This document shows, one piece after another, positions 1 to 64,000 of a stretch of 64,000 nucleotides of DNA. A program made the position numbers and the translations under genes. The DNA is taken from NCBI RefSeq assembly GCF_900143515.1, contig NZ_FSQT01000002.1, positions 2,295,501-2,359,500 of the forward strand. Reading direction: 5' to 3'. Each line of letters starts with the position of its first letter. Position 1 is the first letter of the stretch. The notes beneath the pieces were generated by a model. The model ran no database searches. It saw only the letters and a list, made by a program, of their open reading frames with translations, and was not told the DNA's origin. The stretch is from Micromonospora cremea (GTDB lineage: Bacteria > Actinomycetota > Actinomycetes > Mycobacteriales > Micromonosporaceae).

Positions 1-324
1 GCGCCGGTCCACCGCCCGCCGCGCCCACTCGGAGCTGGCCCGCCGGCGGCTGCCGATGGGCAGGTGAGCCAGCCGGGAGGCGCCACCGCCCCGCCCGATG
101 GCGTACGAGACGTGGTCGCCGACCAGCGCGCCGAGCGCGGCGGCGGCGACCACCGCGACCACGTTGGGGTGCCCGCCGTCGGCGGCGAGCACCGCCGCCG
201 TGATCACCGCCGCCTCGCCCGGTACCGCGGGGAAGAACGCGTCGACCGCGGTGAGCCCGAAGATCACCAGGTACACCCACGGCGAGGTGACCGTCCCCCG
301 GAGCAGGTCGAGCAGGCCGTCCAT
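1..324 (-). CDS. DedA/SNARE-associated family membrane protein (partial)
   Basis: The first 108 codons are visible; the gene runs off the left edge of the window. The translation begins MDGLLDLLRG, followed by a hydrophobic stretch that contains the FFPAVPGEAAV segment. The Pro-Gly-Glu core is the membrane-embedded motif typical of DedA proteins, and alternating Ala/Val-rich helices follow. DedA proteins are polytopic inner-membrane proteins linked to lipid scrambling and envelope homeostasis. The exact substrate here cannot be told. The ATG at 324 fits the family N-terminus. The C-terminal half is missing, so completeness cannot be judged. Confidence 0.72.
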   Translation of the reverse strand, partial: MDGLLDLLRGTVTSPWVYLVIFGLTAVDAFFPAVPGEAAVITAAVLAADGGHPNVVAVVAAAALGALVGDHVSYAIGRGGGASRLAHLPIGSRRRASSEWARRAVDRR

Positions 325-395
325 GCCCCCAATGCTCGGCGGCCGGCCAACGTCCGGCGGCGCTTCGCCGACATTCCGCCGCCCGGCCCGCCCGG

Positions 396-1274
396 TCAGC
401 GCACGGTGCCGGCGAGATGAGGTCGGCCGGTGCGGGGGTCGTGCAGAGCGAAGTCCCAGCCGTCGTCGGCCCGGGCGGCGGAGAAGCCGATCGTGCCGGG
501 CAGCGCCACCGGCAGCTTGAACGCCACCTCGACGGTGCCGGCGTCCGGCAGCCGGTTGTCCAGCGCGGCCAGGCAGCGCGCCTTGGTCCACATGCCGTGC
601 GCGATCGGCCGGGGAAAGCCGAAGAGCCGGGCACCCAGCCGGGAGGTGTGGATCGGGTTGTGGTCGCCGGAGACCCGGGCGTAGTCGGTGCCGACTCGAG
701 TGCCGACCCGCCAGTGGGCGGTGCTGGCCGGCGTCGCAGGCCGGTCACTCCGGTCGCGCCGGGCACCGCCGCCGTCGCCGCGCTCCCGGCTGAGGTACGT
801 CGCGACGCCGCGCCAGACCTCCGTCCCGGCGGCCGAGGCGACCAGCACCACGTCGAGCTGCCGGCCCCGCTCGTGCGGCCGCAGGTGCTCGGCGTACGCG
901 GTGAGGTCGAGCAGCTCATCCGCGAGCACCGGGCGGTGCGCGGTGATGCGGTTCGCCACGTGCACCAGGCCGGTCACCGGGAACGGGAACTCCGGCGCGG
1001 TCATCAGCCGCAGCGTCAGCGGGAAGCCCAGCACGTGCGGGTACGTGACCGGCAGCCGATCGGACAGCGGGAACCCGCAGACCCGGTCGTAGTCGGCGAG
1101 GTGTGCCCGGTCGACCTGAACGCCGGCGACGGTCAGCGCGACCGCCGGCAGTGTCCGGTCGCGCCGGCCACCGGGCAGCGCACCCCGCAGCGCCCGCCGG
1201 TACAGCGGGCCGGTGGCCGGCAGCCGGGTCAGCTCGACGGTGGCCCGGACCGGCTGGTCGTCCGCGTCATCCAT
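396..1274 (-). CDS. MaoC-like (hot-dog) 3-hydroxyacyl-thioester dehydratase, HtdX type
   Basis: A 292-residue protein. Its C-terminal hot-dog domain carries the hydratase-2 motif SGDHNPIHTS followed by GFPRPIAHGMW, where the Asp/His pair is the catalytic dyad of R-specific enoyl-thioester hydratases. The N-terminal half is a degenerate second hot-dog fold. The ATG at 1274 overlaps the stop codon of the upstream reductase gene (ATGA), so the two are translationally coupled. Order and orientation match the mycobacterial Rv0241c (htdX)-fabG4-fadA2 neighbourhood as I remember it. The likely role is the dehydration step of a fatty-acid elongation or degradation cycle. Family is well supported; the exact substrate is not. 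Confidence 0.82.
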   Translation of the reverse strand: MDDADDQPVRATVELTRLPATGPLYRRALRGALPGGRRDRTLPAVALTVAGVQVDRAHLADYDRVCGFPLSDRLPVTYPHVLGFPLTLRLMTAPEFPFPVTGLVHVANRITAHRPVLADELLDLTAYAEHLRPHERGRQLDVVLVASAAGTEVWRGVATYLSRERGDGGGARRDRSDRPATPASTAHWRVGTRVGTDYARVSGDHNPIHTSRLGARLFGFPRPIAHGMWTKARCLAALDNRLPDAGTVEVAFKLPVALPGTIGFSAARADDGWDFALHDPRTGRPHLAGTVR

Positions 1275-2656
1275 CACGCCCCCAGCAGGCTCTGGCCGCA
1301 GACCCGGACCACGTTGCCGCTGACCGCGCCGCTGGCCGGCCAGGCGAGCCAGCCGATCGTCTCGGCCACGTCGACCGGCAGCCCGCCCTGGGCCAGGCTG
1401 TTCATCCGCCGGCCCGCCTCGCGGACCATCAGCGGGATGCGCGCGGTCAGTCGGGTCTCGATGAAGCCGGGGGCCACCGCGTTGACGCTGATCCCCCGCT
1501 CGCGCAGGGCCGGGGCGAGCGAGTCGACCAGCCCGATCACGCCGGCCTTGCTGGTGGCGTAGTTGGTCTGTCCCCGGTTGCCGGCGATCCCGGCGATCGA
1601 GGAGACGGCCACGATCCGCCCGCCGGCCGGGATCAGCTCCCGTTCCAGCAGCACGTCGTTGATCCGCTCCTGACTGGAGAGGTTGACGTCGATCACCTGG
1701 TCCCACCGGTCGGCGTCCATCCGGCCGAGCGTCTTGTCCTGGGTGATGCCGGCGTTGTGCACCACCACGTCGATCCGGCCGTGCCGGCTGGCCAGGTGGT
1801 CGGCGAGCCGGGTCGGCGCGTCCGGAGCGGTCAGGTCGAGCTGGACGGCGGTGCCGCCGATGTCGTTCGCCACCGCGGCCAACGCGTCCCCGGCGGCCGG
1901 GATGTCCAGCGCCACCACCTGGGCGCCGTCGCGGGCGAGCACCCGGGCCAGCGCCGCACCGATGCCCCGGGCGGCGCCGGTGACCAGCACGACCTGCCCG
2001 TCCAGCGGGCGGCTCCAGTCGGCCGGGGCGCTCGCGTCGCCGCTACCGACCCGGATCACCTGCCCCGAGACGTACGCGGACCGGCCGGAGAGAAGGAACC
2101 GGAGAGTCGATTCGAGGCTCGTGAGTGTGCCGGCCGGGTCGGCCGTTGCGGCGCCGCCGCCGCGGCTCACCTGGACGAGTTGTGCGGTGACGCCCCGACC
2201 GAACTCCTTGCCGATGCTGCGGACCAGCCCCTCCAGGGCCCGCTGGGCGGTCGCCTCACGCGGCGTCGGGCACTCCTGCGGCGGGGTGCCCAGCACGATC
2301 ACCCGACCGCTGGGCAGCACGGCCCGGGCCTGCGGGTGGAAGAAGTCGTAGAGCTGGCGCAGGTCGGTCGAGTCGGTGATCCCGGTGGCGTCGAAGAGCA
2401 GAGCCCCGTACCGCTGTGGGGTGTCGGTGGGGGTTGCGGCGGTCGGGTCGGCCAGCTCGACCCCGGCGGCGGTCAGGATCTCGGCGACCGGCTCGGCGAG
2501 CCGGCCGCCGGTGGCCGCGCCGAGCAGCGCCGGCCCGGGCAGCAGCGGGTCGCCGGGGTGGTGTCGGCGCAGTCGCGGCGGGTCGGGCAGCCCCAGGCGC
2601 TTGACCAGCGCGCGGCCGGCGGCCGATTGGACGAAGCTCGCGTACCTGTCGGTCAT
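1274..2656 (-). CDS. fabG4: High-molecular-weight 3-oxoacyl-thioester reductase, FabG4 type
   Basis: The 460-residue protein has two parts. An N-terminal Rossmann-like region of about 215 residues has no complete active site. A C-terminal short-chain dehydrogenase domain contains VTGAARGIG (cofactor loop), NAGITQ, VSSIAG and the catalytic YATSK (Tyr-x3-Lys). Ordinary FabG is about 245 residues, so this is the long FabG4 (HMwFabG) class, which reduces 3-oxoacyl-CoA/ACP. The gene is followed immediately by the MaoC dehydratase gene (ATGA overlap) and diverges from the thiolase gene. Together these supply reductase, dehydratase and thiolase of one beta-cycle. Start is ATG at 2656. Confidence 0.88.
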   Translation of the reverse strand: MTDRYASFVQSAAGRALVKRLGLPDPPRLRRHHPGDPLLPGPALLGAATGGRLAEPVAEILTAAGVELADPTAATPTDTPQRYGALLFDATGITDSTDLRQLYDFFHPQARAVLPSGRVIVLGTPPQECPTPREATAQRALEGLVRSIGKEFGRGVTAQLVQVSRGGGAATADPAGTLTSLESTLRFLLSGRSAYVSGQVIRVGSGDASAPADWSRPLDGQVVLVTGAARGIGAALARVLARDGAQVVALDIPAAGDALAAVANDIGGTAVQLDLTAPDAPTRLADHLASRHGRIDVVVHNAGITQDKTLGRMDADRWDQVIDVNLSSQERINDVLLERELIPAGGRIVAVSSIAGIAGNRGQTNYATSKAGVIGLVDSLAPALRERGISVNAVAPGFIETRLTARIPLMVREAGRRMNSLAQGGLPVDVAETIGWLAWPASGAVSGNVVRVCGQSLLGA

Positions 2657-2664
2657 GCGCGTAG

Positions 2665-2680
2665 CCTACTGGCGAGTAGG
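2665..2680. promoter_or_regulatory. Palindrome in the fabG4/fadA2 divergent promoter region
   Basis: The sequence CCTACT-GGCG-AGTAGG is a perfect inverted repeat with 6-bp arms and a 4-bp centre. It lies in the only 55 bp separating two divergent start codons. Its size and symmetry suit a TetR-family operator that would control both transcripts. The binding protein is not identified and no tetR gene lies nearby in the window. Confidence 0.45.
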
Positions 2681-2711
2681 GTTCGAGCAACACATGCCGA
2701 GGAGGCGGATC

Positions 2712-4004
2712 GTGCAGAGCATTCGGCGGGTCGCGGTCATCGGGGGCAACCGGATCCCCTTCGCCCGTTCCAACTCCCGGTACGCGGACGCGTCCAACGC
2801 GGACCTGCTCGGCGCGGCGCTGGACGGCCTGACCGCCCGGTACGGGCTGGCCGGGCAGCGGGTCGGCGAGGTGGTGGCCGGGGCGGTGCTCAAGCACTCC
2901 CGTGACTTCAACCTGACCCGGGAGGTCGTGCTCGGCTCCCGGCTCGACCCGCACACCCCGGCGTACGACATCCAGCAGGCCTGCGGCACCGGCCTGGAGG
3001 CGGCGATCCTGGTCGCCAACAAGATCGCCCTCGGGCAGTTGGACGTGGGCATCGCCGGTGGCGTCGACACCACCTCCGACGCGCCGCTGGCGGTCAACGA
3101 GGACATGCGCCGGACGCTGCTCAAGCTCAACTCCGCCCGCACCCTGGGCGAGCGGGTCAAGATTGCCGCGAAGCTGCGCCCGCTCCAGCCGTTCAAGCCG
3201 GAGATCCCGCGCAACGCCGAGCCGCGTACCGGGCTGTCCATGGGGGACCACGCCGCCCGCACCGCGCTGCGCTGGCAGATCGACCGGCGCTCCCAGGACG
3301 AGTTGGCGCTGCGCTCGCACCAGCGGCTGGCCGCCGCGTACGACCTGGGCTTCTTCGACGACCTGATGACGCCGTACCTGGGTCTCACCCGCGACCAGAA
3401 CCTGCGCCCCGACACGAGTCTGGAGAAGCTGGGCTCACTCAAGCCGGTCTTCGGCACCCGTGGCCCGGACGCCGAGCTGGCCACCATGACCGCCGGCAAC
3501 TCCTCACCGCTCACCGACGGCGCGTCCACCGTGCTGCTGGCCAGCGAGGAGTGGGCGAGCGCGCACAATCTTCCGGTACTGGCCTGGTTCAGCTGGTCGG
3601 AGACGGCAGCGGTGGACTTCGTGCACGGCGACGAGGGGCTGTTGATGGCTCCCGCGTACGCGGTTCCCCGGATGCTGGCCCGGGCCGGGCTGACGCTCCA
3701 GGACTTCGACTACTACGAGATCCACGAGGCGTTCGCCTCCCAGGTGCTGGCCACCCTCGCCGCCTGGGAGGCACCGGAGTTCTGCAAGGACCGGCTCGGC
3801 TTGGACGCCCCGCTCGGCGCCATCGACCGGGACCGGGTGAACGTCAACGGTTCCTCCCTGGCCGCCGGGCACCCGTTCGCGGCGACTGGTGGCCGGATCG
3901 TGGCGACCCTGGCCAAGCTGCTGGCCGAGAAGGGCAGCGGACGCGGGCTGATCTCGATCTGTGCCGCCGGGGGTCAGGGCGTGACGGCGATCCTGGAGCG
4001 CTGA
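2712..4004 (+). CDS. fadA2: Acetyl-CoA C-acyltransferase (thiolase), FadA2 type
   Basis: A 430-residue thiolase. The nucleophilic Cys is at residue 91 (QQACGTGLEA), HEAFASQVLA is near residue 338, the catalytic His is at 387 (AAGHPFAATGGR) and the second catalytic Cys is at 417 (CAAGGQG). All four family motifs are intact, so the enzyme should be active in thiolytic cleavage or Claisen condensation of acyl-CoA. GTG 2712 is preferred because AGGAGG lies 7 nt upstream; an in-frame ATG lies at 2694. The gene diverges from fabG4-htdX, as in mycobacteria. A fatty-acid cycle role is inferred from this context. Confidence 0.9.
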   Translation: MQSIRRVAVIGGNRIPFARSNSRYADASNADLLGAALDGLTARYGLAGQRVGEVVAGAVLKHSRDFNLTREVVLGSRLDPHTPAYDIQQACGTGLEAAILVANKIALGQLDVGIAGGVDTTSDAPLAVNEDMRRTLLKLNSARTLGERVKIAAKLRPLQPFKPEIPRNAEPRTGLSMGDHAARTALRWQIDRRSQDELALRSHQRLAAAYDLGFFDDLMTPYLGLTRDQNLRPDTSLEKLGSLKPVFGTRGPDAELATMTAGNSSPLTDGASTVLLASEEWASAHNLPVLAWFSWSETAAVDFVHGDEGLLMAPAYAVPRMLARAGLTLQDFDYYEIHEAFASQVLATLAAWEAPEFCKDRLGLDAPLGAIDRDRVNVNGSSLAAGHPFAATGGRIVATLAKLLAEKGSGRGLISICAAGGQGVTAILER

Positions 4005-4131
4005 CGGCCGCACCCCGCCGTGATCCCACCCGTCCCGGACGGCAGCTGCCGGGGCGGGGAACCGAGGACCGCGCTCGCTCGTCCAACGACCGTACGTCCG
4101 GCAGCGGAGAGCGACGGACCGGGGAGAGCCG

Positions 4132-5001
4132 ATGGGCCGGAGCAGATTCGTGGTGGCGGTGATCGTGTTGGGCGCCCTGCTCGCGGGTTGCGGGGACGGT
4201 GGCGGTTCGCAAGCCCCGACTCCCGACCGGTCGCGGGATTCCGGTGCGGTCGATTCGTCGCGGGTCGAGCCGGTCGGGCTGATCGGCAACTGGACGGTGA
4301 CGGCACCCGACCCGGATTCCAGCGGAATTCTGCGGCTCGCCCCCGTCGATCAGGGCGGCCTCTCCTGGTTCGGCACCTGCGGTACGGCGATGGGGACGTG
4401 GCGGGCCGACACGAACGGTCTCTTCCTGGCCGGCGTCCCGAAGAACCCGGCGTCCGGAGAGCGGCGCTGCCGGCTCGCCCCCGACTGGCTGCGTCAGGCC
4501 ACGTCGTTCCGGTTCGAGGGCGAGATCCCGGTGCTGCTTGACGACCAGGGCCGGGAGGTTGCCCGGCTGCTACCGGGCGCGAAGCCCACGCCCGGGCCGC
4601 ACGTGGTGCCGTCGCTGGCGGAGCCACCCATGGTCACCCCCGAGGTGCGGCAGGCCTTCACGCCGGCCGTCGGGCTGCCCCCGCACCTGAAGCCGGCGAG
4701 CCGCGACGACCTGCGCGGTCGATGGGTGCCCGTCGGGCCCGCCCGCGGCTCCGCCCACGTGGAGCTGCGGAACGACGGCGAGTGGCGGGGCTCCGACGGG
4801 TGCAACGGCCAGCACGGACGATGGGTGGCGGGGCCGGACGGCGCCCTGCTCGCGACCGCCGGCCCGAGCACCTTGATCGGCTGTCGCAGCGTCCCGGTGG
4901 CGACCTGGCTATCCGAGGCGTCGCGTGCGGGGTTGGACGGCGAGGTGCTCGTGCTGCTGACAGCCAAGGGGACGGAGACCGGGCGGCTGGCGCGGGGGTG
5001 A
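4132..5001 (+). CDS. Secreted lipoprotein with a META/HslJ-like C-terminal segment
   Basis: The N-terminus is a textbook lipoprotein signal, MGRSRFVVAVIVLGALLAGC, with the lipidated Cys at residue 20. It is followed by a Gly/Ser/Pro-rich spacer. The mature protein has two similar halves, each with a short strand pattern and a pair of Cys residues. The second contains WRGSDGCNGQHGRW, which resembles the DGCN motif of META/HslJ domains. Predicted location is the outer face of the membrane. No enzymatic function can be assigned. It stands alone between fadA2 and purB. Confidence 0.7.
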   Translation: MGRSRFVVAVIVLGALLAGCGDGGGSQAPTPDRSRDSGAVDSSRVEPVGLIGNWTVTAPDPDSSGILRLAPVDQGGLSWFGTCGTAMGTWRADTNGLFLAGVPKNPASGERRCRLAPDWLRQATSFRFEGEIPVLLDDQGREVARLLPGAKPTPGPHVVPSLAEPPMVTPEVRQAFTPAVGLPPHLKPASRDDLRGRWVPVGPARGSAHVELRNDGEWRGSDGCNGQHGRWVAGPDGALLATAGPSTLIGCRSVPVATWLSEASRAGLDGEVLVLLTAKGTETGRLARG

Positions 5002-5076
5002 TCGACGACCGGCCCAGGGTGTGTCCGCAGGTGGCCCCGTCCGGGGGCGGGCACCGGGTACGGGAGAATGGGCTCC

Positions 5077-6501
5077 GTGACGACGATCCCGAACGTGCTC
5101 GCCAACCGGTACGCCTCGCCCGAACTGGTCGCCCTCTGGTCACCGGAGGAGAAGGTCCGGATGGAGCGACGGCTCTGGCTCGCCGTGCTCCGCGCTCAGC
5201 GCGACCTCGGCGTGCCGGTGCCGGACGGGGTGGTCGAGGCGTACGAGCGGGTGCTCGACCAGGTCGACCTCGCCTCCATCGCGGAGCGGGAGCGGGTCAC
5301 CCGGCATGACGTGAAGGCACGGATCGAGGAGTTCAGCGCGCTCGCCGGGTTCGAGCACGTGCACAAGGGGATGACCTCCCGGGACCTCACCGAGAACGTC
5401 GAGCAGCTCCAGGTGCGCGCCTCACTGGAGCTGATCCGGGATCGTGTGGTGGCCACCCTGGCCCGGCTCGCCTGGCTCGCCCACGAGCACTCCGAGCTGG
5501 TGATGACCGGCCGTTCGCACAACGTGGCGGCGCAGGCCACCACATTGGGTAAGCGCTTCGCCTCGGCGGCGGAGGAGCTGCTCATCGCGTACGAGCGGCT
5601 GGAGGAGCTGATCGCCCGCTACCCGCTGCGCGGGATCAAGGGGCCGGTCGGCACGGCGGCAGACCAGCTCGACCTCTTCGACGGCGACGCCGACAAGGTG
5701 GCCGAGCTGGAGCGGCGGGTCGCCGAGCACCTGGGCTTCTCCCGGGTGCTGGACAGCGTCGGGCAGGTCTACCCACGATCGCTGGACTTCGACGTGCTGG
5801 CCGCGCTGGCGCAGACCGCCGCCGCGCCGTCGTCGCTGGCCACCACGATCCGGCTGATGGTCGGCCAGGAGCTGGTCACCGAGGGCTTCAAGCCGGGCCA
5901 GGTCGGCTCCAGCGCGATGCCGCACAAGATGAACACCCGCTCGTCCGAGCGGGTGAACGGCTTCGCGGTGATCATCCGGGGCTACCTGTCGATGGTCGGC
6001 GAGCTGGCCGGTGACCAGTGGAACGAGGGGGACGTGTCCTGCTCGGTGGTCCGCCGGGTGGCCCTGCCGGACGCCTTCTTCGCCGCCGACGGGCTGTTCC
6101 AGACCTTCCTCACCGTGCTCGACGAGTTCGGCGCGTACCCCGCGGTGATCAACCGGGAGCTGGAGCGGTTCCTGCCCTTCCTGGCCACCACGAAGATCCT
6201 GGTGGCGGCCGTCCGGCGTGGCGTCGGTCGGGAGGTCGCGCACGAGGTGATCAAGGAGCACGCGGTCGCGGTGGCGCTGGCCATGCGCGAGAAGGGCTCG
6301 CCGGAGAACGACCTGTTCGACCGGCTCGCGGCGGACGGCCGGCTGGGGCTGTCCCGCGCCGACATCGACACCCTCGTCGCCGACCGCACCGCCTTCGTCG
6401 GCGCCGCCCCGGCCCAGGTCGCAGCGGTCACCCGCCGCATCACCGCCGTCGTGACCGCCCACCCGGACGCCGCCACCTACTCCCCACCCCCCATCCTCTG
6501 A
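5077..6501 (+). CDS. purB: Adenylosuccinate lyase
   Basis: The roughly 474-residue protein belongs to the fumarase/aspartase superfamily. The signature SSAMPHKMNTRSSERV is complete, and the substrate-binding TGRSHNVAAQATT is present. It catalyses two steps: SAICAR to AICAR plus fumarate, and adenylosuccinate to AMP plus fumarate. GTG 5077 is preferred: it gives the conserved start TTIPNVLANRYAS and leaves about 10 nt after GGGAG, while ATG 5068 sits too close to that site. Other purine genes follow from 8.3 kb. The 3' end runs into a C-rich spacer. Confidence 0.95.
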   Translation: MTTIPNVLANRYASPELVALWSPEEKVRMERRLWLAVLRAQRDLGVPVPDGVVEAYERVLDQVDLASIAERERVTRHDVKARIEEFSALAGFEHVHKGMTSRDLTENVEQLQVRASLELIRDRVVATLARLAWLAHEHSELVMTGRSHNVAAQATTLGKRFASAAEELLIAYERLEELIARYPLRGIKGPVGTAADQLDLFDGDADKVAELERRVAEHLGFSRVLDSVGQVYPRSLDFDVLAALAQTAAAPSSLATTIRLMVGQELVTEGFKPGQVGSSAMPHKMNTRSSERVNGFAVIIRGYLSMVGELAGDQWNEGDVSCSVVRRVALPDAFFAADGLFQTFLTVLDEFGAYPAVINRELERFLPFLATTKILVAAVRRGVGREVAHEVIKEHAVAVALAMREKGSPENDLFDRLAADGRLGLSRADIDTLVADRTAFVGAAPAQVAAVTRRITAVVTAHPDAATYSPPPIL

Positions 6502-6560
6502 CCCCGACCCACCCCGCCCCCGCCCTGCCCCCGACCCACCCCGCCCGTCCCGTCCCGCCC

Positions 6561-6621
6561 GTTGATCATGAGGTTATTGCCGCGACACGCCGAGGCGGAT
6601 GGCAACAACTTCATGATCGAC
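6561..6621. repeat. Long inverted repeat (dispersed-palindrome type)
   Basis: Arms 6561-6581 and 6601-6621 are each 21 bp and complementary at 18 positions, with a 19-nt centre. Each arm holds TTGATCATGA or its complement. The element sits between convergent purB and the YbjQ-type gene, where it may act as a terminator. Its AT-richer composition stands out from the flanking C-runs. I recall similar GATCATGA palindromes scattered through Micromonospora genomes, which is unverified here. Confidence 0.6.
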
Positions 6622-6669
6622 GGGGTGGGCTGCGGGTCCGGCTGGGCCGGGGTCGGGTGGGTGGGTGGG

Positions 6670-7128
6670 TTAGTCGCCTGTGGGGGTTTCGGCGGCGGTG
6701 CGGAGGTTGGGGGCGCTCGCCGGTTCCGCGATGCCGCCGGGCGACCCCGTGAAGCCCGCGTCGTGCGCGGTCTCCGCGGCGATCGCCGGCTGGTCGGCCG
6801 GCATGACGTCGGGCATCTTGGGTACGACGATCACCGCCGTCCCGTACGCGCAGATCTCCATCCACATCTCGCCACAGTCCCGGCTGTCGAACCGCATGCC
6901 GATCACCGCGTTGGCGCCGAGCCGCAGGGCCTCCTCGCCGAGCCGGGCCACCGAGTCGGTGCGCCACCGGGTCAGGTTGTCCGGGGCCAGCGGGTCGTAC
7001 GCGCCACCGCGCAGATTCTTGACCCCCTCGCGGTACGGGTTGCGCGTCCTGGCCATCGATGACACCACCTCACCGAGTATCTGGCGGATCTCGTAGCCGG
7101 GCAGTTGCTCCGTCGTCACGACCAGCAC
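6670..7128 (-). CDS. YbjQ/UPF0145 family protein
   Basis: A 152-residue protein that begins VLVVTTEQLPGYEI and contains GANAVIGMRFDSRDCGEMWMEICAYGTAVIV pieces. These are the conserved core of the YbjQ (heavy-metal-binding, putative) family, which assembles as small oligomers. About 45 extra residues at the C-terminus are Pro/Ala-rich. GTG 7128 matches the usual family N-terminus, although its GGAAG site is close. Cytoplasmic. The biochemical role of the family is not settled. Confidence 0.8.
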   Translation of the reverse strand: MLVVTTEQLPGYEIRQILGEVVSSMARTRNPYREGVKNLRGGAYDPLAPDNLTRWRTDSVARLGEEALRLGANAVIGMRFDSRDCGEMWMEICAYGTAVIVVPKMPDVMPADQPAIAAETAHDAGFTGSPGGIAEPASAPNLRTAAETPTGD

Positions 7129-7199
7129 GCTTCCGATGCTGTCAGGAGCGGCGTGACCCGATCGTGTGCATTGTTCACCTGATCGGATGCTGCAAAACG

Positions 7200-7244
7200 A
7201 CGCGGCGCGGACGGCCGGCGCAGCGCCTGCCATCCGCGCCGCGT
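7200..7244 (-). terminator. Hairpin terminator downstream of the protease gene
   Basis: Arms 7200-7211 (ACGCGGCGCGGA) and 7233-7244 are perfectly complementary over 12 bp with a 21-nt loop. The hairpin lies 13 nt past the protease stop codon. No T-run follows, as is usual in actinomycetes. Confidence 0.6.
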
Positions 7245-7257
7245 GGGGCGCTAACCG

Positions 7258-7941
7258 TCAGACACCGGCCACCGAGGTGATCCAGGCCCGGTTGTACGCG
7301 ACGCTGCCGTAGTTCTGGATGCTGGAGCCGTCGGCCGTCGAGGCCACCCCGACCTGCTGGCCGTTGTAGAACTGCGGGCCGCCCGAGTCGCCCCGCCAGG
7401 CGTTGCCGTTGATCCGGGTGCTGCGGATCGCCTGGCCGCCGTACGCGTCGGTGGCGCTGTTGCTGGTCACCCGCACGGTGGCGGTCTTGAGCTGGCTGGA
7501 CGCCGAGCAGCCGCTGTAGCAGGTCATGCCCCAGCCGTAGATCGAGTTGGTCGAGCCGATCGGCGGGTTGCTGCTGGCCAGGCTCACCGTCGAGGTGCTG
7601 ACGGTGCTGGAGAGCCGCATCAGGGCCAGGTCGCTGCGGGTGTAGGTGGCGCTGACGGTACGGGTGACCCCGCCCGAGGAGCGGTAGACGCTGCCGACGC
7701 GGACCGACATGGTGCCGCTGATGCAGTGCCGGGCGGTGAGCACCCACTGCGGGGCGATCACGCTGCCGGAGCAGGTGAACGAGCCGTTGCTGAGCACCGC
7801 CGCGGCCCAGGGGGCGGACGAGACGGTGTTGCCGCCGATGATGGGTTGCGGGCCGGCCGGGGCGGCGGCCGCGCCGGACGCGGCGCCGAGGACGCCGACC
7901 AGCGCGGCGCCGAGCAGGGCGAGCAGGGGACGGATGCGCAT
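7258..7941 (-). CDS. Secreted trypsin-like serine protease (S1 family)
   Basis: A 227-residue precursor. A signal peptide covers about residues 1-27 (LLALLGAALVGVLGAASGAAA). A short propeptide leads to the mature start IIGG at 34-37. The catalytic triad is complete: His72 in LTARHC, Asp104 in RSDLALM and Ser186 in RGDSGGP. Cys pairs flank His72 and lie around 141-145. The enzyme is small even for bacterial trypsins and has no carbohydrate-binding domain. It is predicted to be an extracellular endopeptidase. The gene is monocistronic, with its own hairpin and a long upstream region. Confidence 0.92.
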   Translation of the reverse strand: MRIRPLLALLGAALVGVLGAASGAAAAPAGPQPIIGGNTVSSAPWAAAVLSNGSFTCSGSVIAPQWVLTARHCISGTMSVRVGSVYRSSGGVTRTVSATYTRSDLALMRLSSTVSTSTVSLASSNPPIGSTNSIYGWGMTCYSGCSASSQLKTATVRVTSNSATDAYGGQAIRSTRINGNAWRGDSGGPQFYNGQQVGVASTADGSSIQNYGSVAYNRAWITSVAGV

Positions 7942-8296
7942 CGGGTGGACTCCTTGGACGGGGCGGACCGGGGGTCGCCGGGTGCGGGAGGGCGACAGCG
8001 GGGGTTCCCGCCGCCGCTGACATCGAACTGTGTCGATGTACAGTAGGACCCACGGCGGCTGTTTTCAAGAATTCGATCGAGGTTAACCAATGTAACGATT
8101 CGGCGACCCTCAGCGCCGTATATGCCCTGGTGAGGCCGCGTGTCCCGCGTGGCGACCCGTCCCGGTCGCCGGTTGTGTCGAGCACTGCCTGAACCGCACC
8201 CGGCCGGTGCGTCCGCGACGGTATCTGCCAGGTACGCTGGCTGCGCTCGCCCGTTGTGGGTCGGCACCCAACTGCGTACACAGTCAGGAGTGCCCA
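7942..8296. other. Divergent intergenic region (protease / purS) with an inverted repeat
   Basis: These 355 bases hold no convincing gene. The clearest structure is the inverted repeat ACATCGA-n6-TCGATGT at 8020-8039, about 80 bp upstream of the protease start, which is a possible operator. AT-richer DNA around 8060-8100 is the likely promoter zone. The purS ribosome-binding site AGGAG lies at 8286-8290. No riboswitch-like fold was recognised. Confidence 0.45.
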
Positions 8297-8560
8297 GTGC
8301 CTCGCGTCGTCGTCGACGTCATGCTCAAGCCCGAGATCCTCGATCCGCAGGGCCAGGCCGTCGCAAACGCGCTGCCCCGGCTCGGCGTCAGCGACGTCGC
8401 CTCGGTTCGGATCGGCAGGCGGATCGAGATCGATTTCACCGGTGAACCGGACCTGGACCGGGCCCGGGAGATTGCCGACAAACTGCTCGCCAACCCGGTC
8501 ATCGAGGACTTCACCGTCCGCCTGGTCGAGGCCGACGAGACCGCGGACGCCCGCTCGTGA
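8297..8560 (+). CDS. purS: Phosphoribosylformylglycinamidine synthase subunit PurS
   Basis: An 87-residue protein ([18 protein letters not shown]...) typical of the small PurS subunit that bridges PurL and PurQ in the FGAM synthetase complex. It includes the conserved VANALPRLG and EDFTVRL segments. GTG 8297 follows AGGAG with 6-nt spacing. Its stop overlaps the purQ start (GTGA), so expression is coupled. Function: the ATP- and glutamine-dependent conversion of FGAR to FGAM in de novo purine synthesis. Confidence 0.95.
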
Positions 8561-9240
8561 CCGCCCGGGTCGGTGTGGTCACCTTCCCCGGCTCGCTCGA
8601 CGACGGGGACGCGGCCCGAGCCGTCCGGATCGCCGGGGCCGAGCCGGTCCGGCTCTGGCACGGTGACCCGCAGCTGCACGGGGTGGACGCGGTCGTGCTG
8701 CCCGGCGGCTTCTCCTACGGCGACTACCTGCGCTGCGGCGCCATCGCCCGGTTCGCCCCCGTGATGGAGACGATCGTGGACGCCGCCCAGGGCGGTCTGC
8801 CGGTGCTCGGCATCTGCAACGGCTTCCAGATTCTCTGCGAGGCGCACCTGCTGCCCGGCGCGCTCACCCGCAACCAGCACCTGCACTTCCGCAACCGGGA
8901 CCAGATCCTGCGCATCGAGTCGGCCGGCACCGCGTGGACCAACGCGTTCCAGCCCGGCCAGGAGGTGCTCATCCCGGTGAAGAACGGCGAGGGCTGCTAC
9001 GTCGCCGACACCGCGACGCTGGATCAGCTCGAAGCCGAGGGCCGGGTGGTCGCCCGCTACATCGGCGGCAACCCGAACGGGTCCCAGCGCGACATCGCCG
9101 CGATCACCAACCCCGCCGGCAACGTGGTCGGCATCATGCCGCACCCCGAGCACGCGGTGGAGGCGCTCACCGGCCCCTCGCTGGACGGCCTCGGCTTCTT
9201 CACCTCGGTCCTCAAGCACCTGGTGGGGACGCCGGCGTGA
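8557..9240 (+). CDS. purQ: Phosphoribosylformylglycinamidine synthase subunit PurQ
   Basis: A 227-residue class-I glutamine amidotransferase. The nucleophile is in [14 protein letters not shown], the oxyanion region in [15 protein letters not shown], and the catalytic His/Glu pair in [11 protein letters not shown]. It releases ammonia from glutamine for PurL. The GTG start overlaps the purS stop by 4 nt. A spacer of about 127 bp separates it from purL. Confidence 0.96.
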
Positions 9241-9367
9241 GCGCGAGGAGTGAGCCGGGTCTGCGAGCCCCGCAGTCGCGAACGATGAGTGGGTCGGTGA
9301 CCGGCGGCACGATCATCGGTCAGCTCAACCGCCGGTCGGGCGGGCACGAGCGCAGCGAGGAGAGGTC

Positions 9368-12070
9368 ATGACCACCCATCCGGACCCGGTACGGGACACA
9401 CCGGAGGCGTACTCCGCCCCGGCGCAGCCGACCGAGCCGCGCCCGGCGCAGCCCGCCGCCCCGGCGACCGCTCCCGCCCAGCCGGCCGCCGTCGACTGGA
9501 CCGAGAGCGTGGACACCGTGCCGCGCGCCGGAGGCACTCCGGGAGAGCTCCAGCCGTACAGCGAGCTGGGGCTCCGCGACGACGAGTACGACCGCATCCG
9601 GCAGATCCTCGGCCGTCGGCCCACTCAGTCCGAGCTGGCGATGTACTCGATCATGTGGAGCGAGCACTGCTCCTACAAGTCGAGCAAGGTGCACCTGCGC
9701 CAGTTCGGTGAGAAGGCCCCGCACAGCGACCGGCTGCTTGCCGGCATCGGCGAGAACGCCGGCGTGGTGCAGGTCTCCGACGAGCTGGCGGTGACCTTCA
9801 AGGTCGAGTCGCACAACCACCCGAGCTTCGTCGAGCCGTACCAGGGTGCGGCGACCGGCGTCGGCGGCATCGTCCGGGACATCCTTGCCATGGGCGCCCG
9901 CCCGGTCGCGGTGATGGACCCGCTGCGCTTCGGTGCCGCGGACCACCCGGACACCGCCCGGGTCCTCACCGGCGTGGTCGCCGGCGTGGGTGGCTACGGC
10001 AACTGCCTCGGCCTGCCCAACATCGGCGGTGAGCTGGTCTTCGACCCCTCCTACCAGGGCAACCCGCTGCTCAACGCGCTCTGCCTGGGCGTGCTGCCGG
10101 TCAACCGGTTGCAGAACAAGGCCGCCGCCGGCCCCGGCAACGTGGTCGTGCTGATGGGCGCCAAGACCGGCCGGGACGGCATCGGCGGCGTGTCGGTGCT
10201 GGCCAGCGCCACCTTCGACGAGGGCAGCGAGCAGCGCCGCCCCGCCGTGCAGGTCGGCGACCCGTTCACCGAGAAGCTGCTGATCGAGGCGTGCCTGGAG
10301 CTGTACGACGGCCAGCTGGTGGTCGGCATCCAGGACCTCGGCGGCGCCGGGCTGACCTGCGCGCTCACCGAGACCGCCGCCGCGGCCGGCACCGGCATGC
10401 GGGTCTGGCTGGAGCGGGTGCCGCTGCGTGAGCCGTCGATGGACCCGCACGAGATCCTGGCCAGCGAGTCCCAGGAGCGCATGCTGCTGGTCGTCGAGCC
10501 GGACAAGCTCGACGCGGTGCTCAAGACCGCCGAGAAGTGGGGCGTGCTCGCCACCGCGATCGGCGAGGTCACCGCGCCGGAGGCGGACGGCAGCCCGGGC
10601 CGGTTGCTGATCACCTGGCAGGACCACCTGGTGGTCGACGTGCCGCCGGGTTCGCTGGTCGACGACGGCCCGGTCTACGCCCGGCCGATGCGTGAGCCGG
10701 CCGATCTGATCCTGCTCCAGGCCGACCGGGCCGAGACGCTTCCTCGCCCGGCCGACCCGGAGGCGCTGCGGGAGACCGTGCTGCGCATGATCGCGTCGCC
10801 CAACCTGGCCGACAAGACCTGGGTCACCGAGCAGTACGACCGCTACGTGCTGGGCAACACCGTGCTCGCCCAGCCGGAGGACGGCGGCGTGATCCGGATC
10901 GACGAGCGGACCGGGCTCGGCGTGGCGTTGTCCGTGGACGGCAACGGCCGGTACGCCCGGCTCGACCCGTACAACGGCACCAAGCTGGCGCTGGCCGAGG
11001 CGTACCGGAACGTGGCGGTGACCGGCGCGAAGCCGATCGCCGTGACGAACTGCCTCAACTTCGGCTCCCCGGAGGACCCGGGCGTGATGTGGCAGTTCGC
11101 CGAGGCCGTACGCGGCCTGGCGGACGGCTGCCTGGAGCTGGGCATCCCGGTCACCGGCGGCAACGTCAGCTTCTACAACCAGACCGGCGCGGCGGCCATC
11201 CACCCGACCCCCGTGGTCGGCGTGCTGGGTGTGCTGGACAACGTCGCCGACCGGGTCCCGATGGGCTTCGTCCCGCGCGCCGGTGGCGACCACGACCAGC
11301 TCTACCTGCTCGGTGAGACCAACGTCGAGCTGTCCGGCTCGGAGTGGGCCTGGGTGACGCACGAGCACCTCGGCGGCATCCCGCCGCAGGTCGACCTTGC
11401 CCGGGAGAAGGCGCTGGCCGACCTGCTGGCCGAGGCCGCCCGGGTCGGTCACCTCACCTCGGCGCACGACCTCTCCGACGGTGGCCTCGCCCAGAGCCTG
11501 GTCGAGTCCTGCCTGCGCCGCGGCGTCGGCGCCCGGATCGCGGTGCCGGAGCACTTCGCCGGCGGCTCGATGCCGTTCGTCTACCTGTTCAGCGAGTCGG
11601 CCGCACGGGCGCTGGTGTCGGTGCCGCGCGGTCACGACAAGGCGTTCGCGGCGCTCTGCGCCGAGCGGGGGGTGCCGTTCGAGCTGATCGGCGTCACCGA
11701 TCCGGCCGGCGGCGCGCTTGAGGTGCACGGCCAGTTCCGGATCGGCCTGGACGAGCTGCGTGCCGCGCACACCGAGACGTTGCCGCGCCTCTTCGGCGGC
11801 GCTGCCGCCGCCGAGGTGCCCGCACCGGCCGCTGGCGTGGCGGGGGCGGTCGAGGCCGTGCCGCTGCCGGTCGCGCAGGCCGAGCCGGTTGATGTTGCGG
11901 CGGTGGTCTCCGAGCCGATCGCGTCGGCCGGCCCGGTCCCGCAGGCCGGTTCCGTCGAGCCGGTCGCCGAGGCCCCGGCGAGCCCGGTCGAGCACACCGA
12001 GCCGGCCGGGCCCGGTGGGTCGTCCGAGGCTGACTCCGGTGTCACCGAGCCGTCGCCTGACGAGCGCTGA
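9368..12070 (+). CDS. purL: Phosphoribosylformylglycinamidine synthase subunit PurL (extended termini)
   Basis: A 900-residue small-type PurL. The ATP/substrate motifs are present, including [21 protein letters not shown] pieces, [12 protein letters not shown] and a second half with [12 protein letters not shown]. The catalytic body ends near residue 808. Two low-complexity extensions flank it: an N-terminal Pro/Ala tail of about 40 residues and a C-terminal Ala/Pro/Val/Glu-rich tail of about 90 residues. Typical small PurL is about 740-770 residues. GAGGAGAGG precedes ATG 9368. The preceding 127-bp spacer holds a GCGAGGAGTGAGCC-type sequence that looks like a dispersed actinomycete repeat. 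The comB homologue starts inside the C-terminal tail. Confidence 0.95.
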
Positions 12071-12830
12071 GGCATTGGCGGCCGCCGTCTACGGCCAACC
12101 CGGCTCGGGTGCCCGGTTCGACTGGGGGTTGACCGGGGCGGCCGAGCTGGGTCGGGTCTGCGCGGTGCTGGTGGTGGTGGACGTGCTCTCGTTCACCACC
12201 TCGGTGGAGGTGGCGGTCGGCCGCGGCATGCGGGTGCACCCGTTCCCGTGGGGTGAGCAGGCCGCCGAGTACGCGCTGCGGGTCGGCGCGGTGGCCGCGG
12301 TGGGCCGTCGGCGGGTGACGGCGGAGCATCCGTGGTCACTCTCGCCCGCCGCGCTGAGCACCGCGCCGGTGGTGGCGGACCTGGTGCTGCCCTCGCCGAA
12401 CGGCTCGGCCATCAGCGCCGCCGCCAGCGCCACCGGGCTACCGGTGGTCGCGGCGTGCCTGCGCAACGCCCGCGCCGTCGGGCACTGGCTGCGCCGCCAG
12501 GGGTACGGCACGACGGACGCCCCGATCGGCGTGATCGCCTCCGGGGAGCGGTGGCCGGACGGCTCGCTGCGCCCGTCGGTGGAGGACCAACTCGGCGCGG
12601 CCAGCGTGCTCGACGCGCTCTCCGGTGTGCCGGGTGGGCTCTCGGTGGAGGCGGCCATGGCGCTCGCCGCGCTGGCCAGCACCCCCGACGTGCCCGCCGC
12701 GGTGCGCGGTAGCGTCTCCGGCCGGGAACTCACCGAGGGTGGCTTCGCCGGGGACGTCGACGTCGCCGTCCGGGTCGACGTGTCGGACGTCGTTCCGCTG
12801 CTCCGGCACGGCGTGTTCTCCGCCGCCTGA
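12039..12830 (+). CDS. ComB family protein (2-phosphosulfolactate phosphatase homologue)
   Basis: A protein of about 263 residues with the ComB-family core: [30 protein letters not shown] and [19 protein letters not shown], the Mg-binding acidic segment. In methanogens ComB dephosphorylates 2-phosphosulfolactate in coenzyme M synthesis. Actinomycetes are not expected to make coenzyme M this way, so the physiological substrate is open. GTG 12039 has GAGG about 10 nt upstream and overlaps purL by 32 nt; TTG 12075 is an alternative. Coupling to purL suggests co-expression with purine genes. Confidence 0.8.
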
Positions 12831-12846
12831 TCAACCCGGCTTCCGT

Positions 12847-12886
12847 GAAAGTCGGTGTGTCCAGGTCCGGAGGACACGCCGACTTC
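12847..12886. terminator. Hairpin after comB homologue
   Basis: The arms around 12848-12862 (AAGTCGGTGTGTCC) and 12872-12885 pair with one mismatch across a 9-nt loop. It lies 17 nt after the stop codon. Together with the next hairpin it forms a double terminator between convergent genes. Confidence 0.5.
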
Positions 12887-12916
12887 ACCGACCACGAGTG
12901 GACCTCGCGGTACGAG

Positions 12917-12948
12917 AAGGGCCGCCCGGATCTCTCCGGGCGGCCCTT
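12917..12948. terminator. Strong bidirectional terminator
   Basis: The perfect 14-bp stem AAGGGCCGCCCGGA / TCCGGGCGGCCCTT has a TCTC loop and is flanked by short A and T runs. It sits between the convergent comB homologue and the repeat-tail membrane protein gene, so it can serve both. Confidence 0.85.
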
Positions 12949-12965
12949 TCAACGTGCGTGCCGGG

Positions 12966-15071
12966 TCAGTCGTCCAGCCAGTCGAGGCGTCGACCGCCCC
13001 GCTCGGTCGGCGGCGGGCTGTCCGCCGGCCGTGCCCGGCCGGCCTGCTGGCCGTAGCCGCCCTGGTCGTAGCCCCGGTCGTCGTAGCCGCCACCGCGCTG
13101 CGGCGGGGGCTCCTGGCCGTAGCCGCCCTGGTCGTACCCGCCGGCCTGCTGTCCGTAGCCGCCGCCCTGGTCGTAGCCCCGGTCGTCGTAGCCGCCACCG
13201 CGCTGCGGCGGGGGCTCCTGGCCGTAGCCGCCCTGGTTGTACCCGCCGGCCTGCTGTCCGTAGCCGCCGCCCTGGTCGTAGCCGCCGGCCTGCTGGCCGT
13301 AGCCACCGGTCGGCTCCGCCGCGCGACCGCCGTACGGGGCGGTGTCGGACTGACCGTAGCCCTGGCCCTGCTCCGGCTGGTAGACGCCGGTTGCGTACGG
13401 GTCGGCCGGAGCCGGGTACTGCGTGCTGTCGCCCGTGTACCGGCCGGTCGGCTCGTCGAAGCGCTCGCCGTAGGCCGGGCCGCCAGCGGGAGCCGGCGGG
13501 TAGCCGGCCGCACCGGCCGGGGCCGTGTAGTCGCGGCTGCCGTAGCCGCCGCCGGAGGAGGGCGCGCTGCCGTAGCCGCCGCCGGAGGAGGGCGCGCTGC
13601 CGTAGCCGCCACCGGAGGCCGGTGCGCCGCCGTAGCCGCCACCGGAGGCCGGTGCGCCGCCGTAGCCCGCACCGGAACCGGGCGCGGCACCGTAGCCGTC
13701 ACCGGCCGCGCCGGCGCCGTAGCCACCGTCGGGGGTGGCCGCCGTGCCGTAGCCGCCGCCCGAGGCGGGGGCGTTGCCGTAGCCGCCGGCACCGTACCCG
13801 CCGGATGCCGGCTCGTCGCCGTAGCCGGCGCCGCCCCAGCTCTGCTGGCCCGCCGCGCCGTACGGCTGCGCTGGCGCGCCGTACGGGTCCGGTGGGACGT
13901 CGTCGACCACCGGGCGGTGCATCATCGTCGGCGCCTCGCTCAGCGCCGCACCGCCGACCATCGTCGGGTCGGGTGCGCCGACGGGTCGGTTGACCACCCG
14001 GGTCTGGTCGTCGGCCCCGCGGAATCCGCCCCGGGCCGCCGGCACCGCGCCGGCCGCCCCGGCACCCGCCAGGTCGTCGTCCTCGTCGCCGTTCTCCTTG
14101 CGCCTCATCCAGAGCAGCACGATCGTGCCGACACCCGCGGCGACGAGCAGACCGCCGAGCAGGATGATCAGGTACGAGCTGAGGCTGCTGCCGTCTTCCT
14201 CGTTGGAGGCGTTCGCCGGGGCGGCCACGCTGGCTTCCTCGGTGGGCTCCTCCTCGGTGCCCTCCTCGACCGGTTCCTCGCTGGGGGTGGCCTCGGCGCT
14301 GGCGGACGGCGTGGGGCTCGGCGTCACCTCGACCTTGAGGGCCAGGCTGACCCGCTGGCCGGTGACAGACTGCCCGGCGCTCGCGTTGATGGTCTTCCGG
14401 CCGAGGACGTTGTCGAAGCTGGCGCCCAGCTCGAGCCGCCCGGGCGCGATCGGGTTGGCGGTGGTGCCGGTGAAGCGGAAGTTACCGCTGCCGTCGCTGG
14501 TGGTGTCGTGGCGCTTACCCCCGCTGTCCAGGAGCATCACGACTGCGTTGGGCACCGCGTCGCCGTTGGCCTGCACGACCACCTTGCCGGAGACCGACTT
14601 CACGGTCTGCGCCTGCTGCTGTTCGGGGCCGCGAACAGTGACATCCCGCTCGGCGCTGCCGGAGTCATCGCCGGCACTTGCGCTGATCTGGACCTTGCCG
14701 GACTTCGTGTCGCCTGCGGCGACGTTCCCGGCTACAAGCTCGACGCTGTAGGCCTTGGAGCTGCCGCGATCGATCTCCTCGGTGAAGTCACAGCGGCCGT
14801 TGCAGCTGAGTTCGCCGAAAGAGGTGCTGACTTTGACAGTCACCGAGTCGGAGTTTTCCGACCCAAGCTTGATGTTGTTGTTGGTCACTCGGAATGACAG
14901 CGTGGCGCGCTGACCGCTGGTCAGAGAGCCCGAAGACAAGTTAGTGATCTGTACGCCGGGTTCGGCGGCCAAGGCTGGTGTGGCGGGGACGGCGAGCAGA
15001 GCGCTGGCAACCAGCGCTACGACCACACCGGCCCGCTGCTTCCAGGCACGTCGGTGTGTTGACACGTCCAC
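12966..15071 (-). CDS. Exported single-pass membrane protein with Gly/Tyr/Gln repeat tail
   Basis: A 701-residue protein of unrecognised function. A signal peptide (about 1-36, VVVALVASALLAVPATPALA) is followed by an extracellular region with an Ig-like/CARDB-like segment holding a Cys pair (SCNGRC). A second Ig-like segment (VSGKVVVQANGDAVPNAVV, carboxypeptidase-regulatory type) comes next, then an acidic Ser/Pro/Glu linker. One membrane helix (YLIILLGGLLVAAGVGTIVLLW) is followed by RRK, so the tail faces the cytoplasm. The roughly 350-residue tail is disordered and built of GGYG, GQQAGGY and PPPQRGGGYDD units. It includes two exact-length 35-residue repeats and five 10-residue repeats. The gene lies antisense inside the purine region. 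Confidence 0.8.
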   Translation of the reverse strand: MDVSTHRRAWKQRAGVVVALVASALLAVPATPALAAEPGVQITNLSSGSLTSGQRATLSFRVTNNNIKLGSENSDSVTVKVSTSFGELSCNGRCDFTEEIDRGSSKAYSVELVAGNVAAGDTKSGKVQISASAGDDSGSAERDVTVRGPEQQQAQTVKSVSGKVVVQANGDAVPNAVVMLLDSGGKRHDTTSDGSGNFRFTGTTANPIAPGRLELGASFDNVLGRKTINASAGQSVTGQRVSLALKVEVTPSPTPSASAEATPSEEPVEEGTEEEPTEEASVAAPANASNEEDGSSLSSYLIILLGGLLVAAGVGTIVLLWMRRKENGDEDDDLAGAGAAGAVPAARGGFRGADDQTRVVNRPVGAPDPTMVGGAALSEAPTMMHRPVVDDVPPDPYGAPAQPYGAAGQQSWGGAGYGDEPASGGYGAGGYGNAPASGGGYGTAATPDGGYGAGAAGDGYGAAPGSGAGYGGAPASGGGYGGAPASGGGYGSAPSSGGGYGSAPSSGGGYGSRDYTAPAGAAGYPPAPAGGPAYGERFDEPTGRYTGDSTQYPAPADPYATGVYQPEQGQGYGQSDTAPYGGRAAEPTGGYGQQAGGYDQGGGYGQQAGGYNQGGYGQEPPPQRGGGYDDRGYDQGGGYGQQAGGYDQGGYGQEPPPQRGGGYDDRGYDQGGYGQQAGRARPADSPPPTERGGRRLDWLDD
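13060..13269. repeat. Two tandem 105-bp repeats inside a coding region
   Basis: The CCCTGGTCGTAGCC phase recurs at 13060, 13165 and 13270, giving two near-identical 105-bp units (35 codons each). They encode the GGYDDRGYDQGGGYGQQAGG-type unit of the membrane protein tail. Near-identity at DNA level points to recent duplication. Confidence 0.85.
13540..13689. repeat. Five tandem 30-bp repeats inside a coding region
   Basis: Units begin CCGTAGCCGCC at 13540, 13570, 13600, 13630 and 13660. They encode GGGYGSAPSS/GGGYGGAPAS decapeptides. The first two and the next two are identical pairs and the fifth is degenerate. Replication slippage is the likely origin. Confidence 0.85.
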
Positions 15072-15225
15072 CGCCTTCCGGACTGACTTCCCTTGACCGG
15101 CGGGGCGCCGGGCCGGGGATCATCACGGTACGAATACGCCGTCGGCAACTATGCCTTGTCTGACTGGATCGGCGCGACCCAGGGCCAGCGTCGGGTGCAC
15201 TGCCCGCGGGTCGTATCGTCCCGTC

Positions 15226-15579
15226 GTGTCCTCTCCGTACAGTAAGTCCACCGCCGTTGCGGCGGCGTTGTCGGCGCTCGACGAGGGGCGTACGCCCGAA
15301 AGGCCGGTACTCCGGGAGGCGGTCCGGTCGTTGTTGGCGGGCCTCGCGGAGCGCGCCCCCGGCCGATCGGTGGAGGTGCGCGTCCCACCATACGGGGCGA
15401 TCCAGTGCGTTCCCGGCCCTCGACACACCAGAGGAAACCCGCCAAACGTGGTCGAGATGGCCCCGGACACCTGGCTGGCGCTGGCCACGGGGCGAATTGG
15501 TTGGGCCGAGGCGGTCACCGAGGGTCGCATCCAGGTGAGCGGGGTCCGAGCGGACCTCTCGGCATACCTGCCCCTCTAG
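15226..15579 (+). CDS. Sterol-carrier-like family protein (SCP_3 type)
   Basis: A 117-residue protein that begins [20 protein letters not shown]. The C-terminal part reads [36 protein letters not shown] and [17 protein letters not shown], the pattern of bacterial SCP-2-like proteins found beside purF in actinobacteria. It probably binds a hydrophobic ligand in the cytoplasm; the ligand is unknown. GTG 15226 gives the usual N-terminus. It lies just upstream of purF in the same direction. Confidence 0.75.
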
Positions 15580-15746
15580 CTGCCCCGATGTCCGGCTCTC
15601 CGTGACGTTGCGCAGGGAAACCGTGACTTTCTGTATTGACGACGATTCGCGTACACTGTCAGGCGACGACAGTGGTCCCGGCAGAGGAGTGTGGATCCGC
15701 CCGTGATCCCCGCCAGGCCGGTCCAGACCAGCATGAGGGAGCGGTA

Positions 15747-17285
15747 GTGCCCCGAGGCGACGGCCGGCTGAGCCACGACCTTGACCCCCAACGACCCGGC
15801 CCCCAGGACGCCTGCGGCGTCTTCGGTGTCTGGGCCCCCGGTGAAGAGGTCGCCAATCTGACCTACTTCGGTCTATACGCACTGCAACACCGCGGCCAGG
15901 AGGCGGCGGGCATCGCGGTGAGCGACGGTTCCGGCGTGGTGGTCTACAAAGACCTCGGCCTGGTGGCCCAGGTCTTCGACGAGCCCACCCTGGCCAGCCT
16001 GCGCGGCCACCTGGCGATCGGGCACGCCCGCTACTCCACGACCGGCGCCTCGAACTGGGAAAATGCCCAGCCGACGATCCGGTCGACGAGTTCCGGCACG
16101 ACCATCGCCCTGGCCCACAACGGCAACCTGGTCAACACCACGGAGCTTGAGAAGGAGGTCGCCGAGCGCGGCCTCGTCGCGGACGGCTCGACGAACGACA
16201 CGTCGCTGGTGACCATGCTGCTGGCCAGCCGTCCGGACCTGTCGGTCGAGGCGGCCGCGCTGGAGGTGCTGCCGCAGCTGCGCGGCGCGTTCAGCTTCGT
16301 CTTCATGGACGAGTCGACGCTCTACGCGGCCCGCGACCCGCACGGCGTACGCCCGCTGGTGCTCGGCCGGTTGGAGCGCGGCTGGGTGGTTGCCAGCGAG
16401 ACCGCGGCGTTGGACATCGTCGGCGCCAGCGTGGTGCGCGAGGTCGAGCCGGGCGAGCTGATCGCGATCGACGAGGACGGGCTGCGCTCGACCCGGTTCG
16501 CGTCGCCGGAGCCGAAGGGCTGCCTCTTCGAGTACGTCTACATCGCCCGCCCGGACGCCACGATCGCCGGGCGCAACGTGCACGCGGCGCGGGTGCAGAT
16601 CGGCCGGCAGTTGGCCAAGGAGCACCCGGTCGAGGCCGACCTGGTGATCCCGGTGCCCGAGTCGGGCACCCCGGCCGCGATCGGCTACGCCGAGGCGTCC
16701 GGCATCACCTACGGCGCCGGCCTGATGAAGAACCCGTACGTGGGGCGCACCTTCATCCAGCCGTCGCAGACCCTGCGCCAGCTCGGCATCCGACTCAAGC
16801 TCAACCCGCTGCGGGAGAACGTCCGGGGCAAGCGGCTGGTGGTGGTGGACGATTCGATCGTCCGCGGCAACACCCAGCGGGCCATCGTGCGGATGCTGCG
16901 GGAGGCGGGGGCGCTGGAGGTGCACGTCCGCATCTCCTCCCCTCCGGTCAGCTGGCCGTGCTTCTACGGCATCGACTTCGCCACGCGGGCGGAGCTGCTG
17001 GCCAACGGGTTGGACAACGATGGCATCCGGCGATCCATCGGTGCCGACACGCTGGGTTACGTCTCGCTTTCTGGCCTGATCGCCGCGACCGAGCAGCCGA
17101 AGACCCGGCTGTGTCGGGCGTGCTTCGATGGGGAGTACCCGATCGAGCTGCCGGCTGGCAACCTGATCGGCAAGCACGTGCTCGAAGGGGTGGGCCGACG
17201 GGTCGCCAACTCGGCACCGGAGGCCCCGCACACCAACGGCCCGCTCGTCGCCACTCCGGGTGGCGTGACCGCCAACCGCCCGTAG
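15747..17285 (+). CDS. purF: Amidophosphoribosyltransferase
   Basis: A 512-residue precursor. A propeptide of about 22 residues precedes the class-II amidotransferase Cys in DACGVFGVW. The PRPP loop LVVVDDSIVRGNTQR is intact, as is the C-terminal CRACFDGEYPI, a ligand region for the [4Fe-4S] cluster of B. subtilis-type PurF. It performs the first committed step of purine synthesis, PRPP plus glutamine to phosphoribosylamine. GTG 15747 follows AGGGAG with about 6-nt spacing. The 167-bp leader contains an AT-richer zone around 15630-15655 (TACACT at 15652-15657), a candidate promoter. Confidence 0.96.
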   Translation: MPRGDGRLSHDLDPQRPGPQDACGVFGVWAPGEEVANLTYFGLYALQHRGQEAAGIAVSDGSGVVVYKDLGLVAQVFDEPTLASLRGHLAIGHARYSTTGASNWENAQPTIRSTSSGTTIALAHNGNLVNTTELEKEVAERGLVADGSTNDTSLVTMLLASRPDLSVEAAALEVLPQLRGAFSFVFMDESTLYAARDPHGVRPLVLGRLERGWVVASETAALDIVGASVVREVEPGELIAIDEDGLRSTRFASPEPKGCLFEYVYIARPDATIAGRNVHAARVQIGRQLAKEHPVEADLVIPVPESGTPAAIGYAEASGITYGAGLMKNPYVGRTFIQPSQTLRQLGIRLKLNPLRENVRGKRLVVVDDSIVRGNTQRAIVRMLREAGALEVHVRISSPPVSWPCFYGIDFATRAELLANGLDNDGIRRSIGADTLGYVSLSGLIAATEQPKTRLCRACFDGEYPIELPAGNLIGKHVLEGVGRRVANSAPEAPHTNGPLVATPGGVTANRP

Positions 17286-17347
17286 CACCAAACTGGCGCG
17301 GCCCGGCCACCGCCGGCGCGGCACCGAGAACCACAAAGGGGAGAACC

Positions 17348-18502
17348 GTGACGCACGTGTCCGAGCGCAGCGGCGCAGGAAGCAGCCCGACCGGTGCCGG
17401 CGGCGACCGCCAGCTCTGGACGGCCGGCGCCGGCCGTCAGGCGCGCAAACGCTCGGTCTCGTACGCCGACGCCGGGGTCTCCATCGACGCGGGCGACCGC
17501 GCGGTGGAGCTGCTCAAGTCGAAGGTGCGCCAGACCCGTCGCCCCGAGGTGCTGGGCGACCTCGGCGGCTTCGCGGGCCTGTTCCGGCTGGACACCACGA
17601 AGTACAAGAACCCGATCCTGGCCTCCTCCACGGACGGGGTGGGCACCAAACTGGTGATCGCCCAGCAGATGGACATCCACGACACGGTCGGCATCGACCT
17701 GGTCGCGATGGTCGTCGACGACCTGGTGGCCTGCGGTGCCGAGCCGCTCTTCCTGCTCGACTACATCGCAACCGGCGAGGTCGTACCGGACAAGGTCGCC
17801 GAAATCGGCGCCGGTATCGCCGACGGCTGCCGGTACGCCGGCTGCGCGCTGCTGGGCGGGGAGACCGCCGAGCACCCCGGCGTGCTCCGCCCGGACGAGT
17901 ACGACATCTCGGCGACCGGCGTCGGCGTGGTCGAGGAGGACGACATCCTCCGCCCGGACCGGGTCGAGGTGGGTGACGTGGTGATCGCCATGCGCTCCTC
18001 CGGCCTGCACTCCAACGGCTACTCGCTGGTCCGTCACGTGCTGCTCGGCGCGGCCCGGATGCGGCTGGACATCGTGATCGACGACTTCGGTCGGCAGCGG
18101 ACCCTGGGTGAGGAGCTGCTCACCCCGACCAAGATCTACGCCAAGGACTGCCTCAAGCTGATCGCCGAGGCCGAGGTGCGGGCACTGGCCCACGTCACCG
18201 GTGGTGGCATCCCCGGCAACCTGGTCCGGGTGCTGCCGGAGCACGTCGACGCGGTGGTCAACCGGTCCACCTGGAAGCCGCAGCCGGTCTTCGACCTGAT
18301 CCAGTCGAAGGGCCGGATCGACGACCCGGAGATGGAGTCGACCTTCAACATGGGTGTCGGCATGTTCGCCATCGTCTCGGCGGAGGACGCGGACCGGGCG
18401 CTAGCCACGCTGACCGGCCGTGGGGTCGAGGCGTGGCAGGCCGGCGAGATCATCGAGGGCACCGGCAACGTGCAGATGGTTGGCCAGCACACCCGCGGAT
18501 GA
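17348..18502 (+). CDS. purM: Phosphoribosylformylglycinamidine cyclo-ligase (AIR synthetase)
   Basis: A 384-residue protein with the PurM motifs SYADAGVSIDAGDR, SSTDGVGTKL, LLGGETAEHPG and THVTGGGIPGNL-like HVTGGGIPGN. It closes the imidazole ring, FGAM to AIR. GTG 17348 is preceded by AAGGGGAG at ideal spacing. The first 35 or so residues are a polar extension before the conserved body. It lies 62 bp after purF and likely shares its transcript. Confidence 0.96.
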   Translation: MTHVSERSGAGSSPTGAGGDRQLWTAGAGRQARKRSVSYADAGVSIDAGDRAVELLKSKVRQTRRPEVLGDLGGFAGLFRLDTTKYKNPILASSTDGVGTKLVIAQQMDIHDTVGIDLVAMVVDDLVACGAEPLFLLDYIATGEVVPDKVAEIGAGIADGCRYAGCALLGGETAEHPGVLRPDEYDISATGVGVVEEDDILRPDRVEVGDVVIAMRSSGLHSNGYSLVRHVLLGAARMRLDIVIDDFGRQRTLGEELLTPTKIYAKDCLKLIAEAEVRALAHVTGGGIPGNLVRVLPEHVDAVVNRSTWKPQPVFDLIQSKGRIDDPEMESTFNMGVGMFAIVSAEDADRALATLTGRGVEAWQAGEIIEGTGNVQMVGQHTRG

Positions 18503-18561
18503 TCACGCTCTGGTGATCGTACGGGCACCTGATCAGGGCTTCACCCGAGTGGCCGATGCCG

Positions 18562-18590
18562 CCTAGCCTGAAGGGCACCCTCAGGCTAGG
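18562..18590. promoter_or_regulatory. Inverted repeat just upstream of the radical-SAM gene
   Basis: The arms CCTAGCCTGA (18562-18571) and TCAGGCTAGG (18581-18590) are a perfect 10-bp inverted repeat with a 9-nt centre. It ends one base before GGAGGAGGGG, the ribosome-binding site for ATG 18604. TTCACC, an 18-nt gap and TAGCCT (18564-18569) could form a promoter whose -10 lies in the left arm. It may be an operator or an RNA hairpin masking translation. The AGGCTAGG half resembles iron-box halves but not the full consensus. Confidence 0.45.
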
Positions 18591-18603
18591 TGGAGGAGGG
18601 GCG

Positions 18604-19737
18604 ATGGCTGCTCGGGGACAGTCGTTCAGCGGGATGCGTGGTCTGGCCACGGTCCCGTCGTACGTCGTCATGCAGCCCACCACCCTCTGCAACCTCGACT
18701 GCGCGTACTGCTACCTGCCGTTCCGCGCCGCCGACCGGCGGATGCCGGTGCCGGTGGCCGAGGCGGTGGCGGCGGCGGTCAACCCGTGGGCGGCGGCCGG
18801 CCGGTTCTCGGTGGTCTGGCACGGCGGGGAGCCGCTGGCGGCCGGCCGGGAGTGGCTCGCCGACCTGATCGCCCCGTTCGGGCCCGAGGTCGAGCACCAC
18901 GTGCAGACCAACGCCACGCTGATCGACGACGACTGGTGCGCCTTCTTCGCCGAGCATGACGTGCGGGTGAGCGTGAGCGTGGACGGGCCCCGGGAGCGCA
19001 ACGGCGACCGGGTCAACCGGGGCGGCCAGCCTGCGTACGACCGGATCATGCGCGGGGTGGACGCGTTGCGCCGACACGGCCTGCCGTTCTCCGCGCTGGC
19101 CGTGGTGTCCCGGCCGGAGCCGGGGCTCGCCGCGGAGCTGTACGACTACTTCCTCGGCCTGGGCTGCGACGTGCTGGGCATCAACATCGAGGAGACCGAG
19201 GGGGTCAACACCCGGGACAACCGCCACGACCGGGCGGCGGTGACCACGTTCTGGGCCGAACTGGTGGCGGTCTGGCGCCGGGAGCCCCGGATCCACCTGC
19301 GCGAGATCGAGTGGTCGCTGCGCTACGCGGCGGCGGTGCTCGACGACTCGGCGGACGAGGTGCTGCCCCGGCGGCTGGACCCGATCCCGACCATCGGGCA
19401 CGACGGCTCGGTGACCGTGCTCTCCCCGGAACTCGCCGGCTTCACCGACCCTCATTACGGCGATTTCAGCAGCGGTAACGTGCTGACCACCCCGCTGGCC
19501 GAGATCCTCACCGGTGCCGGGGCGACCCCGTGGGTGGGCGAGTTCCTGGCCGGGGTGGAGGCGTGTCGGGCGTCCTGCCCCTACTTCGGCTTCTGCGGCG
19601 GTGGTCATGCCGCCAACCGCTACTTCGAGTTGGGGCGGTTTGACGGTACGGAGACCGAGCACTGCCGCAACAGCAAGATCCGCCTATTGGAGGGAGTGTT
19701 GGAGCATGCCCGAAACCACCAGTCACCGGCGACCTGA
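18604..19737 (+). CDS. Radical SAM/SPASM peptide maturase (candidate cyclophane-forming)
   Basis: A 377-residue enzyme. The radical-SAM cluster motif is CNLDCAYCY (Cys29, Cys33, Cys36), followed by VVWHGGEPL and VQTNATLIDD. The C-terminal SPASM/twitch region has Cys321, Cys325, Cys331 and Cys354 (CRASCPYFGFCGGGHAANRY), enough for auxiliary Fe-S ligation. This is the layout of RiPP maturases that crosslink aromatic side chains. Its 3' end overlaps a small ORF with a repetitive aromatic-x-Asn C-terminus, the probable substrate. GGAGGAGGGG gives strong initiation at ATG 18604. Class is secure; the exact chemistry is inferred. Confidence 0.9.
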   Translation: MAARGQSFSGMRGLATVPSYVVMQPTTLCNLDCAYCYLPFRAADRRMPVPVAEAVAAAVNPWAAAGRFSVVWHGGEPLAAGREWLADLIAPFGPEVEHHVQTNATLIDDDWCAFFAEHDVRVSVSVDGPRERNGDRVNRGGQPAYDRIMRGVDALRRHGLPFSALAVVSRPEPGLAAELYDYFLGLGCDVLGINIEETEGVNTRDNRHDRAAVTTFWAELVAVWRREPRIHLREIEWSLRYAAAVLDDSADEVLPRRLDPIPTIGHDGSVTVLSPELAGFTDPHYGDFSSGNVLTTPLAEILTGAGATPWVGEFLAGVEACRASCPYFGFCGGGHAANRYFELGRFDGTETEHCRNSKIRLLEGVLEHARNHQSPAT

Positions 19738-19942
19738 ACGCGGAGCGGATGACGCTCCGGACGGAGTCGCCGAGCGGGTGCGGGAGGTGGCCCCAGGGCT
19801 CGTCGCGCTCCTTCAGGAGGCCGAGGACGCGCGGCGACTGCGGGCGGAGGTGCCGGGCGGGGGCGGCACCAGCGCCGTCTGCGCCTGGAACCACTTCGAG
19901 AACATCCCGACCTTCTACAACTGGAACAACCGACCGCGCTGA
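19706..19942 (+). CDS. Candidate RiPP precursor peptide
   Basis: A 78-residue peptide that starts inside the maturase gene (32-nt overlap), with GGAGGGAG about 9 nt upstream of ATG 19706. Residues 1-54 form a charged leader containing VAERVREVAPGLVALLQEAEDA-like helix pieces. After PGGGGTS comes a core of about 20 residues with Cys59, Trp61, Phe64, Phe70, Tyr71 and Trp73. Three aromatic-x-Asn triplets occur: F64-E-N66, F70-Y-N72 and W73-N-N75. Such triplets are the substrates of three-residue cyclophane-forming radical SAM enzymes. No protease or transporter gene is adjacent. A hairpin follows directly. Confidence 0.78.
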   Translation: MPETTSHRRPERGADDAPDGVAERVREVAPGLVALLQEAEDARRLRAEVPGGGGTSAVCAWNHFENIPTFYNWNNRPR

Positions 19943-19951
19943 CGGTGACCG

Positions 19952-20009
19952 CGATCAGGGGCCTGTCGGCCGGCCGGAGTGATCTCCAGCCAGGGCAGGC
20001 CCCTGATCG
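19952..20009 (+). terminator. Terminator hairpin after the RiPP precursor ORF
   Basis: The perfect 14-bp arms CGATCAGGGGCCTG (19952-19965) and 19996-20009 enclose a 30-nt loop containing GGCCGGCC. It lies 9 nt past the stop codon and so closes the maturase-precursor transcript. Confidence 0.7.
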
Positions 20010-20043
20010 TCGGCACCAGTGTCGCTCCCGACGGGCACATGCG

Positions 20044-20071
20044 TGAGCACGCGGGGGTCACCGCGTGCTCA
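20044..20071 (-). terminator. Terminator hairpin after the DUF3073 gene
   Basis: The perfect 10-bp stem TGAGCACGCG / CGCGTGCTCA has an 8-nt loop. It lies 14 nt beyond the DUF3073 stop on the minus strand. Confidence 0.65.
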
Positions 20072-20085
20072 GCTACGTCGAGAGG

Positions 20086-20301
20086 TCAGCGGGTCGGACG
20101 GATCCAGGGATCCGGGTCGTCGTCCGCGTGATCCTCATCATCGTCGTCGACGAACTCTTTAGAGTCGTCGTCGAAGTGGTGCTCAGACTTACCAGCACCC
20201 GCCAGTTCACGCTGCAAGGCGGTGAGGTCGGTGTTCGGGGAGTGGTACTTCAACTCCCGGGCCACCTTCGTCTGCTTGGCCTTAGCACGGCCGCGCCCCA
20301 T
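20086..20301 (-). CDS. DUF3073 family protein
   Basis: A 71-residue protein that begins MGRGRAKAKQTKVARELKY, the highly conserved basic start of the actinobacterial DUF3073 family. It continues HSPNTDLTALQRELAG and ends in a very acidic tail (DDDSKEFVDDDDEDHADDD). The charge split suggests a nucleic-acid or protein-binding role, but none is established. ATG 20301 is fixed by the conserved N-terminus. It is monocistronic. Confidence 0.9.
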   Translation of the reverse strand: MGRGRAKAKQTKVARELKYHSPNTDLTALQRELAGAGKSEHHFDDDSKEFVDDDDEDHADDDPDPWIRPTR

Positions 20302-20600
20302 GGCTCGACCCCCTCGCACAGAATGCGGGGCAGCCCGAAGGCGGGCCCCGATGACGTCAGGCATCTCTCGTGGCTCTTACGGTACATGGGGATGCCATCG
20401 TTCGGCACCTCGGGTTACCGTCAGCCGGCTCTGCGAGTCGCGGCGATCCGGCCGTCACCCAGTGTACCTGGTAAGGAGCGGGACGGAGAGCACCCGTGAC
20501 ACCAGACAAAACACCTTAAACTTGACCCGGCCCCAGCCTACCGATCGCGGGCCGGCGGGGGGCCCGGAGGCGGATCCGATCGGTCCGCCTCCGGGAACAC

Positions 20601-21683
20601 TCAGCGCAGGTGGATCGTGCGCAGGCGGCCGACCTCGGCCATCCGCCGCTCCGCCAGCCGGTCCGCGGCCACCGCCGGCGGCACACCCTCGGCATCGGCC
20701 AGGTGCAGGATCTGCCGGGTGGTGTCGTAGATCCGGGTCGCCCGGAGCTTCGCCCGGTCGAAGTTGAAGCCCTCGATCTCGTCCGCCACCTGGATCACGC
20801 CGCCGGCGTTGACCACGTAGTCCGGGGTGTACAGGATGCCCCGGTCGGCCAGCAGCTTCTCGATGCCCGGGTGGGCGAGCTGGTTGTTCGCCGCCCCGGC
20901 GACCACCTTGGCCCGCAGCGCCGGCACGGTGTCGTCGTTCAGCGCGCCACCCAGCGCGCACGGGGCGTACACGTCGATGTCGGCGGCGACCAGCGCGGCG
21001 GCGTCGTCCAGCAGGGTGACCTGCGGGTGGGTGGTGCGTGCCCACGCCAGCGCCTTCGGGTTGACGTCGGTGGCCACCACCTCGGCGCCGTCCTCCAGCA
21101 GGTGCCCGGTCAGGTACTTGCCGACCTTGCCCAGGCCGGCCACACCGACCCGGCGGCCGCGCAGGCTCGGGGTGCCCCACACGTGCTCGGCGGCGGCACG
21201 CATGCCCTGGAAGACGCCCCAGGCGGTCAGGATCGAGGAGTCGCCCGCGCCGCCGTGCTCCACGCTGCGGCCGGTCACGTAGCGGGTCTCCCGGGCCACT
21301 ACGTCCATGTCCGCCACGTACGTCCCCACGTCGCAGGCGGTGTAGTAGCGACCGGCCAGCGACTCCACGAAGCGGCCGTACGCGCGCAGCAGCGCCTCGC
21401 TCTTGATCTGCTCGGGGTCGCCCCAGATGACCGCCTTGCCACCGCCCAGGTCAAGCCCGGCGAGAGCGTTCTTGTACGCCATCCCGCGGGACAGGTCGAG
21501 CACGTCGGCGAGCGCCGCGTCCTCGTTGGCGTACGGGTAGAAGCGGGTGCCGCCCAGCGCCGGCCCCAGCGCGGTGGAGTAGATCCCGATGATCGCCTTC
21601 AGGCCGCTCTGCTTGTCCTGGCAGAACACGATCTGTTCGTGACCGGTCGATACCGGGTCGTCGGTGCTCGCGAATACGCCCAT
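20601..21683 (-). CDS. vdh: Valine/leucine dehydrogenase (Glu/Leu/Phe/Val dehydrogenase family)
   Basis: A 360-residue NAD-dependent amino-acid dehydrogenase. The catalytic Lys region [19 protein letters not shown] and [13 protein letters not shown] are present, as is the Rossmann loop [13 protein letters not shown] and ANNQLAHP. It oxidatively deaminates branched-chain amino acids, feeding branched fatty acids and polyketide precursors. Its position diverging from the gene before bldC matches Streptomyces vdh (SCO4089 neighbourhood, from memory). Start is ATG 21683; GGAG lies about 8 nt upstream. Confidence 0.93.
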
Positions 21684-21877
21684 GGCTTGCTCCTGGAGTG
21701 GTGTGCGCCCTTGTGGGACGCGGACCTGGTGGACCCCGGCGGGGATGCTGCCGGTGTGGGTCGAGCCTAGTATCGGCCGCCGTGGCGTCGCCCGACGCGC
21801 CGCCGCCGTCTCACGTTGCGGCGCGCGTGGTCCGGCCGCTGACCGCGTCCGGGTGCGGTTCGTGGGAGGATCGCGCC

Positions 21878-22717
21878 GTGCCGTCGCTCTTCGCTTCTTA
21901 CCTGCGCGTGTACGAACCGCTGACCGCCTTCGACCGGGACCGCCAGAGCTACTGGCGCCGCTACGTCTCCGAGGGGCGGGCGGTGGCCCCGGTGGAGGGC
22001 CCCGGCCGGCAGCGGACGGCGGTGATCGAGGCGCTGGGCGCCGGCTGGACGCGGTTGCCGGACCCGCCGGACGAGGCGTACGTCCTGGAGACGGACGACA
22101 GCCTGCTGGTCTGCCCATGGAACCTGCGGATCCGGGTCGCTGAGGCGGCGCTCAGCGCCCGGGACGGGGTGCCCGCGGTGCTCGCCGACGCCTTCGTGCC
22201 GCCGGTGCTGGCCGGACAGGCCAGGGCGGTCGTCGACGACTGGCGCAGCGGCGCCCGGGTGCTCGAGCACGGCGTGCCCCGGGTGCACGAGCAGATCGCC
22301 ACCTGGGGTGTGCCGCTGCGCTGGTTCGTGCTCTTCGACCCGACGGAGCGGGACCTGGTCACCCAGCCGGGCCGGCGGGCGCTGCGCTACCGCACCGAGA
22401 TCTCCAAGGCCCGCCGCCGCTCGTCCCGGGCACTCTCGGTGCTGCGCAAGTCGGTGGGCGAGGCGCCGATCACGGAGGCGGTGGAGGAGGCGGCCCGCTG
22501 GCTGGAGGAGTTCCACCCGCGCTCGGTGGTGGAGTTGGACTACGGCGGCCTGGTCGACCTGCTCTCCGATGAGACGCTGGCCGCGGACGACTCGCCTGAG
22601 CTGGTCGCTGGCGGTCTCGCCGGGCTGTCCCGTGGTGAGGCCGACGAGGCGTCCGCCGCGTACGACAAGCTGGTGGCACGGTGGCGCGCGGTGCAGCTGC
22701 TGGAGCGGTGCAACTGA
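21878..22717 (+). CDS. Conserved actinobacterial protein of unknown function (between vdh and bldC)
   Basis: A 279-residue cytoplasmic protein beginning [25 protein letters not shown]. It has a central [38 protein letters not shown] basic helix and a C-terminal Ala/Glu-rich helical region. No signal peptide, membrane helix or known catalytic motif was seen. GTG 21878 has GGGAGGA 7 nt upstream. The same order, vdh then unknown then bldC, is known in Streptomyces, so the gene is conserved in place. No function is assigned. Confidence 0.75.
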
Positions 22718-22967
22718 GGCAAATCGCCCGCAGAGCGCCGCCAAGGCGAGGTGTGCTCGTAGTTGACGCATCACGAACCGTGATCATGAGTCCGAATAAG
22801 GTACTTTCTGCCGTGTAAAAGTCGTAAAAATCGGGCATGGTTCATCCGTCCGTCTAGGGACCTTCATCCGTTCGGCCCATGTCGGACATCGGGGACTAGC
22901 CGGACCATGGGAGACGCGTCGGCCGGCGGGACCCCGGCCGATGTCTATACATGTGGAGGAGTGACCG

Positions 22968-23177
22968 ATGGCATCGCGAACGCACGAACCAGAGCCGCTA
23001 CTCACGCCGGCCGAGGTGGCGTCGATGTTCCGTGTCGACCCGAAGACGGTGACCCGGTGGGCCAAGGCTGGCAAGCTCAGCGCCATCCGCACACTGGGTG
23101 GTCACCGTCGATACCGCGAGTCGGAGGTCAGGGCGCTGTTGCAGGGCCAGATCCCGCAGCAGCGTCAGGGCGACTGA
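22968..23177 (+). CDS. bldC: BldC developmental transcriptional regulator
   Basis: A 69-residue MerR-type winged-helix protein. LLTPAEVASMFRVDPKTVTRWAKAGKLSAIRTLGGHRRYRESEVRALL is the nearly invariant BldC DNA-binding domain with no effector domain (motif described in parts: VDPKTVTRW and GGHRRYRE). BldC binds direct repeats cooperatively and times the onset of development and antibiotic production in Streptomyces. ATG 22968 follows GGAGG. The 250-bp upstream stretch lacks a gene and probably holds the promoter and leader. Confidence 0.95.
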   Translation: MASRTHEPEPLLTPAEVASMFRVDPKTVTRWAKAGKLSAIRTLGGHRRYRESEVRALLQGQIPQQRQGD

Positions 23178-23278
23178 GCAGCAGTTTTCCGGTCAGGGGC
23201 GGTGGATCACGGTCCGCCGCCCCTTTCCATGTCCGGCGGGCGTCATCCGCGCCAGCCGGGCCTCAGGCCCCGCCGGCC

Positions 23279-23668
23279 TCAGCCCTGCCCCTCGGCAAGC
23301 GTCAACCGGATGCCGACCGTGCCACCCTCACCCCGGCGCAGCCGGCTGCCCAGCAGGCTCAGTCGACCGAGCAGCCGGTACTTGTGCTTGAGCAGGTCGC
23401 GTACCCGGCCGGTGTCGCCGTTGCCGTAGATCGTCGCGTGGGCTGGCACCTCCGCCCCGTGCGGCCGGCCCCGCACGTCGCACGGCGCCACGGTCACATC
23501 GCCGTTGCGGCGGATCCGCTTCACCTTGCCCGAGTCGGCCCGCGTCCAGACCGCCAGCGCCTCGCCGTCGCGTACCGACCAGACGGGGGTCGGCACCGCC
23601 CGACCGTCCTTGCGGAAGGTCGTGAGCAGGATGTACTTCTCGGCCGACAGTCGGTCCAGCGTGGTCAC
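23279..23668 (-). CDS. PPOX-class (F420-dependent/pyridoxamine oxidase-like) protein
   Basis: A 129-residue split-barrel protein. MTTLDRLSAEKYILLTTFRKDGRAVPTPVW is the standard opening of the small PPOX-class F420-dependent enzymes (seen as KYILLTTFRKDG and VPTPVW). Later come GKVKRIRRNGDVTVAPCDVRGRP and a C-terminal KYRLLGRLSLLG. It probably binds F420 or a flavin and reduces a small cytoplasmic substrate. It stands alone and diverges from the methyltransferase gene. Confidence 0.85.
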   Translation of the reverse strand: MTTLDRLSAEKYILLTTFRKDGRAVPTPVWSVRDGEALAVWTRADSGKVKRIRRNGDVTVAPCDVRGRPHGAEVPAHATIYGNGDTGRVRDLLKHKYRLLGRLSLLGSRLRRGEGGTVGIRLTLAEGQG

Positions 23669-23721
23669 GCCGCCAGGATACGGCCGCTGCGGCCCGCTGA
23701 GTGGCCGGATAGCGTGACGTC

Positions 23722-24501
23722 ATGACGGGGGAACCTCAAATCGGTGACGTGATCGGCGAACTGCTGCGGGACACCCTCGCCGTGGCCACCGGGGTGGGCC
23801 CCCGGCCGCTGGTCGGCGGGCGGCTGCCCCGGCCGGTCATCGAGATCATCGAGCGGGACGACGGGTTGATCAATGGCGCGCCGGCCGCGCACTACCTGGA
23901 CGGGCCAGCGGACTGGCAGCCGTACGACCACCGGGCGGTGGACCGGGTCCGGGGCGAGACGCTGGACATCGGCACCGGTGCCGGCCGGATCGCGCTGCTG
24001 CTCCAGGAGCGCGGCGTACCGGTCACCGGGCTGGACACCTCGGCGGGGGCGCTGGCGGTGAGCCGGCGCCGCGGCGTCCGGCGACTGGTGCACGGCACCG
24101 TCGACACGCACGTGGCCGACGGCCGGCGGTACGACACGTTCCTGCTCCTCGGCAACAACCTGGGGCTGTTCGAGGGGCGGGAGCGGGCACCGGAGTTCCT
24201 GGCCGCGCTCGCCGCGCTGGCCCGGCCAGGGGCGCAGATCATCGCGCACGGCACCGACCCGTACGGCACCCGCGACCCGCTGCACACCGGCTACCACGAG
24301 CGCAACCGCCGCCGGGGCCGGCTCGGCGGCCAGCTCCGGCTCCGGCTGCGCTACCGGGAGCTGGGCACCGACTGGTTCGACTACCTGGTCTGCTCGGCGG
24401 ACGAGTTCGGCGCGCTGGTGCAGGGCAGCGGCTGGCGGCTGACCGATGTGGACGACCGTGACGCCCCCTACTACCTGGCCACCCTGCGCCTCGCCGACTG
24501 A
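23722..24501 (+). CDS. SAM-dependent methyltransferase (class I)
   Basis: A 259-residue protein. Motif I is LDIGTGAGRIALLL near residue 75, the acidic loop is VTGLDTSAGAL, and a later LLLGNNLGLFEG marks the active-site side. The substrate is not evident; the N-terminal 60 residues are probably the lid. TAGCGT lies 6 nt before ATG 23722 and no Shine-Dalgarno is obvious, so the mRNA may be leaderless. It ends before a strong bidirectional terminator. Confidence 0.8.
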   Translation: MTGEPQIGDVIGELLRDTLAVATGVGPRPLVGGRLPRPVIEIIERDDGLINGAPAAHYLDGPADWQPYDHRAVDRVRGETLDIGTGAGRIALLLQERGVPVTGLDTSAGALAVSRRRGVRRLVHGTVDTHVADGRRYDTFLLLGNNLGLFEGRERAPEFLAALAALARPGAQIIAHGTDPYGTRDPLHTGYHERNRRRGRLGGQLRLRLRYRELGTDWFDYLVCSADEFGALVQGSGWRLTDVDDRDAPYYLATLRLAD

Positions 24502-24523
24502 CCGTCCGCCCGGGTGTTGGGAC

Positions 24524-24560
24524 GGGTCCCTTGTCATCGCCAGGCGATGACAAGGGACCC
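24524..24560. terminator. Near-perfect 37-bp palindrome, bidirectional terminator
   Basis: The arms 24524-24541 (GGGTCCCTTGTCATCGCC) and 24543-24560 are perfectly complementary over 18 bp around a single central base. It lies between convergent genes and is followed by TTCCC. I recall this AAGGGACCC-type element as common in Micromonospora intergenic sites; that is not checked here. Confidence 0.8.
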
Positions 24561-24571
24561 TTCCCTACGGC

Positions 24572-24874
24572 TCAGACCTGGACGGTCGGGGGAAGCTGCT
24601 CGGGCGGGAGGCCGCCGTCGCCATCGACCACCTCGTCGGGGGTGCCGTCCTCGTCGATGTCGACCATGGTGATGTCCACCTTGCCGTCACCGTTGGTGTC
24701 GAACTGGAACAGGTCCGCCTTGCCGTCGCCGTCGGTGTCGACCACCCACACGTCGGTCCGGCCGTCGTTGTTGGTGTCGGCGCGCAGCAGGTCGACCCGC
24801 TCGTCTCCCCGGGTCTCCACGGTCTCCCCGTCGGTGCTGCCCGGGTCGGTGACGCTCTCCGGTGCCTGGCTCAT
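24572..24874 (-). CDS. Small acidic protein with thrombospondin-3/EF-like calcium repeats
   Basis: A 100-residue protein. From about residue 33 it holds a run of 13-residue units, DTNNDGRTDVWVV, DTDGDGKADLFQF, DTNGDGKVDITMV and DIDEDGTPDEVVD. Each has the DxDxDG calcium-loop pattern. There is no signal peptide or membrane segment, so it would be cytoplasmic unless exported by another route. ATG 24874 is chosen because GGAAGGACC lies upstream and the codons before it look non-coding. Function is unknown. Confidence 0.7.
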   Translation of the reverse strand: MSQAPESVTDPGSTDGETVETRGDERVDLLRADTNNDGRTDVWVVDTDGDGKADLFQFDTNGDGKVDITMVDIDEDGTPDEVVDGDGGLPPEQLPPTVQV

Positions 24875-25050
24875 GTCGACTGGTCCTTCCCTCGGTTGAC
24901 GGGCGGTCAGTACCCGATCCCGCGCTCCCCCACGCATGGGCCGGCTCCCTGCGCTGAATAGGGTCGCACCATGAGCGAGCGGACCAGGCGGATCACCCGG
25001 GCCGGCGTGGCGGGGACCCCGCGCGCCGCCGGGCGGGACAGGGAGGCGTG

Positions 25051-25908
25051 ATGAGCGATCGTTTCGTGGTCGTCGGTGCGGGCACGATGGGGCTCGGCAT
25101 CGCGTACGTGGCGGCCGGGGCCGGGCACGCCGTCGAGCTGGTCGAGGTGGACCCCGCCCGGGGCGCGACCGCGCTGAACCGGCTCGCCGAGCTGTGGGAG
25201 CGGGCGGTGCAGCGCGGGAAACTGAGCGCCGACGACGCCGCGGCGAACCGCCAGCCTGTCACGCTGCGCCCGACTCTCGCCGAGGTCGCCCCCGCACCGG
25301 AGGTGATCGTGGAGGCGGTGCCGGAGCGGCTCGACCTGAAGCGGGCGGTGCTGCGTGACGCTGCCGCGCTGCGCCCGGCACTGCTGGGCAGCAACACCTC
25401 CAGCATCGCCATCGGTGACCTGGCCGCGGGGCTGGACCAGCCCGAGCGCTTCCTCGGCCTGCACTTCTTCAACCCGGTCTGGGCGATGGCGCTGCTGGAG
25501 ATCGTGGTCGGCCCGGCCACCGCCGAGGAGACCACCGCCGCAGCCGTCGCGCTCGCCGCCCGGCTGGGCAAGGACCCCGTCGTGGTACGCGACCTGCCTG
25601 GCTTCGCCACCTCACGGCTCGGGGTCACCCTCGGCCTCGAGGCGATCCGGATGGTCGCCGACGGGGTGGCCAGCCCGGCCGACATCGACAAGGCGATGGT
25701 GCTGGGCTACCGGCACCCGATCGGGCCGCTGGAGCTGACCGACCTCGTCGGCCTGGACGTGCGGCTGGACATCGCCCGCACCCTCCAGGCCGCGTACGGG
25801 GATCGCTTCGCACCGCCGCCGTTGCTGGTGGAGATGGTGGCCGCCGGGCGGCTGGGCAAGAAGTCCGGGCACGGCTTCTACCGGTGGGACGGCGGTGCCA
25901 AGCAGTGA
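25051..25908 (+). CDS. 3-hydroxyacyl-CoA dehydrogenase family protein
   Basis: A 285-residue NAD-binding enzyme. The Rossmann start is VVVGAGTMGLGIAYVAAGAG. EAVPERLDLKR, GSNTSSIAIGDLA and the catalytic GLHFFNPVWAMALLEIV follow. DLPGFATSRLG and GKKSGHGFYRW are the family's C-terminal markers. It oxidises 3-hydroxyacyl-CoA to 3-oxoacyl-CoA, as in the 3-hydroxybutyryl-CoA dehydrogenase class. ATG 25051 follows GGGAGG. Its stop overlaps the next gene (GTGA), an enoyl-CoA hydratase, giving two consecutive beta-oxidation steps. Confidence 0.92.
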   Translation: MSDRFVVVGAGTMGLGIAYVAAGAGHAVELVEVDPARGATALNRLAELWERAVQRGKLSADDAAANRQPVTLRPTLAEVAPAPEVIVEAVPERLDLKRAVLRDAAALRPALLGSNTSSIAIGDLAAGLDQPERFLGLHFFNPVWAMALLEIVVGPATAEETTAAAVALAARLGKDPVVVRDLPGFATSRLGVTLGLEAIRMVADGVASPADIDKAMVLGYRHPIGPLELTDLVGLDVRLDIARTLQAAYGDRFAPPPLLVEMVAAGRLGKKSGHGFYRWDGGAKQ

Positions 25909-26651
25909 GCGGGGGGCTGCGGATCGAGGAGCGGCCGGACCGGCTGGTGGTCACCCTGGACCGGCCGGAGAAGCGCAACGCCATCGACGCCGACCTGATC
26001 GCCGAACTGCACCAGGTCTGTGCCGAGTTGGAGGCGCGCCCACGGCTGCTGCTGCTCACCGGGGGCGCGGCGGGCATCTTCGCCGGTGGCGCCGACATCG
26101 GTCAGCTCCGGGAGCGGGGCCGTACCGACGCCCTGGCCGCGATCAACTCGGCCGCCTTCGCCCGGGTCAGGGCGCTGCCGATGCCGAGCGTGGCCGCCGT
26201 GGACGGTCCGGCGCTGGGCGGTGGCGCGGAACTGGCGTACGCCTGCGATCTGCGGGTGTGCACGGCGCGGGCGGTCTTCGGCCAACCGGAGGTCCGGTTG
26301 GGCATCCTGGCCGGCGCCGGCGCGACCCACCGGCTGCCCGCGCTCATCGGCGAGGCCCGGGCCAAGGAGCTGCTCTTCACCGGCCGGCGGGTGGTTGCCA
26401 CGGAGGCGCTGCGGATCGGTCTGGTGAACCGGGTGGTGGACGAGCCCGGTGACCTGCTGGCGGTGGCGCACGGGCTGCTGGACGAGATGGCCCACGGCTC
26501 GTCGCTGGCGCTGCGGCTGACCAAGCTGGCGGTGGACGCGCCGGCCGCCGCGCACCCGCAGCTCGACCTGGTCAGCCAGGCGGTGCTCTTCGAGGACGAG
26601 GAGAAACACCGCCGAATGACCGAGTTCCTGGAGCGCCGTCGGCCCCGGTGA
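25905..26651 (+). CDS. Enoyl-CoA hydratase/isomerase family protein
   Basis: A 248-residue crotonase. The CoA loop is RPEKRNAIDADLI, the first oxyanion/Glu region is DGPALGGGAELAYACDLRV, and the second Glu is in FGQPEVRLGILAGAGATHRL. Both catalytic Glu positions are therefore present, consistent with true hydratase activity. GTG 25905 overlaps the stop of the 3-hydroxyacyl-CoA dehydrogenase gene by 4 nt. A strong hairpin terminator follows. Confidence 0.92.
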   Translation: MSGGLRIEERPDRLVVTLDRPEKRNAIDADLIAELHQVCAELEARPRLLLLTGGAAGIFAGGADIGQLRERGRTDALAAINSAAFARVRALPMPSVAAVDGPALGGGAELAYACDLRVCTARAVFGQPEVRLGILAGAGATHRLPALIGEARAKELLFTGRRVVATEALRIGLVNRVVDEPGDLLAVAHGLLDEMAHGSSLALRLTKLAVDAPAAAHPQLDLVSQAVLFEDEEKHRRMTEFLERRRPR

Positions 26652-26664
26652 CGCTCGGACGGAA

Positions 26665-26695
26665 ACGGCCGCACCGGCGATGCCGGTGCGGCCGT
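26665..26695. terminator. Bidirectional terminator hairpin
   Basis: The perfect 14-bp stem ACGGCCGCACCGGC / GCCGGTGCGGCCGT has a GAT loop. It lies between the convergent enoyl-CoA hydratase and substrate-binding lipoprotein genes. Confidence 0.85.
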
Positions 26696-26715
26696 CCCAG
26701 GTCCGCGGTCAGTGC

Positions 26716-28059
26716 TCAGTGCCGGATCTGCACCCCGCTGTCGGCGAGCGCCCGGATCACCTGGGCGGATTCGCCGAAGCCGATGACCAGCACGGCGTCC
26801 GCGCCGAAGTCCTTGATCTCCTTCGCACCACCGGTGAAGTCGACCGGAGGAGCCTCGGCATCGGCCGGCGGCTCGTAGGTGAGCAGCTTGATGCGGTCTT
26901 CGGCGATGCCGGCCTTCTGCAGCTCGTCGCGGGCGGTGGCCTGGAGGCCCTCGCCGTAGGAGTCCTTACGGGCGACGATGACGATCTTCTGCGACCCGTC
27001 GCGGAGGATCACGTCGGCCAGCGCCCGGCCCTGGAGGCTGTCCGGCGGGGCGGTCCGGAAGTAGAGACCCTTGTCCTCCACGTCGGTCAGGCCGGCGTCG
27101 GTGTTGCACGGCGAGAAGAGGATCTTTCCGGCCTTCACCACATCCGGCAGCACCTCCCGGGAGATACCGGATGCGCCGGCGCCGATGATCACGCTGACGT
27201 CGTCCGCCACGTGCTTGGCCACGGTCGCCTTGGCCACCGCCGGGCTGGTGCCGTCGTCGCCGTCCTTCCAGACCACCGGCTTGCCCAGCGCGCCGCCGGC
27301 GGCGTTGACCTCCCTGATCGCCAGCGCCGCGCCGGCCGCCATCGGCGCGTAGGAGATCGCCAGGTCACCGGTCTTCGGCAGCAGGCCGCCCAGAACCAGC
27401 GGCTCCTGGTCGGGGTTCTCTCCCGAGGGCTGCTTCTTCGGCTTCGGCGGCGTCTTGGTGCTCGCCGCCGACTCGGTGCCCGCACCGACGAACTCGGTCT
27501 TGCCGTCGTTGATCTGCTGCCCGTCGAAGGTCAGCGTGGCGTAGCTTGCGGTGGCCGGCTCACCCTTGTCGGTGAAGCCCGCCCGGGTCAGCGACACGCT
27601 GCGGTACTCGATGTCCTGGCCTGCGCGGGCCAGCGTCAGGCAGGTCGCCGGGTCCTCGCAGCGCTGACCGTCGTTGGTCACGCCGACGATCTGCTTCGCG
27701 ATGGCTGCCGGGTCGTTGCTCCCGGCCAGTTGGGCGGCGAGCACCCCGATCACCACAGCGTCGTAGGTCTCCGCGGCGTAGAGGTAGTCCGTCAGCGCCG
27801 GATCGACGGACCGTAGCCGGCTCTTGAAGTCCTCAGGCAGTGGGGTGAGCGGCGTGGTTCCCTTCATCCCATCGACGAGATTGGCACGTTCCTTCAACTC
27901 CGCAGGGTAGGAGTTGAGCATGTTGCCGTCCGTGCCATAGAGGCGCACCTGTTGGGCGCTTTTCTCCTCGGCCTTGTCATTCCCGCAGGCGCTTGTGGCA
28001 AGCAGGATCGTCGCGCAGGCGGCCAGTGAGGCCACCCGCGAGCGGCGTGATACGAGCAT
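26716..28059 (-). CDS. Branched-chain amino-acid-type ABC substrate-binding lipoprotein, apparently circularly permuted
   Basis: A 447-residue lipoprotein with the lipobox LLATSAC and lipidated Cys25. The domain order is unusual. Residues 38-190 (VRLYGTDGNML, YAAETYDAVVIG, CEDPATCLTL, ASYATLTFDG) resemble the C-terminal third of LivJ-type binding proteins. A Pro/Lys-rich linker follows (about 195-220). Residues 221-447 (LVLGGLLPKTGDLA, GAGASGISREVLP, FSPCNTDAG, ADAVLVIGFGE) resemble their N-terminal two thirds. The protein stops at SGVQIRH, just where the LYGTDGN segment would normally continue. No permease or ATPase gene is adjacent. The ligand is unknown. Confidence 0.8.
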   Translation of the reverse strand: MLVSRRSRVASLAACATILLATSACGNDKAEEKSAQQVRLYGTDGNMLNSYPAELKERANLVDGMKGTTPLTPLPEDFKSRLRSVDPALTDYLYAAETYDAVVIGVLAAQLAGSNDPAAIAKQIVGVTNDGQRCEDPATCLTLARAGQDIEYRSVSLTRAGFTDKGEPATASYATLTFDGQQINDGKTEFVGAGTESAASTKTPPKPKKQPSGENPDQEPLVLGGLLPKTGDLAISYAPMAAGAALAIREVNAAGGALGKPVVWKDGDDGTSPAVAKATVAKHVADDVSVIIGAGASGISREVLPDVVKAGKILFSPCNTDAGLTDVEDKGLYFRTAPPDSLQGRALADVILRDGSQKIVIVARKDSYGEGLQATARDELQKAGIAEDRIKLLTYEPPADAEAPPVDFTGGAKEIKDFGADAVLVIGFGESAQVIRALADSGVQIRH

Positions 28060-28214
28060 GGTCGTCCTTCCTCCGGCGAAGGTCCGCTGCGCACATTAGC
28101 GTGCCGGGGCCGGCGGCGGGACCGTGGAGGTGGCGTAATGCGCAGGTCGCCCGCGTTGAACACGGAGAGTGATGGTCGGCGTGGGCCTTGACCGCCCGTC
28201 CTACTGTGCGCTGG

Positions 28215-28604
28215 GTGACGGACCTACCACAGCAGACGTTCGATGACGCGGCCGCCGTGCTCCGTTCGGCGCTCGCCGGAGATGGCGACGCGGTGGTGGG
28301 GACGTTCGACGCGGTCGTCGACCGCGCCGGCCTGAGCGGCGCCTACGGGGTCGCCTGGTGCCTGGCCGCGACGATGCTCGGTGACGCGCCGCCTGGTAGC
28401 GGCTGCGCCCTGGACTTCCCGGGGATCGACCAGGCGGATTACGACACCCGCTGGGTGGCCCGCTTCGTCAGCGCGTACGCCAACCGGGACGTACCGACCG
28501 GGGAGGCGCTGTTCGGCGCGGCGGAGGCTGACGGGCTGCTCCCGGACTGCCTGCTCACCCTCGCCGGGTCGACGATCGCCACCCTGCGCAGCAGGGCCGG
28601 CTGA
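28215..28604 (+). CDS. Small hypothetical protein
   Basis: A 129-residue protein (TDLPQQTFDDAAAVLRSALAGDGDAVVGTFDAVVDRAG...). It is mainly helical, has one Cys-containing hydrophobic stretch (GVAWCLAATMLG) and no export signal. I do not recognise the family. GTG 28215 is preferred because TACTGT lies 7 nt upstream, as expected of a leaderless transcript; TTG 28188 is possible. It diverges from the lipoprotein gene. Confidence 0.55.
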   Translation: MTDLPQQTFDDAAAVLRSALAGDGDAVVGTFDAVVDRAGLSGAYGVAWCLAATMLGDAPPGSGCALDFPGIDQADYDTRWVARFVSAYANRDVPTGEALFGAAEADGLLPDCLLTLAGSTIATLRSRAG

Positions 28605-28794
28605 CGGGCCCCCCGTCCCTGACACGCCGGGGTCGGACGTCGCACCTGGAGTTGGCCGGTAGGCAGGTCCAGTAGTTGCAGGCGCTCGTCTTGTCGACGA
28701 AATATCACACGCGCCGTCCGCGTCGGACGATGGTACTGATCGATCGATGCCGGCGCGGCCCCGTGGCCGACGGTGGATGTGATAGCTCTGGGGG

Positions 28795-29502
28795 ATGTCC
28801 GAGGCGATGCTCAGCAAGGTGCGCAAACTGCTGGCCCAGGCCGAAGACCCGGCCTGCACGACCGCGGAGTCTGCCGCTTTCACCGCCAAGGCGACCGAGT
28901 TGATCGCCCGCTACGGCGTGGATCGAGCACTGCTCGCCGCCCGGGATCCGGCGACCGACCCGGTCGGCGACCGCGTGGTGGACATCGTCGCTCCGTACGC
29001 CCGGGACAAGGTCGGCCTGCTCGCCGCGGTCGCCGAACCGCTGCGCTGCCGCTGCGTACGCCGCCGGCAGGGCAGCGGGTTCGCGCTGCACCTGTTCGGC
29101 TTCGCCAGCGACCTGGAGCGGGTCGACCTGCTCTTCACCTCGCTGCTCGTGCAGGCGGCGCACGGCCTGGCAGGCACGGCGGTGCCGGCCGGGGAGCATC
29201 CCGCCGCCTTCCGCCGGTCCTGGCTCGCCGGGTTCGCGCAGGTGATCGGGGGGCGGCTCTGGGCGGCCGAGACGGCGGCGGCCAGCGGCTCGGGCACGCC
29301 GTCGGTGGCGCTCGTGCTGGCCGACCGCTCCGATCGGGTGCAGCGGCGACTCGCCGAGCAGTACCCGCGGCTGCGCACCGCGCCGCCGCGCCGGCTGGCC
29401 GGCACCGGCTTCGGGCCCGGGGCGGAGGCCGGGCGCCGCGCGGATCTGGGCGGCCGGGACCTCGGTGGCGGCGCGGCCACGGAACGACAACTCGGCCGCT
29501 GA
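28795..29502 (+). CDS. DUF2786 family protein
   Basis: A 235-residue protein. The first 45 residues (MLSKVRKLLAQAEDPACTTAESAAFTAKA in parts, ending ELIARYGVD) are the DUF2786 helical domain. The remainder is a conserved but unnamed domain with WLAGFAQVIGGRLW. It is cytoplasmic and basic. A link to nucleic acids is suspected for the family but not proven. GGGGG lies just upstream of ATG 28795. No operon partner. Confidence 0.8.
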   Translation: MSEAMLSKVRKLLAQAEDPACTTAESAAFTAKATELIARYGVDRALLAARDPATDPVGDRVVDIVAPYARDKVGLLAAVAEPLRCRCVRRRQGSGFALHLFGFASDLERVDLLFTSLLVQAAHGLAGTAVPAGEHPAAFRRSWLAGFAQVIGGRLWAAETAAASGSGTPSVALVLADRSDRVQRRLAEQYPRLRTAPPRRLAGTGFGPGAEAGRRADLGGRDLGGGAATERQLGR

Positions 29503-29526
29503 TCGACCGCAGTGTGGGGCCGTCGG

Positions 29527-30054
29527 TCAGGCGGGGGTGGTGGGGTGGCGGCGCGACACCGTTGCGAGGTAGCGGGTGAGCAGCTCGTGCCAGCCGGCGG
29601 TGAGGGCCTTGCGGTACCCCTCGGCCGCTTCGCCGTGCCGGTCGAAGTGCCGGTGCTCCAGCTCGACCCGGGTGCGCTCGGGGCCGTCGGGGAGGAACAG
29701 CACCTCCACCTCGCTGGCCCGGGCCGGGTCCGGCACCGGCACCCGGTCCGGGCCGATCTGCCAGACGAAGACGAGTCGGCGCGGCGGGTCCCAGGTGAGC
29801 ACCCGGCCCCAGTCGGCGCGAAAGCCGTACGGGCCGATCTCGTAGAGCATGCCGCCGGCTCGCGGCTCCATGCCCAGCTCGGCCAGGACACCCGGGCCGG
29901 ACCAGGTGTATTCGGTGACCCACCACTCGGTCAGGTCGTCGGTGAAGACCGCGAACGCGTTCTCGGCGGAGCCTGGGACGAGGAGGGTGCACCGTAAGGA
30001 GAACCGTTCCAGGTCCTGCCGGATGTCGGCCGGATCAGCCATCTCCTGTCCCAT
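29527..30054 (-). CDS. SRPBCC (START/AHSA1-like) domain protein
   Basis: A 175-residue protein. FTDDLTEWWVTEYTW, WGRVLTWDPPRRLVFVWQIG and RTRVELEHRHFDRHGE follow the strand-loop pattern of AHSA1-type SRPBCC domains. The C-terminal GWHELLTRYLA helix completes the fold. It would bind a hydrophobic ligand or client protein in the cytoplasm. No partner gene (such as an ArsR regulator) is directly adjacent. Confidence 0.82.
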   Translation of the reverse strand: MGQEMADPADIRQDLERFSLRCTLLVPGSAENAFAVFTDDLTEWWVTEYTWSGPGVLAELGMEPRAGGMLYEIGPYGFRADWGRVLTWDPPRRLVFVWQIGPDRVPVPDPARASEVEVLFLPDGPERTRVELEHRHFDRHGEAAEGYRKALTAGWHELLTRYLATVSRRHPTTPA

Positions 30055-30221
30055 AGGCCCGGACCATACCGGCTAATGCCCGGGTGTGCAGCTTCGCGAG
30101 GTGCCTGGTTCCAGACAGTGGGTCGCCGGGCCGTCACGGACCGGATGCACCGCGGGAAAGCGGGTAACCGCGCCGGACGGCCCGGACGAGCCGGGCGGGG
30201 AGTGCGGCGGAGCGGGAGAGC

Positions 30222-31130
30222 ATGAGCGAGAGCGCGCAGCAGCGAAAGCCGGACCGGGACGTCGAGCGGCCGGGCCGGGCCGACGGCGGTGGCGATCCGG
30301 ACGTCCTGCTCGACATTCCGAAAGTCTCGGTCGACTCGATCCGGCTGGCCGTGGACGGGCTGGACGCCGACCTGTCCCTGCGGGCCCGGCTGGCCAACCT
30401 GCTCCAGCTCGACGCCGGCGTACGGGTGCACCTGCAGGGCGTAGAGCTGGACATCAACGGGGTGCACGCCGAGGCGCAGCTGCGGGTGCGGCTGGAGCAA
30501 CTGATGACCATTCTCAGCCGGGCGCTGGACACGATCGACAACAACCCGCAGATCATCGAGGCCATCTCCCGCACGGCCGGCGCCACCATCGACGACGTCA
30601 ACCGCAGCGCCCAGCAGTTGTCCGCGGGGGCCGCCGAGGTCACCGGGTCGGCGCAGCGCTCCGGTGACGTACTCGACCAACGGGGCCGGCAGGTCGCCGA
30701 CCGACCCCGGCCGGGGCTCAGCCGCCCGGGGGCTGGTGAGCCGGTCCGGGCGGTGCCGACAGGTCCGGCGGAACGCCGCCCGGAGGGCCGCCCACCGCAG
30801 GGGCCGGGGCCTGAGCGGCAGGGGCCGGAGGGGCAGGGGCCGGAGGGACGGGGGCCGGAGCGGCAGGGGCCCGAGAGGAAGGGGCCGGAGGGGCAGGCCC
30901 GTGACCAGGCGGCGGGAGCGGCGGCCCCCGGTCCCGGACCGTCGGGGGGTGGCGACGGGCCTCCAGGCGGTGGCGGTGGTGCGCCGGGTGGGGCGCACGC
31001 CACGGCGCAGAGCGCGGCGCAGCTCGCCGAGCAGGCGGGGGAGACCCTGCGGCAGGCCGGGCGCAGCGTGTGGGAGGCGATTCAGGGCGGCATGGCTCAG
31101 CACCGTCAGCAGGGGCGCCGGGACGACTGA
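30222..31130 (+). CDS. Unknown protein with conserved helical domain and Pro/Gly-rich repeat tail
   Basis: A 302-residue protein. Residues 25-150 are conserved-looking: LLDIPKVSVDSIRLAVDGLDADLSLRARL in parts, VHLQGVELDINGVHAEAQLRVRLEQLM and DNNPQIIEAISRTAG. From about 170 to 250 the sequence is low complexity with repeated GPERQ/GPEGQ units, encoded by GGGGCCGGA-rich DNA at 30790-30900. A short amphipathic C-terminus follows (AQLAEQAGETLRQAGRSVWEAI). No signal or membrane helix was seen and no function is assigned. Confidence 0.65.
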   Translation: MSESAQQRKPDRDVERPGRADGGGDPDVLLDIPKVSVDSIRLAVDGLDADLSLRARLANLLQLDAGVRVHLQGVELDINGVHAEAQLRVRLEQLMTILSRALDTIDNNPQIIEAISRTAGATIDDVNRSAQQLSAGAAEVTGSAQRSGDVLDQRGRQVADRPRPGLSRPGAGEPVRAVPTGPAERRPEGRPPQGPGPERQGPEGQGPEGRGPERQGPERKGPEGQARDQAAGAAAPGPGPSGGGDGPPGGGGGAPGGAHATAQSAAQLAEQAGETLRQAGRSVWEAIQGGMAQHRQQGRRDD

Positions 31131-31192
31131 CGGCGCCCAGCCAGGAGATCCGCCTTCACCGGGGTGACGGGGAGCGCTGATAACATCGCGCT

Positions 31193-31579
31193 GTGTCGAT
31201 GTTTCGTACTCCGCAGATTGTCCTCTTCAGTGCAGACGTTCCGCGCGCAGTCAGGTTCTACTCGCGCCTTGGGTTCACCGAGACGTTCCGAGTCCCAACC
31301 GAGGGCGAGCCGATTCACGTCGATCTCGTGCTCGACGGCTACAAGATCGGGATCGCCTCGGTCGCTTCCACCCGCGACGATCACGGCCTCGACCCGGTGC
31401 CCGAGGGTCAGCGGGCCGCCGTGATTCTGTGGACCGATGACACGGCTTCCGCGTACGCGGAGATCACCGGAAGCGGAGCTCCCGCCCTGGCGTCACCCCA
31501 TGAATGGCTCGGTCGCCTGCTGATCGCATGGACCGCCGACCCTGATGGCAACCCGATCCAGATCGTCCAGCCGCTCTGA
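31193..31579 (+). CDS. VOC superfamily (glyoxalase/bleomycin-resistance-like) protein
   Basis: A 128-residue protein with two beta-alpha-beta-beta-beta units. QIVLFSADVPRAVRFYSRLGFTET opens the first half and AWTADPDGNPIQIVQPL closes the second, the standard VOC ending. Metal ligands cannot be fixed from sequence alone. GATAAC lies about 10 nt before GTG 31193 with no clear Shine-Dalgarno, so the transcript may be leaderless; ATG 31199 is an alternative. Confidence 0.82.
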   Translation: MSMFRTPQIVLFSADVPRAVRFYSRLGFTETFRVPTEGEPIHVDLVLDGYKIGIASVASTRDDHGLDPVPEGQRAAVILWTDDTASAYAEITGSGAPALASPHEWLGRLLIAWTADPDGNPIQIVQPL

Positions 31580-31609
31580 CCCGCAGGCCGAGCGGGAGCC
31601 GGGCGGCCA

Positions 31610-32308
31610 TCACGCCTTCCCGTCGCTGCAGCAGCCATCGGCGCAGCCCGGAGACCGGTCGACGGCGAGGCCGGCGGCAGGGAGGGGTGCGCAGTCGTCG
31701 CAGTGTTCACCCCGCCAGGCTTCGACGCCTTCCTTGACCGCGACCCCGGCGATGGCGAGTGCGGCGATCGGGTCGGCCCACGACCAGCCCCAGGCGGCGT
31801 TGAGGACCAGGCCGACGAGTAGCACCGCTGACAGGTAGGTGCAGAGCATGGTCTGTGTCGAGTCGGCCATGACGGTTGCCGAGCCGAGCTCCCGCCCGGT
31901 GCGTCGCTTGGCGCGTACGAGCAGCGGCATCACGAGCAGTGACGCGACGGCGAGGCCGATACCGACCGGGCTGGCGTCGGCGTCGCCGCCGGACAGCAGT
32001 GCGCGGGCGGCATCGAAGGTCACCCAGGCGGCGAGGGCGAAGAACGACGCGCCGATGAGCCGGAGGGCCCGCCGTTCGCGATCCTCCGGCACCCGGGAGC
32101 GGAACTGCCAGATCAGCACGGCCGCGCTGGACACCTCGACGAACGAGTCGAGGCCGAAGCCGATCAGTGCCGCGGAGGACGCCGCCGCGCCGGCGGCGAT
32201 CGCGACCAGGCCCTCCAGGAGGTTGTAGCCGGCGGTGGCGTACGCCAGCCACAGGCTGCGCCGGGCGAGCACCGCCCGGCGTTCGGGGGTCAGCAGCGAC
32301 GCGCTCAT
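31610..32308 (-). CDS. Cation-diffusion-facilitator-like efflux protein
   Basis: A 232-residue membrane protein with about six hydrophobic segments. IGFGLDSFVEVSSAAVLIWQF and TVMADSTQTMLCTYLSAVLLV carry the acidic and polar residues of CDF transport sites, and WADPIAALAIAGVAVKEGVEAW is the CDF last-helix pattern. The C-terminus is Cys-rich (EHCDDC, GCADGCCSDG), which suits metal binding. The start overlaps the stop of the CmtR-like regulator by 4 nt, so a Cd/Pb/Zn-type efflux role is inferred. Confidence 0.85.
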   Translation of the reverse strand: MSASLLTPERRAVLARRSLWLAYATAGYNLLEGLVAIAAGAAASSAALIGFGLDSFVEVSSAAVLIWQFRSRVPEDRERRALRLIGASFFALAAWVTFDAARALLSGGDADASPVGIGLAVASLLVMPLLVRAKRRTGRELGSATVMADSTQTMLCTYLSAVLLVGLVLNAAWGWSWADPIAALAIAGVAVKEGVEAWRGEHCDDCAPLPAAGLAVDRSPGCADGCCSDGKA

Positions 32309-32664
32309 GCGCCCGGCGCCAGCGGGACGTCGGTCGCAGTGCCGTAGGTCGGGCAGAGGGCGACCGCTTCACCCGTGGCGGCCAGAACCTGCTCCGCCGA
32401 GCGCAGCAGGTCGAGCAGTTCCGGCCGGGTCAGGGCGTAGAAGGACTGACGCCCCGCGACCCGGTAGTCGATCAGGCCGCAGTCGCGCAGACATGCCAGG
32501 TGCTTCGACACCGTCGACTGCGCCAGCCCCAACTCGCCGGTCAGGTCCACCACGCGAACCTCGCCGGACGCGATCCGGCGCAGGATGGCCAGCCGGGTCG
32601 AGTCGCCGAGGGACCGGAACAGCGCGGCAGCCGGAGCAAGTCCCGGAGCAATACTAATCGCCAC
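32305..32664 (-). CDS. ArsR/SmtB family metal sensor, CmtR-like
   Basis: A 119-residue winged-helix repressor. The recognition-helix region STVSKHLACLRDCGLIDYR carries Cys58 and Cys62, and a third Cys lies at 104 (VALCPTYG). M. tuberculosis CmtR uses Cys57, Cys61 and Cys102 to bind Cd(II)/Pb(II), so number and spacing match closely. GTG 32664 is chosen because it gives the normal family length; TATCAT lies a few bases upstream, suggesting leaderless transcription. It overlaps the downstream efflux gene and probably represses its own operon via the palindrome over the start codon. Confidence 0.88.
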   Translation of the reverse strand: MAISIAPGLAPAAALFRSLGDSTRLAILRRIASGEVRVVDLTGELGLAQSTVSKHLACLRDCGLIDYRVAGRQSFYALTRPELLDLLRSAEQVLAATGEAVALCPTYGTATDVPLAPGA

Positions 32665-32672
32665 GTGGCGAT
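32657..32672. promoter_or_regulatory. Perfect 16-bp palindrome over the metal-sensor start codon
   Basis: ATCGCCACGTGGCGAT at 32657-32672 is a perfect palindrome that includes the GTG start codon at 32662-32664 and abuts a TATCAT -10-like element. Its position suits an autoregulatory ArsR-family operator. Confidence 0.65.
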
Positions 32673-32823
32673 GATAGTCGGGTCTGGCGATGGTTCGGCA
32701 CCCGATTTCGCAGACCTTCCGATCTCGGGGCAGGCCCAGCATGGGCGGCCTGTGTCCGTTCCGTCAAAAGGTCGTGGGAATGTGCCGCGGCTGCCCGTCT
32801 CATTCCGTCAGTAGCATCGCGCC

Positions 32824-33384
32824 ATGCCGACTGAGATTGTCTTCGAGACGCACTCCTGGAGCGAAGACAACGACCGGGGCCTTGCCACCGGGTGGCTACC
32901 GGGCCAACTGTCCTCCAGGGGACGAGCGTTGGCAGCCGAGGTCGGCCAGCGCAGACGTAGCGACGGCATCGAGGCGGTATTCGTCTCGGACCTGCGCCGG
33001 GCTGTGCAGACGGCCGACATAGCCTTCTCGGGAACCGCGATCCCCGTGCTGCACGATTGGCGCCTGCGGGAGTGTGACTACGGGGAGCGTAACGGCATGC
33101 CGGCCGCCGAGCTGCACGAGCGGCGCGGCCGCTACCTGGACCGTCCCTACCCGGGCGGTGAGAGCTGGCGACAGGCCGTGCACCGGGTCGGGCGCTTTCT
33201 CGATGACCTGTCGCTGCGGTGGACGGGCCGGCGAGTCCTGGTGATCGGGCACGTCGCCACTCGATGGGGACTCGACCATTGGATAAACGGAGTCCCGCTG
33301 GAGGACCTGGTTGACGCCGACTTCGCCTGGCGTGCGGGCTGGGAGTACCGGATGGCGCGATCAACGCGGGATGAGTGGCGGTGA
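32824..33384 (+). CDS. Histidine phosphatase superfamily protein with altered RHG motif
   Basis: A 186-residue protein with the fold of small phosphoglycerate-mutase-like phosphatases. FVSDLRRAVQTADIAF, WRLRECDYGERNG, PGGESWRQAVHRVGRFL and VLVIGHVATRWGLDH are all typical. The phospho-accepting His is kept at residue 10, but the usual Arg-His-Gly reads Thr-His-Ser (FETHSWSED). Loss of that Arg may lower or alter activity. TAGCAT lies 8 nt upstream of ATG 32824 and no Shine-Dalgarno is evident. The substrate is unknown. Confidence 0.82.
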   Translation: MPTEIVFETHSWSEDNDRGLATGWLPGQLSSRGRALAAEVGQRRRSDGIEAVFVSDLRRAVQTADIAFSGTAIPVLHDWRLRECDYGERNGMPAAELHERRGRYLDRPYPGGESWRQAVHRVGRFLDDLSLRWTGRRVLVIGHVATRWGLDHWINGVPLEDLVDADFAWRAGWEYRMARSTRDEWR

Positions 33385-33446
33385 TCACGGGCTACCAGCG
33401 ATCGACCACGGGCAACGAGATCCACCCGGCAGGGCAGCAAAAGCAA

Positions 33447-33478
33447 GATCCCCACCTGCGTTTCCGCTGGCGGGGACC
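33447..33478 (-). terminator. Probable terminator of the tRNA transcript
   Basis: Arms 33447-33460 (GATCCCCACCTGCG) and 33465-33478 pair with a few mismatches around a TTTC loop. Read on the minus strand the stem is followed by TTGCTTTTGC. It lies 25 nt beyond the 3' end of tRNA-Phe. Confidence 0.6.
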
Positions 33479-33502
33479 TCTGTAGCCCGGCGAAAGGCTA
33501 TG

Positions 33503-33576
33503 TGGCCAGGGGCGGGGTCGAACCGCCGACCTTCCGATTTTCAGTCGGACGCTCGTACCAACTGAGCTACCTGGCC
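33503..33576 (-). tRNA. tRNA-Phe (GAA)
   Basis: A 74-nt cloverleaf read on the minus strand. The acceptor pairs GGCCAGG with CCTGGCC, followed by discriminator A. The anticodon stem TCCGA/TCGGA encloses the loop CTGAAAA, anticodon GAA. The T-arm contains GGTTCGACC. CCA is not encoded. Confidence 0.97.
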
Positions 33577-33675
33577 GTATCGCTCGGCTCATGGTACCCG
33601 CCAACCGGATGAACCGCCGGCAAGGTCACACGCTCCGATACGCAGAACGCCGCGCTGGGCGCGGCGTCGGCGCTG

Positions 33676-33749
33676 CGGTCCTGACGGGACTTGAACCCGC
33701 GACCTCCGCCTTGACAGGGCGGCGAGCACTCCAACTGCTCCACAGGACC
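33676..33749 (-). tRNA. tRNA-Asp (GTC)
   Basis: A 74-nt cloverleaf on the minus strand. The acceptor pairs GGTCCTG with CAGGACC, with discriminator G. The anticodon stem CCGCC/GGCGG encloses CTGTCAA, anticodon GTC. Between this gene and tRNA-Phe lies an 8-bp hairpin (ACGCCGCG / CGCGGCGT, about 33646-33666). Confidence 0.97.
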
Positions 33750-33780
33750 TAGCTTGTGTTGCTCCGGCTTGCGCCGGTCG

Positions 33781-33853
33781 TGCCCCCAACGGGATTCGAA
33801 CCCGTGCTACCGCCTTGAAAGGGCGGCGTCCTGGGCCGCTAGACGATGAGGGC
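33781..33853 (-). tRNA. tRNA-Glu (TTC)
   Basis: A 73-nt cloverleaf on the minus strand. The acceptor pairs GCCCTCA with TGGGGGC (one G-U pair), with discriminator A. The anticodon stem CCGCC/GGCGG encloses CTTTCAA, anticodon TTC. It is the first of three tRNA genes probably transcribed together (Glu, Asp, Phe). Confidence 0.97.
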
Positions 33854-34007
33854 GGCCCCGCCATCATTGCACATTCGCAACTTCAAGCGGACTTGCTCCC
33901 ATCCGGCCCCGCCGGAGGCTTGGAAAGCATACGTGATGCGTGGTCGGTCGACAAAACCGGTATGGCCGGAGCCGAAGGTCGACGCATAACCGCAGGTCAA
34001 GGCCGGT

Positions 34008-34802
34008 CTAGCGGAGCCGGGTGATGCCGAAGCGGCGCTTCAGGTCGGCGATCACGTGCGGACAGGCGGCGAGCGTCGCGGCCCGGTTACCGCCGCCGTC
34101 GTGCAGCAGCACGACGGCGCCGGGACGGGCGGCGGAGTGGACCCGCTTGGCGATCGTGGCAGCGGTCGGCTTGTCCCAGTCCTGCGGGTCGACGTTCCAG
34201 TGCAGCGGTCGCATCCCGAGATCCTTCGCCACCTCCAGCACCTCCGGCGTCCACCGGCCGCCCGGCTGGCGGTAGAAGGGCACCGGCGCGCCCGGGGCGG
34301 CCGTCTGGATGGCCTTGTTGGTCCGGGCCAGGTCGGCCCGGATCTCGGCAACCGGCCGCCGGGCCAGGTCGAGGTCGTGCCGCCAGCTGTGGTTGCAGAG
34401 CTGGTGTCCCTCCCGGACGATGCGCCGGACCAGCTCCGGGTGGCGCTGCACCTCATGGCCGACCAGGCAGAAGGTGGCGGTCACCCGGGCCGCCCGCAGT
34501 TGGTCGAGCACCTTGGGCGTCCAGGCCGGGCTGGGCCCGTCATCGAAGGTCAGGGCTACCGGGCGTACGCCGGTGCTGCGCCGCAGGCCGGCCGGGAGCT
34601 TGGCCGGCAGCGGCCGCAGGGTGGGCTTCGGCGGCTTGGCGCGGGTGGGACGCGGCGAAGGGGTGGGTTTCGGGGTGGGCGGCATCGTCGACTCCACCGG
34701 CTGCGGCGCGCCGAGGGGTGCGAGGGTGCCGTCCGGTTGGGCACAGCCGGCCAGGGTCAGCACCACGGCGAGGGCGGACGCCAGGACGGCGCGGGCTTGC
34801 AT
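34008..34802 (-). CDS. Polysaccharide deacetylase family lipoprotein
   Basis: A 264-residue lipoprotein with Cys20 in VLTLAGC, then a Pro/Lys-rich spacer and a NodB-homology domain from about residue 75. Motifs are PVALTFDDGPSP (catalytic base and metal Asp), NHSWRHDL (metal His pair), PFYRQPGGRW, WNVDPQDW and VVLLHDGGG (catalytic His). All metal ligands are intact. It should deacetylate peptidoglycan or another N-acetylated glycan outside the cell. It precedes the tRNA genes by about 150 bp on the same strand. Confidence 0.92.
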   Translation of the reverse strand: MQARAVLASALAVVLTLAGCAQPDGTLAPLGAPQPVESTMPPTPKPTPSPRPTRAKPPKPTLRPLPAKLPAGLRRSTGVRPVALTFDDGPSPAWTPKVLDQLRAARVTATFCLVGHEVQRHPELVRRIVREGHQLCNHSWRHDLDLARRPVAEIRADLARTNKAIQTAAPGAPVPFYRQPGGRWTPEVLEVAKDLGMRPLHWNVDPQDWDKPTAATIAKRVHSAARPGAVVLLHDGGGNRAATLAACPHVIADLKRRFGITRLR

Positions 34803-34889
34803 CTGTTCGCTCCCGGGGGGTCGGGGCAGGCGGACGCCACGACGCTAGTGGACGCCGCCGCGGGCCGACAGCCCCGGTCAGCCCCCTTT

Positions 34890-35843
34890 CTACTGGTCCA
34901 GCGAGTCGCGGACCGCGACGGCGAGCGAGACCGCCTCGGCCAGGTCGGCTGGCCGCACCACCCCGGCGGGCAGGGTGTCGGCCCGCCAGCCGGGGCCGGC
35001 GGCGAGCACCAGCAGCGGGCGGCGGGGGGCGGCGAGCAGCGCGCTGAGCTGACTCGGGTCCGCGGTGGCCCGGGTGTGCGACCAGAGCACCACGGCGGCC
35101 GGCCCGGTCCGGGTCACCGCCTCGACGAGGGCGGGGACCGGCACCCGGGCGCCGAGCATCCGGTAGGTGAGCCCGGCCTCGGAGAGCGCGGCGCCCAGTG
35201 CCTCCAGCGGCAGGCTGTGCTGCTCCTCATCGGCGCAGGCGAGCAGGATCCGGGCCGGTCCGCTGGACGCGGCGGCTCGGCTGCTCGCCGCGAACGCCTC
35301 CGACACGCAGCGGGAGACGAGGTGTTCCACCTCGATCAGGCCGCCGGTGGCGGCGTGCCGGTCACCGATGCCGGCGAGCACCGGGCGCAGCAGGTGATCC
35401 CAGGTCGCGACGACTCCACCGACGGCGAGGGCCTGCGCGATCGTCTCGCTGATCGCCGCCGAGTCCAGCCGCATGGCCGCCCGGGCCAGCCCTCTGGCGG
35501 CCGGGCCGGCGCGGCCCACCGGAATGGTTCCGCCGCCGTCCCGACCCGGCGGGCGGATCCGGCTCCGGGCGACGGCGTCGGCGGGCATGGGATCGGGCGC
35601 CTGGCGGGCCCAACGGGCCGCCTCGGCGGGGCTCACCCCCTCGGCGGTGAGCCGTCGCATGATTTCGAGACGGGCCAGGTCGGCCGGCGTGTACCGGCGG
35701 TGGTGGCCCGGGATGTGCTCACTGGGCCCGAGCCCGTAGCGCTGGTGCCAGGTGCGCAGCGTGGTGACCGCGACCCCCAGCCGGCGCGCGACGGCGCCCG
35801 CGCTCAGCGCCTCATCGACCACCTGACCGCTCCGCCGCGTCAT
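34890..35843 (-). CDS. MerR-type regulator with B12-binding-like domain (LitR/CarH-like)
   Basis: A 317-residue protein. The N-terminal MerR helix-turn-helix is AGAVARRLGVAVTTLRTWHQRYGLGPS followed by GHHRRYTPADLARL. The C-terminal part has the helical cap plus cobalamin-domain layout of CarH/LitR photoreceptors. The cap motif usually written W-x9-EH reads His-x9-Glu-His here (DRHAATGGLIEVEHL). The expected lower axial His is kept (DEEQHSLP), though the following Gly is Pro. The gene overlaps idi at the end of the crt operon. It is likely to control carotenogenesis, perhaps in response to light. ATG 35843 or GTG 35822. Confidence 0.8.
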   Translation of the reverse strand: MTRRSGQVVDEALSAGAVARRLGVAVTTLRTWHQRYGLGPSEHIPGHHRRYTPADLARLEIMRRLTAEGVSPAEAARWARQAPDPMPADAVARSRIRPPGRDGGGTIPVGRAGPAARGLARAAMRLDSAAISETIAQALAVGGVVATWDHLLRPVLAGIGDRHAATGGLIEVEHLVSRCVSEAFAASSRAAASSGPARILLACADEEQHSLPLEALGAALSEAGLTYRMLGARVPVPALVEAVTRTGPAAVVLWSHTRATADPSQLSALLAAPRRPLLVLAAGPGWRADTLPAGVVRPADLAEAVSLAVAVRDSLDQ

Positions 35844-36432
35844 CCGCCGACGATCCGGACGGGGTCCCGGCCGGGCCGGGCACGCCGGACGTCGACCCCG
35901 AGGGGCGCAGCAGCCGGTTCACCACCCCGCCCAGCCAGGGTGCGTACGACCGGGGATCCCGGTCGAGTTCGGCCTCCAGGGCGGCGGGGTCGGCCCAGCG
36001 CAGCTCGGCCACCTCGTCCGGATCGGGTAGCAGCGGGGCGGCGGGGCGGAACTCGCCCCGCAGGACGTGGTCGTACTCGAACTCGACCCGCCCGGTGGCC
36101 GGGTCCTCGGCGTAGTAGACGTAGACGCCCACCTCGGTCAGCTCGACCGGGCCGGTGCCCAGCTCTTCGCGCAGCCGCCGGTTGGCAGCCTCGGCAAGCG
36201 GTTCGCCCGGTTGGGGGTGGCCGCAGCAGGAGTTGGCCCAGCGCAGCGGGAACCGGGTCTTGACCGCTGCCCGCCGCTGGAGCAGCACCTGCCCGTCCGG
36301 GTCCACCAGCAGCACCGAGAAGGCCCGGTGCAGATGTCCCGGCGGCTGGTGGGCGGCGGCGACGGTGGTCTGGCCACGAGCGCGGCCGGCGTCGTCGACC
36401 AGCTCGACGAGGTGCTCCTCGCGGCTGCTCAC
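35812..36432 (-). CDS. idi: Isopentenyl-diphosphate delta-isomerase (type I, Nudix)
   Basis: A 206-residue Nudix-fold enzyme. The catalytic Cys region is RWANSCCGHPQPGE, the Nudix helix is EAANRRLREELG, and VGVYVYYAEDP with EFEYDHVLRGEF carries the catalytic Glu. It interconverts IPP and DMAPP for the carotenoid pathway. GTG 36432 overlaps the crtI stop (GTGA). About 30 extra residues at the C-terminus are Ser/Gly/Pro-rich and encoded over the start of the next gene. Confidence 0.92.
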   Translation of the reverse strand: MSSREEHLVELVDDAGRARGQTTVAAAHQPPGHLHRAFSVLLVDPDGQVLLQRRAAVKTRFPLRWANSCCGHPQPGEPLAEAANRRLREELGTGPVELTEVGVYVYYAEDPATGRVEFEYDHVLRGEFRPAAPLLPDPDEVAELRWADPAALEAELDRDPRSYAPWLGGVVNRLLRPSGSTSGVPGPAGTPSGSSADDAAERSGGR

Positions 36433-37910
36433 CGGCCCTCCCCGGTGATCCGGCCGGCGGCCAGCTTGCCGGAGATCAGCACCATCGGCACGCCGACCCC
36501 GGGCTGGGTGCCGGAGCCGACGAAGACCACGTTCGACAGGTCGCGGTGCAGGTTCGACGGGCGGAACGGACCGGTCTGGAAGAGGCTGTGCGCGGCGGCG
36601 AACGGGGTTCCGGCGGCCATCCCCTGCTCCGCCCACTCGGCGGGCGTGATCGCCCGCAGGACCTCCACCCCGGCGCCGAAGCCGACGTAGCCGCGCTCCT
36701 CCAGGGTGCCGATCAGCTGGTCGCTGTAGCGCCGGGTCAGGTCGCCACGCCACTCGAACGGGGCCCGGGCCAGGTTGGGCACCGGCGCGAGCACGTAGTA
36801 GGTGTGCCGGTCCGGTGGGGCCACCGACGGGTCGGTCCGGCTCGGGTTGGTGACCAGCAGCGACGGGTCGGTCATCAGCTCGCCCCGGCGGATGACCTCA
36901 TCGAAGGTGCCCTTCCACGCCCGCCCGAAGTGGATGTTGTGGTGGGCGATCTTCGCATATCCCTGTCGGGAACCGACGTGCAGGACGACGCAGGACGGCG
37001 AGTAGGTGAGCCGGCGCTGGCGGGCGGCGGGGAGCAGGTCCCGGTAGGCGACCGGCAGATCGGGGTTGAGCACCACCACGTCCGCCGGTACCAGCTCGCC
37101 GTCGACGGTGAGCACGCCGGTGGCCCGGCCGTTGGCGGTCTCCACCCGGGTCACCGTGGTGTCGTACCGGATCTGCACGCCGTGTTTCTCGGCGGCGCCG
37201 GCCATCGCCTGGGAGACGGCGTGGATGCCGCCGCGCGGGAAGTAGACCCCGGCCACCGAGTCGAGGTACGCGATGACCGCGTAGATGGCGAGCGCGTCGT
37301 GCGGGGCGAGCCCGGCGTACATCGCCTGGAAGGAGAAGATCCGCTGGGTGCGCGGGTCCCGGAAGAACTGGTTGATCTTCGTCTGGAGTCGGCGGAAGGC
37401 TCCGCCGGCGAGCAGCTTGAGCAGGTTGCCGGTGATCAGGTCGGTCGGCGCGTCCAGGTTGCGCTCGATGAAGTCGGCCCGCTCCAGCCGCCACAGCTCC
37501 CGCGCGTAGTCGACGAAGCGCAGGTAGCCGTCGGCCTCGCGGGGTCCGCAGACCCGGGAGATCTCGGCCGCCATCCGCGTGGTGTCGGTCAGCACGTCGA
37601 GGGTCGAGCCGTCCGGGTAGTACGCCCGGTAGGCCGGGTCGAGGGGGGTCAGGTCGACCCAGTCACGCAGCTCCTCCCCGACCGCGCCGAGCGCCTCGGC
37701 GATCAGCTCGGGCATGGTGAGCACGGTCGGGCCGGTGTCGAACTCGTAGCCGTCCACGGCGAGCCGCCCGGCCCGCCCGCCGGGCACCGGCTCGCGTTCC
37801 AGCACGGTCACCTGCCGGCCGCTGCCGGCCAGGTGCAGCGCGCAGGCCAGCCCACCCAGCCCGGCGCCGACGACCACCACCCGGTCCGTCCGTCCCGTCA
37901 CCGTCCGCAC
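36429..37910 (-). CDS. crtI: Phytoene desaturase
   Basis: A 493-residue FAD enzyme. The dinucleotide motif is VVVVGAGLGGLACALHLAGSG, followed by VLEREPVPGGRAG and TGPTVLTMPEL. The C-terminal signature VVFVGSGTQPGVGVPMVLISGKL is that of bacterial CrtI-type desaturases. It should convert phytoene to neurosporene or lycopene at the membrane. The gene lies 29 bp after crtE and overlaps idi, clearly one operon. The number of desaturations cannot be predicted. Confidence 0.95.
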   Translation of the reverse strand: MRTVTGRTDRVVVVGAGLGGLACALHLAGSGRQVTVLEREPVPGGRAGRLAVDGYEFDTGPTVLTMPELIAEALGAVGEELRDWVDLTPLDPAYRAYYPDGSTLDVLTDTTRMAAEISRVCGPREADGYLRFVDYARELWRLERADFIERNLDAPTDLITGNLLKLLAGGAFRRLQTKINQFFRDPRTQRIFSFQAMYAGLAPHDALAIYAVIAYLDSVAGVYFPRGGIHAVSQAMAGAAEKHGVQIRYDTTVTRVETANGRATGVLTVDGELVPADVVVLNPDLPVAYRDLLPAARQRRLTYSPSCVVLHVGSRQGYAKIAHHNIHFGRAWKGTFDEVIRRGELMTDPSLLVTNPSRTDPSVAPPDRHTYYVLAPVPNLARAPFEWRGDLTRRYSDQLIGTLEERGYVGFGAGVEVLRAITPAEWAEQGMAAGTPFAAAHSLFQTGPFRPSNLHRDLSNVVFVGSGTQPGVGVPMVLISGKLAAGRITGEGR

Positions 37911-37939
37911 GTGACCACCTCCTTGGAGAAGTCGTTCAT

Positions 37940-39082
37940 TCAGGCCCGCCGGTTGGTGGCGGCGGTGGCCAGCCCGGTCAGCGCGGTTCGCGCCGTCCGG
38001 TCCACGGGTGCGGCGTCGAGCGCGGCCAGCGCGGCGCCCACCCGCTCGGCGATCATCCGCTCCACCCGGGCCACCGCCCCGGTGTCGGCGATCAGCTCGG
38101 CCAGCCGGTCGACCCGCCTCTCGCCGGCCCGGTCCAACGCCTTGAGCTGGGCCGGGGTGGCCAGCTGCCGGGCCAGCATGAGCAGTGTGGTCGGCTTGCC
38201 GGTGCGCAGGTCGTCACCGGCCGGCTTGCCGGTGGCGGCCGGGTCGCCGTACGCGCCGAGCAGGTCGTCGCGGAGCTGGAACGCCTCGCCGACGGCCAGG
38301 CCGTAGCGGGTGTACGCGGCGGCCAGCGGGTCGTCGGCGGACACCCCGGCCAGGCAGGCGCCGTAGAGCAGCGGTCGCTGGACGGTGTAGCTCGCCGTCT
38401 TGTAGCGGGCCACCCGCAGCGCCCGGTCGATCGACCAGTTGGCCGTGTCGTTCTCGCCGAGCACGTCCAGATACTGCCCGGCGATCGTCTCCACCCGCAT
38501 CTGGTCGTAGCACCGGCGGACCTCGAGCAGCCGGGCCGGCGACACGGTGGCGTGCGCCAGCAGTCGGTCGGCCCAGACCATGCAGAGGTCGCCGACGAGC
38601 ACCGCGACCGCTTCGCCGAACCGGCCGGGGTCGCCCCGGTGGCCGGCGGCGACGTGCTGCGCGGCGAAGGCGACATGGGTGGTGGGCCGACCGCGTCGGG
38701 TGGCGGAGGAGTCCATCACGTCGTCGTGCACGAGCGCGAAGGTGTGCAGCAGCTCGAGGGCGGCCAACGCGGGCAGCACCGGTGGCAGGGGCTCGGTGCC
38801 GCCGACCGCCCCGCGCCAGCCCCAGTACGCGAAGGTGGGCCGGATCCGCTTGCCGCCGGCCAGCACGGCCCCTCGCGCGGAGGCCGCGAAGCCGCCCATC
38901 GCCGCGTCGATCTCGGCGAGCGAGTCGACCTCGGCGGTGAGGAAGGTGGTCAGGGTGTCGTCCACCGCCGTGATCAGGTCCTGGGTGTACGCGGCCAGCA
39001 CGGCGCGGATCGGATCGTCCTTATCGCCCGGCCGTGCCGGCGCCACACGGATGGCGCTACCGGCAACTGCGTCGTTGGCCAT
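37940..39082 (-). CDS. crtE: Geranylgeranyl diphosphate synthase (polyprenyl synthetase)
   Basis: A 380-residue trans-prenyltransferase. The first Asp-rich motif is LVHDDVMDSSATRRG. The second reads LRDDLLGAYGD, the DDxxG variant of actinobacterial GGPP synthases. GGKRIRP and GQYLDVLG are also present. The first 40 residues are a non-conserved extension. It makes GGPP for phytoene synthase. First gene of the leftward crt operon; ATG 39082. Confidence 0.93.
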   Translation of the reverse strand: MANDAVAGSAIRVAPARPGDKDDPIRAVLAAYTQDLITAVDDTLTTFLTAEVDSLAEIDAAMGGFAASARGAVLAGGKRIRPTFAYWGWRGAVGGTEPLPPVLPALAALELLHTFALVHDDVMDSSATRRGRPTTHVAFAAQHVAAGHRGDPGRFGEAVAVLVGDLCMVWADRLLAHATVSPARLLEVRRCYDQMRVETIAGQYLDVLGENDTANWSIDRALRVARYKTASYTVQRPLLYGACLAGVSADDPLAAAYTRYGLAVGEAFQLRDDLLGAYGDPAATGKPAGDDLRTGKPTTLLMLARQLATPAQLKALDRAGERRVDRLAELIADTGAVARVERMIAERVGAALAALDAAPVDRTARTALTGLATAATNRRA

Positions 39083-39147
39083 GCGGCTGAGCGTACCCTA
39101 GGGTTACGAGTTGCGTCGATTGGTGCGTCGATAAACGAGGAGGGCCG
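39083..39147. promoter_or_regulatory. Divergent crtE/crtB promoter region
   Basis: Only 65 bp separate the two carotenoid transcripts. The stretch holds the perfect 10-bp palindrome ACCCTAGGGT (39095-39104) and two direct copies of TGCGTCGAT (39112-39120 and 39124-39132) spaced 12 bp apart, about one helical turn. Direct repeats of this spacing are what CarH/LitR-type MerR proteins are reported to bind. GAGGAGGG before GTG 39148 is the crtB ribosome-binding site. Confidence 0.5.
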
Positions 39148-40065
39148 GTGGACTCGAATCTCACCGCCGCCTATGACCAGTGCCGTGAGCTGCACAGGCG
39201 CCACGGTCGCACCTACTATCTCGCCACCAGGCTGCTCCCCGCCTGGAAACGGCGGCACGTGCACGCCCTCTACGGATTCACCCGCTACGCCGACGAGATC
39301 GTGGACCGCACCGAGGACCTGCCGCCGGCCGAGCGGGCCGCCCGGCTGGATGACTGGGCCAGCCGCTTCGTGGCCGGCCTGCACGGCGCGCCGGTCGACG
39401 ACCCGCTCCTGCCGGCCGTGCTGCACACGATCGCCGTCTTCGATCTCGACCGCGACGACTTCGCGTCGTTTCTGACGAGCATGGCGATGGACCTGACGGT
39501 CACCGCGTATCCGACCTACGACCACCTGCTGGACTACATGGAGGGATCGGCGGCGGTCATCGGCACCATGATGCTGCCGATCCTGGGCAGCTCCGACCCG
39601 GCCGCGGCCCGGGAGCCGGCTCGGCAGCTCGGCTTCGCCTTCCAGCTCACGAACTTCATCCGGGACGTCGCCGAGGATCTCGACCGGGGCCGCACCTACC
39701 TGCCGGACGAGGACCTGGCGAAGTTCGGCGTTACCCACGACGAGTTGGCACAGGCCCGCGCCCGGGGGCGCGGCACATCCCGGATCCGCGAGCTGATCGA
39801 GTACGAGGTGACCCGGGCCCAGGCGCACTACGCCGCCGCCGCGCCCGGCATCACCATGCTCGCGCCGGCCTCACAGGCCTGCATGCGCACCGCGTACGCG
39901 CTCTACGGCGGCATCCTCGACGAAGTGGCCGCGCAGGGATACGACGTCTTCGCCCGGCGGGCCCTGGTGCCGCAGCGGCGCCGGATGGCGGTGGCCGCCC
40001 GCGCCCTGCTCACCTCGGCCGGTACCCCGGTCACCATCCCCGGCCCGACGGTCCACCCCGGCTGA
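39148..40065 (+). CDS. crtB: Phytoene synthase
   Basis: A 305-residue head-to-head prenyltransferase. The two Asp-rich regions are YADEIVDRTED and NFIRDVAEDLDRGRTYLP. The squalene/phytoene synthase signatures YYLATRLLP and LGFAFQLTNFIRD are intact. It condenses two GGPP to phytoene. The gene diverges from crtE-crtI-idi. No lycopene cyclase gene lies in the window. Confidence 0.94.
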   Translation: MDSNLTAAYDQCRELHRRHGRTYYLATRLLPAWKRRHVHALYGFTRYADEIVDRTEDLPPAERAARLDDWASRFVAGLHGAPVDDPLLPAVLHTIAVFDLDRDDFASFLTSMAMDLTVTAYPTYDHLLDYMEGSAAVIGTMMLPILGSSDPAAAREPARQLGFAFQLTNFIRDVAEDLDRGRTYLPDEDLAKFGVTHDELAQARARGRGTSRIRELIEYEVTRAQAHYAAAAPGITMLAPASQACMRTAYALYGGILDEVAAQGYDVFARRALVPQRRRMAVAARALLTSAGTPVTIPGPTVHPG

Positions 40066-40074
40066 CCGGCGGAA

Positions 40075-40128
40075 GGAAGGGCACCTTATTAACGCCTGGT
40101 GTTGTACATGGGGCCCTTACCAACAGTC
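40075..40128. terminator. Imperfect long hairpin between convergent genes
   Basis: AAGGGCACCTTATTAACGCC (from about 40078) pairs imperfectly with the segment ending GGGGCCCTT at about 40118. It resembles, in its AAGGG...CCCTT ends, the palindrome at 24524. It lies between crtB and the serine hydrolase gene. Confidence 0.5.
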
Positions 40129-40130
40129 GG

Positions 40131-41228
40131 TCAGAGGCAGGAGTGCAACGCCTCGGCCAACTCGTCCACCCGGTCGTGCTCGGCCAGTCGGGCGGTGGCG
40201 TACGCGAAGGTGTACCCGCGCTCCGGGTCGGCCCACGCGCTGCTGCCGCCGAGACCGCCCATGCCCCAGATGCCGTCCGGCTCCCGCTGCATGCCCAGCG
40301 TCCACTGGACCGGGCGGTCCAGCACCAGATCCGGACCGTCGTACTGGACCCGGGTCACTTCCGCCACCAGTTCCTGAGTGAACAGCCGGACGCCGTCCAG
40401 GACACCGCCGGCGAGCAGGCCGGAGTAGAGCCGGGCCAGGGCGGACGCGGAGGCGTGCAGGTTGACCGCCGGCATCTCGGCGCCTCGCCAGAGCGGAGTG
40501 TTGAGCACGGCCAGGTCCTGACCTCCGGCCGGGTTGCCCATCGCCCGGGCCCGGAGAGAGCCCGGCTCGCCGAGCGCCCGGGTCGGCCAGTCCGGGTCGC
40601 CGTAGCGCAGGTCGGCGCAGCGCCGCTGGTCCGCCTCGGACAGCCCGAAGCCGAGGTCGAGCCGCCAGGGGCCGGCGATCTCCTCGGCCAGGAACCGGCC
40701 CACCGACCGGCCGTCCACCCGGCGGACCAGCTCGCCCACCAGATGCCCGTACGTCCAGGCGTGCTCCCCGGCCATCGAGCCCGGCGCCCACTCGGGGTCG
40801 GCGGCGGCCAGGTCGCCGGCGAGCAGCGCCCAGTCGGCGATCGCGGTGGCCGGCCGGGGCACCGGGAAGGCCGGCAGCCCGGCGGTGTGCGACACCACCT
40901 GACGCACGGTGGCCGGGGTGCGGAACTCCGGCCAGTACCGGGCGACCGGCGCGTCGAGGTCGACCCGCTCCCGGTCGACCAGCATCAACAGGCAGAGGGC
41001 GGCCACCGGCTTGCCGACCGAGTAGACGTTGACCAGCGTGTCCGGCCGCCACGGGTCGAGGTCCGCCGAGCTGGTCGCTGCGCCGGCTTCGGCGGTGGTG
41101 CGGGAGCCGCCGACGAGGTCGATCACCGGATGGCCGTCGTACCAGACGGTCAGGCTGGCGCCATTTTCCCGACCGGTGGCGAACAGGTCGTGGAAGCAGT
41201 CCCGGACCGGAGCGAAGCGTGCGTGCAT
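40131..41228 (-). CDS. Serine hydrolase of the beta-lactamase/class C (DD-peptidase-like) family
   Basis: A 365-residue protein without a signal peptide. The nucleophile motif is VNVYSVGKPVAAL (Ser-x-x-Lys), VSHTAGLPAF marks the next helix, and WTYGHLVGELVRR provides the Tyr. GMGGLGGSSAWADPERGYTFAY is near the C-terminus, in place of the KTG box. Such cytoplasmic homologues are esterases or beta-lactamase-like hydrolases of unknown substrate. ATG 41228 gives the usual N-terminus (HARFAPVRDCF). Confidence 0.85.
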   Translation of the reverse strand: MHARFAPVRDCFHDLFATGRENGASLTVWYDGHPVIDLVGGSRTTAEAGAATSSADLDPWRPDTLVNVYSVGKPVAALCLLMLVDRERVDLDAPVARYWPEFRTPATVRQVVSHTAGLPAFPVPRPATAIADWALLAGDLAAADPEWAPGSMAGEHAWTYGHLVGELVRRVDGRSVGRFLAEEIAGPWRLDLGFGLSEADQRRCADLRYGDPDWPTRALGEPGSLRARAMGNPAGGQDLAVLNTPLWRGAEMPAVNLHASASALARLYSGLLAGGVLDGVRLFTQELVAEVTRVQYDGPDLVLDRPVQWTLGMQREPDGIWGMGGLGGSSAWADPERGYTFAYATARLAEHDRVDELAEALHSCL

Positions 41229-41317
41229 CCGGCCACCGTAGGCGCTGCGGCCCGGCACGCGCTCCGACTTCCCGGACCCCGATGGTCGGGTCGGGGCCGC
41301 TGGGGGATGCTGTTCCA

Positions 41318-42793
41318 GTGGTGGAACCGGAGCTGGTGGATGTTGTCGTGGTCGGGCTCGGAGTCGGCGGCGAGGAGGTGGCCGGGCGGCTCGCCGAGGC
41401 CGGCCTGAGTGTCGTCGGCGTCGAACGGGACCTGGTCGGCGGGGAGTGCCCGTACTGGGGCTGCATCCCGAGCAAGATGATGATCAGAGCGGCCAACGCA
41501 CTCGCCGAGGCGCGCCGGGTCGACGGGCTGGCGGGGACGGCGCAGGTCCAGCCGGACTGGGCGCCGGTGGCGAAGCGGATCCGCGAGGAGGCCACCGACA
41601 CCTGGGACGACACGGTCGCTGTGCGGCGGCTGACGGATCGGGGCGCCCGGTTCGTCCGGGGCAGTGGCCGGCTCGACGGCCCGGGCCGGGTCCGGGTCGG
41701 CGACCAGGTGTTCCAGGCCCGGCACGGAATCGTGCTGGGCACCGGCACCCGACCGTCGGTGCCACCGATCGAAGGTCTGGCCGACACTCCCTACTGGACC
41801 AACCACCAGGCGATCGAGGTCGAGCAGCTGCCGGAGTCGCTGCTGGTGCTCGGCGGCGGCGCGATCGGGTTGGAGCTGTCCCAAGTCTTTGCACGGTTCG
41901 GGGTGCGGGTCACGGTGGTGGAGGCGCTGGACCGGGTGTTGGCCATCGAGGAGCCGGAGGCGTCCGAGGTGGCCGCCACGGCGCTGCGCGCCGACGGCGT
42001 GGAGATCCACACCGGGGTACGCGCCGAGCGGATCGAGCACGACGGCAGCCGGTTCACCCTGCACGGCGGCGGTGGGGCGGATTTCACCGCCGACCGGCTG
42101 CTGGTGGTGACCGGCCGCCGGGCACACCTGGACGAGCTGGGGCTGGACACGGTGGGTGTGGACGCCGCCCAGCGTTACCTTCCGGTGGACGACCGGCTGC
42201 ACGTCTCCGACGGCATCTGGGCGGTCGGTGACGTGACCGGCGAGGGCGCGTTCACGCACATCTCCATGTACCAGGCGGGCATCGTCATCGCCGACGTGCT
42301 CGCCAACGCCCGGCAGGCGAACGCGGGGCCGGACGCCAGTGGGACCGCGAGCGTGGTCGGCGGCGCGATGGGCGCGGCCAGCTCGTTGGGTGCCAGCGGG
42401 TCGAGCGGTTCGGCCGGCAGCGTCCCGCGCGCCGACTACCGCGCGCTGCCACGGGTGACCTTCACCGACCCCGAGGTCGGCGCGGTCGGCCTGACCGAGC
42501 AGCAGGCACGGCAGCGCGGCATCAACGTGCAGGTCGGGTTCACCAAGCTGGGCAGTTCGACCCGGGGCTGGATCCACCGGGTCGGCGACGAGGGTTTCAT
42601 CAAGCTGATCGCGGACGCCGACCAGGGCGTGCTGATCGGCGCGACCTCGGTCGGCCCGGCCGGTGGCGAGGTGCTCTCCGCGCTGGTGGTGGCGGTGCAC
42701 GCGGCCGTGCCGCTGAGCCAGCTCCGGCACATGATCTACGCCTATCCGACCTTTCACCGGGCCATCGAGGACGCGCTGCGCAACCTGTCCTGA
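41318..42793 (+). CDS. Pyridine nucleotide-disulfide oxidoreductase (lipoamide dehydrogenase/mercuric reductase-like)
   Basis: A protein of about 491 residues. The FAD loop is VVVGLGVGGEEVAGRLAEAG. The redox-active pair is Cys44/Cys49 in GGECPYWGCIPSK, and the NAD(P) loop is LLVLGGGAIGLELSQVF. The C-terminal dimer motif reads YAYPTFHRAIEDAL, where the usual His-Pro is Tyr-Pro. A Gly/Ser/Ala-rich insertion of about 35 residues lies before the dimerisation domain. The physiological disulfide is unknown. GTG 41318 is chosen by its GGGGGATG spacing; ATG 42 residues upstream-equivalent (41282) cannot be excluded. Confidence 0.85.
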   Translation: MVEPELVDVVVVGLGVGGEEVAGRLAEAGLSVVGVERDLVGGECPYWGCIPSKMMIRAANALAEARRVDGLAGTAQVQPDWAPVAKRIREEATDTWDDTVAVRRLTDRGARFVRGSGRLDGPGRVRVGDQVFQARHGIVLGTGTRPSVPPIEGLADTPYWTNHQAIEVEQLPESLLVLGGGAIGLELSQVFARFGVRVTVVEALDRVLAIEEPEASEVAATALRADGVEIHTGVRAERIEHDGSRFTLHGGGGADFTADRLLVVTGRRAHLDELGLDTVGVDAAQRYLPVDDRLHVSDGIWAVGDVTGEGAFTHISMYQAGIVIADVLANARQANAGPDASGTASVVGGAMGAASSLGASGSSGSAGSVPRADYRALPRVTFTDPEVGAVGLTEQQARQRGINVQVGFTKLGSSTRGWIHRVGDEGFIKLIADADQGVLIGATSVGPAGGEVLSALVVAVHAAVPLSQLRHMIYAYPTFHRAIEDALRNLS

Positions 42794-42910
42794 CCCTGCC
42801 GGACCGGCGGCCAGGGATGCCGGCCGGCGAGCAGAGCGCGGCAGAAAGGACGCAAACGCCCAGCAGTTGGCTGTTCATTTCTTTCATTGGGATGACGTAC
42901 GATTGCGACC

Positions 42911-43912
42911 GTGACCAAGCGGTTGACTGAAGTTGCCAAGAAGGCGGGCGTCAGCGAGGCCACCGTCAGCCGGGTGCTCAACGGTCGGGACGGGGTCTCC
43001 GAGGCGACCCGGACGGCCGTCCTGACCGCGCTGGACGTGCTCGGATACGAGCGGCCGACGAAGCTGCGCGGCGAGCGGGCCCGGCTGGTCGGGCTGGTGC
43101 TGCCCGAGTTGCAGAATCCGATCTTCCCGGCACTCGCCGAGGTGGTCACCGGATCCCTCGCCCAACGTGGCTACACCCCGGCGCTCTGCGCTCGCACCAT
43201 CGGTGGCGTCTCCGAGATGGACTACGTGGAGATGCTCCTCGATCATCAGGTCTCCGGGGTGATCTTCGCCGGTGGGTCGTACGCGCTCGCCGACGCCCGG
43301 CACGACCACTACCGCCGGTTGACCGACCGGGGTCTGCCGGTGGTGCTGGTCAACGCGGGTGTGGACGAGTTGGGGTTCCCCCGGGTCTCCACCGACGACG
43401 CGGTGGCGGTGGAGCAGGCGTACGGGCACCTGCGCTCGCTGGGGCACGAGCGGATCGGGATGGTGCTCGGCCCGGAGGGGCACGTGCCGTCCCGGCGCAA
43501 GCTGGATGCGATGATCCGGGCCGCGGGCTGGACCGGCGACACGGAGTTCGTCGAGCGCTCCAGCTTCTCCATGGAAGGGGCGCGGGTCGCCGCGACCAAG
43601 CTGGTCGAGCGTGGCGTGACCGGCATCATCTGCGCCAGCGACGTGTTGGCCCTGGGCACCATCCGGGCGGCCCGGCGGCTGGGTCGAGTGGTCCCGACGG
43701 ATGTGTCGGTGGTGGGCTTCGACGACTCCGCGTTCATGACCTGCACCGACCCGCCGTTGACCACTGTGCGGCAGCCGATCGAGACGATGGGGCAGGCCGC
43801 GGTGGACCTGCTGGTCACCCAGATCGAGGGTGCCGGCGTGCTGCATGACGAGTTGCTGTTCGAGCCCGAGTTGGTGGTACGCGGTTCCACCGCTCCCGCC
43901 CCGGGTCGCTGA
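42911..43912 (+). CDS. LacI family transcriptional regulator
   Basis: A 333-residue repressor. LTEVAKKAGVSEATVSRVLNGRDGVSEATR is the LacI helix-turn-helix and hinge start (seen as AKKAGVSEATVSRVLNG). The periplasmic-binding-like effector domain follows with VGLVLPELQNPIFPAL and VVGFDDSAFMTCTDPPLTTVRQP. It precedes a sugar ABC transporter and two glycoside hydrolase genes in the same direction, so it most likely controls the alpha-glucan locus. It has its own terminator. Confidence 0.92.
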   Translation: MTKRLTEVAKKAGVSEATVSRVLNGRDGVSEATRTAVLTALDVLGYERPTKLRGERARLVGLVLPELQNPIFPALAEVVTGSLAQRGYTPALCARTIGGVSEMDYVEMLLDHQVSGVIFAGGSYALADARHDHYRRLTDRGLPVVLVNAGVDELGFPRVSTDDAVAVEQAYGHLRSLGHERIGMVLGPEGHVPSRRKLDAMIRAAGWTGDTEFVERSSFSMEGARVAATKLVERGVTGIICASDVLALGTIRAARRLGRVVPTDVSVVGFDDSAFMTCTDPPLTTVRQPIETMGQAAVDLLVTQIEGAGVLHDELLFEPELVVRGSTAPAPGR

Positions 43913-43978
43913 CCACCCGCCCGACACTGACTGACCTCCCGGCCACGGACCCTCTTCCTGGCCGCTGAACGACGCTTC

Positions 43979-44013
43979 GGCCGTCGACCGCTGCACGCGG
44001 TCGGCGGCCTTTT
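43979..44013 (+). terminator. Intrinsic terminator after the LacI-type gene
   Basis: GGCCGTCGACCGC (43979-43991) pairs with 43997-44009 with one mismatch across a 5-nt loop and is followed by TTTT (44010-44013). Confidence 0.8.
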
Positions 44014-44329
44014 GTCGTCGCCGGCGGCCACCGATGCTGCCGGTCAAGTGGCCTACGTCGATGGAAAGTACTGGCGCGGGCACGCGAGCGGGGGCGGCCG
44101 GCAAAAGTATCTAAAGCGCCATATCCGAGGCGTAGATCAAAAGTCTGTCGAAAACTGTCGTTAGAAAGTCGTGTCCTTTCACAACAGGATCGATACCTTG
44201 CCGGAATGAGTCGGCCTCGTTACAGTGACTCCACTCACACGTGGCTCCGGCGCAGTTACCGGCGGTCAGGTCGCATCACCGCAGCTCATCGAACGTCATG
44301 GAGACACCCGTTCCCGAAGGGATGGACAG
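44014..44329 (+). promoter_or_regulatory. Leader and promoter region of the sugar transporter operon
   Basis: These 316 bases hold no gene. From about 44100 to 44200 the DNA is much richer in A and T than its surroundings (AAAAGTATCTAAAG, TCAAAAGTCTGTCGAAAACT), marking the promoter. CTGTCG occurs twice 10 bp apart at 44145 and 44155. No clear LacI-type palindrome was found. AAGGGATGG precedes the ATG at 44330. Confidence 0.5.
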
Positions 44330-45709
44330 ATGTCCGTACCGCAATACCGAAAGGCTGCGGCGTTAGCGCTCGTGGCCGGCCTGGGGTTCAGCCTCACGGC
44401 ATGCTCCACGAAGAGCGACGACAAGGACACGAACGCCGGCGGCAAGGTCACCATCACGGTCGACTGCCAGCCGGTCGGCGCTCAGAAAGAGCTGTTGAAG
44501 AACTGGAACGACGATGTCGCCGAGTTCCAGCGGCAGAACCCGGACATCGTCATCAAGAGCGTGAGCGTCGGCGAGCAGTGCAACAACCCGCCGGACTTCA
44601 CCGCCCGCCTCGCCGGCGGCACCGTGACCGACGTGTTCTACGGGTACATGACCGATCTCCAGCAGGTGCTCGACTCCGGCCAGGCGATGGACATCTCCCA
44701 GCACGTCAACAAGGACGCGATCCCCACCTGGGACAGCGTCGACCCGGCGCTCAAGGAGGTCTTCACCGACGGCGGCAAGCTCTACGCCGTCCCGGTGAAG
44801 AACTACTCGATGGGCCTGGTCTACAACAAGGTCCTGTTCCAGCAGGCGGGGCTCGACGTGAACAACCCGCCCAAGACCTGGGGCGAGGTCCGGGCCGCCG
44901 CCAAGAAGATCTCCGCGCTCGGCAACGGCATCGCCGGCTACTCGGAGTACAGCGCCGGCAACACCGGCGGTTGGCACTTCACCTCCCTGCTCTACTCGCA
45001 GGGCGGCCAGGTGCTGACCGCGGACGGTAAGAAGGCCGACTTCAACAACGCGATGGGCAAGCAGGTCCTGCAGAACCTCAAGGACATGCGGTACGGCGAC
45101 AACAGCATGGGCGCCCGGCAGTTGCTGCAGTGGGGCGATCTGCTGACCAACGCGGGTGCGGGCAAGGTCGGCATGTTCATCGGCGCGCCGGACGCCACCC
45201 AGGCGATCGTCAGCCAGTTCCAGGGCAAGTTTCAGGACTGGGCGATGAGCCCGCTGCCGGGCCAGGACGGCCTGGCGAAGGGCACGCTCGGTGGTGGCGA
45301 GGGCTATTTCTTCAAGAAGGACCTCACTCCCGAGCAGGTCAAGGCCGGTCTGAAGTGGATCGCGTACCAGAAGCTGACGCCGGGCAAGGGTCAGTTCGAC
45401 TACGTCCGGGCCAAGCCGCAGAACTACCCGGTGGGTCTGCCCCAGCCGCTGCTCTTCGCGAACGGCAGCGAGGCGCAGAAGCAGGAACTCGAACTGCGTA
45501 AGGCGAACGCGAACGTCGACACCGCGAACTTCGTGATCTTCGAGGCGACCCCGGTCCCGATCAAGGGTGAGCCGCGCAACGCGCAGGCGGTCTACGCGGT
45601 GCTCGACGCCGCGATGTCCGGGGTGCTGACGAACCCGAACTCGAACATCGACGCGCTGCTCAAGACGGCCGAGGAAAAGGTCAACCAGCTCCTGGCCGCC
45701 GAGAGCTGA
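44330..45709 (+). CDS. Sugar ABC transporter substrate-binding lipoprotein
   Basis: A 459-residue MalE/UgpB-type lipoprotein with lipidated Cys25 (GFSLTACSTK). Mature motifs include ITVDCQPVG, FTARLAGGTVTDVFYGYMTDLQQ and YAVPVKNYSMGLVYNKVLF with TWGEVRAAAKK, typical of family-1 solute-binding proteins. It should capture an oligosaccharide outside the membrane for the two permeases downstream. The genomic setting points to alpha-glucan oligosaccharides. ATG 44330 is fixed by the signal peptide. Confidence 0.93.
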   Translation: MSVPQYRKAAALALVAGLGFSLTACSTKSDDKDTNAGGKVTITVDCQPVGAQKELLKNWNDDVAEFQRQNPDIVIKSVSVGEQCNNPPDFTARLAGGTVTDVFYGYMTDLQQVLDSGQAMDISQHVNKDAIPTWDSVDPALKEVFTDGGKLYAVPVKNYSMGLVYNKVLFQQAGLDVNNPPKTWGEVRAAAKKISALGNGIAGYSEYSAGNTGGWHFTSLLYSQGGQVLTADGKKADFNNAMGKQVLQNLKDMRYGDNSMGARQLLQWGDLLTNAGAGKVGMFIGAPDATQAIVSQFQGKFQDWAMSPLPGQDGLAKGTLGGGEGYFFKKDLTPEQVKAGLKWIAYQKLTPGKGQFDYVRAKPQNYPVGLPQPLLFANGSEAQKQELELRKANANVDTANFVIFEATPVPIKGEPRNAQAVYAVLDAAMSGVLTNPNSNIDALLKTAEEKVNQLLAAES

Positions 45710-45717
45710 TCCGGTCA

Positions 45718-45752
45718 GGGTGGGGGCCGGTACGCCGAGCCGGCCCCCACCC
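45718..45752 (+). promoter_or_regulatory. Stable intercistronic hairpin between binding-protein and permease genes
   Basis: The perfect 13-bp stem GGGTGGGGGCCGG / CCGGCCCCCACCC (45718-45730, 45740-45752) has a 9-nt loop. It sits 9 nt after the binding-protein stop and 46 nt before the permease start. Such hairpins commonly stabilise or attenuate the transcript so that binding protein exceeds permease. Confidence 0.7.
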
Positions 45753-45797
45753 CATCCGCGCCGCACCGTCCGGTCACAGACTCACCCAGGAGTTGCC

Positions 45798-46751
45798 TTG
45801 GCGATCACCACCGTCCCGGGTACCACCAGAAAGCCGGGACGTCCCACGCCGCCCTACACGCGGCCGCAACGTACGAGCCTCGGCCGCAAGGTACGGGACA
45901 ACCTCACCGGTCACGCGTTCCTGATCGGGGCGGTGCTCTGCTTCGTCGTCTTCTCCTGGTACCCGATGATCCGCGGCATCGTGATGAGCTTCCAGCGGAC
46001 GCGGCGCGGCGAGACCACCTGGGTGGGCTGGGACAACTACTCCCGCATCATCGCCGACCCCAGCTTCTGGCCCGCCTGGCAGAACACGCTGTACTTCACC
46101 GTGCTCGCGCTCGTCCTCGGTTACGCGGTGCCGTTCTTCGTGGCGATCCTGCTCAACGAGTTCCGCCACGCCAAGGGGTACCTACGGATCCTGGTCTACC
46201 TGCCGGTGATGCTGCCGCCAGCCTCGGCGCTCTTCCTGTTCAAGTTCTACGCGTACGACCCCAGCGAAGCGGGTCTCTTCAACGCGATCCTCAAGGCGCT
46301 GCACCTGCCCACCTCGCAGTGGATGCAGTCCCCCGAGATGACGATGCCGGCGATGGTGGTCGCGTCGACCTGGATGAACATGGGCGGCGCCGTGCTGATC
46401 TATCTGGCGTCGCTGCAGAACATCCCGGGCGAACTCTACGAAGCGGCCGAGCTCGACGGCGCCGGGATCTGGCGGCGGATCCGCCACGTGACCATCCCGC
46501 AGACCCGGCTGATCCTCGCGCTCCTGGCGATGCTCCAGATCGTCGCCACGATGCAGCTCTTCATCGAGCCACTGATCCTCGCCAACGGCGCGGGCGCGGA
46601 GGATTCCGCGACCTCCGTGGCGTACCTCATCTACCAGCACGGGTTCTTCCAGAACGACCTCAACGGCGCCGCGGCGCTCGGCGTGATCATGCTCGTGGTG
46701 CTGGCCGGCTTCTCCGCCGCCTACCTGCGGCTGAGCGCGAAACAGGACTAG
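45798..46751 (+). CDS. Sugar ABC transporter permease (MalF type)
   Basis: A 317-residue permease with six predicted helices, the first at AFLIGAVLCFVVFSWYPMI. The EAA loop that contacts the ATPase reads ELYEAAELDGAGIWRRIRHVTIPQ in parts (EAAELDGAG-x-IP). The first 30 residues are basic and cytoplasmic. The start is uncertain: TTG 45798 has AGGAG five bases upstream and is the best candidate. It pairs with the MalG-type gene that follows after 13 bp. No ATP-binding subunit gene is present, so a shared MsiK-like ATPase is presumed. Confidence 0.9.
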   Translation: MAITTVPGTTRKPGRPTPPYTRPQRTSLGRKVRDNLTGHAFLIGAVLCFVVFSWYPMIRGIVMSFQRTRRGETTWVGWDNYSRIIADPSFWPAWQNTLYFTVLALVLGYAVPFFVAILLNEFRHAKGYLRILVYLPVMLPPASALFLFKFYAYDPSEAGLFNAILKALHLPTSQWMQSPEMTMPAMVVASTWMNMGGAVLIYLASLQNIPGELYEAAELDGAGIWRRIRHVTIPQTRLILALLAMLQIVATMQLFIEPLILANGAGAEDSATSVAYLIYQHGFFQNDLNGAAALGVIMLVVLAGFSAAYLRLSAKQD

Positions 46752-46764
46752 GACGGGACGAGAA

Positions 46765-47652
46765 ATGGCACAGGACTCCGGTACTCGGACCCTCATCTCT
46801 CACGCGCAGCTCCGTCGCGGGCGCGGCCGGGTCATCTACTGGGCGCTGCTCACCGTCGTCGTCGTGGGTTTCACGCTCGTCTTCCTCGGGCCGCTCTACT
46901 GGATGGTCACCGGCGCGCTCAAGTCGGGCCAGGAGATCGCGCAGACCCCGCCGTCGCTGTTCCCGAAGGATCCCCAGCCGCAGAACTACGTCGACGCGTG
47001 GAACAACCTGGACCTCGCCAAGCTGCTGTTCAACACGTTCTACTACGCGATCGGCGCGGTGCTGTTCCAACTCGTCTTCGACAGCGCGGCGGCGTACTCC
47101 CTGTCCAAGCTGCGGCCGATGTTCGGCAACGTGATCCTCGCCCTGATGCTGGGAACCCTGATGATCCCGGCGATGGTCCTCATCGTCCCGCAGTACGTGA
47201 CCGTGCTCGACCTGCCGATTCTGCACATCAACCTGCTCGACTCGCCGTTCGCGATCTGGCTGCCGATGGTCGCGAACGCGTTCAACATCTTCCTGTTGAA
47301 ACGGTTCTTCGATTCGATTCCCGAGGAACTGATGGCGGCGGCCCTCATGGACGGGGCGTCGTCGCTGCGGACGCTCTGGTCGATCATCCTGCCGCTGTCG
47401 CGTCCCATCCTCGGCGTCGTCTCGATCTTCGCCGTGACGGCGGTCTGGAAGGACTTCCTCTGGCCGAAGCTGGTCATGCCGTCGCCCGAGACCCGGACGG
47501 TCAGCGTCGGCATCTACACCTTCGCGGGTGGTACGCCCATGAACGTGGTGATCGCCGCGTCGGTCATCGCCGCGATCCCGACCGTCATCATCTTCCTGAT
47601 CTTCCAACGGAACATCATGTCCGGTCTGACCACGGGCAGCGTCAAGGGATAG
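46765..47652 (+). CDS. Sugar ABC transporter permease (MalG type)
   Basis: A 295-residue inner-membrane protein with six helices, beginning YWALLTVVVVGFTLVFLGPLYWM. The EAA loop is EELMAAALMDGASSLRTLW followed by IILPLSRP. It forms the membrane channel with the MalF-type partner. The short 13-bp gap and same direction indicate one operon. ATG 46765. Confidence 0.92.
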   Translation: MAQDSGTRTLISHAQLRRGRGRVIYWALLTVVVVGFTLVFLGPLYWMVTGALKSGQEIAQTPPSLFPKDPQPQNYVDAWNNLDLAKLLFNTFYYAIGAVLFQLVFDSAAAYSLSKLRPMFGNVILALMLGTLMIPAMVLIVPQYVTVLDLPILHINLLDSPFAIWLPMVANAFNIFLLKRFFDSIPEELMAAALMDGASSLRTLWSIILPLSRPILGVVSIFAVTAVWKDFLWPKLVMPSPETRTVSVGIYTFAGGTPMNVVIAASVIAAIPTVIIFLIFQRNIMSGLTTGSVKG

Positions 47653-47675
47653 CCCACCACCGTATCCTCCCGCGC

Positions 47676-47696
47676 GGCGAACAACGAAGGTTCGCC
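47676..47696. promoter_or_regulatory. Inverted repeat upstream of the GH13 gene
   Basis: GGCGAAC-n7-GTTCGCC is a perfect 7-bp inverted repeat at 47676-47696, between the permease stop and the alpha-glucosidase start. It could be a LacI-family operator or a weak intercistronic hairpin. Confidence 0.4.
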
Positions 47697-47754
47697 CGAC
47701 ACATATCTAGGTCCGGCGAACCCGCCGACGTACTGACGCAGAAAGCAGGTGCTC

Positions 47755-49422
47755 GTGTCCACAGCTGACAAAAGTCCGTGGTGGCGTGGAGCGGTGATCT
47801 ACCAGGTGTATCCCCGGAGCTTCGCCGACGGCAACGGCGACGGCATCGGCGACATCGCTGGCATCCGGTCCCGGCTGAATCACCTGTCCGCGCTCGGCGT
47901 CGACGCGATCTGGTTCAGTCCCTGGTACCCCTCCCCGATGGCCGACGCCGGCTACGACGTGTCCGACTACCGCGACATCGACCCGGTCTTCGGCACCCTC
48001 GCCGAGGCGGAGGCGCTGATCTCGGAGGCACACGCGCTCGGCATCCGGACCATCGTCGACGTGGTGCCCAACCACTGCTCCGACGCGCACCCGTGGTTCC
48101 AGGCCGCGCTCGCCGGCGGGCCCGGTGCGCCCGAACGGGACCTGTTCTGGTTCCGTCCCGGCCGGGGCCCGAACGGCGACCAGCGGCCCACCGACTGGAT
48201 CGGCGAGTTCGGCGGCGAGACCTGGACCCGGACCACCAACCCGGACGGCACCCCCGGCGACTGGTACCTGCACCTGTTCGCCCCGCAGCAGCCGGACTTC
48301 AACTGGGACCACCCCCGCGTGCGGGCGGAATTCGAGGACATCCTGCGGTTCTGGTTCGACCGGGGCGTGGACGGCATCCGGATCGACTCGGCCGGGCTGC
48401 TGGTCAAGGACGGGACGCTGCCCGAGGTCCGCCCGGACCAGCCGCACCCGTTCCACGACCTCGACGGGGTGCACGACATCTACCGGGGCTGGCGGCGGGT
48501 CGCCGACGAGTACCCCGGCGAGCGGGCCCTCATCGGTGAGGTGTGGCTGCCGGACCGGCAGCGGTTCGCCAACTACCTGCGCCCGGACGAGCTGCACGCC
48601 GCGTTCAACTTCGACTTCCTCGGCTGCGCGTGGGACGCCTCGGCGCTGCGCGAGAGCATCGACGGGACGCTGAGCGCGCACGCGCCGGTCGGCGCGCCGG
48701 CCACCTGGGTGCTCTCCAACCACGACGTCACCCGGCACGTCACCCGCTACGGGCGGGCGGACACCAGGTTCAGCTTCGCCGCCAAGCGCGAGGGGACCCC
48801 CACCGACCTGGAGCTGGGCACCCGCCGGGCCCGGGCCGCCGCGCTGCTCTCGCTGTCGCTGCCCGGTGCCGCCTACGTCTACCAGGGCGAGGAGCTGGGC
48901 CTCTACGAGGTCGAGGACATTCCGTACGCGCTGCGCCAGGACCCGATGTGGGAACGTTCCGGCCGGATCGACCCCGGTCGGGACGGCTGCCGCGTGCCGC
49001 TGCCCTGGGCCGGTGACGAGCCGCCGTTCGAGTTCAGCCCCGACGGCGCGGCAACGCCCTGGCTGCCCCAGCCGGCCGACTGGAAGGACCGGACCGCCCG
49101 GGCGCAGACCGGCGACGCCGCCTCGATGCTGGAGCTGTACCGGGCGGCGATCCAGATCCGGCGAGCCGACCCGGCGCTCGGCGACGGCGAGATGAGCTGG
49201 CTGCCCGCCCCGGACGGCGTGCTCGCCTTCAGCCGTGGCGGTGGCTTCCGCTGCCTGGTCAACCTCACCGACACGCCGGTGCCACTGCCCGCCGACGGGG
49301 ACCTGCTGCTGGCCAGCGGGCCACTCGACGACGGTCTGCTCCCGTCGGACACCGCCGTCTGGCTGCGTACCGCCGAATTGGCGGACGAGCCGCGCGCGGC
49401 GGACGCACCCCGTCTGACCTGA
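47755..49422 (+). CDS. GH13 alpha-glucosidase (oligo-alpha-glucosidase type)
   Basis: A 555-residue cytoplasmic GH13 enzyme. It opens WWRGAVIYQVYPRSFADGNGDG, the oligo-1,6-glucosidase/alpha-glucosidase hallmark. The catalytic trio is Asp211 (GIRIDSAG), Glu262 (IGEVWLPD) and Asp324 (SNHDVTRH), and VVPNHCSD is the first conserved region. It should hydrolyse imported alpha-gluco-oligosaccharides to glucose; linkage preference is not predictable. GTG 47755 is preferred to GTG 47749 on ribosome-site spacing. It is the fourth gene of the transporter operon. Confidence 0.93.
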   Translation: MSTADKSPWWRGAVIYQVYPRSFADGNGDGIGDIAGIRSRLNHLSALGVDAIWFSPWYPSPMADAGYDVSDYRDIDPVFGTLAEAEALISEAHALGIRTIVDVVPNHCSDAHPWFQAALAGGPGAPERDLFWFRPGRGPNGDQRPTDWIGEFGGETWTRTTNPDGTPGDWYLHLFAPQQPDFNWDHPRVRAEFEDILRFWFDRGVDGIRIDSAGLLVKDGTLPEVRPDQPHPFHDLDGVHDIYRGWRRVADEYPGERALIGEVWLPDRQRFANYLRPDELHAAFNFDFLGCAWDASALRESIDGTLSAHAPVGAPATWVLSNHDVTRHVTRYGRADTRFSFAAKREGTPTDLELGTRRARAAALLSLSLPGAAYVYQGEELGLYEVEDIPYALRQDPMWERSGRIDPGRDGCRVPLPWAGDEPPFEFSPDGAATPWLPQPADWKDRTARAQTGDAASMLELYRAAIQIRRADPALGDGEMSWLPAPDGVLAFSRGGGFRCLVNLTDTPVPLPADGDLLLASGPLDDGLLPSDTAVWLRTAELADEPRAADAPRLT

Positions 49423-49427
49423 TCGCC

Positions 49428-49463
49428 GTGGTGTCGGCGGCCCGTCCCGGCCGCCGGCACCAC
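49428..49463 (+). terminator. Terminator after the GH13 gene
   Basis: GTGGTGTCGGCGGCC (49428-49442) pairs with 49449-49463 with one mismatch and a 6-nt loop, six bases past the stop codon. It separates the transporter/GH13 operon from the glucanase genes. Confidence 0.7.
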
Positions 49464-49578
49464 ACCACCCATCCCGGCCCCGCGCCGGCCGCCAGAAGAA
49501 GGAGGAACAAGGGGTAGACGCCACGCCGCACGGACACGGGGGGATCTGGCCTGCCTGACGAAAGGGAGAGCGCTGCTC

Positions 49579-50060
49579 ATGGCCAACCACACCACCGGCA
49601 CCCCGCACCACCTCCGACACCCGACCCGGGCAGGGTTGGCCGCCATCGCCGCCACCCTGCTCCCCGCGACATCGGTGACCGCCCTCGCGGTCACCGGCAC
49701 CGCGCCCCCGGCCTCGGCAGCCGGGCTGTCCCCCTTCGACATCCCCGGCCGGGGCGCCACCGTCCCGTTCGTGGAGCAGGAAGCCGAGAAGGCCGCCCAC
49801 AACGGCACGAAGATCGGCCCGGACCTGCGTTTCGGCACGCTGCCATCCGAGGCGTCCGGCCGGGAGGCGGTCACCCTCGACTCCGTCGGCGAGTACGTCG
49901 AGTTCACCCTCACCGCCCCGGCCAACGCGGTCACCTTCCGGCACAGCCTGCCGGACAGCCCGGCCGGCACCAGCCGGGACCCCACCTGCGGCTGACCGCC
50001 ACCGGCAACAGCGGCTGGCCCGCCGGTCAGCTCAGCGAGTTCGAGGTCTACTCCAGCTAG
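49579..50060 (+). pseudogene. Remnant of a secreted CBM/discoidin-containing glucanase
   Basis: The 5' part (49579-49995) encodes a signal peptide and a carbohydrate-binding segment (VEQEAEKAAHNG, SEASGREAVTLDSVGEYVEF, HSLPDSPAGT) that closely parallels the CBM of the next gene (GEASGRRAVTLNSTGSYVEF). It then ends abruptly. In another frame, 49989-50060 encodes LTATGNSGWPAGQLSEFEVY, the end of a discoidin domain as in the next gene (VTGNTGWPAAQFSEVEVYG). Everything between is gone. This is best explained by an internal deletion that fused two ends of a once larger glucanase out of frame. Confidence 0.75.
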
Positions 50061-50251
50061 GCCGGCGCCCCCGCCCAGCCGGGGCGGAGACCACCCGGCC
50101 GGACAGCCCGGCGCAGCGCAGCCCCGGGCCGGCCCGATTCCCGTCCCCCACCGCACCGTCCCCCACCTGTCGCGGCACGACGGGCGTACCCCTGCACCCG
50201 TCGCCGGGCACCACACCCCGCACCCACCCCCGAAAGAGGTGTAGCAACCCC

Positions 50252-53200
50252 ATGTCCAGAAACGGCACCAGACGAGGCACCCCGCCAACCGGCGCACCCA
50301 ACTCCGTCCCCCGAAGCACCCGCACCGGCCACCGACGGCTGCTCGCCGGCGTGCTCGCCGGGATGCTCCTCGCCACCGCCCCGGTCGTCACCCCCGCGGC
50401 CAGCGCGGCACCGGTGGCCGACCCGTCCGCGGCCGCCGCGCGCGTGGCCATGCTCGCCGGACTCTCCGCCACCATGACCGCCAGCAGCTACAACCAGAAC
50501 TACGTGGCGGGCAACGCCAACGACGGCAACGCGGACACCTACTGGGAGAGCAGCAACAACGCGTTCCCGCAGTGGATCCAGGCTGACCTCGGCGCCACGG
50601 TCAGCGTGGACCGGGTCGTGCTCAAGCTGCCACCCTCGTCGGCCTGGCAGACCCGCACCCAGACGCTGTCGGTGCTCGGCTCCACCAACGGCTCCTCGTT
50701 CACCACCCTGAAGGCATCCGGCGGCTACACCTTCAACCCGGGCACCGGAAACACCGCGACCGTCAGCTTCACCCCGGCCAGCACCCGCTACGTGCGGGTG
50801 CAGGTCACCGGCAACACCGGCTGGCCGGCCGCACAGTTCTCCGAGGTCGAGGTCTACGGCGCCGTCGGCAGCCCCGACACGCAGGCCCCCAGCGTCCCCG
50901 GCAACCTGGCGTACACCCAGCCCGTCAGCGGGCAGATCCGGCTCACCTGGTCCGCGTCCACGGACAACGTCGGGGTGACCGGGTACGACGTCTACGCCAA
51001 CGGCGCACTGCGTGCCAGCGTCAACGGCTCGACCCTGACGTACACGGACAGCCAACCGACCAGCGCCACCGTCTCCTACTACGTCCGGGCCAAGGACGCG
51101 GCCGGCAACCAGTCGGCGAACAGCAACACCGTCACCCGGACCGGCACCGGCAACCCGCCGACCGGCACCAACCTGGCGGTCGGCAAGCCGATCACCGCCT
51201 CCGGGTACGTGCACACGTTCGTGGCCACCAACGCCAACGACAACAACGTGGCCACCTACTGGGAGGGCAACGGCAACCCGAGCACGCTGACCGTGCAGCT
51301 CGGCGCGAACGCCAGCCTCAGCCAGATCGTGCTGAAGCTGAACCCGGACTCCGCCTGGGGTGCGCGTACCCAGAACGTCACCGTGCTCGGCCGCGACCAG
51401 GGTTCGTCGACCTTCACCACCCTCGTCGGTGCGGCGAACTACAGCTTCAACCCGGCCAGCGGCAACACGGTGACCATCCCGGTCTCCGGTGCTGCGGCCG
51501 ACGTACGGCTGTCGATCGCCTCGAACACCGGTGCCCCGGCCGGCCAGGTGGCCGAGTTCCAGGTCATCGGCACCCCGGCACCGAACCCGGACCTGACCGT
51601 GACCGGCATGTCGGTCAGCCCGTCCGCGCCGGTGGAGACGAGCACCATCACGCTCTCCGCGACCGTGCGTAACGCCGGCTCGGCGGCCTCCGGTGCCACC
51701 AACGTCAACTTCTACCTGGGCGCCACCCGGGTCGGCACCGCGTCGATCGGCGGCCTCGCGGCCGGCACCTCGACCACGGTCACCACCAACATCGGCACGC
51801 GTGACGCGGGCAGCTACCCGCTCAGCGCGAAGGTCGATGAGAACAACACCGTCGTCGAGCAGGACGACACCAACAACAGCTACACCAACCCCAGCCCGCT
51901 GGTGGTCAGCCCGGTCGCCACCTCCGACCTGGTCGCCTCCGCGGTCGCCTGGTCGCCCGGCAACCCGGCGGCCGGCAACACGGTCACCTTCTCGGTGTCG
52001 GTACGCAACGCCGGCAGTGTGGCGTCCGCGTCCGGCGCGCACGGCATCACGCTCACCGTGCTCAACGACGCCGGCACCGCCGTCCGCACCCTGACCGGCT
52101 CGTACTCCGGGGTGATCAACGCGGGGGCCACCGTCGGCCCGGTCAACCTGGGCACCTGGACCGCCGCGAACGGCAAGTACACCGTCCGGGTGGTGCTCGC
52201 CGCCGACGCCAACGAACTGCCGGTCAAGCAGGCCAACAACACCAGCGACCGCCCGCTCTTCGTCGGTCGTGGCGCCAACATGCCGTACGACATGTACGAG
52301 GCCGAGGACGGCGTGGTCGGTGGCGGCGCCGCCGTCGTCGGCCCGAACCGGAACGTCGGCGACCTGGCCGGTGAGGCGTCCGGACGGCGGGCGGTGACGC
52401 TCAACTCGACCGGCAGCTACGTCGAGTTCACCACCCGGGCCAGCACCAACACGCTGGTCACCCGCTTCTCCATCCCGGACGCGCCGGGCGGCGGCGGGAT
52501 CAACTCGACGCTGAACGTCTACGTCAACGGCACGTTCCACAAGGCCATCGACCTGACGTCCCGGTACGCCTGGCTCTACGGCAACGAGGCCAGCCCGGGC
52601 AACTCGCCGGGCGCGGGCGGACCGCGGCACATCTACGACGAGGCCAACGTCATGCTCAACTCCACCGTGCCGGCCGGCAGCAGGATCCGCCTCCAGAAGG
52701 ACCCGGCCAACACCACCACGTACGCCATCGACTTCATCAACACCGAGCAGGTGTCGGCGATCGCCAACCCGGACCCGGCGCGCTACACCACGCCGACCGG
52801 CTTCACCCACCAGGACGTGCAGAACGCCCTGGACCGGGTGCGGATGGACACCACCGGCAACCTCATCGGGGTCTACCTGCCCGCCGGCAACTACTCCACC
52901 TCGTCGAAGTTCCAGGTGTACGGCAAGGCGGTGAAGGTGACCGGCGCCGGGCCCTGGTACACCCGGTTCAACGCCCCGTCCGGCCAGGACAACACCGACA
53001 TCGGCTTCCGGGCCGAGAACTCGGCGGCCGGATCGTCCTTCGCGAACTTCGCCTACTTCGGCAACTACACCTCGCGGATCGACGGACCGGGCAAGGTGTT
53101 CGACTTCGCCAACGTGTCGAACATCGTGATCGACAACATCTGGAACGAGCACATGGTGTGCCTGTACTGGGGCGCGAACACCGACTACATGACGATCAAG

Positions 53201-53947
53201 AACTCCCGGATCCGGAACATGTTCGCCGACGGCATCAACATGACCAACGGCAGCACCAACAACCTGGTCACCAACAACGACGCCCGGGCCACCGGTGACG
53301 ACAGCTTCGCACTGTTCTCGGCGATCGACGCGGGCGGCGCGGACATGAAGGACAACGTCTACGAGAACCTGACCTCGACCCTGACCTGGCGCGCCGCCGG
53401 TGTGGCGGTCTACGGCGGGTACGGCAACACGTTCCGCAACATCTACATCGCGGACACGCTGGTGTATTCCGGCATCACCATCAGCTCGCTCGACTTCGGC
53501 TACCCGATGAACGGCTTCGGTGCGAACCCGCCGACGCGATTCGAGAACATCTCGATCGTGCGGGCCGGTGGGCACTTCTGGGGCGCACAGACCTTCCCGG
53601 CGATCTGGATCTTCTCCGCCTCGAAGGTGTTCCAGGGCATCCGGGTCAGCGACGTGGACATCGTCGACCCGACCTACAGCGGCATCATGTTCCAGACGAA
53701 CTACGTCGGCGGGCAGCCGCAGTTCCCGGTCACCGACACGATCTTCACGAACGTCTCGATCAGCGGGGCGCGCAAGAGCGGTGACGCGTTCGACGCGAAG
53801 TCCGGCTTCGGGATCTGGGTGAACGAGATGCCGGAGGCGGGGCAGGGCCCGGCCGTCGGCTCGGCCACCTTCAACAACCTGCGGCTGAGCAACAACGCGG
53901 TGGACATCCGGAACATCACCTCGACGTTCACCATCAACCGCAACTGA
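50252..53947 (+). CDS. Secreted alpha-1,3-glucanase (GH87, mycodextranase/mutanase type), multidomain
   Basis: A 1231-residue exported enzyme. Approximate order: signal peptide (1-53), discoidin domain (70-205), fibronectin-III (211-300), second discoidin (305-446), two CARDB domains (449-555, 560-670), a CBM35-like domain (677-830, YEAEDGVVGG...SYVEF) and a C-terminal right-handed beta-helix (835-1231). The helix holds NMFADGINMTNG and ATGDDSFALFS. The acidic residues Asp993, Asp1016 and Asp1017 have the same 23/24-residue spacing as the catalytic Asp trio I recall from Bacillus circulans Agl-KA. It should cleave alpha-1,3-glucan in fungal walls or mutan. Domain order differs from Agl-KA by added FN3 and CARDB modules. 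Confidence 0.9.
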   Translation: MSRNGTRRGTPPTGAPNSVPRSTRTGHRRLLAGVLAGMLLATAPVVTPAASAAPVADPSAAAARVAMLAGLSATMTASSYNQNYVAGNANDGNADTYWESSNNAFPQWIQADLGATVSVDRVVLKLPPSSAWQTRTQTLSVLGSTNGSSFTTLKASGGYTFNPGTGNTATVSFTPASTRYVRVQVTGNTGWPAAQFSEVEVYGAVGSPDTQAPSVPGNLAYTQPVSGQIRLTWSASTDNVGVTGYDVYANGALRASVNGSTLTYTDSQPTSATVSYYVRAKDAAGNQSANSNTVTRTGTGNPPTGTNLAVGKPITASGYVHTFVATNANDNNVATYWEGNGNPSTLTVQLGANASLSQIVLKLNPDSAWGARTQNVTVLGRDQGSSTFTTLVGAANYSFNPASGNTVTIPVSGAAADVRLSIASNTGAPAGQVAEFQVIGTPAPNPDLTVTGMSVSPSAPVETSTITLSATVRNAGSAASGATNVNFYLGATRVGTASIGGLAAGTSTTVTTNIGTRDAGSYPLSAKVDENNTVVEQDDTNNSYTNPSPLVVSPVATSDLVASAVAWSPGNPAAGNTVTFSVSVRNAGSVASASGAHGITLTVLNDAGTAVRTLTGSYSGVINAGATVGPVNLGTWTAANGKYTVRVVLAADANELPVKQANNTSDRPLFVGRGANMPYDMYEAEDGVVGGGAAVVGPNRNVGDLAGEASGRRAVTLNSTGSYVEFTTRASTNTLVTRFSIPDAPGGGGINSTLNVYVNGTFHKAIDLTSRYAWLYGNEASPGNSPGAGGPRHIYDEANVMLNSTVPAGSRIRLQKDPANTTTYAIDFINTEQVSAIANPDPARYTTPTGFTHQDVQNALDRVRMDTTGNLIGVYLPAGNYSTSSKFQVYGKAVKVTGAGPWYTRFNAPSGQDNTDIGFRAENSAAGSSFANFAYFGNYTSRIDGPGKVFDFANVSNIVIDNIWNEHMVCLYWGANTDYMTIKNSRIRNMFADGINMTNGSTNNLVTNNDARATGDDSFALFSAIDAGGADMKDNVYENLTSTLTWRAAGVAVYGGYGNTFRNIYIADTLVYSGITISSLDFGYPMNGFGANPPTRFENISIVRAGGHFWGAQTFPAIWIFSASKVFQGIRVSDVDIVDPTYSGIMFQTNYVGGQPQFPVTDTIFTNVSISGARKSGDAFDAKSGFGIWVNEMPEAGQGPAVGSATFNNLRLSNNAVDIRNITSTFTINRN

Positions 53948-53980
53948 CCCACCCCGGTCGTCCGCACGGCGACCGTTCCT

Positions 53981-54024
53981 CCGGGCGGTGTGGCCACTCG
54001 ACAACGGGTGGCCGCACCGCCCGG
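53981..54024. terminator. Bidirectional terminator hairpin
   Basis: CCGGGCGGTGTGGCCA (53981-53996) pairs with 54009-54024 at 15 of 16 positions around a 12-nt loop, between the convergent glucanase and crotonase genes. Confidence 0.75.
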
Positions 54025-54043
54025 CCCGTCGTGCTCCCGTCGG

Positions 54044-54808
54044 TCAATCGGCGGGCGCGCCGTGCCGACCGGCGCCGGCGGCGAACCGGGCCGCGCCGGC
54101 CGCCGCGTCGGTGGCCAGCGAGTTCATCCCGTACGCCAGCTCGGTCGCCACGGCCTCCGGCTCGGGCCGGCCGGCTCCGGCCAGCAGCGCCGCCCGGTCG
54201 TTGCGCAGACAGGTCTGCGGATGCCGGGCGATCTCCGCCGCCAGCTTCTCGGCCGCGGCCCGCGCCTGGCCGGGCGGCACCAGCCGGTTGACCAACCCCA
54301 TCGCGTACGCCTCGTCGGCCGGCACCGGACGGCCGGTGAGGATCAGGTCCATCGCCCTGCTCTCGCCGATCAGCCGCGGCAGCCGAACCGTGCCGCCGTC
54401 GATCAGCGGCACTCCCCACCGGCGGCAGAACACCCCGAGCGTCGCGTCGGACTCCGCGACCCGCAGGTCGCACCAGAGCGCCAACTCCAGCCCACCGGCC
54501 ACCGCGTACCCGGAAATCGCCGCGATCACCGGTTTGCTGAGCGCCATCCGGGTCGGACCCATCGGGCCGTCCCCCTCCGGCTCGACCCGGTTGCCGCTCG
54601 GCGTGCCGATGGCCTTGAGGTCGGCACCGGCACAGAACGTGCCACCGGCTCCCCAGAGCACAGCCACCGCCGCGTCCGGGTCGGCGTCGAAGGCCCGAAA
54701 GGCGTCGGCCAGCGCCCGCGCGGTCGGCCCGTCGACGGCGTTCCGGGCCGCCGGCCGGTCCAGCACCACTGTCGTCACCGGCCCGGCGCGCTCCACCCGT
54801 ACACCCAT
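54044..54808 (-). CDS. Crotonase (enoyl-CoA hydratase/isomerase) family protein
   Basis: A 254-residue crotonase. RPAARNAVDGPTARALADAF is the CoA loop and SGYAVAGGLELALWCDLRVAE the first oxyanion region with one Glu. In the second region, FCRRWGVPLIDGGTVRLPRLIG, the usual second catalytic Glu is absent, so simple hydratase activity is doubtful. This subgroup is common in actinobacteria with unknown substrate. It stands alone. Confidence 0.88.
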   Translation of the reverse strand: MGVRVERAGPVTTVVLDRPAARNAVDGPTARALADAFRAFDADPDAAVAVLWGAGGTFCAGADLKAIGTPSGNRVEPEGDGPMGPTRMALSKPVIAAISGYAVAGGLELALWCDLRVAESDATLGVFCRRWGVPLIDGGTVRLPRLIGESRAMDLILTGRPVPADEAYAMGLVNRLVPPGQARAAAEKLAAEIARHPQTCLRNDRAALLAGAGRPEPEAVATELAYGMNSLATDAAAGAARFAAGAGRHGAPAD

Positions 54809-54963
54809 CGGCCCAGCATGCCCGCCGCCCGCCGGTCCCGCAGACCCCGCACCCGACCACGCGGTCGGTCGCGGCCCGGGCTGAAAGCGCTGTCGACACG
54901 CCGTGCTGCAGGTCTGTCACCGCCGACCGGTTTGCGACCGCGTTCGCCGGGAAGTCGGTACGG

Positions 54964-55815
54964 GTGCGAGCACTATTGACGAGAGTTGAGCAGGATTCGA
55001 GGCTGGACCGGGTGGGTGACCGGCTACAGCGGGCGGTCCTCGGCACGCTGCGTCCGCGGCGGCTGCGGGACCTACTACACGGAGTGACGCTGGGGCATCC
55101 CCTGCATCCGGCGATGGTGCAGGTGCCGGTGGGCTCCTGGATCAGCGCCGCGGTGCTGGACCTGATGCCCGGGCAGCGCCGGGCCGCCACCGTGCTGGTC
55201 GGCCTGGGCACCGTCAGCGCGGTGCCGGCAGCGGTCGCCGGGCTGAACGACTGGGCGGCACTCTCCCGGGACCAGCGCCGGGTCGGCCTGGTGCACGCAG
55301 CCGCGAACAGCGTGGGCCTGACGCTCTACGCCGGTTCCCTGGCCGCGCGGCTGTCCGGCCGGCACGGCGTCGGCCGCACCCTCGGCTGGCTCGGGCTGTC
55401 CGCCGCGAGCCTCGGGGCGTACATCGGCGGCCACCTGGCGTACAAGCAGGGAGCGCAGGTCAACCAGAGCATCTCCGAGCTGCACCGGATGAGCGACGGC
55501 TGGCACTCGCTGGTCGAGATGGCCGCGCTGCCGCAGCGCACCCTGGTGACCCGGGAGGTGGACGACGTCTCGGTGATCCTCTACCGGCACGGTGACGAGG
55601 TCACCGTGATGCTGGAGCGCTGCCCGCACCAGAGCGGGCCACTCGGCGAGGGCGAGGTGCAGGAGATCGGCGGCCATGCCTGCGTGGTCTGCCCGTGGCA
55701 CGGCAGCGCCTTCCGGCTGAACGGCGGCGAGGTCGTGCAGGGGCCGTCCGGCAACGACCAGCAGATCCTGCCCACGCGGATCCAGGACGGCGTGCTGCAG
55801 ACCCGCCTGCCCTGA
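54964..55815 (+). CDS. DUF2231 membrane domain fused to Rieske [2Fe-2S] domain
   Basis: A 283-residue protein. Residues 35-165 form a four-helix DUF2231-type membrane region (GHPLHPAMVQVPVGSW, VGLGTVSAVPAAVAGL, LGLSAASLGAYIGGHLAY). Residues 180-283 are a Rieske domain: the ligands are in ERCPHQSGPLG (Cys, His) and CVVCPWHGSAF (Cys, His), then FRLNGGEVVQGPS. The two parts suggest an electron-transfer module tethered at the membrane. No oxygenase gene is adjacent. GTG 54964 start. Confidence 0.88.
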   Translation: MRALLTRVEQDSRLDRVGDRLQRAVLGTLRPRRLRDLLHGVTLGHPLHPAMVQVPVGSWISAAVLDLMPGQRRAATVLVGLGTVSAVPAAVAGLNDWAALSRDQRRVGLVHAAANSVGLTLYAGSLAARLSGRHGVGRTLGWLGLSAASLGAYIGGHLAYKQGAQVNQSISELHRMSDGWHSLVEMAALPQRTLVTREVDDVSVILYRHGDEVTVMLERCPHQSGPLGEGEVQEIGGHACVVCPWHGSAFRLNGGEVVQGPSGNDQQILPTRIQDGVLQTRLP

Positions 55816-56501
55816 CAGGCACGCGCGAACGGGCATCCGCCGGATGCCCGATACCCCGAGCGCAACCTGCGCCGGGCTGCCGCGCGCCGCTCCGTCCTGC
55901 GCCGCGCTGCGCCGGGCCGCCGCGTTCCGTCCTGCGCTGGGCTGCCGAGCGCTGCTTGACTCTGTGCCGCGTGCCGCCGGGACGGTGTTGCTTTCGGCGG
56001 GTATACCTCAGAGTCATATCTATGCCTGTGAGGTAAGGCAAAGGCTCTCAGGCCCCAGCGCCTCCGCCTGGGGCATCCGCATCTCGCGCACCGCCAGCCG
56101 TGCCGCCGGCCGGGCGAGTCCGCTGCCGCTGCCGCTGCCGTCGCCGTGAAGAGCGGGAGCGCGGGCCGGCCCGTCAACCGGCGGCGACCCTCGTGGGACG
56201 GGCGAGCGCCGGGTCAGCTGCGCCGGTGCCGACCGACCTGCGGGCCGTCCGGCACGGAGTCCAGACCACCGCCCGCCCGCCGACCCTCAGCCGCCTGCGC
56301 CCGCGCCTGCGGCCCAAGGTCGTGCTCGATCCTGGTTCTAGTGGCCCCAAGCGCGGCGGAGGCCACTACATCCTGAATCCAGCGCGATCTTGGGCGGGTA
56401 AGGGTTGTCGCGCGATACGGCGCACGCCCGGGGCGAGGTTCGCGCCGCGTTGCGCCCGCCCCTGGCCGGGCTGGGGGCGGGGCGGGGGGCGACGCGCCAG
56501 G
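55816..56501. other. Noncoding stretch with low-complexity DNA and palindromes
   Basis: No convincing gene lies in these 686 bases between convergent genes. From 55870 to 55970 the sequence is a run of GCGCTGCGCCGGGC-like slipped units. A degenerate palindrome lies at 56001-56035. The perfect 8-bp inverted repeat TAGTGGCC / GGCCACTA is at 56339-56346 and 56361-56368. Open frames exist only because the stretch is GC-rich; their translations are Arg/Pro/Ala runs without family features. Confidence 0.6.
56001..56035. repeat. Degenerate GTATACCTCAGAGTCATA palindrome
   Basis: GTATACCTCA at 56001-56010 is mirrored by TGAGGTA at 56029-56035, with an AT-rich centre (GAGTCATATCTATGCC) unlike the flanks. 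It has the look of a mobile palindromic element. I recall near-identical elements elsewhere in Micromonospora genomes, which is not verified here. Confidence 0.45.
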
Positions 56502-57131
56502 TCAGGGGCGGGGCCGGCCCGCCAGGTCGGGCAGCGGGCGACGGGCGCGGTCGGCCCGGCGGCGTAGCGCTTCGGTGGCCGGGCGGGCCAGCAGCGGGGT
56601 GGCCAGCGTGGCGGCCAGGGCACCGAACAGCAGGCCGGCGACCACGTCGTGCGGATAGTGCACGCCCACGAAGACCCGGGAGAACGCGGCCAGCGCGGCA
56701 AGCGGCAGCGCGACAAGTCCGAGCCGGCGGGAGAGCAGCAGCGTGGTGACCGCCAGCGCGCCGGCCAGGGTGGCGTGATTGCTGGGAAACGACCAGTCAC
56801 CCGGTGATGGACAACTGCCCGCGATGATGGCCCGGCCCACCGTCCGGCACGGCCGATCCTGGTCCACCACGGTCTTGAACCATTCGCTGCCCACGTACGC
56901 CAGGAGAGTCGGCACCGGCGCGACCAGGGCGAGTGCCCGGTCATGCGGGCCGCCGGACAGGCGGCTCAGCGCGGCCGCCAGCAGCAGCGCGCCGAGCAGC
57001 AGGATCACCCCCTCGGTGGCGTGCCCGACGAACCACTGCACCGGGGGCGGGCTGTCGGCGGCGACGCCGATCACGTCGCGATACCACTCGGCACTGATCT
57101 CCGGAACGTCCATGTTGCCGGTGTCAACCAT
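56502..57131 (-). CDS. PAP2-family membrane phosphatase
   Basis: A 209-residue protein with about six hydrophobic segments. The three phosphatase motifs are KTVVDQDRPC (motif 1), PSNHATLAG (motif 2, with the catalytic-helper His) and SRVFVGVHYPHDVVAG (motif 3, catalytic His). It should dephosphorylate a lipid phosphate such as undecaprenyl diphosphate or phosphatidate at the outer face. ATG 57131 or 57113 is possible. Monocistronic. Confidence 0.9.
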   Translation of the reverse strand: MVDTGNMDVPEISAEWYRDVIGVAADSPPPVQWFVGHATEGVILLLGALLLAAALSRLSGGPHDRALALVAPVPTLLAYVGSEWFKTVVDQDRPCRTVGRAIIAGSCPSPGDWSFPSNHATLAGALAVTTLLLSRRLGLVALPLAALAAFSRVFVGVHYPHDVVAGLLFGALAATLATPLLARPATEALRRRADRARRPLPDLAGRPRP

Positions 57132-57302
57132 GCATCACCTCACCAGATGTTCATACCCGGTCCATCTGGGAGACAAGGTAGGAACGCGGCAGGCGGCGGC
57201 GCAGGGATCGAAGGTACGGACGGCCTACCGACCTTCGTCCAGCAATCGCACAGCCGGCTCTGCTTCGCTGGTCAGGGACATCGGCACCCACAGGAGGTAT
57301 CC

Positions 57303-59703
57303 GTGCACACCGGTTCGGCCACCGATCAACCGTCGCCCGCCACCGAGGGCGTGGACGAGGAGACCTGGCAGATCCGGCGCACGGCGGCCGACCTGGACCG
57401 GCTCGGCGAGACCGAATCGATCTTCGCGTTGGGCAACGGGTGGGTCGGTTGGCGTGGCGTCCTGGACGAGGGCGCGCCGTGCGTGATGCCGGGCAGCTAC
57501 GTCAACGGTTTCCACGAGCGGCGCGAGCTGAGCTATCCCGAGGAGGGGTACGCGTTTCCGCAGGCCAGCGACACCGTCGTCAGCGCGCCGAACGCGGCGC
57601 TGATCCGGCTCTGGGTCGACGACGAGCCGCTGGACATCCGCACCGGGACGTTGGACGTTCACGAACGGGTGCTCGACCTGCGCGCCGGCGTACTGCGCCG
57701 GGAGACCGAGTGGATCTCGCCGGCCGGGCGGCGGGTGCGCATCCGCAGCACCCGACTGGTGTCCCTGCCACGCCGCCCGGTCGCCGCCGTCCGGTACGAG
57801 GTGGAGACGCTGGACGGGCCCGTCGAACTGCGGGTCTGTTCGGACCTGCTGGCCAACGAGCGGGTGCCGGAGCGCTCGGACGATCCCCGGGCGGCCTCGG
57901 CGATCACCGATCCGCTGACCGCCGAGGCGTACCGTGCGACCGGCCTCGACGGGGTGCTGGTGCACCGCACGGAGCACAGCGGCCAGCGCGTCGCGGTGGC
58001 GGTCAGCCACCTCGTGGACGCACCGGGCACGGTGACCACCACCGGTGACTGCACTCCCCGACCGGGTACGCCTCACCGTGGCCGGCCCGCTGCACCCGGG
58101 TGAGCGGCTGGAGCTGACGAAGTTCGCCGCGTACGAGTGCGCGTCGGTCGACGGGACGCCCGCCGGCGAGTTGGCCGACCTGGTCGTCGCCGAGGCGGAC
58201 GCCGCCCGCGCGGACGGCTTCGACGCACTGCTCGCCGACCAGCGCGCGGCCCTGGACGCGGCCTGGCAGGCCGCCGACGTGCTGCTCGACGGCGACCCGG
58301 AACTCCAGCAGGCGACCCGGTTCGCGATGTTCCACCTGATCCAGGCCGGCCGCCCCGACTCCCACCGGACCATCCCCGCCAAGGGGCTGACCGGCAACGG
58401 CTACGACGGGCACGTGCTCTGGGACACCGAGAGCTATGTGCTTCCGGTGCTCACCTACCTGGCTCCGGCGGTGGCCCGCTCGGCGTTGAGCTGGCGGCAC
58501 GCCCACCTGGCGGAGGCCCGGGAGCGCGCCCGCGAGCTGCGGCTGACCGGCGCCACCTTCCCGTGGCGCACCATCGGCGGCCGGGAGTGCTCCGGCTACT
58601 GGCTGGCCGGCACCGCCGCGCTGCACGTCAACGCCGACATCGCCGACGCGGTGCTGCGCTACCTGGCCGCCACCGACGACGAGCGGTTCCTCGCCGAGGC
58701 GGGGCTGGAGCTGCTGGTGGAGACCGCCCGACTCTGGCACGGTTTCGGCCACTGGTCGGACACCGGCGCGTTCCACCTGCACGGGGTGACCGGCCCGGAC
58801 GAGTACGCCGCGCTGGTCAACGACAACGTCTTCACCAACCTGATGGCCCGGCGCAACCTGCGGGGCGCGGCGGACGCTGCCGAGCGCCACCCGGACCTGG
58901 CCGGCCGGCTCGGGGTGGATCCGACGGAGATCGCCGACTGGCGGGCCGCCGCCGACGCAATCTTCATCCCGTACGACCGCAAGCGCGGGGTGCACCAGCA
59001 GGCCGCCGGGTTCACCGAGCAGCCGGAGTGGGACTTCGCGAACACCGGCGAGGACGACTACCCGCTGCTGCTGCACTATCCGTACCTGGAGCTGTATCGC
59101 CGGCAGGTGGTCAAGCAGGCCGACCTGGTGCTGGCCATGCAGCTCTGTCCCGGCGAGTTCACCGCCGACGAGAAGGCCCGCAACCTGGCCTACTACGAGG
59201 CCCGCACGGTCCGCGACTCGTCGCTGTCGGCGGCACCGCAGGCGGTCCTGGCCGCCGAGGTCGGGCACCTCGACCTGGCGTACGACCTGTTCGCGGAGTC
59301 GGTGCTGCAGGACCTGGCCGACCTGGGCGACAAGACCGCCGACGGGCTGCACCTGGCCTCGCTGGCCGGGTCGTGGCTGGCGCTGGTCCAGGGCTTCGGC
59401 GGGCTGCGCGACGACCGGGGGGTGCTCTCCTTCGACCCCCGGCTGCCCCGGCGGATCGACCGGCTGGCATTCAGCCTGCGCTGGCGCGGACATCGGCTGC
59501 GGGTCACGCTGACTCCCGCCGAGGCCCGCTACGAGCTGCCCGACGCCGGCCCGGACGCCGCGGTCGACCTGTGGCACCACGGCGAAGAGCTCCGGGTGAC
59601 CGGCGCCGCACCGGTCATCCGACCGATGCCGCCGGTGCCCGACCCCGGGCCCGAGCCGCACTCCCCGCCCGGTCGCCGCCCCACCCGCCGCTCGGCCGGC
59701 TGA
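57303..59703 (+). pseudogene. GH65 disaccharide phosphorylase, frameshifted
   Basis: Two reading frames together make a full-length GH65 protein of about 799 residues. The first (57303-58103) supplies the N-terminal beta-sandwich (LGNGWVGWRGVLDEG, PGSYVNGFHERR). The second (in frame from about 58056 to 59703) supplies the catalytic barrel: HVLWDTESYVLPVL, HGVTGPDEYAALVNDN with the presumed acid Glu at nt 58801-58803, VVKQADLVLAM and RDSSLSAAPQAVLAAE, the phosphate loop. Removing one C from CCCC at 58056-58059 joins the frames perfectly as TPDRVRLTVAG. It is either a recent pseudogene or a base-call error. AGGAGG precedes GTG 57303. No beta-phosphoglucomutase gene is adjacent. Confidence 0.85.
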
Positions 59704-59736
59704 CCCGCCGCGGTCCGCTGCTCGTCCAGGCGACGG

Positions 59737-60201
59737 TCAGGTCGGCCCGAGGCCGCCGGCCATCCGTTCGCGGACGGCCTCCAGCGCCTCGAAGGCGTAC
59801 GCCCAGTTGTGGCACTTGAAACTGCGCAGGCCTTCGATCGCGGTGTGGCAGTCGGCGCAGCGCACACCGGGGATCGCGTCCGGGATCTCGGTGTTGACGT
59901 ACTTGCGTTCGCCGAGGATGACGGTGGCGATCATGGCCTTGTCGTGCAGGCCGGAGAGCGCCGACGAGACGATGTCGTACCAGGTGACCCGCCGGCCGCA
60001 CTTCGGGCAGTCCGGCTCGTCGCCGCTGACCCAGAGCGGGGCGCCGATGGTGCGCGTCGGCATGCCGAGCAGCTTCTCCAGCCGTCGGACGTCCGATTCC
60101 GGCGTGGTCCACCGGTGCCGGCCCGGCAGCGACGCGGGCGAGTCGTACACGGCGCGGAACAGGTCGTGGTCGACCTGCACGGTCTCCCGCTGACTGGTCA
60201 T
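59737..60201 (-). CDS. Unknown cytoplasmic protein with paired CxxC motifs
   Basis: A 154-residue protein. Two Cys pairs, DCPKCGRRVTWYD and RCADCHTAIEG, plus a CHNW further on, suggest a structural zinc site. One pair reads CxxCH, which by itself could bind haem, but no export signal exists. The rest (MTSQRETVQVDHDLFRAVYD) is not recognised. ATG 60201 marks the start of protein-like sequence. Confidence 0.65.
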   Translation of the reverse strand: MTSQRETVQVDHDLFRAVYDSPASLPGRHRWTTPESDVRRLEKLLGMPTRTIGAPLWVSGDEPDCPKCGRRVTWYDIVSSALSGLHDKAMIATVILGERKYVNTEIPDAIPGVRCADCHTAIEGLRSFKCHNWAYAFEALEAVRERMAGGLGPT

Positions 60202-60407
60202 CGGTGTCCCCCTCGACGCTCGGTGCCCCCACAGTCGTCCCTGATGGGGGCGGGCTACAACCGGATCAACGACACGGCGGGGTGACCAGCCCCCTGCCGC
60301 GAGGTCAGGGTGCCGCCCGCACCCCGGCGGACCTGCCGGCTTTCGCCGTCGGCGGGCGGTCCCGGATGGTACGACGGACGCAGGGCGTGCCACCGGGAGG
60401 AGCGCTG

Positions 60408-61568
60408 ATGGTGAGCAGGCCCGAACGGGTGCTGCGAGGCAGGGACGTGCCGCTCAGCGCGTCCTTCCTGGAGCTCTTCTTCGACCTGGCGTTCGTCCTC
60501 GCCCTCAGCCAACTGGCCCGGCATCTGCTCGCCGACCTCACCCTGGTGGGTGTGCTGCGCACCGCGCTGCTGCTGACCGGGGTCTGGTGGATCTGGGTGA
60601 CGACCACCTGGTTGACCGACTGGTACGACCCGGAGACCCCGGCGATTCGAGGCCTGCTGGTCGGCGCCACGCTGGGCAGTCTGCTGGTCGGGGTGGCGAT
60701 CCCGCAGGCGCTGGACGGGCGGGGTCTGCTCTTCGCCGGCGCGTACGTCGCGGTCCACCTCGTCCGGGGCGCGGTCACCGCCCTCACGCTGCGCGGTCAC
60801 CCGCGGCAGAGTCGGGCGCTGCGGGTCCTGTGCTGGTACAGCGTCTCCGCCGTACCGTGGCTGGCCGGCGCGTTCCTGCCGGAGTGGCGGGTGCCGCTCT
60901 GGCTGCTCGCCCTCGCGATCGACCTCACCGGCCCTCGACTGGGCTGGCCCACGCCGCGGCTGGGTCGGGCCCGGCAGCAGGAGTTGCACCTCGCCGGTGA
61001 GCACTTCGCCGAGCGGTACCAGCAAATCATGATCATCGCGCTGGGCGAACTCGTCCTGGTCTCCGGCCTCACCTACGCCGGCACCCACCTCAACCTCCCG
61101 GAGACCGCCGCCTTCCTGCTGGTCTTCGTCACCGCCGTGCTGATCGGTCTGCTCTACGTGACGCCCGCCGGCCAGCGCCTGGGCCCGGCCATCGAGACCG
61201 CCGACCCGTCCCGGCTCGGCGTCGTCACCAGCTACCTGCACCTGGTGATGATCGCCGGAATAGTGGCGACCGCGGTCGGCGCCGAACTGAGCATCGCCCA
61301 CCCCACCGAGATTAGCGACACGACGGCCGTCGTGGTCATCCTGGGCGGGCCCACCCTCTTCCTCGTCGGGCGGATCCTGTTCTCACTGGCGATCCACCGG
61401 CGACTCTCCTGGCCGCGGGTCTTCGGCCTGTTCGTCCTGGCCGGCGCGGCGATCGCCCTGCGACTGCCGCTGGTCGCGGTCAGCGCGGTCGCCACCGGGG
61501 TGCTGATCGTGGTGGCCGTCCTGGACGACGCGGGCATCTTCACCGCCCGTCGTGTCCGAGGCCCCTGA
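60408..61568 (+). CDS. Low temperature requirement protein A (LtrA) family membrane protein
   Basis: A 386-residue protein with about ten hydrophobic helices. SASFLELFFDLAFVLALSQLARHL is the conserved LtrA opening (FLELFFDLAFV). GEHFAERYQQIMIIALGELVLVSG and HLVMIAGIVATAVGAE are later family markers. The molecular function of LtrA is unknown. GGGAGGAG lies 5 nt upstream of ATG 60408. A second family member ends the window on the other strand. Confidence 0.88.
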   Translation: MVSRPERVLRGRDVPLSASFLELFFDLAFVLALSQLARHLLADLTLVGVLRTALLLTGVWWIWVTTTWLTDWYDPETPAIRGLLVGATLGSLLVGVAIPQALDGRGLLFAGAYVAVHLVRGAVTALTLRGHPRQSRALRVLCWYSVSAVPWLAGAFLPEWRVPLWLLALAIDLTGPRLGWPTPRLGRARQQELHLAGEHFAERYQQIMIIALGELVLVSGLTYAGTHLNLPETAAFLLVFVTAVLIGLLYVTPAGQRLGPAIETADPSRLGVVTSYLHLVMIAGIVATAVGAELSIAHPTEISDTTAVVVILGGPTLFLVGRILFSLAIHRRLSWPRVFGLFVLAGAAIALRLPLVAVSAVATGVLIVVAVLDDAGIFTARRVRGP

Positions 61569-61601
61569 CGCTACGTCGCTCACTGTCTCGCTGGCGCGGG
61601 G

Positions 61602-62645
61602 TCAGGCTGGCGCCGCCAGCCGGCCGGCCGCGGACAACCGCCGGATCACCGCCCCGTGTGGCACGGCGTGACTGGTACGACCGGCCACCCCGGTGGTGGT
61701 GGCGGCGGTGAAGAGCGAGTTGAGCAGCGCTTCCTCGACCGAGTCCAGGACGGCGGCGAAGACCGGGTTGATCTCCCCGTCCGGGATGGGTCGCTGGTCC
61801 GGCTGCGCAGTGCTGAACGCGATCGCGTAGTCACCGCTGCCGTTGCTGTAGGACGCCCCGACCCGGCCCATCGCGAAGACCGCCCGCCGGGCGAGCCGTC
61901 CGAGCTGCCGGGCGTCCAGGGGTACGTCGGTGGCGACCACGATCATGCAGGAGTTGCCGGACGGTTCGGCCCGCTCGGCGTCCGGGATCAGCTCACCGAC
62001 CGGCAGCGGGACGCCGAGGGCGGTGAGCACTCCGCCGAAGTTGGACTGGACGAGCGCACCGACCGTCCCCGGTCGGTCTGCGACCCGTACCGTCCTGGAC
62101 GACGTGCCGATGCCGCCCTTGAAGCCCAGCGCCGTGGTGCCGGTGCCGGCCCCGACGCAGCCCTCCGCCGGCGGCCCGCCGGACGCCCCCGTGACGGCGG
62201 CGAGCACGTGTTCCTCGATGATCGGCCGGCGGCGGATGTCCGACAGGTGACCGTCGTTGGTCTCGCCGACCAGGGGGTTGAACGACAGACCCTCGGGGCG
62301 ACGGTCCATCAGGTGACTCAGCAGCGCGTCCGCGGCCCGGAAGACGGACAGCGTGGCGGTCAGGACGATCGGTGACTCCAGTACGCCGAGTTCGTCGACC
62401 TGTGTCGAGCCGACGAGCTTCCCGTGGCCGTTGCCGGAGTACACGGCGGCCGGCAGGGTCCATCGTCCGGGGCCGAGTTGACTCGGTACGACGGCGGTGA
62501 CACCGGTGTGCAGGTCGGCGCCGTCGTCGATGGTGGTGTGCCCGACCAGGATTCCGTCGACGTCGGTGATCGCGTTGTGCGGCCCAATGGGCAGCGTCCC
62601 CACGACGATCCCGAGGTCGCGGGCGCGGCGGCGCAGCTGGTCCAT
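61602..62645 (-). CDS. P1 (S58/DmpA) family peptidase
   Basis: A 347-residue Ntn-fold-like hydrolase. GPHNAITDVDGILVGHTTI opens the domain, SGNGHGKLVGSTQVDELG and FNPLVGETNDGHLSD follow, and the presumed self-processing Ser lies in PSGNSCMIVVATDVPLD. DmpA-type enzymes are aminopeptidases or amidases cut into two chains before the Ser. ATG 62645 is preceded by AGGAGC. It is cytoplasmic, with no operon partner. Confidence 0.88.
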   Translation of the reverse strand: MDQLRRRARDLGIVVGTLPIGPHNAITDVDGILVGHTTIDDGADLHTGVTAVVPSQLGPGRWTLPAAVYSGNGHGKLVGSTQVDELGVLESPIVLTATLSVFRAADALLSHLMDRRPEGLSFNPLVGETNDGHLSDIRRRPIIEEHVLAAVTGASGGPPAEGCVGAGTGTTALGFKGGIGTSSRTVRVADRPGTVGALVQSNFGGVLTALGVPLPVGELIPDAERAEPSGNSCMIVVATDVPLDARQLGRLARRAVFAMGRVGASYSNGSGDYAIAFSTAQPDQRPIPDGEINPVFAAVLDSVEEALLNSLFTAATTTGVAGRTSHAVPHGAVIRRLSAAGRLAAPA

Positions 62646-62699
62646 GAAGCTCCTGTCGTCGTTGTTGCATTGCGGCGATGCGGGGATCCTTGCGGCCGG

Positions 62700-62918
62700 G
62701 TGTGGTGGTATCCACACTCCGGTGTGCTGCTCCTCGGCGACTGTTTCTATCCGCCGCCGTACCACCTGCGGCAGCCGGGTGACACGTACGACGCGGCGCT
62801 GATCCGTTCCCTGCTCGACGAGAGCACCTTCGGGCGCCTCGACTGGTACGTCGACAGCCACAGTCATCCGCGTACCCCACAGCAGACGCCGGCGTTGCTC
62901 AGCACCCTTCCCCACTGA
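62700..62918 (+). pseudogene. C-terminal fragment of a possible metallo-hydrolase
   Basis: From 62700 the frame reads VWWYPHSGVLLLGDCFYPPPYHL, RQPGDTYDAALIRSLLDES and LDWYVDSHSHPRTPQQ, then stops. It reads like the distal part of a metallo-beta-lactamase-fold hydrolase (LLLGDCFYP and a late SHSHP) but lacks the HxHxDH half. No start site with a good ribosome-binding site precedes it. It is probably decayed; the family call is tentative. Confidence 0.4.
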
Positions 62919-62949
62919 CCGCAGGTGGCGACCAACCGGGCGTTTCGGG

Positions 62950-64000
62950 TCATCCGGGTGGCGACGGCGGCTCTGGTGGGTGGCCTGTGGCGCGGGCGGC
63001 GTCGGAGATGGCGACCCCGGCCAGGACCGCGGTGACGGCGAGGGCGGCCACGAGCGGTGGTACGAGGAGCATCACCGGTGCCAGGGCGGCCAGCGCGAGC
63101 AGCCCGATCGGTCGATCCCGGGATACCCGGCTGAAGACCGCGTACTCGAAGCGGGCACGCCCGGCCAGGAACAGCGCGGGCCCGCCGAGGATGACCGCGA
63201 TCCAGGCCGTTTGAGCGTGCCCGGACGGATGGGCGATGACGAGTTCGGCGCCGACCGCGGTGACGACGACGCCGGCCACCATGACAAGGTGGGCGTAGAA
63301 GGCCGACAGGCCAAGGCGGGCCGGATCGGGGGAGCCCGCGATGGCTGCGGCCGACAACTCGCCCGCGCGAAAGATGTAGATACGCCAGAGCAGCACCGTG
63401 GTGGCGATCGACACCACGAACGCCGCGGTCCGGTCGGTCGCGAAGCCGCTGACGCCGAGAGTCGAAGCGGAGACCAGGATCAACTCGCCCAGCGCGATGA
63501 TGAAGAACTGCCGGTGGCGCTCGGCCAGGTGCTCGGCCGCGCTCGGCAACTCGGAGGGTGGCGAGCGGCCCAGGCCCGGTGTGAGGTAGCGCAGTTTCCC
63601 CGCCAGATAGTCGATGGCCACCGCCAGCGTCCACAGTGCCTCCCGGGCGGTGCCGTGCGCCAGCGCCCCCGCGATCCACGGCACGGCGGATACGCAGAAC
63701 CAGATGACCACCCGTACGGCGCCGCGCTGCAACTCGTGACCCCGCAGGGCGATGAGGAGGCCGAGGCTGCGACCGACCTGGACGGCGACGTACGCGCCCG
63801 CGAAGACCAGGCCCTGCCCGCCGAACACCTCCGGCAGCGCGACAGCCATCACCAGACTGCCGACCAGGGTCGCGATGACCAGCAGCTGTATCGTCGGCCG
63901 CTGCGGGTCGAACCTGTCCGGGACCGTCGCCGTGCTGCACCAGACCCACCACACCGCCAGCAGCAACACCAGCATGTGGAAGGCGCCGCGCCAGGTGAGG
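62950..64000 (-). CDS. LtrA family membrane protein (partial at window edge)
   Basis: About 350 codons are visible and the 5' end lies beyond position 64000 (frame open through LTWRGAFHM at the edge). Helices include LLAVWWVWCSTATV, GGQGLVFAGAYVAVQVGRSLG, AEHLAERHRQFFIIALGELILVSAST and HLVMVAGVVVTAVGAELVIAHPSG. These match, segment by segment, the LtrA protein at 60408-61568. The family's FLELFFDL opening must lie outside the window. Function unknown. Confidence 0.88.
   Translation of the reverse strand, partial: LTWRGAFHMLVLLLAVWWVWCSTATVPDRFDPQRPTIQLLVIATLVGSLVMAVALPEVFGGQGLVFAGAYVAVQVGRSLGLLIALRGHELQRGAVRVVIWFCVSAVPWIAGALAHGTAREALWTLAVAIDYLAGKLRYLTPGLGRSPPSELPSAAEHLAERHRQFFIIALGELILVSASTLGVSGFATDRTAAFVVSIATTVLLWRIYIFRAGELSAAAIAGSPDPARLGLSAFYAHLVMVAGVVVTAVGAELVIAHPSGHAQTAWIAVILGGPALFLAGRARFEYAVFSRVSRDRPIGLLALAALAPVMLLVPPLVAALAVTAVLAGVAISDAARATGHPPEPPSPPG

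Follow-up and report, generated by a model that had tools for sequence, protein, structure and literature searches.

A purM-linked amcBA locus of Micromonospora cremea with a nearly invariant core and a predicted three-ring triceptide product

What does a radical-SAM maturase gene that overlaps a small open reading frame (ORF) make, and why does the predicted product hardly vary among relatives? We addressed this question for a gene pair in a 64,000-nt stretch of the M. cremea genome (hereafter the window). The first gene, amcB (18604-19737, + strand), encodes a radical-SAM/SPASM cyclophane-forming maturase of 377 aa, and the second, amcA (19706-19942, + strand), encodes a type 3a precursor peptide of 78 aa whose start sits inside amcB, giving an overlap of 32 nt. 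A purine-rich Shine-Dalgarno-like stretch lies ahead of both genes. A sequence-only reading of this DNA had described the enzyme, the 78-residue ORF beginning 32 nt within its gene, and a C-terminal aromatic/Asn core of the cyclophane RiPP class, but could name no family for the pair. The coordinates were confirmed and the class is supported by curated AmcB and AmcA models, whereas the statement on the family has been superseded.

Both proteins were searched against RiPP family models, as that reading had proposed. AmcB scores 516 bits against NF041718 (“cyclophane-forming radical SAM peptide maturase AmcB”; curated equivalog cut-off 425), with an alignment that covers profile positions 1-361 of 362, and it carries Pfam Radical_SAM. 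AmcA scores 116.9 bits against NF041722 (“multiple cyclophane-containing RiPP AmcA,” type 3a; curated cut-off 65). It falls below the cut-off of the type 3b model NF041723 (37.8 bits, cut-off 65), and the type 1 model NF041721 is absent from the families that it matches up to E 1. The pair can be placed because both proteins exceed the curated AmcB and AmcA-3a cut-offs; judged by these models, amcB and amcA are an already known system, the named AmcA/AmcB family. There are 1045 AmcA homologues at E ≤ 0.001, and among the best 120 of these 1045 many are named AmcA, mostly from Micromonospora; public records already give this name to relatives of 91% identity. Literature searches found nothing relevant on AmcA/AmcB by name except the title of a study of the enzyme ChlB, and no relevant paper on Micromonospora cyclophanes. 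Phan and Morinaka 2022 (ACS Chem. Biol. 17:3284) is said to be the founding paper.

The cluster cysteines listed in the sequence-only reading proved intact. Cys 29, 33, and 36 of AmcB form the CX3CX2C radical-SAM motif, Cys 321, 325, 331, and 354 form a SPASM-type C-terminal set, and all seven are invariant among 24 aligned homologues with both Amc types included; further cysteines are found at 112 and 188. The structure of AmcB was predicted with AlphaFold2 (pLDDT 89.0, pTM 0.88), and the best PDB match of the model is ChlB complexed with its precursor ChlA (9gmc, 9gm3; E 3.9e-20, TM about 0.70). The anaerobic sulfatase maturases 4k36-4k39 are nearly as close. Since ChlB and the sulfatase maturases score almost equally, the fold alone is no proof of cyclophane chemistry. 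ChlB also matches AmcB in sequence over residues 25-356 (9e-14), with the four C-terminal cysteines in the matching region kept, and by the title of its study it is reportedly a multiple cyclophane synthase.

The usual place of amcBA is between purM and a DUF3073-dehydrogenase-bldC block, and the neighbours in the window are PurF (531.7 bits, cut-off 350), PurM (446.1 bits, cut-off 236), DUF3073, a Glu/Leu/Phe/Val-type dehydrogenase, and a BldC-family regulator (107.5 bits, cut-off 77). We collected 40 loci from 36 genomes of the Micromonosporaceae, hand-picked across genera and including six that, on purpose or in effect, represent the amcB paralogue. DUF3073, the dehydrogenase, and BldC stand beside amcB in 34 of the 40 loci, and PurM as well in 33 of these 34 (L064 runs off its contig). 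Full gene order is kept in 29 loci and is rearranged on one side in L051, L052, L063, and L077, according to coordinates read by eye. The remaining six loci hold the paralogue, 38-42% identical, in unrelated places. Furthermore, a degenerate core search of one-genome-per-species contigs matched at least 120 stretches; among the matches listed (80 named loci), PurM and/or DUF3073 was found within the 8-kb piece in all 80 and both in 63. By title, these 80 listed loci all belong to Micromonosporaceae genera, except one titled Verrucosispora, a name absent from the taxonomy list. A neighbourhood table of homologues had been suggested earlier as a check, and in it precursor and maturase keep the purM/DUF3073 setting.

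Whether homologues of the maturase keep the small ORF next to them had likewise been named as decisive, and the ORF is conserved: with a motif filter, it was extracted from 44 of 46 purM-linked loci, in the same relative frame overlap with the end of the maturase gene. L052 has a precursor outside these 44 extractions, and L167 (purM-linked AmcB, 63% identity, 452 bits, scored as L122) shows no recognisable AmcA downstream in the fetched stretch. As the sequence-only reading had noted, no protease or exporter is adjacent. By Pfam, neither an exporter nor a RiPP protease was found in the ORFs at 12969-15071, 21698-22714, 23282-23668, and 23722-24498, and the neighbours scanned include no exporter, immunity gene, or protease.

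The gap between purM and amcB contains a promoter-like element, TTCACC-N18-TAGCCT (18540-18569, + strand). The pattern TTCACC-N16-19-TANNNT, which was written after viewing the sequences, occurs upstream of amcB in 23 of 44 purM-linked loci across genera, versus 0 of 4400 mononucleotide shuffles, and several other loci retain only the CCTAGCCTGA part of the upstream region. This recurrence suggests that amcB has a promoter of its own, distinct from that of purM. Between this element and the start of amcB, in the 18565-18594 region, is a 10-bp inverted repeat (CCTAGCCTGA...TCAGGCTAGG, loop 9), of which a few relatives have partial versions. Downstream of amcA, a hairpin with 14-bp perfect arms (19952-20009, + strand) is a candidate for the 3' end of the transcript. 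A second hairpin follows at 20044-20071 (position read by eye), with 11-bp perfect arms TGAGCACGCGG/CCGCGTGCTCA and a loop of 6; the TGAGCACGCGG/CCGCGTGCTCA arms recur downstream of amcA in L039, L042, L062, and L170. The 143 nt from 19943 to 20085, with both hairpins inside, fold with z = −6.99, and a perfect stem of at least 10 bp is found within 160 nt of amcA in 28 of 44 loci (at most 9 in shuffles), although its sequence varies. The first hairpin had been said earlier to close the unit; its presence stands, and closure is plausible. Its role as a terminator between convergent genes is putative, since the hairpin has no U-run and the terminator scan returned no terminator-like site. A classic U-run terminator and a generic sigma-70 promoter were rejected, since the scans found neither (the 18540-18569 element gave no sigma-70 hit), and positions 18400-20500 contain no known RNA family at the gathering threshold.

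How widely is the pair distributed? AmcB scores above cut-off in 161 and AmcA-3a in 148 of 200 sampled Micromonosporaceae genomes. In a class-wide sample of 393 genomes, nine are above the AmcB cut-off, four from the genus itself and five from one other family; the small ORF beside those five has an FDN/WDN-type core and is not type 3. A search with AmcA type 3b did not widen this picture, because none of the 393 genomes was above its cut-off. These model-based genome counts do not preselect what they describe, unlike the motif filter, the core pattern, and the WNHFEN choice used for the precursor comparisons. The amc locus is dispensable, since no AmcB was found beside purM in 14 fetched loci from genera whose genomes lack AmcB above cut-off. 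In two such loci (L147, L154), the space between purM and DUF3073 is a short gap or holds an ORF that by eye resembles GNAT. Pairwise distances of PurM and AmcB are correlated with r = 0.80 (990 non-independent pairs), which is no lower than the 0.71 for PurF and PurM. Together, synteny and correlated distances are consistent with a vertically inherited locus that some genera lack or have lost.

Micromonosporaceae genomes also carry other amcB genes, 39-45% identical and located beside FDNRPTWDN-type precursors. Three tested precursors of this kind pass the type 1 model NF041721 (cut-off 40) with 66.9, 62.0, and 54.0 bits, the last from the genome of M. cremea itself. A pentapeptide-repeat ORF accompanies 22 of 24 group-1 loci (17 of 19 distinct places), versus 0 of 45 purM-linked loci, and Pfam confirms the repeat in three such ORFs. 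The gene comes after the type-1 precursor, e.g., at L041:8216-8569 and L161:7436-7861 and in L008, L012, and L013. Because DNA gyrase is protected by certain pentapeptide-repeat proteins, the gene in the group-1 loci might act as a partner or in immunity, which is a lead. The M. cremea copy is a second amc system, type 1 (L007:2235-3608; G000:C1 about 682725-684107), in which the maturase is broken into pieces that lie in different frames. The neighbouring 60-aa precursor ORF is intact (2902-3084 in L007; 54 bits against NF041721), and a pentapeptide-repeat ORF is also present there (3156-3608 in L007).

The C-terminal core of AmcA, VCAWNHFENIPTFYNWNNRPR (residues 58-78; 19877-19939, + strand), is where conservation of the precursor is concentrated. 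Of the precursors extracted from 44 loci, 33 carry a type-3a core and the remaining 11 a different one. Among the 33 type-3a precursors, which were preselected for WNHFEN so that six of the 20 core residues are fixed by that choice, the first 20 core residues have a mean identity of 98.9%, with pS 0.386, pN 0.0057, and pN/pS 0.015. For the leader outside the gene overlap, the same 33 precursors give an identity of 51.3%, with pS 0.521, pN 0.331, and pN/pS 0.635. Of 19 core codons, 13 differ between loci by synonymous changes alone, one has an amino-acid change (Y/F), and five do not vary, in a set of 52 of 61 loci that match (and are preselected by) the core pattern, come in some cases from one genome, and overlap the 33-precursor set. 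The predominance of synonymous change indicates that selection acts on the peptide and not on the DNA. A GGGG hinge proposed in the sequence-only reading is not conserved among relatives, and GGGG was rejected as a cleavage hinge for this reason.

Divergent cores help to locate the rings. The 11 divergent cores, e.g., WRPFEDAFPTFYQFTNRPR, GWRAFEDSFPTFYEFTNRPR, GWRAFSDAFPTFWEFSNRPR, and APRWTDVFTTQFTEFSNRPR, keep three aromatic-X-acceptor motifs when set against AWNHFENIPTFYNWNNRPR, namely F/W-x-N/D, F-x-N/Q/E, and W/F-x-N, and then RP. In M. cremea the predicted ring motifs, all on the + strand, are F64-E-N66 (19895-19903; FED, FSD, or WTD in divergent relatives), F70-Y-N72 (19913-19921; FFN, FYQ, FYE, FWE, or FTE in relatives), and W73-N-N75 (19922-19930; in divergent relatives FSN or FTN). 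Type 3a precursors all share W61-N-H63, whereas divergent precursors read GPRP, WRP, or WRA at this position. Because the three motifs are kept and W61-N-H63 is not, AmcA is predicted to be cross-linked at F64-N66, F70-N72, and W73-N75. The divergent precursors L162 (104 bits) and L169 (69 bits) pass the type 3b model (cut-off 65), and L163 passes neither 3a nor 3b (21.5 and 16.2 bits). L163, L168, and L171 contain purM-adjoining AmcA-like precursors with APRWTDVFTTQFTEFSNRPR cores, of which the L163 kind lies outside the current models.

AmcB would bind the helical part of the AmcA leader, and in each aromatic-X-X motif a 5'-deoxyadenosyl radical would strip the third residue of a beta-hydrogen. 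The resulting beta-carbon would be joined to the aromatic ring, three times in all (F64-N66, F70-N72, W73-N75), with a loss of 2 Da per ring and −6 Da in total. The leader may then be removed by an unlinked protease, or not at all. We ascribe beta-hydrogen chemistry to AmcB because known triceptide chemistry works in this way: the third residue loses a beta-hydrogen and becomes bonded to the ring (as described in PMC11002830 and PMC12257519).

Taken as a whole, amcBA is probably a two-gene triceptide (three-residue cyclophane) locus whose peptide carries three rings and whose product most likely has a conserved role in the producing cell, either intracellular or as a conserved signal. The producing-cell role is favoured because the core hardly varies and the locus appears to be vertically inherited in a fixed housekeeping neighbourhood; an invariant core in constant synteny points to such a role more than to an antibiotic under diversification. 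Use of the product by the producing cell is the least certain step, since a conserved target outside the cell would hold the core constant as well. The same chemistry could yield a secreted specialised metabolite, an antimicrobial or a signal for other cells, with general enzymes responsible for its release and export. We consider this improbable. In its favour, secretion is common among RiPPs, antibiotics such as darobactin and dynobactin are made by structurally related enzymes (PMC12257519), and DynA and DarE are NCBIfam neighbours. It is opposed by the near invariance of the core, by the scanned neighbours, which hold no exporter, immunity gene, or protease, and by the purM-linked locus itself, which does not look mobile, unlike group 1 with its accessory gene.

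The ring pattern assumed in the preferred three-ring reading has an alternative of its own. AmcA may bear four rings, W61-H63 included, or linked rings across F70-Y71-N72-W73-N74-N75, e.g., via Y71. The invariance of W61-N-H63 in type 3a would allow a fourth ring, and ring chemistry of other enzymes is known on many third residues (PMC11002830); however, divergent precursors have no aromatic-X-acceptor motif at the W61/H63 position while they keep the other three, and we regard such a pattern as doubtful. Finally, spurious ORFs abound in high-GC DNA (89 ORFs of at least 40 aa within 11 kb), but that amcA is a chance overlapping ORF and no precursor can be dismissed with near certainty, as it matches the curated model NF041722, shares its frame overlap with the maturase across 44 loci, and shows a mainly synonymous codon pattern, in loci preselected by the core pattern and partly from one genome, that already contradicts chance.

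The system is known, and it is the pattern of conservation that is worth following. A cofactor or a cell-intrinsic regulator would be expected to show just this: a RiPP core that stays nearly constant in many genera and always in one housekeeping setting. We tentatively suggest, with somewhat less than even confidence, that the purM-linked type-3 product belongs to the core biology of the Micromonosporaceae as a RiPP that is cofactor-like or regulates within the cell, a three-ring peptide whose sequence is frozen by work with a conserved partner in the producing cell, much as for PQQ or mycofactocin. In this reading the group-1 cassettes, with their pentapeptide-repeat partner, would by contrast look like ordinary accessory systems. 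In a passage of the review PMC12257519, triceptide bioactivities are described as not elucidated. The purM-linked amc locus offers a testable case for triceptide function, and the group-1 contrast with its pentapeptide-repeat gene offers a second, separate handle.

PQQ and mycofactocin are RiPP-derived cofactors in which the modified core is fixed since the product is the cofactor. They provide the precedent for a peptide with a fixed modified core, but the amc pair has no sequence membership in either: AmcB is not a mycofactocin maturase (TIGR03962; 39.5 bits, cut-off 265), and PqqE is only a distant fold match to the AmcB model. GrrM/OscB, FxsB, XyeB, and YhhB, which form three-residue cyclophanes, share the superfamily and SPASM layout of AmcB; membership was rejected for GrrM/OscB (TIGR04261; 238.4 bits, cut-off 310), FxsB (TIGR04269; 86.7 bits, cut-off 370), XyeB (62 bits, cut-off 450), and YhhB (98 bits, cut-off 445). 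ChlB-ChlA (PDB 9gm3, 9gmc) is the top structural match, with the four C-terminal cluster cysteines aligned, but ChlB is about 20% identical to AmcB, and ChlA is unrelated to AmcA by the searches made. AmcA type 1 and its AmcB paralogue fall under the same AmcB model (the L041 maturase scores 555 bits) and share C-terminal aromatic-X-Asn motifs; they differ in the FDNRPTWDN-type core, in lying off purM in seven fetched group-1 loci, and in the pentapeptide-repeat gene that usually follows. From the AmcA/AmcB type 3a family the window pair does not differ: it is above both cut-offs and has the same gene order, and its 91%-identity relatives are named AmcA. Core invariance and purM linkage are traits of the type and not of the strain.
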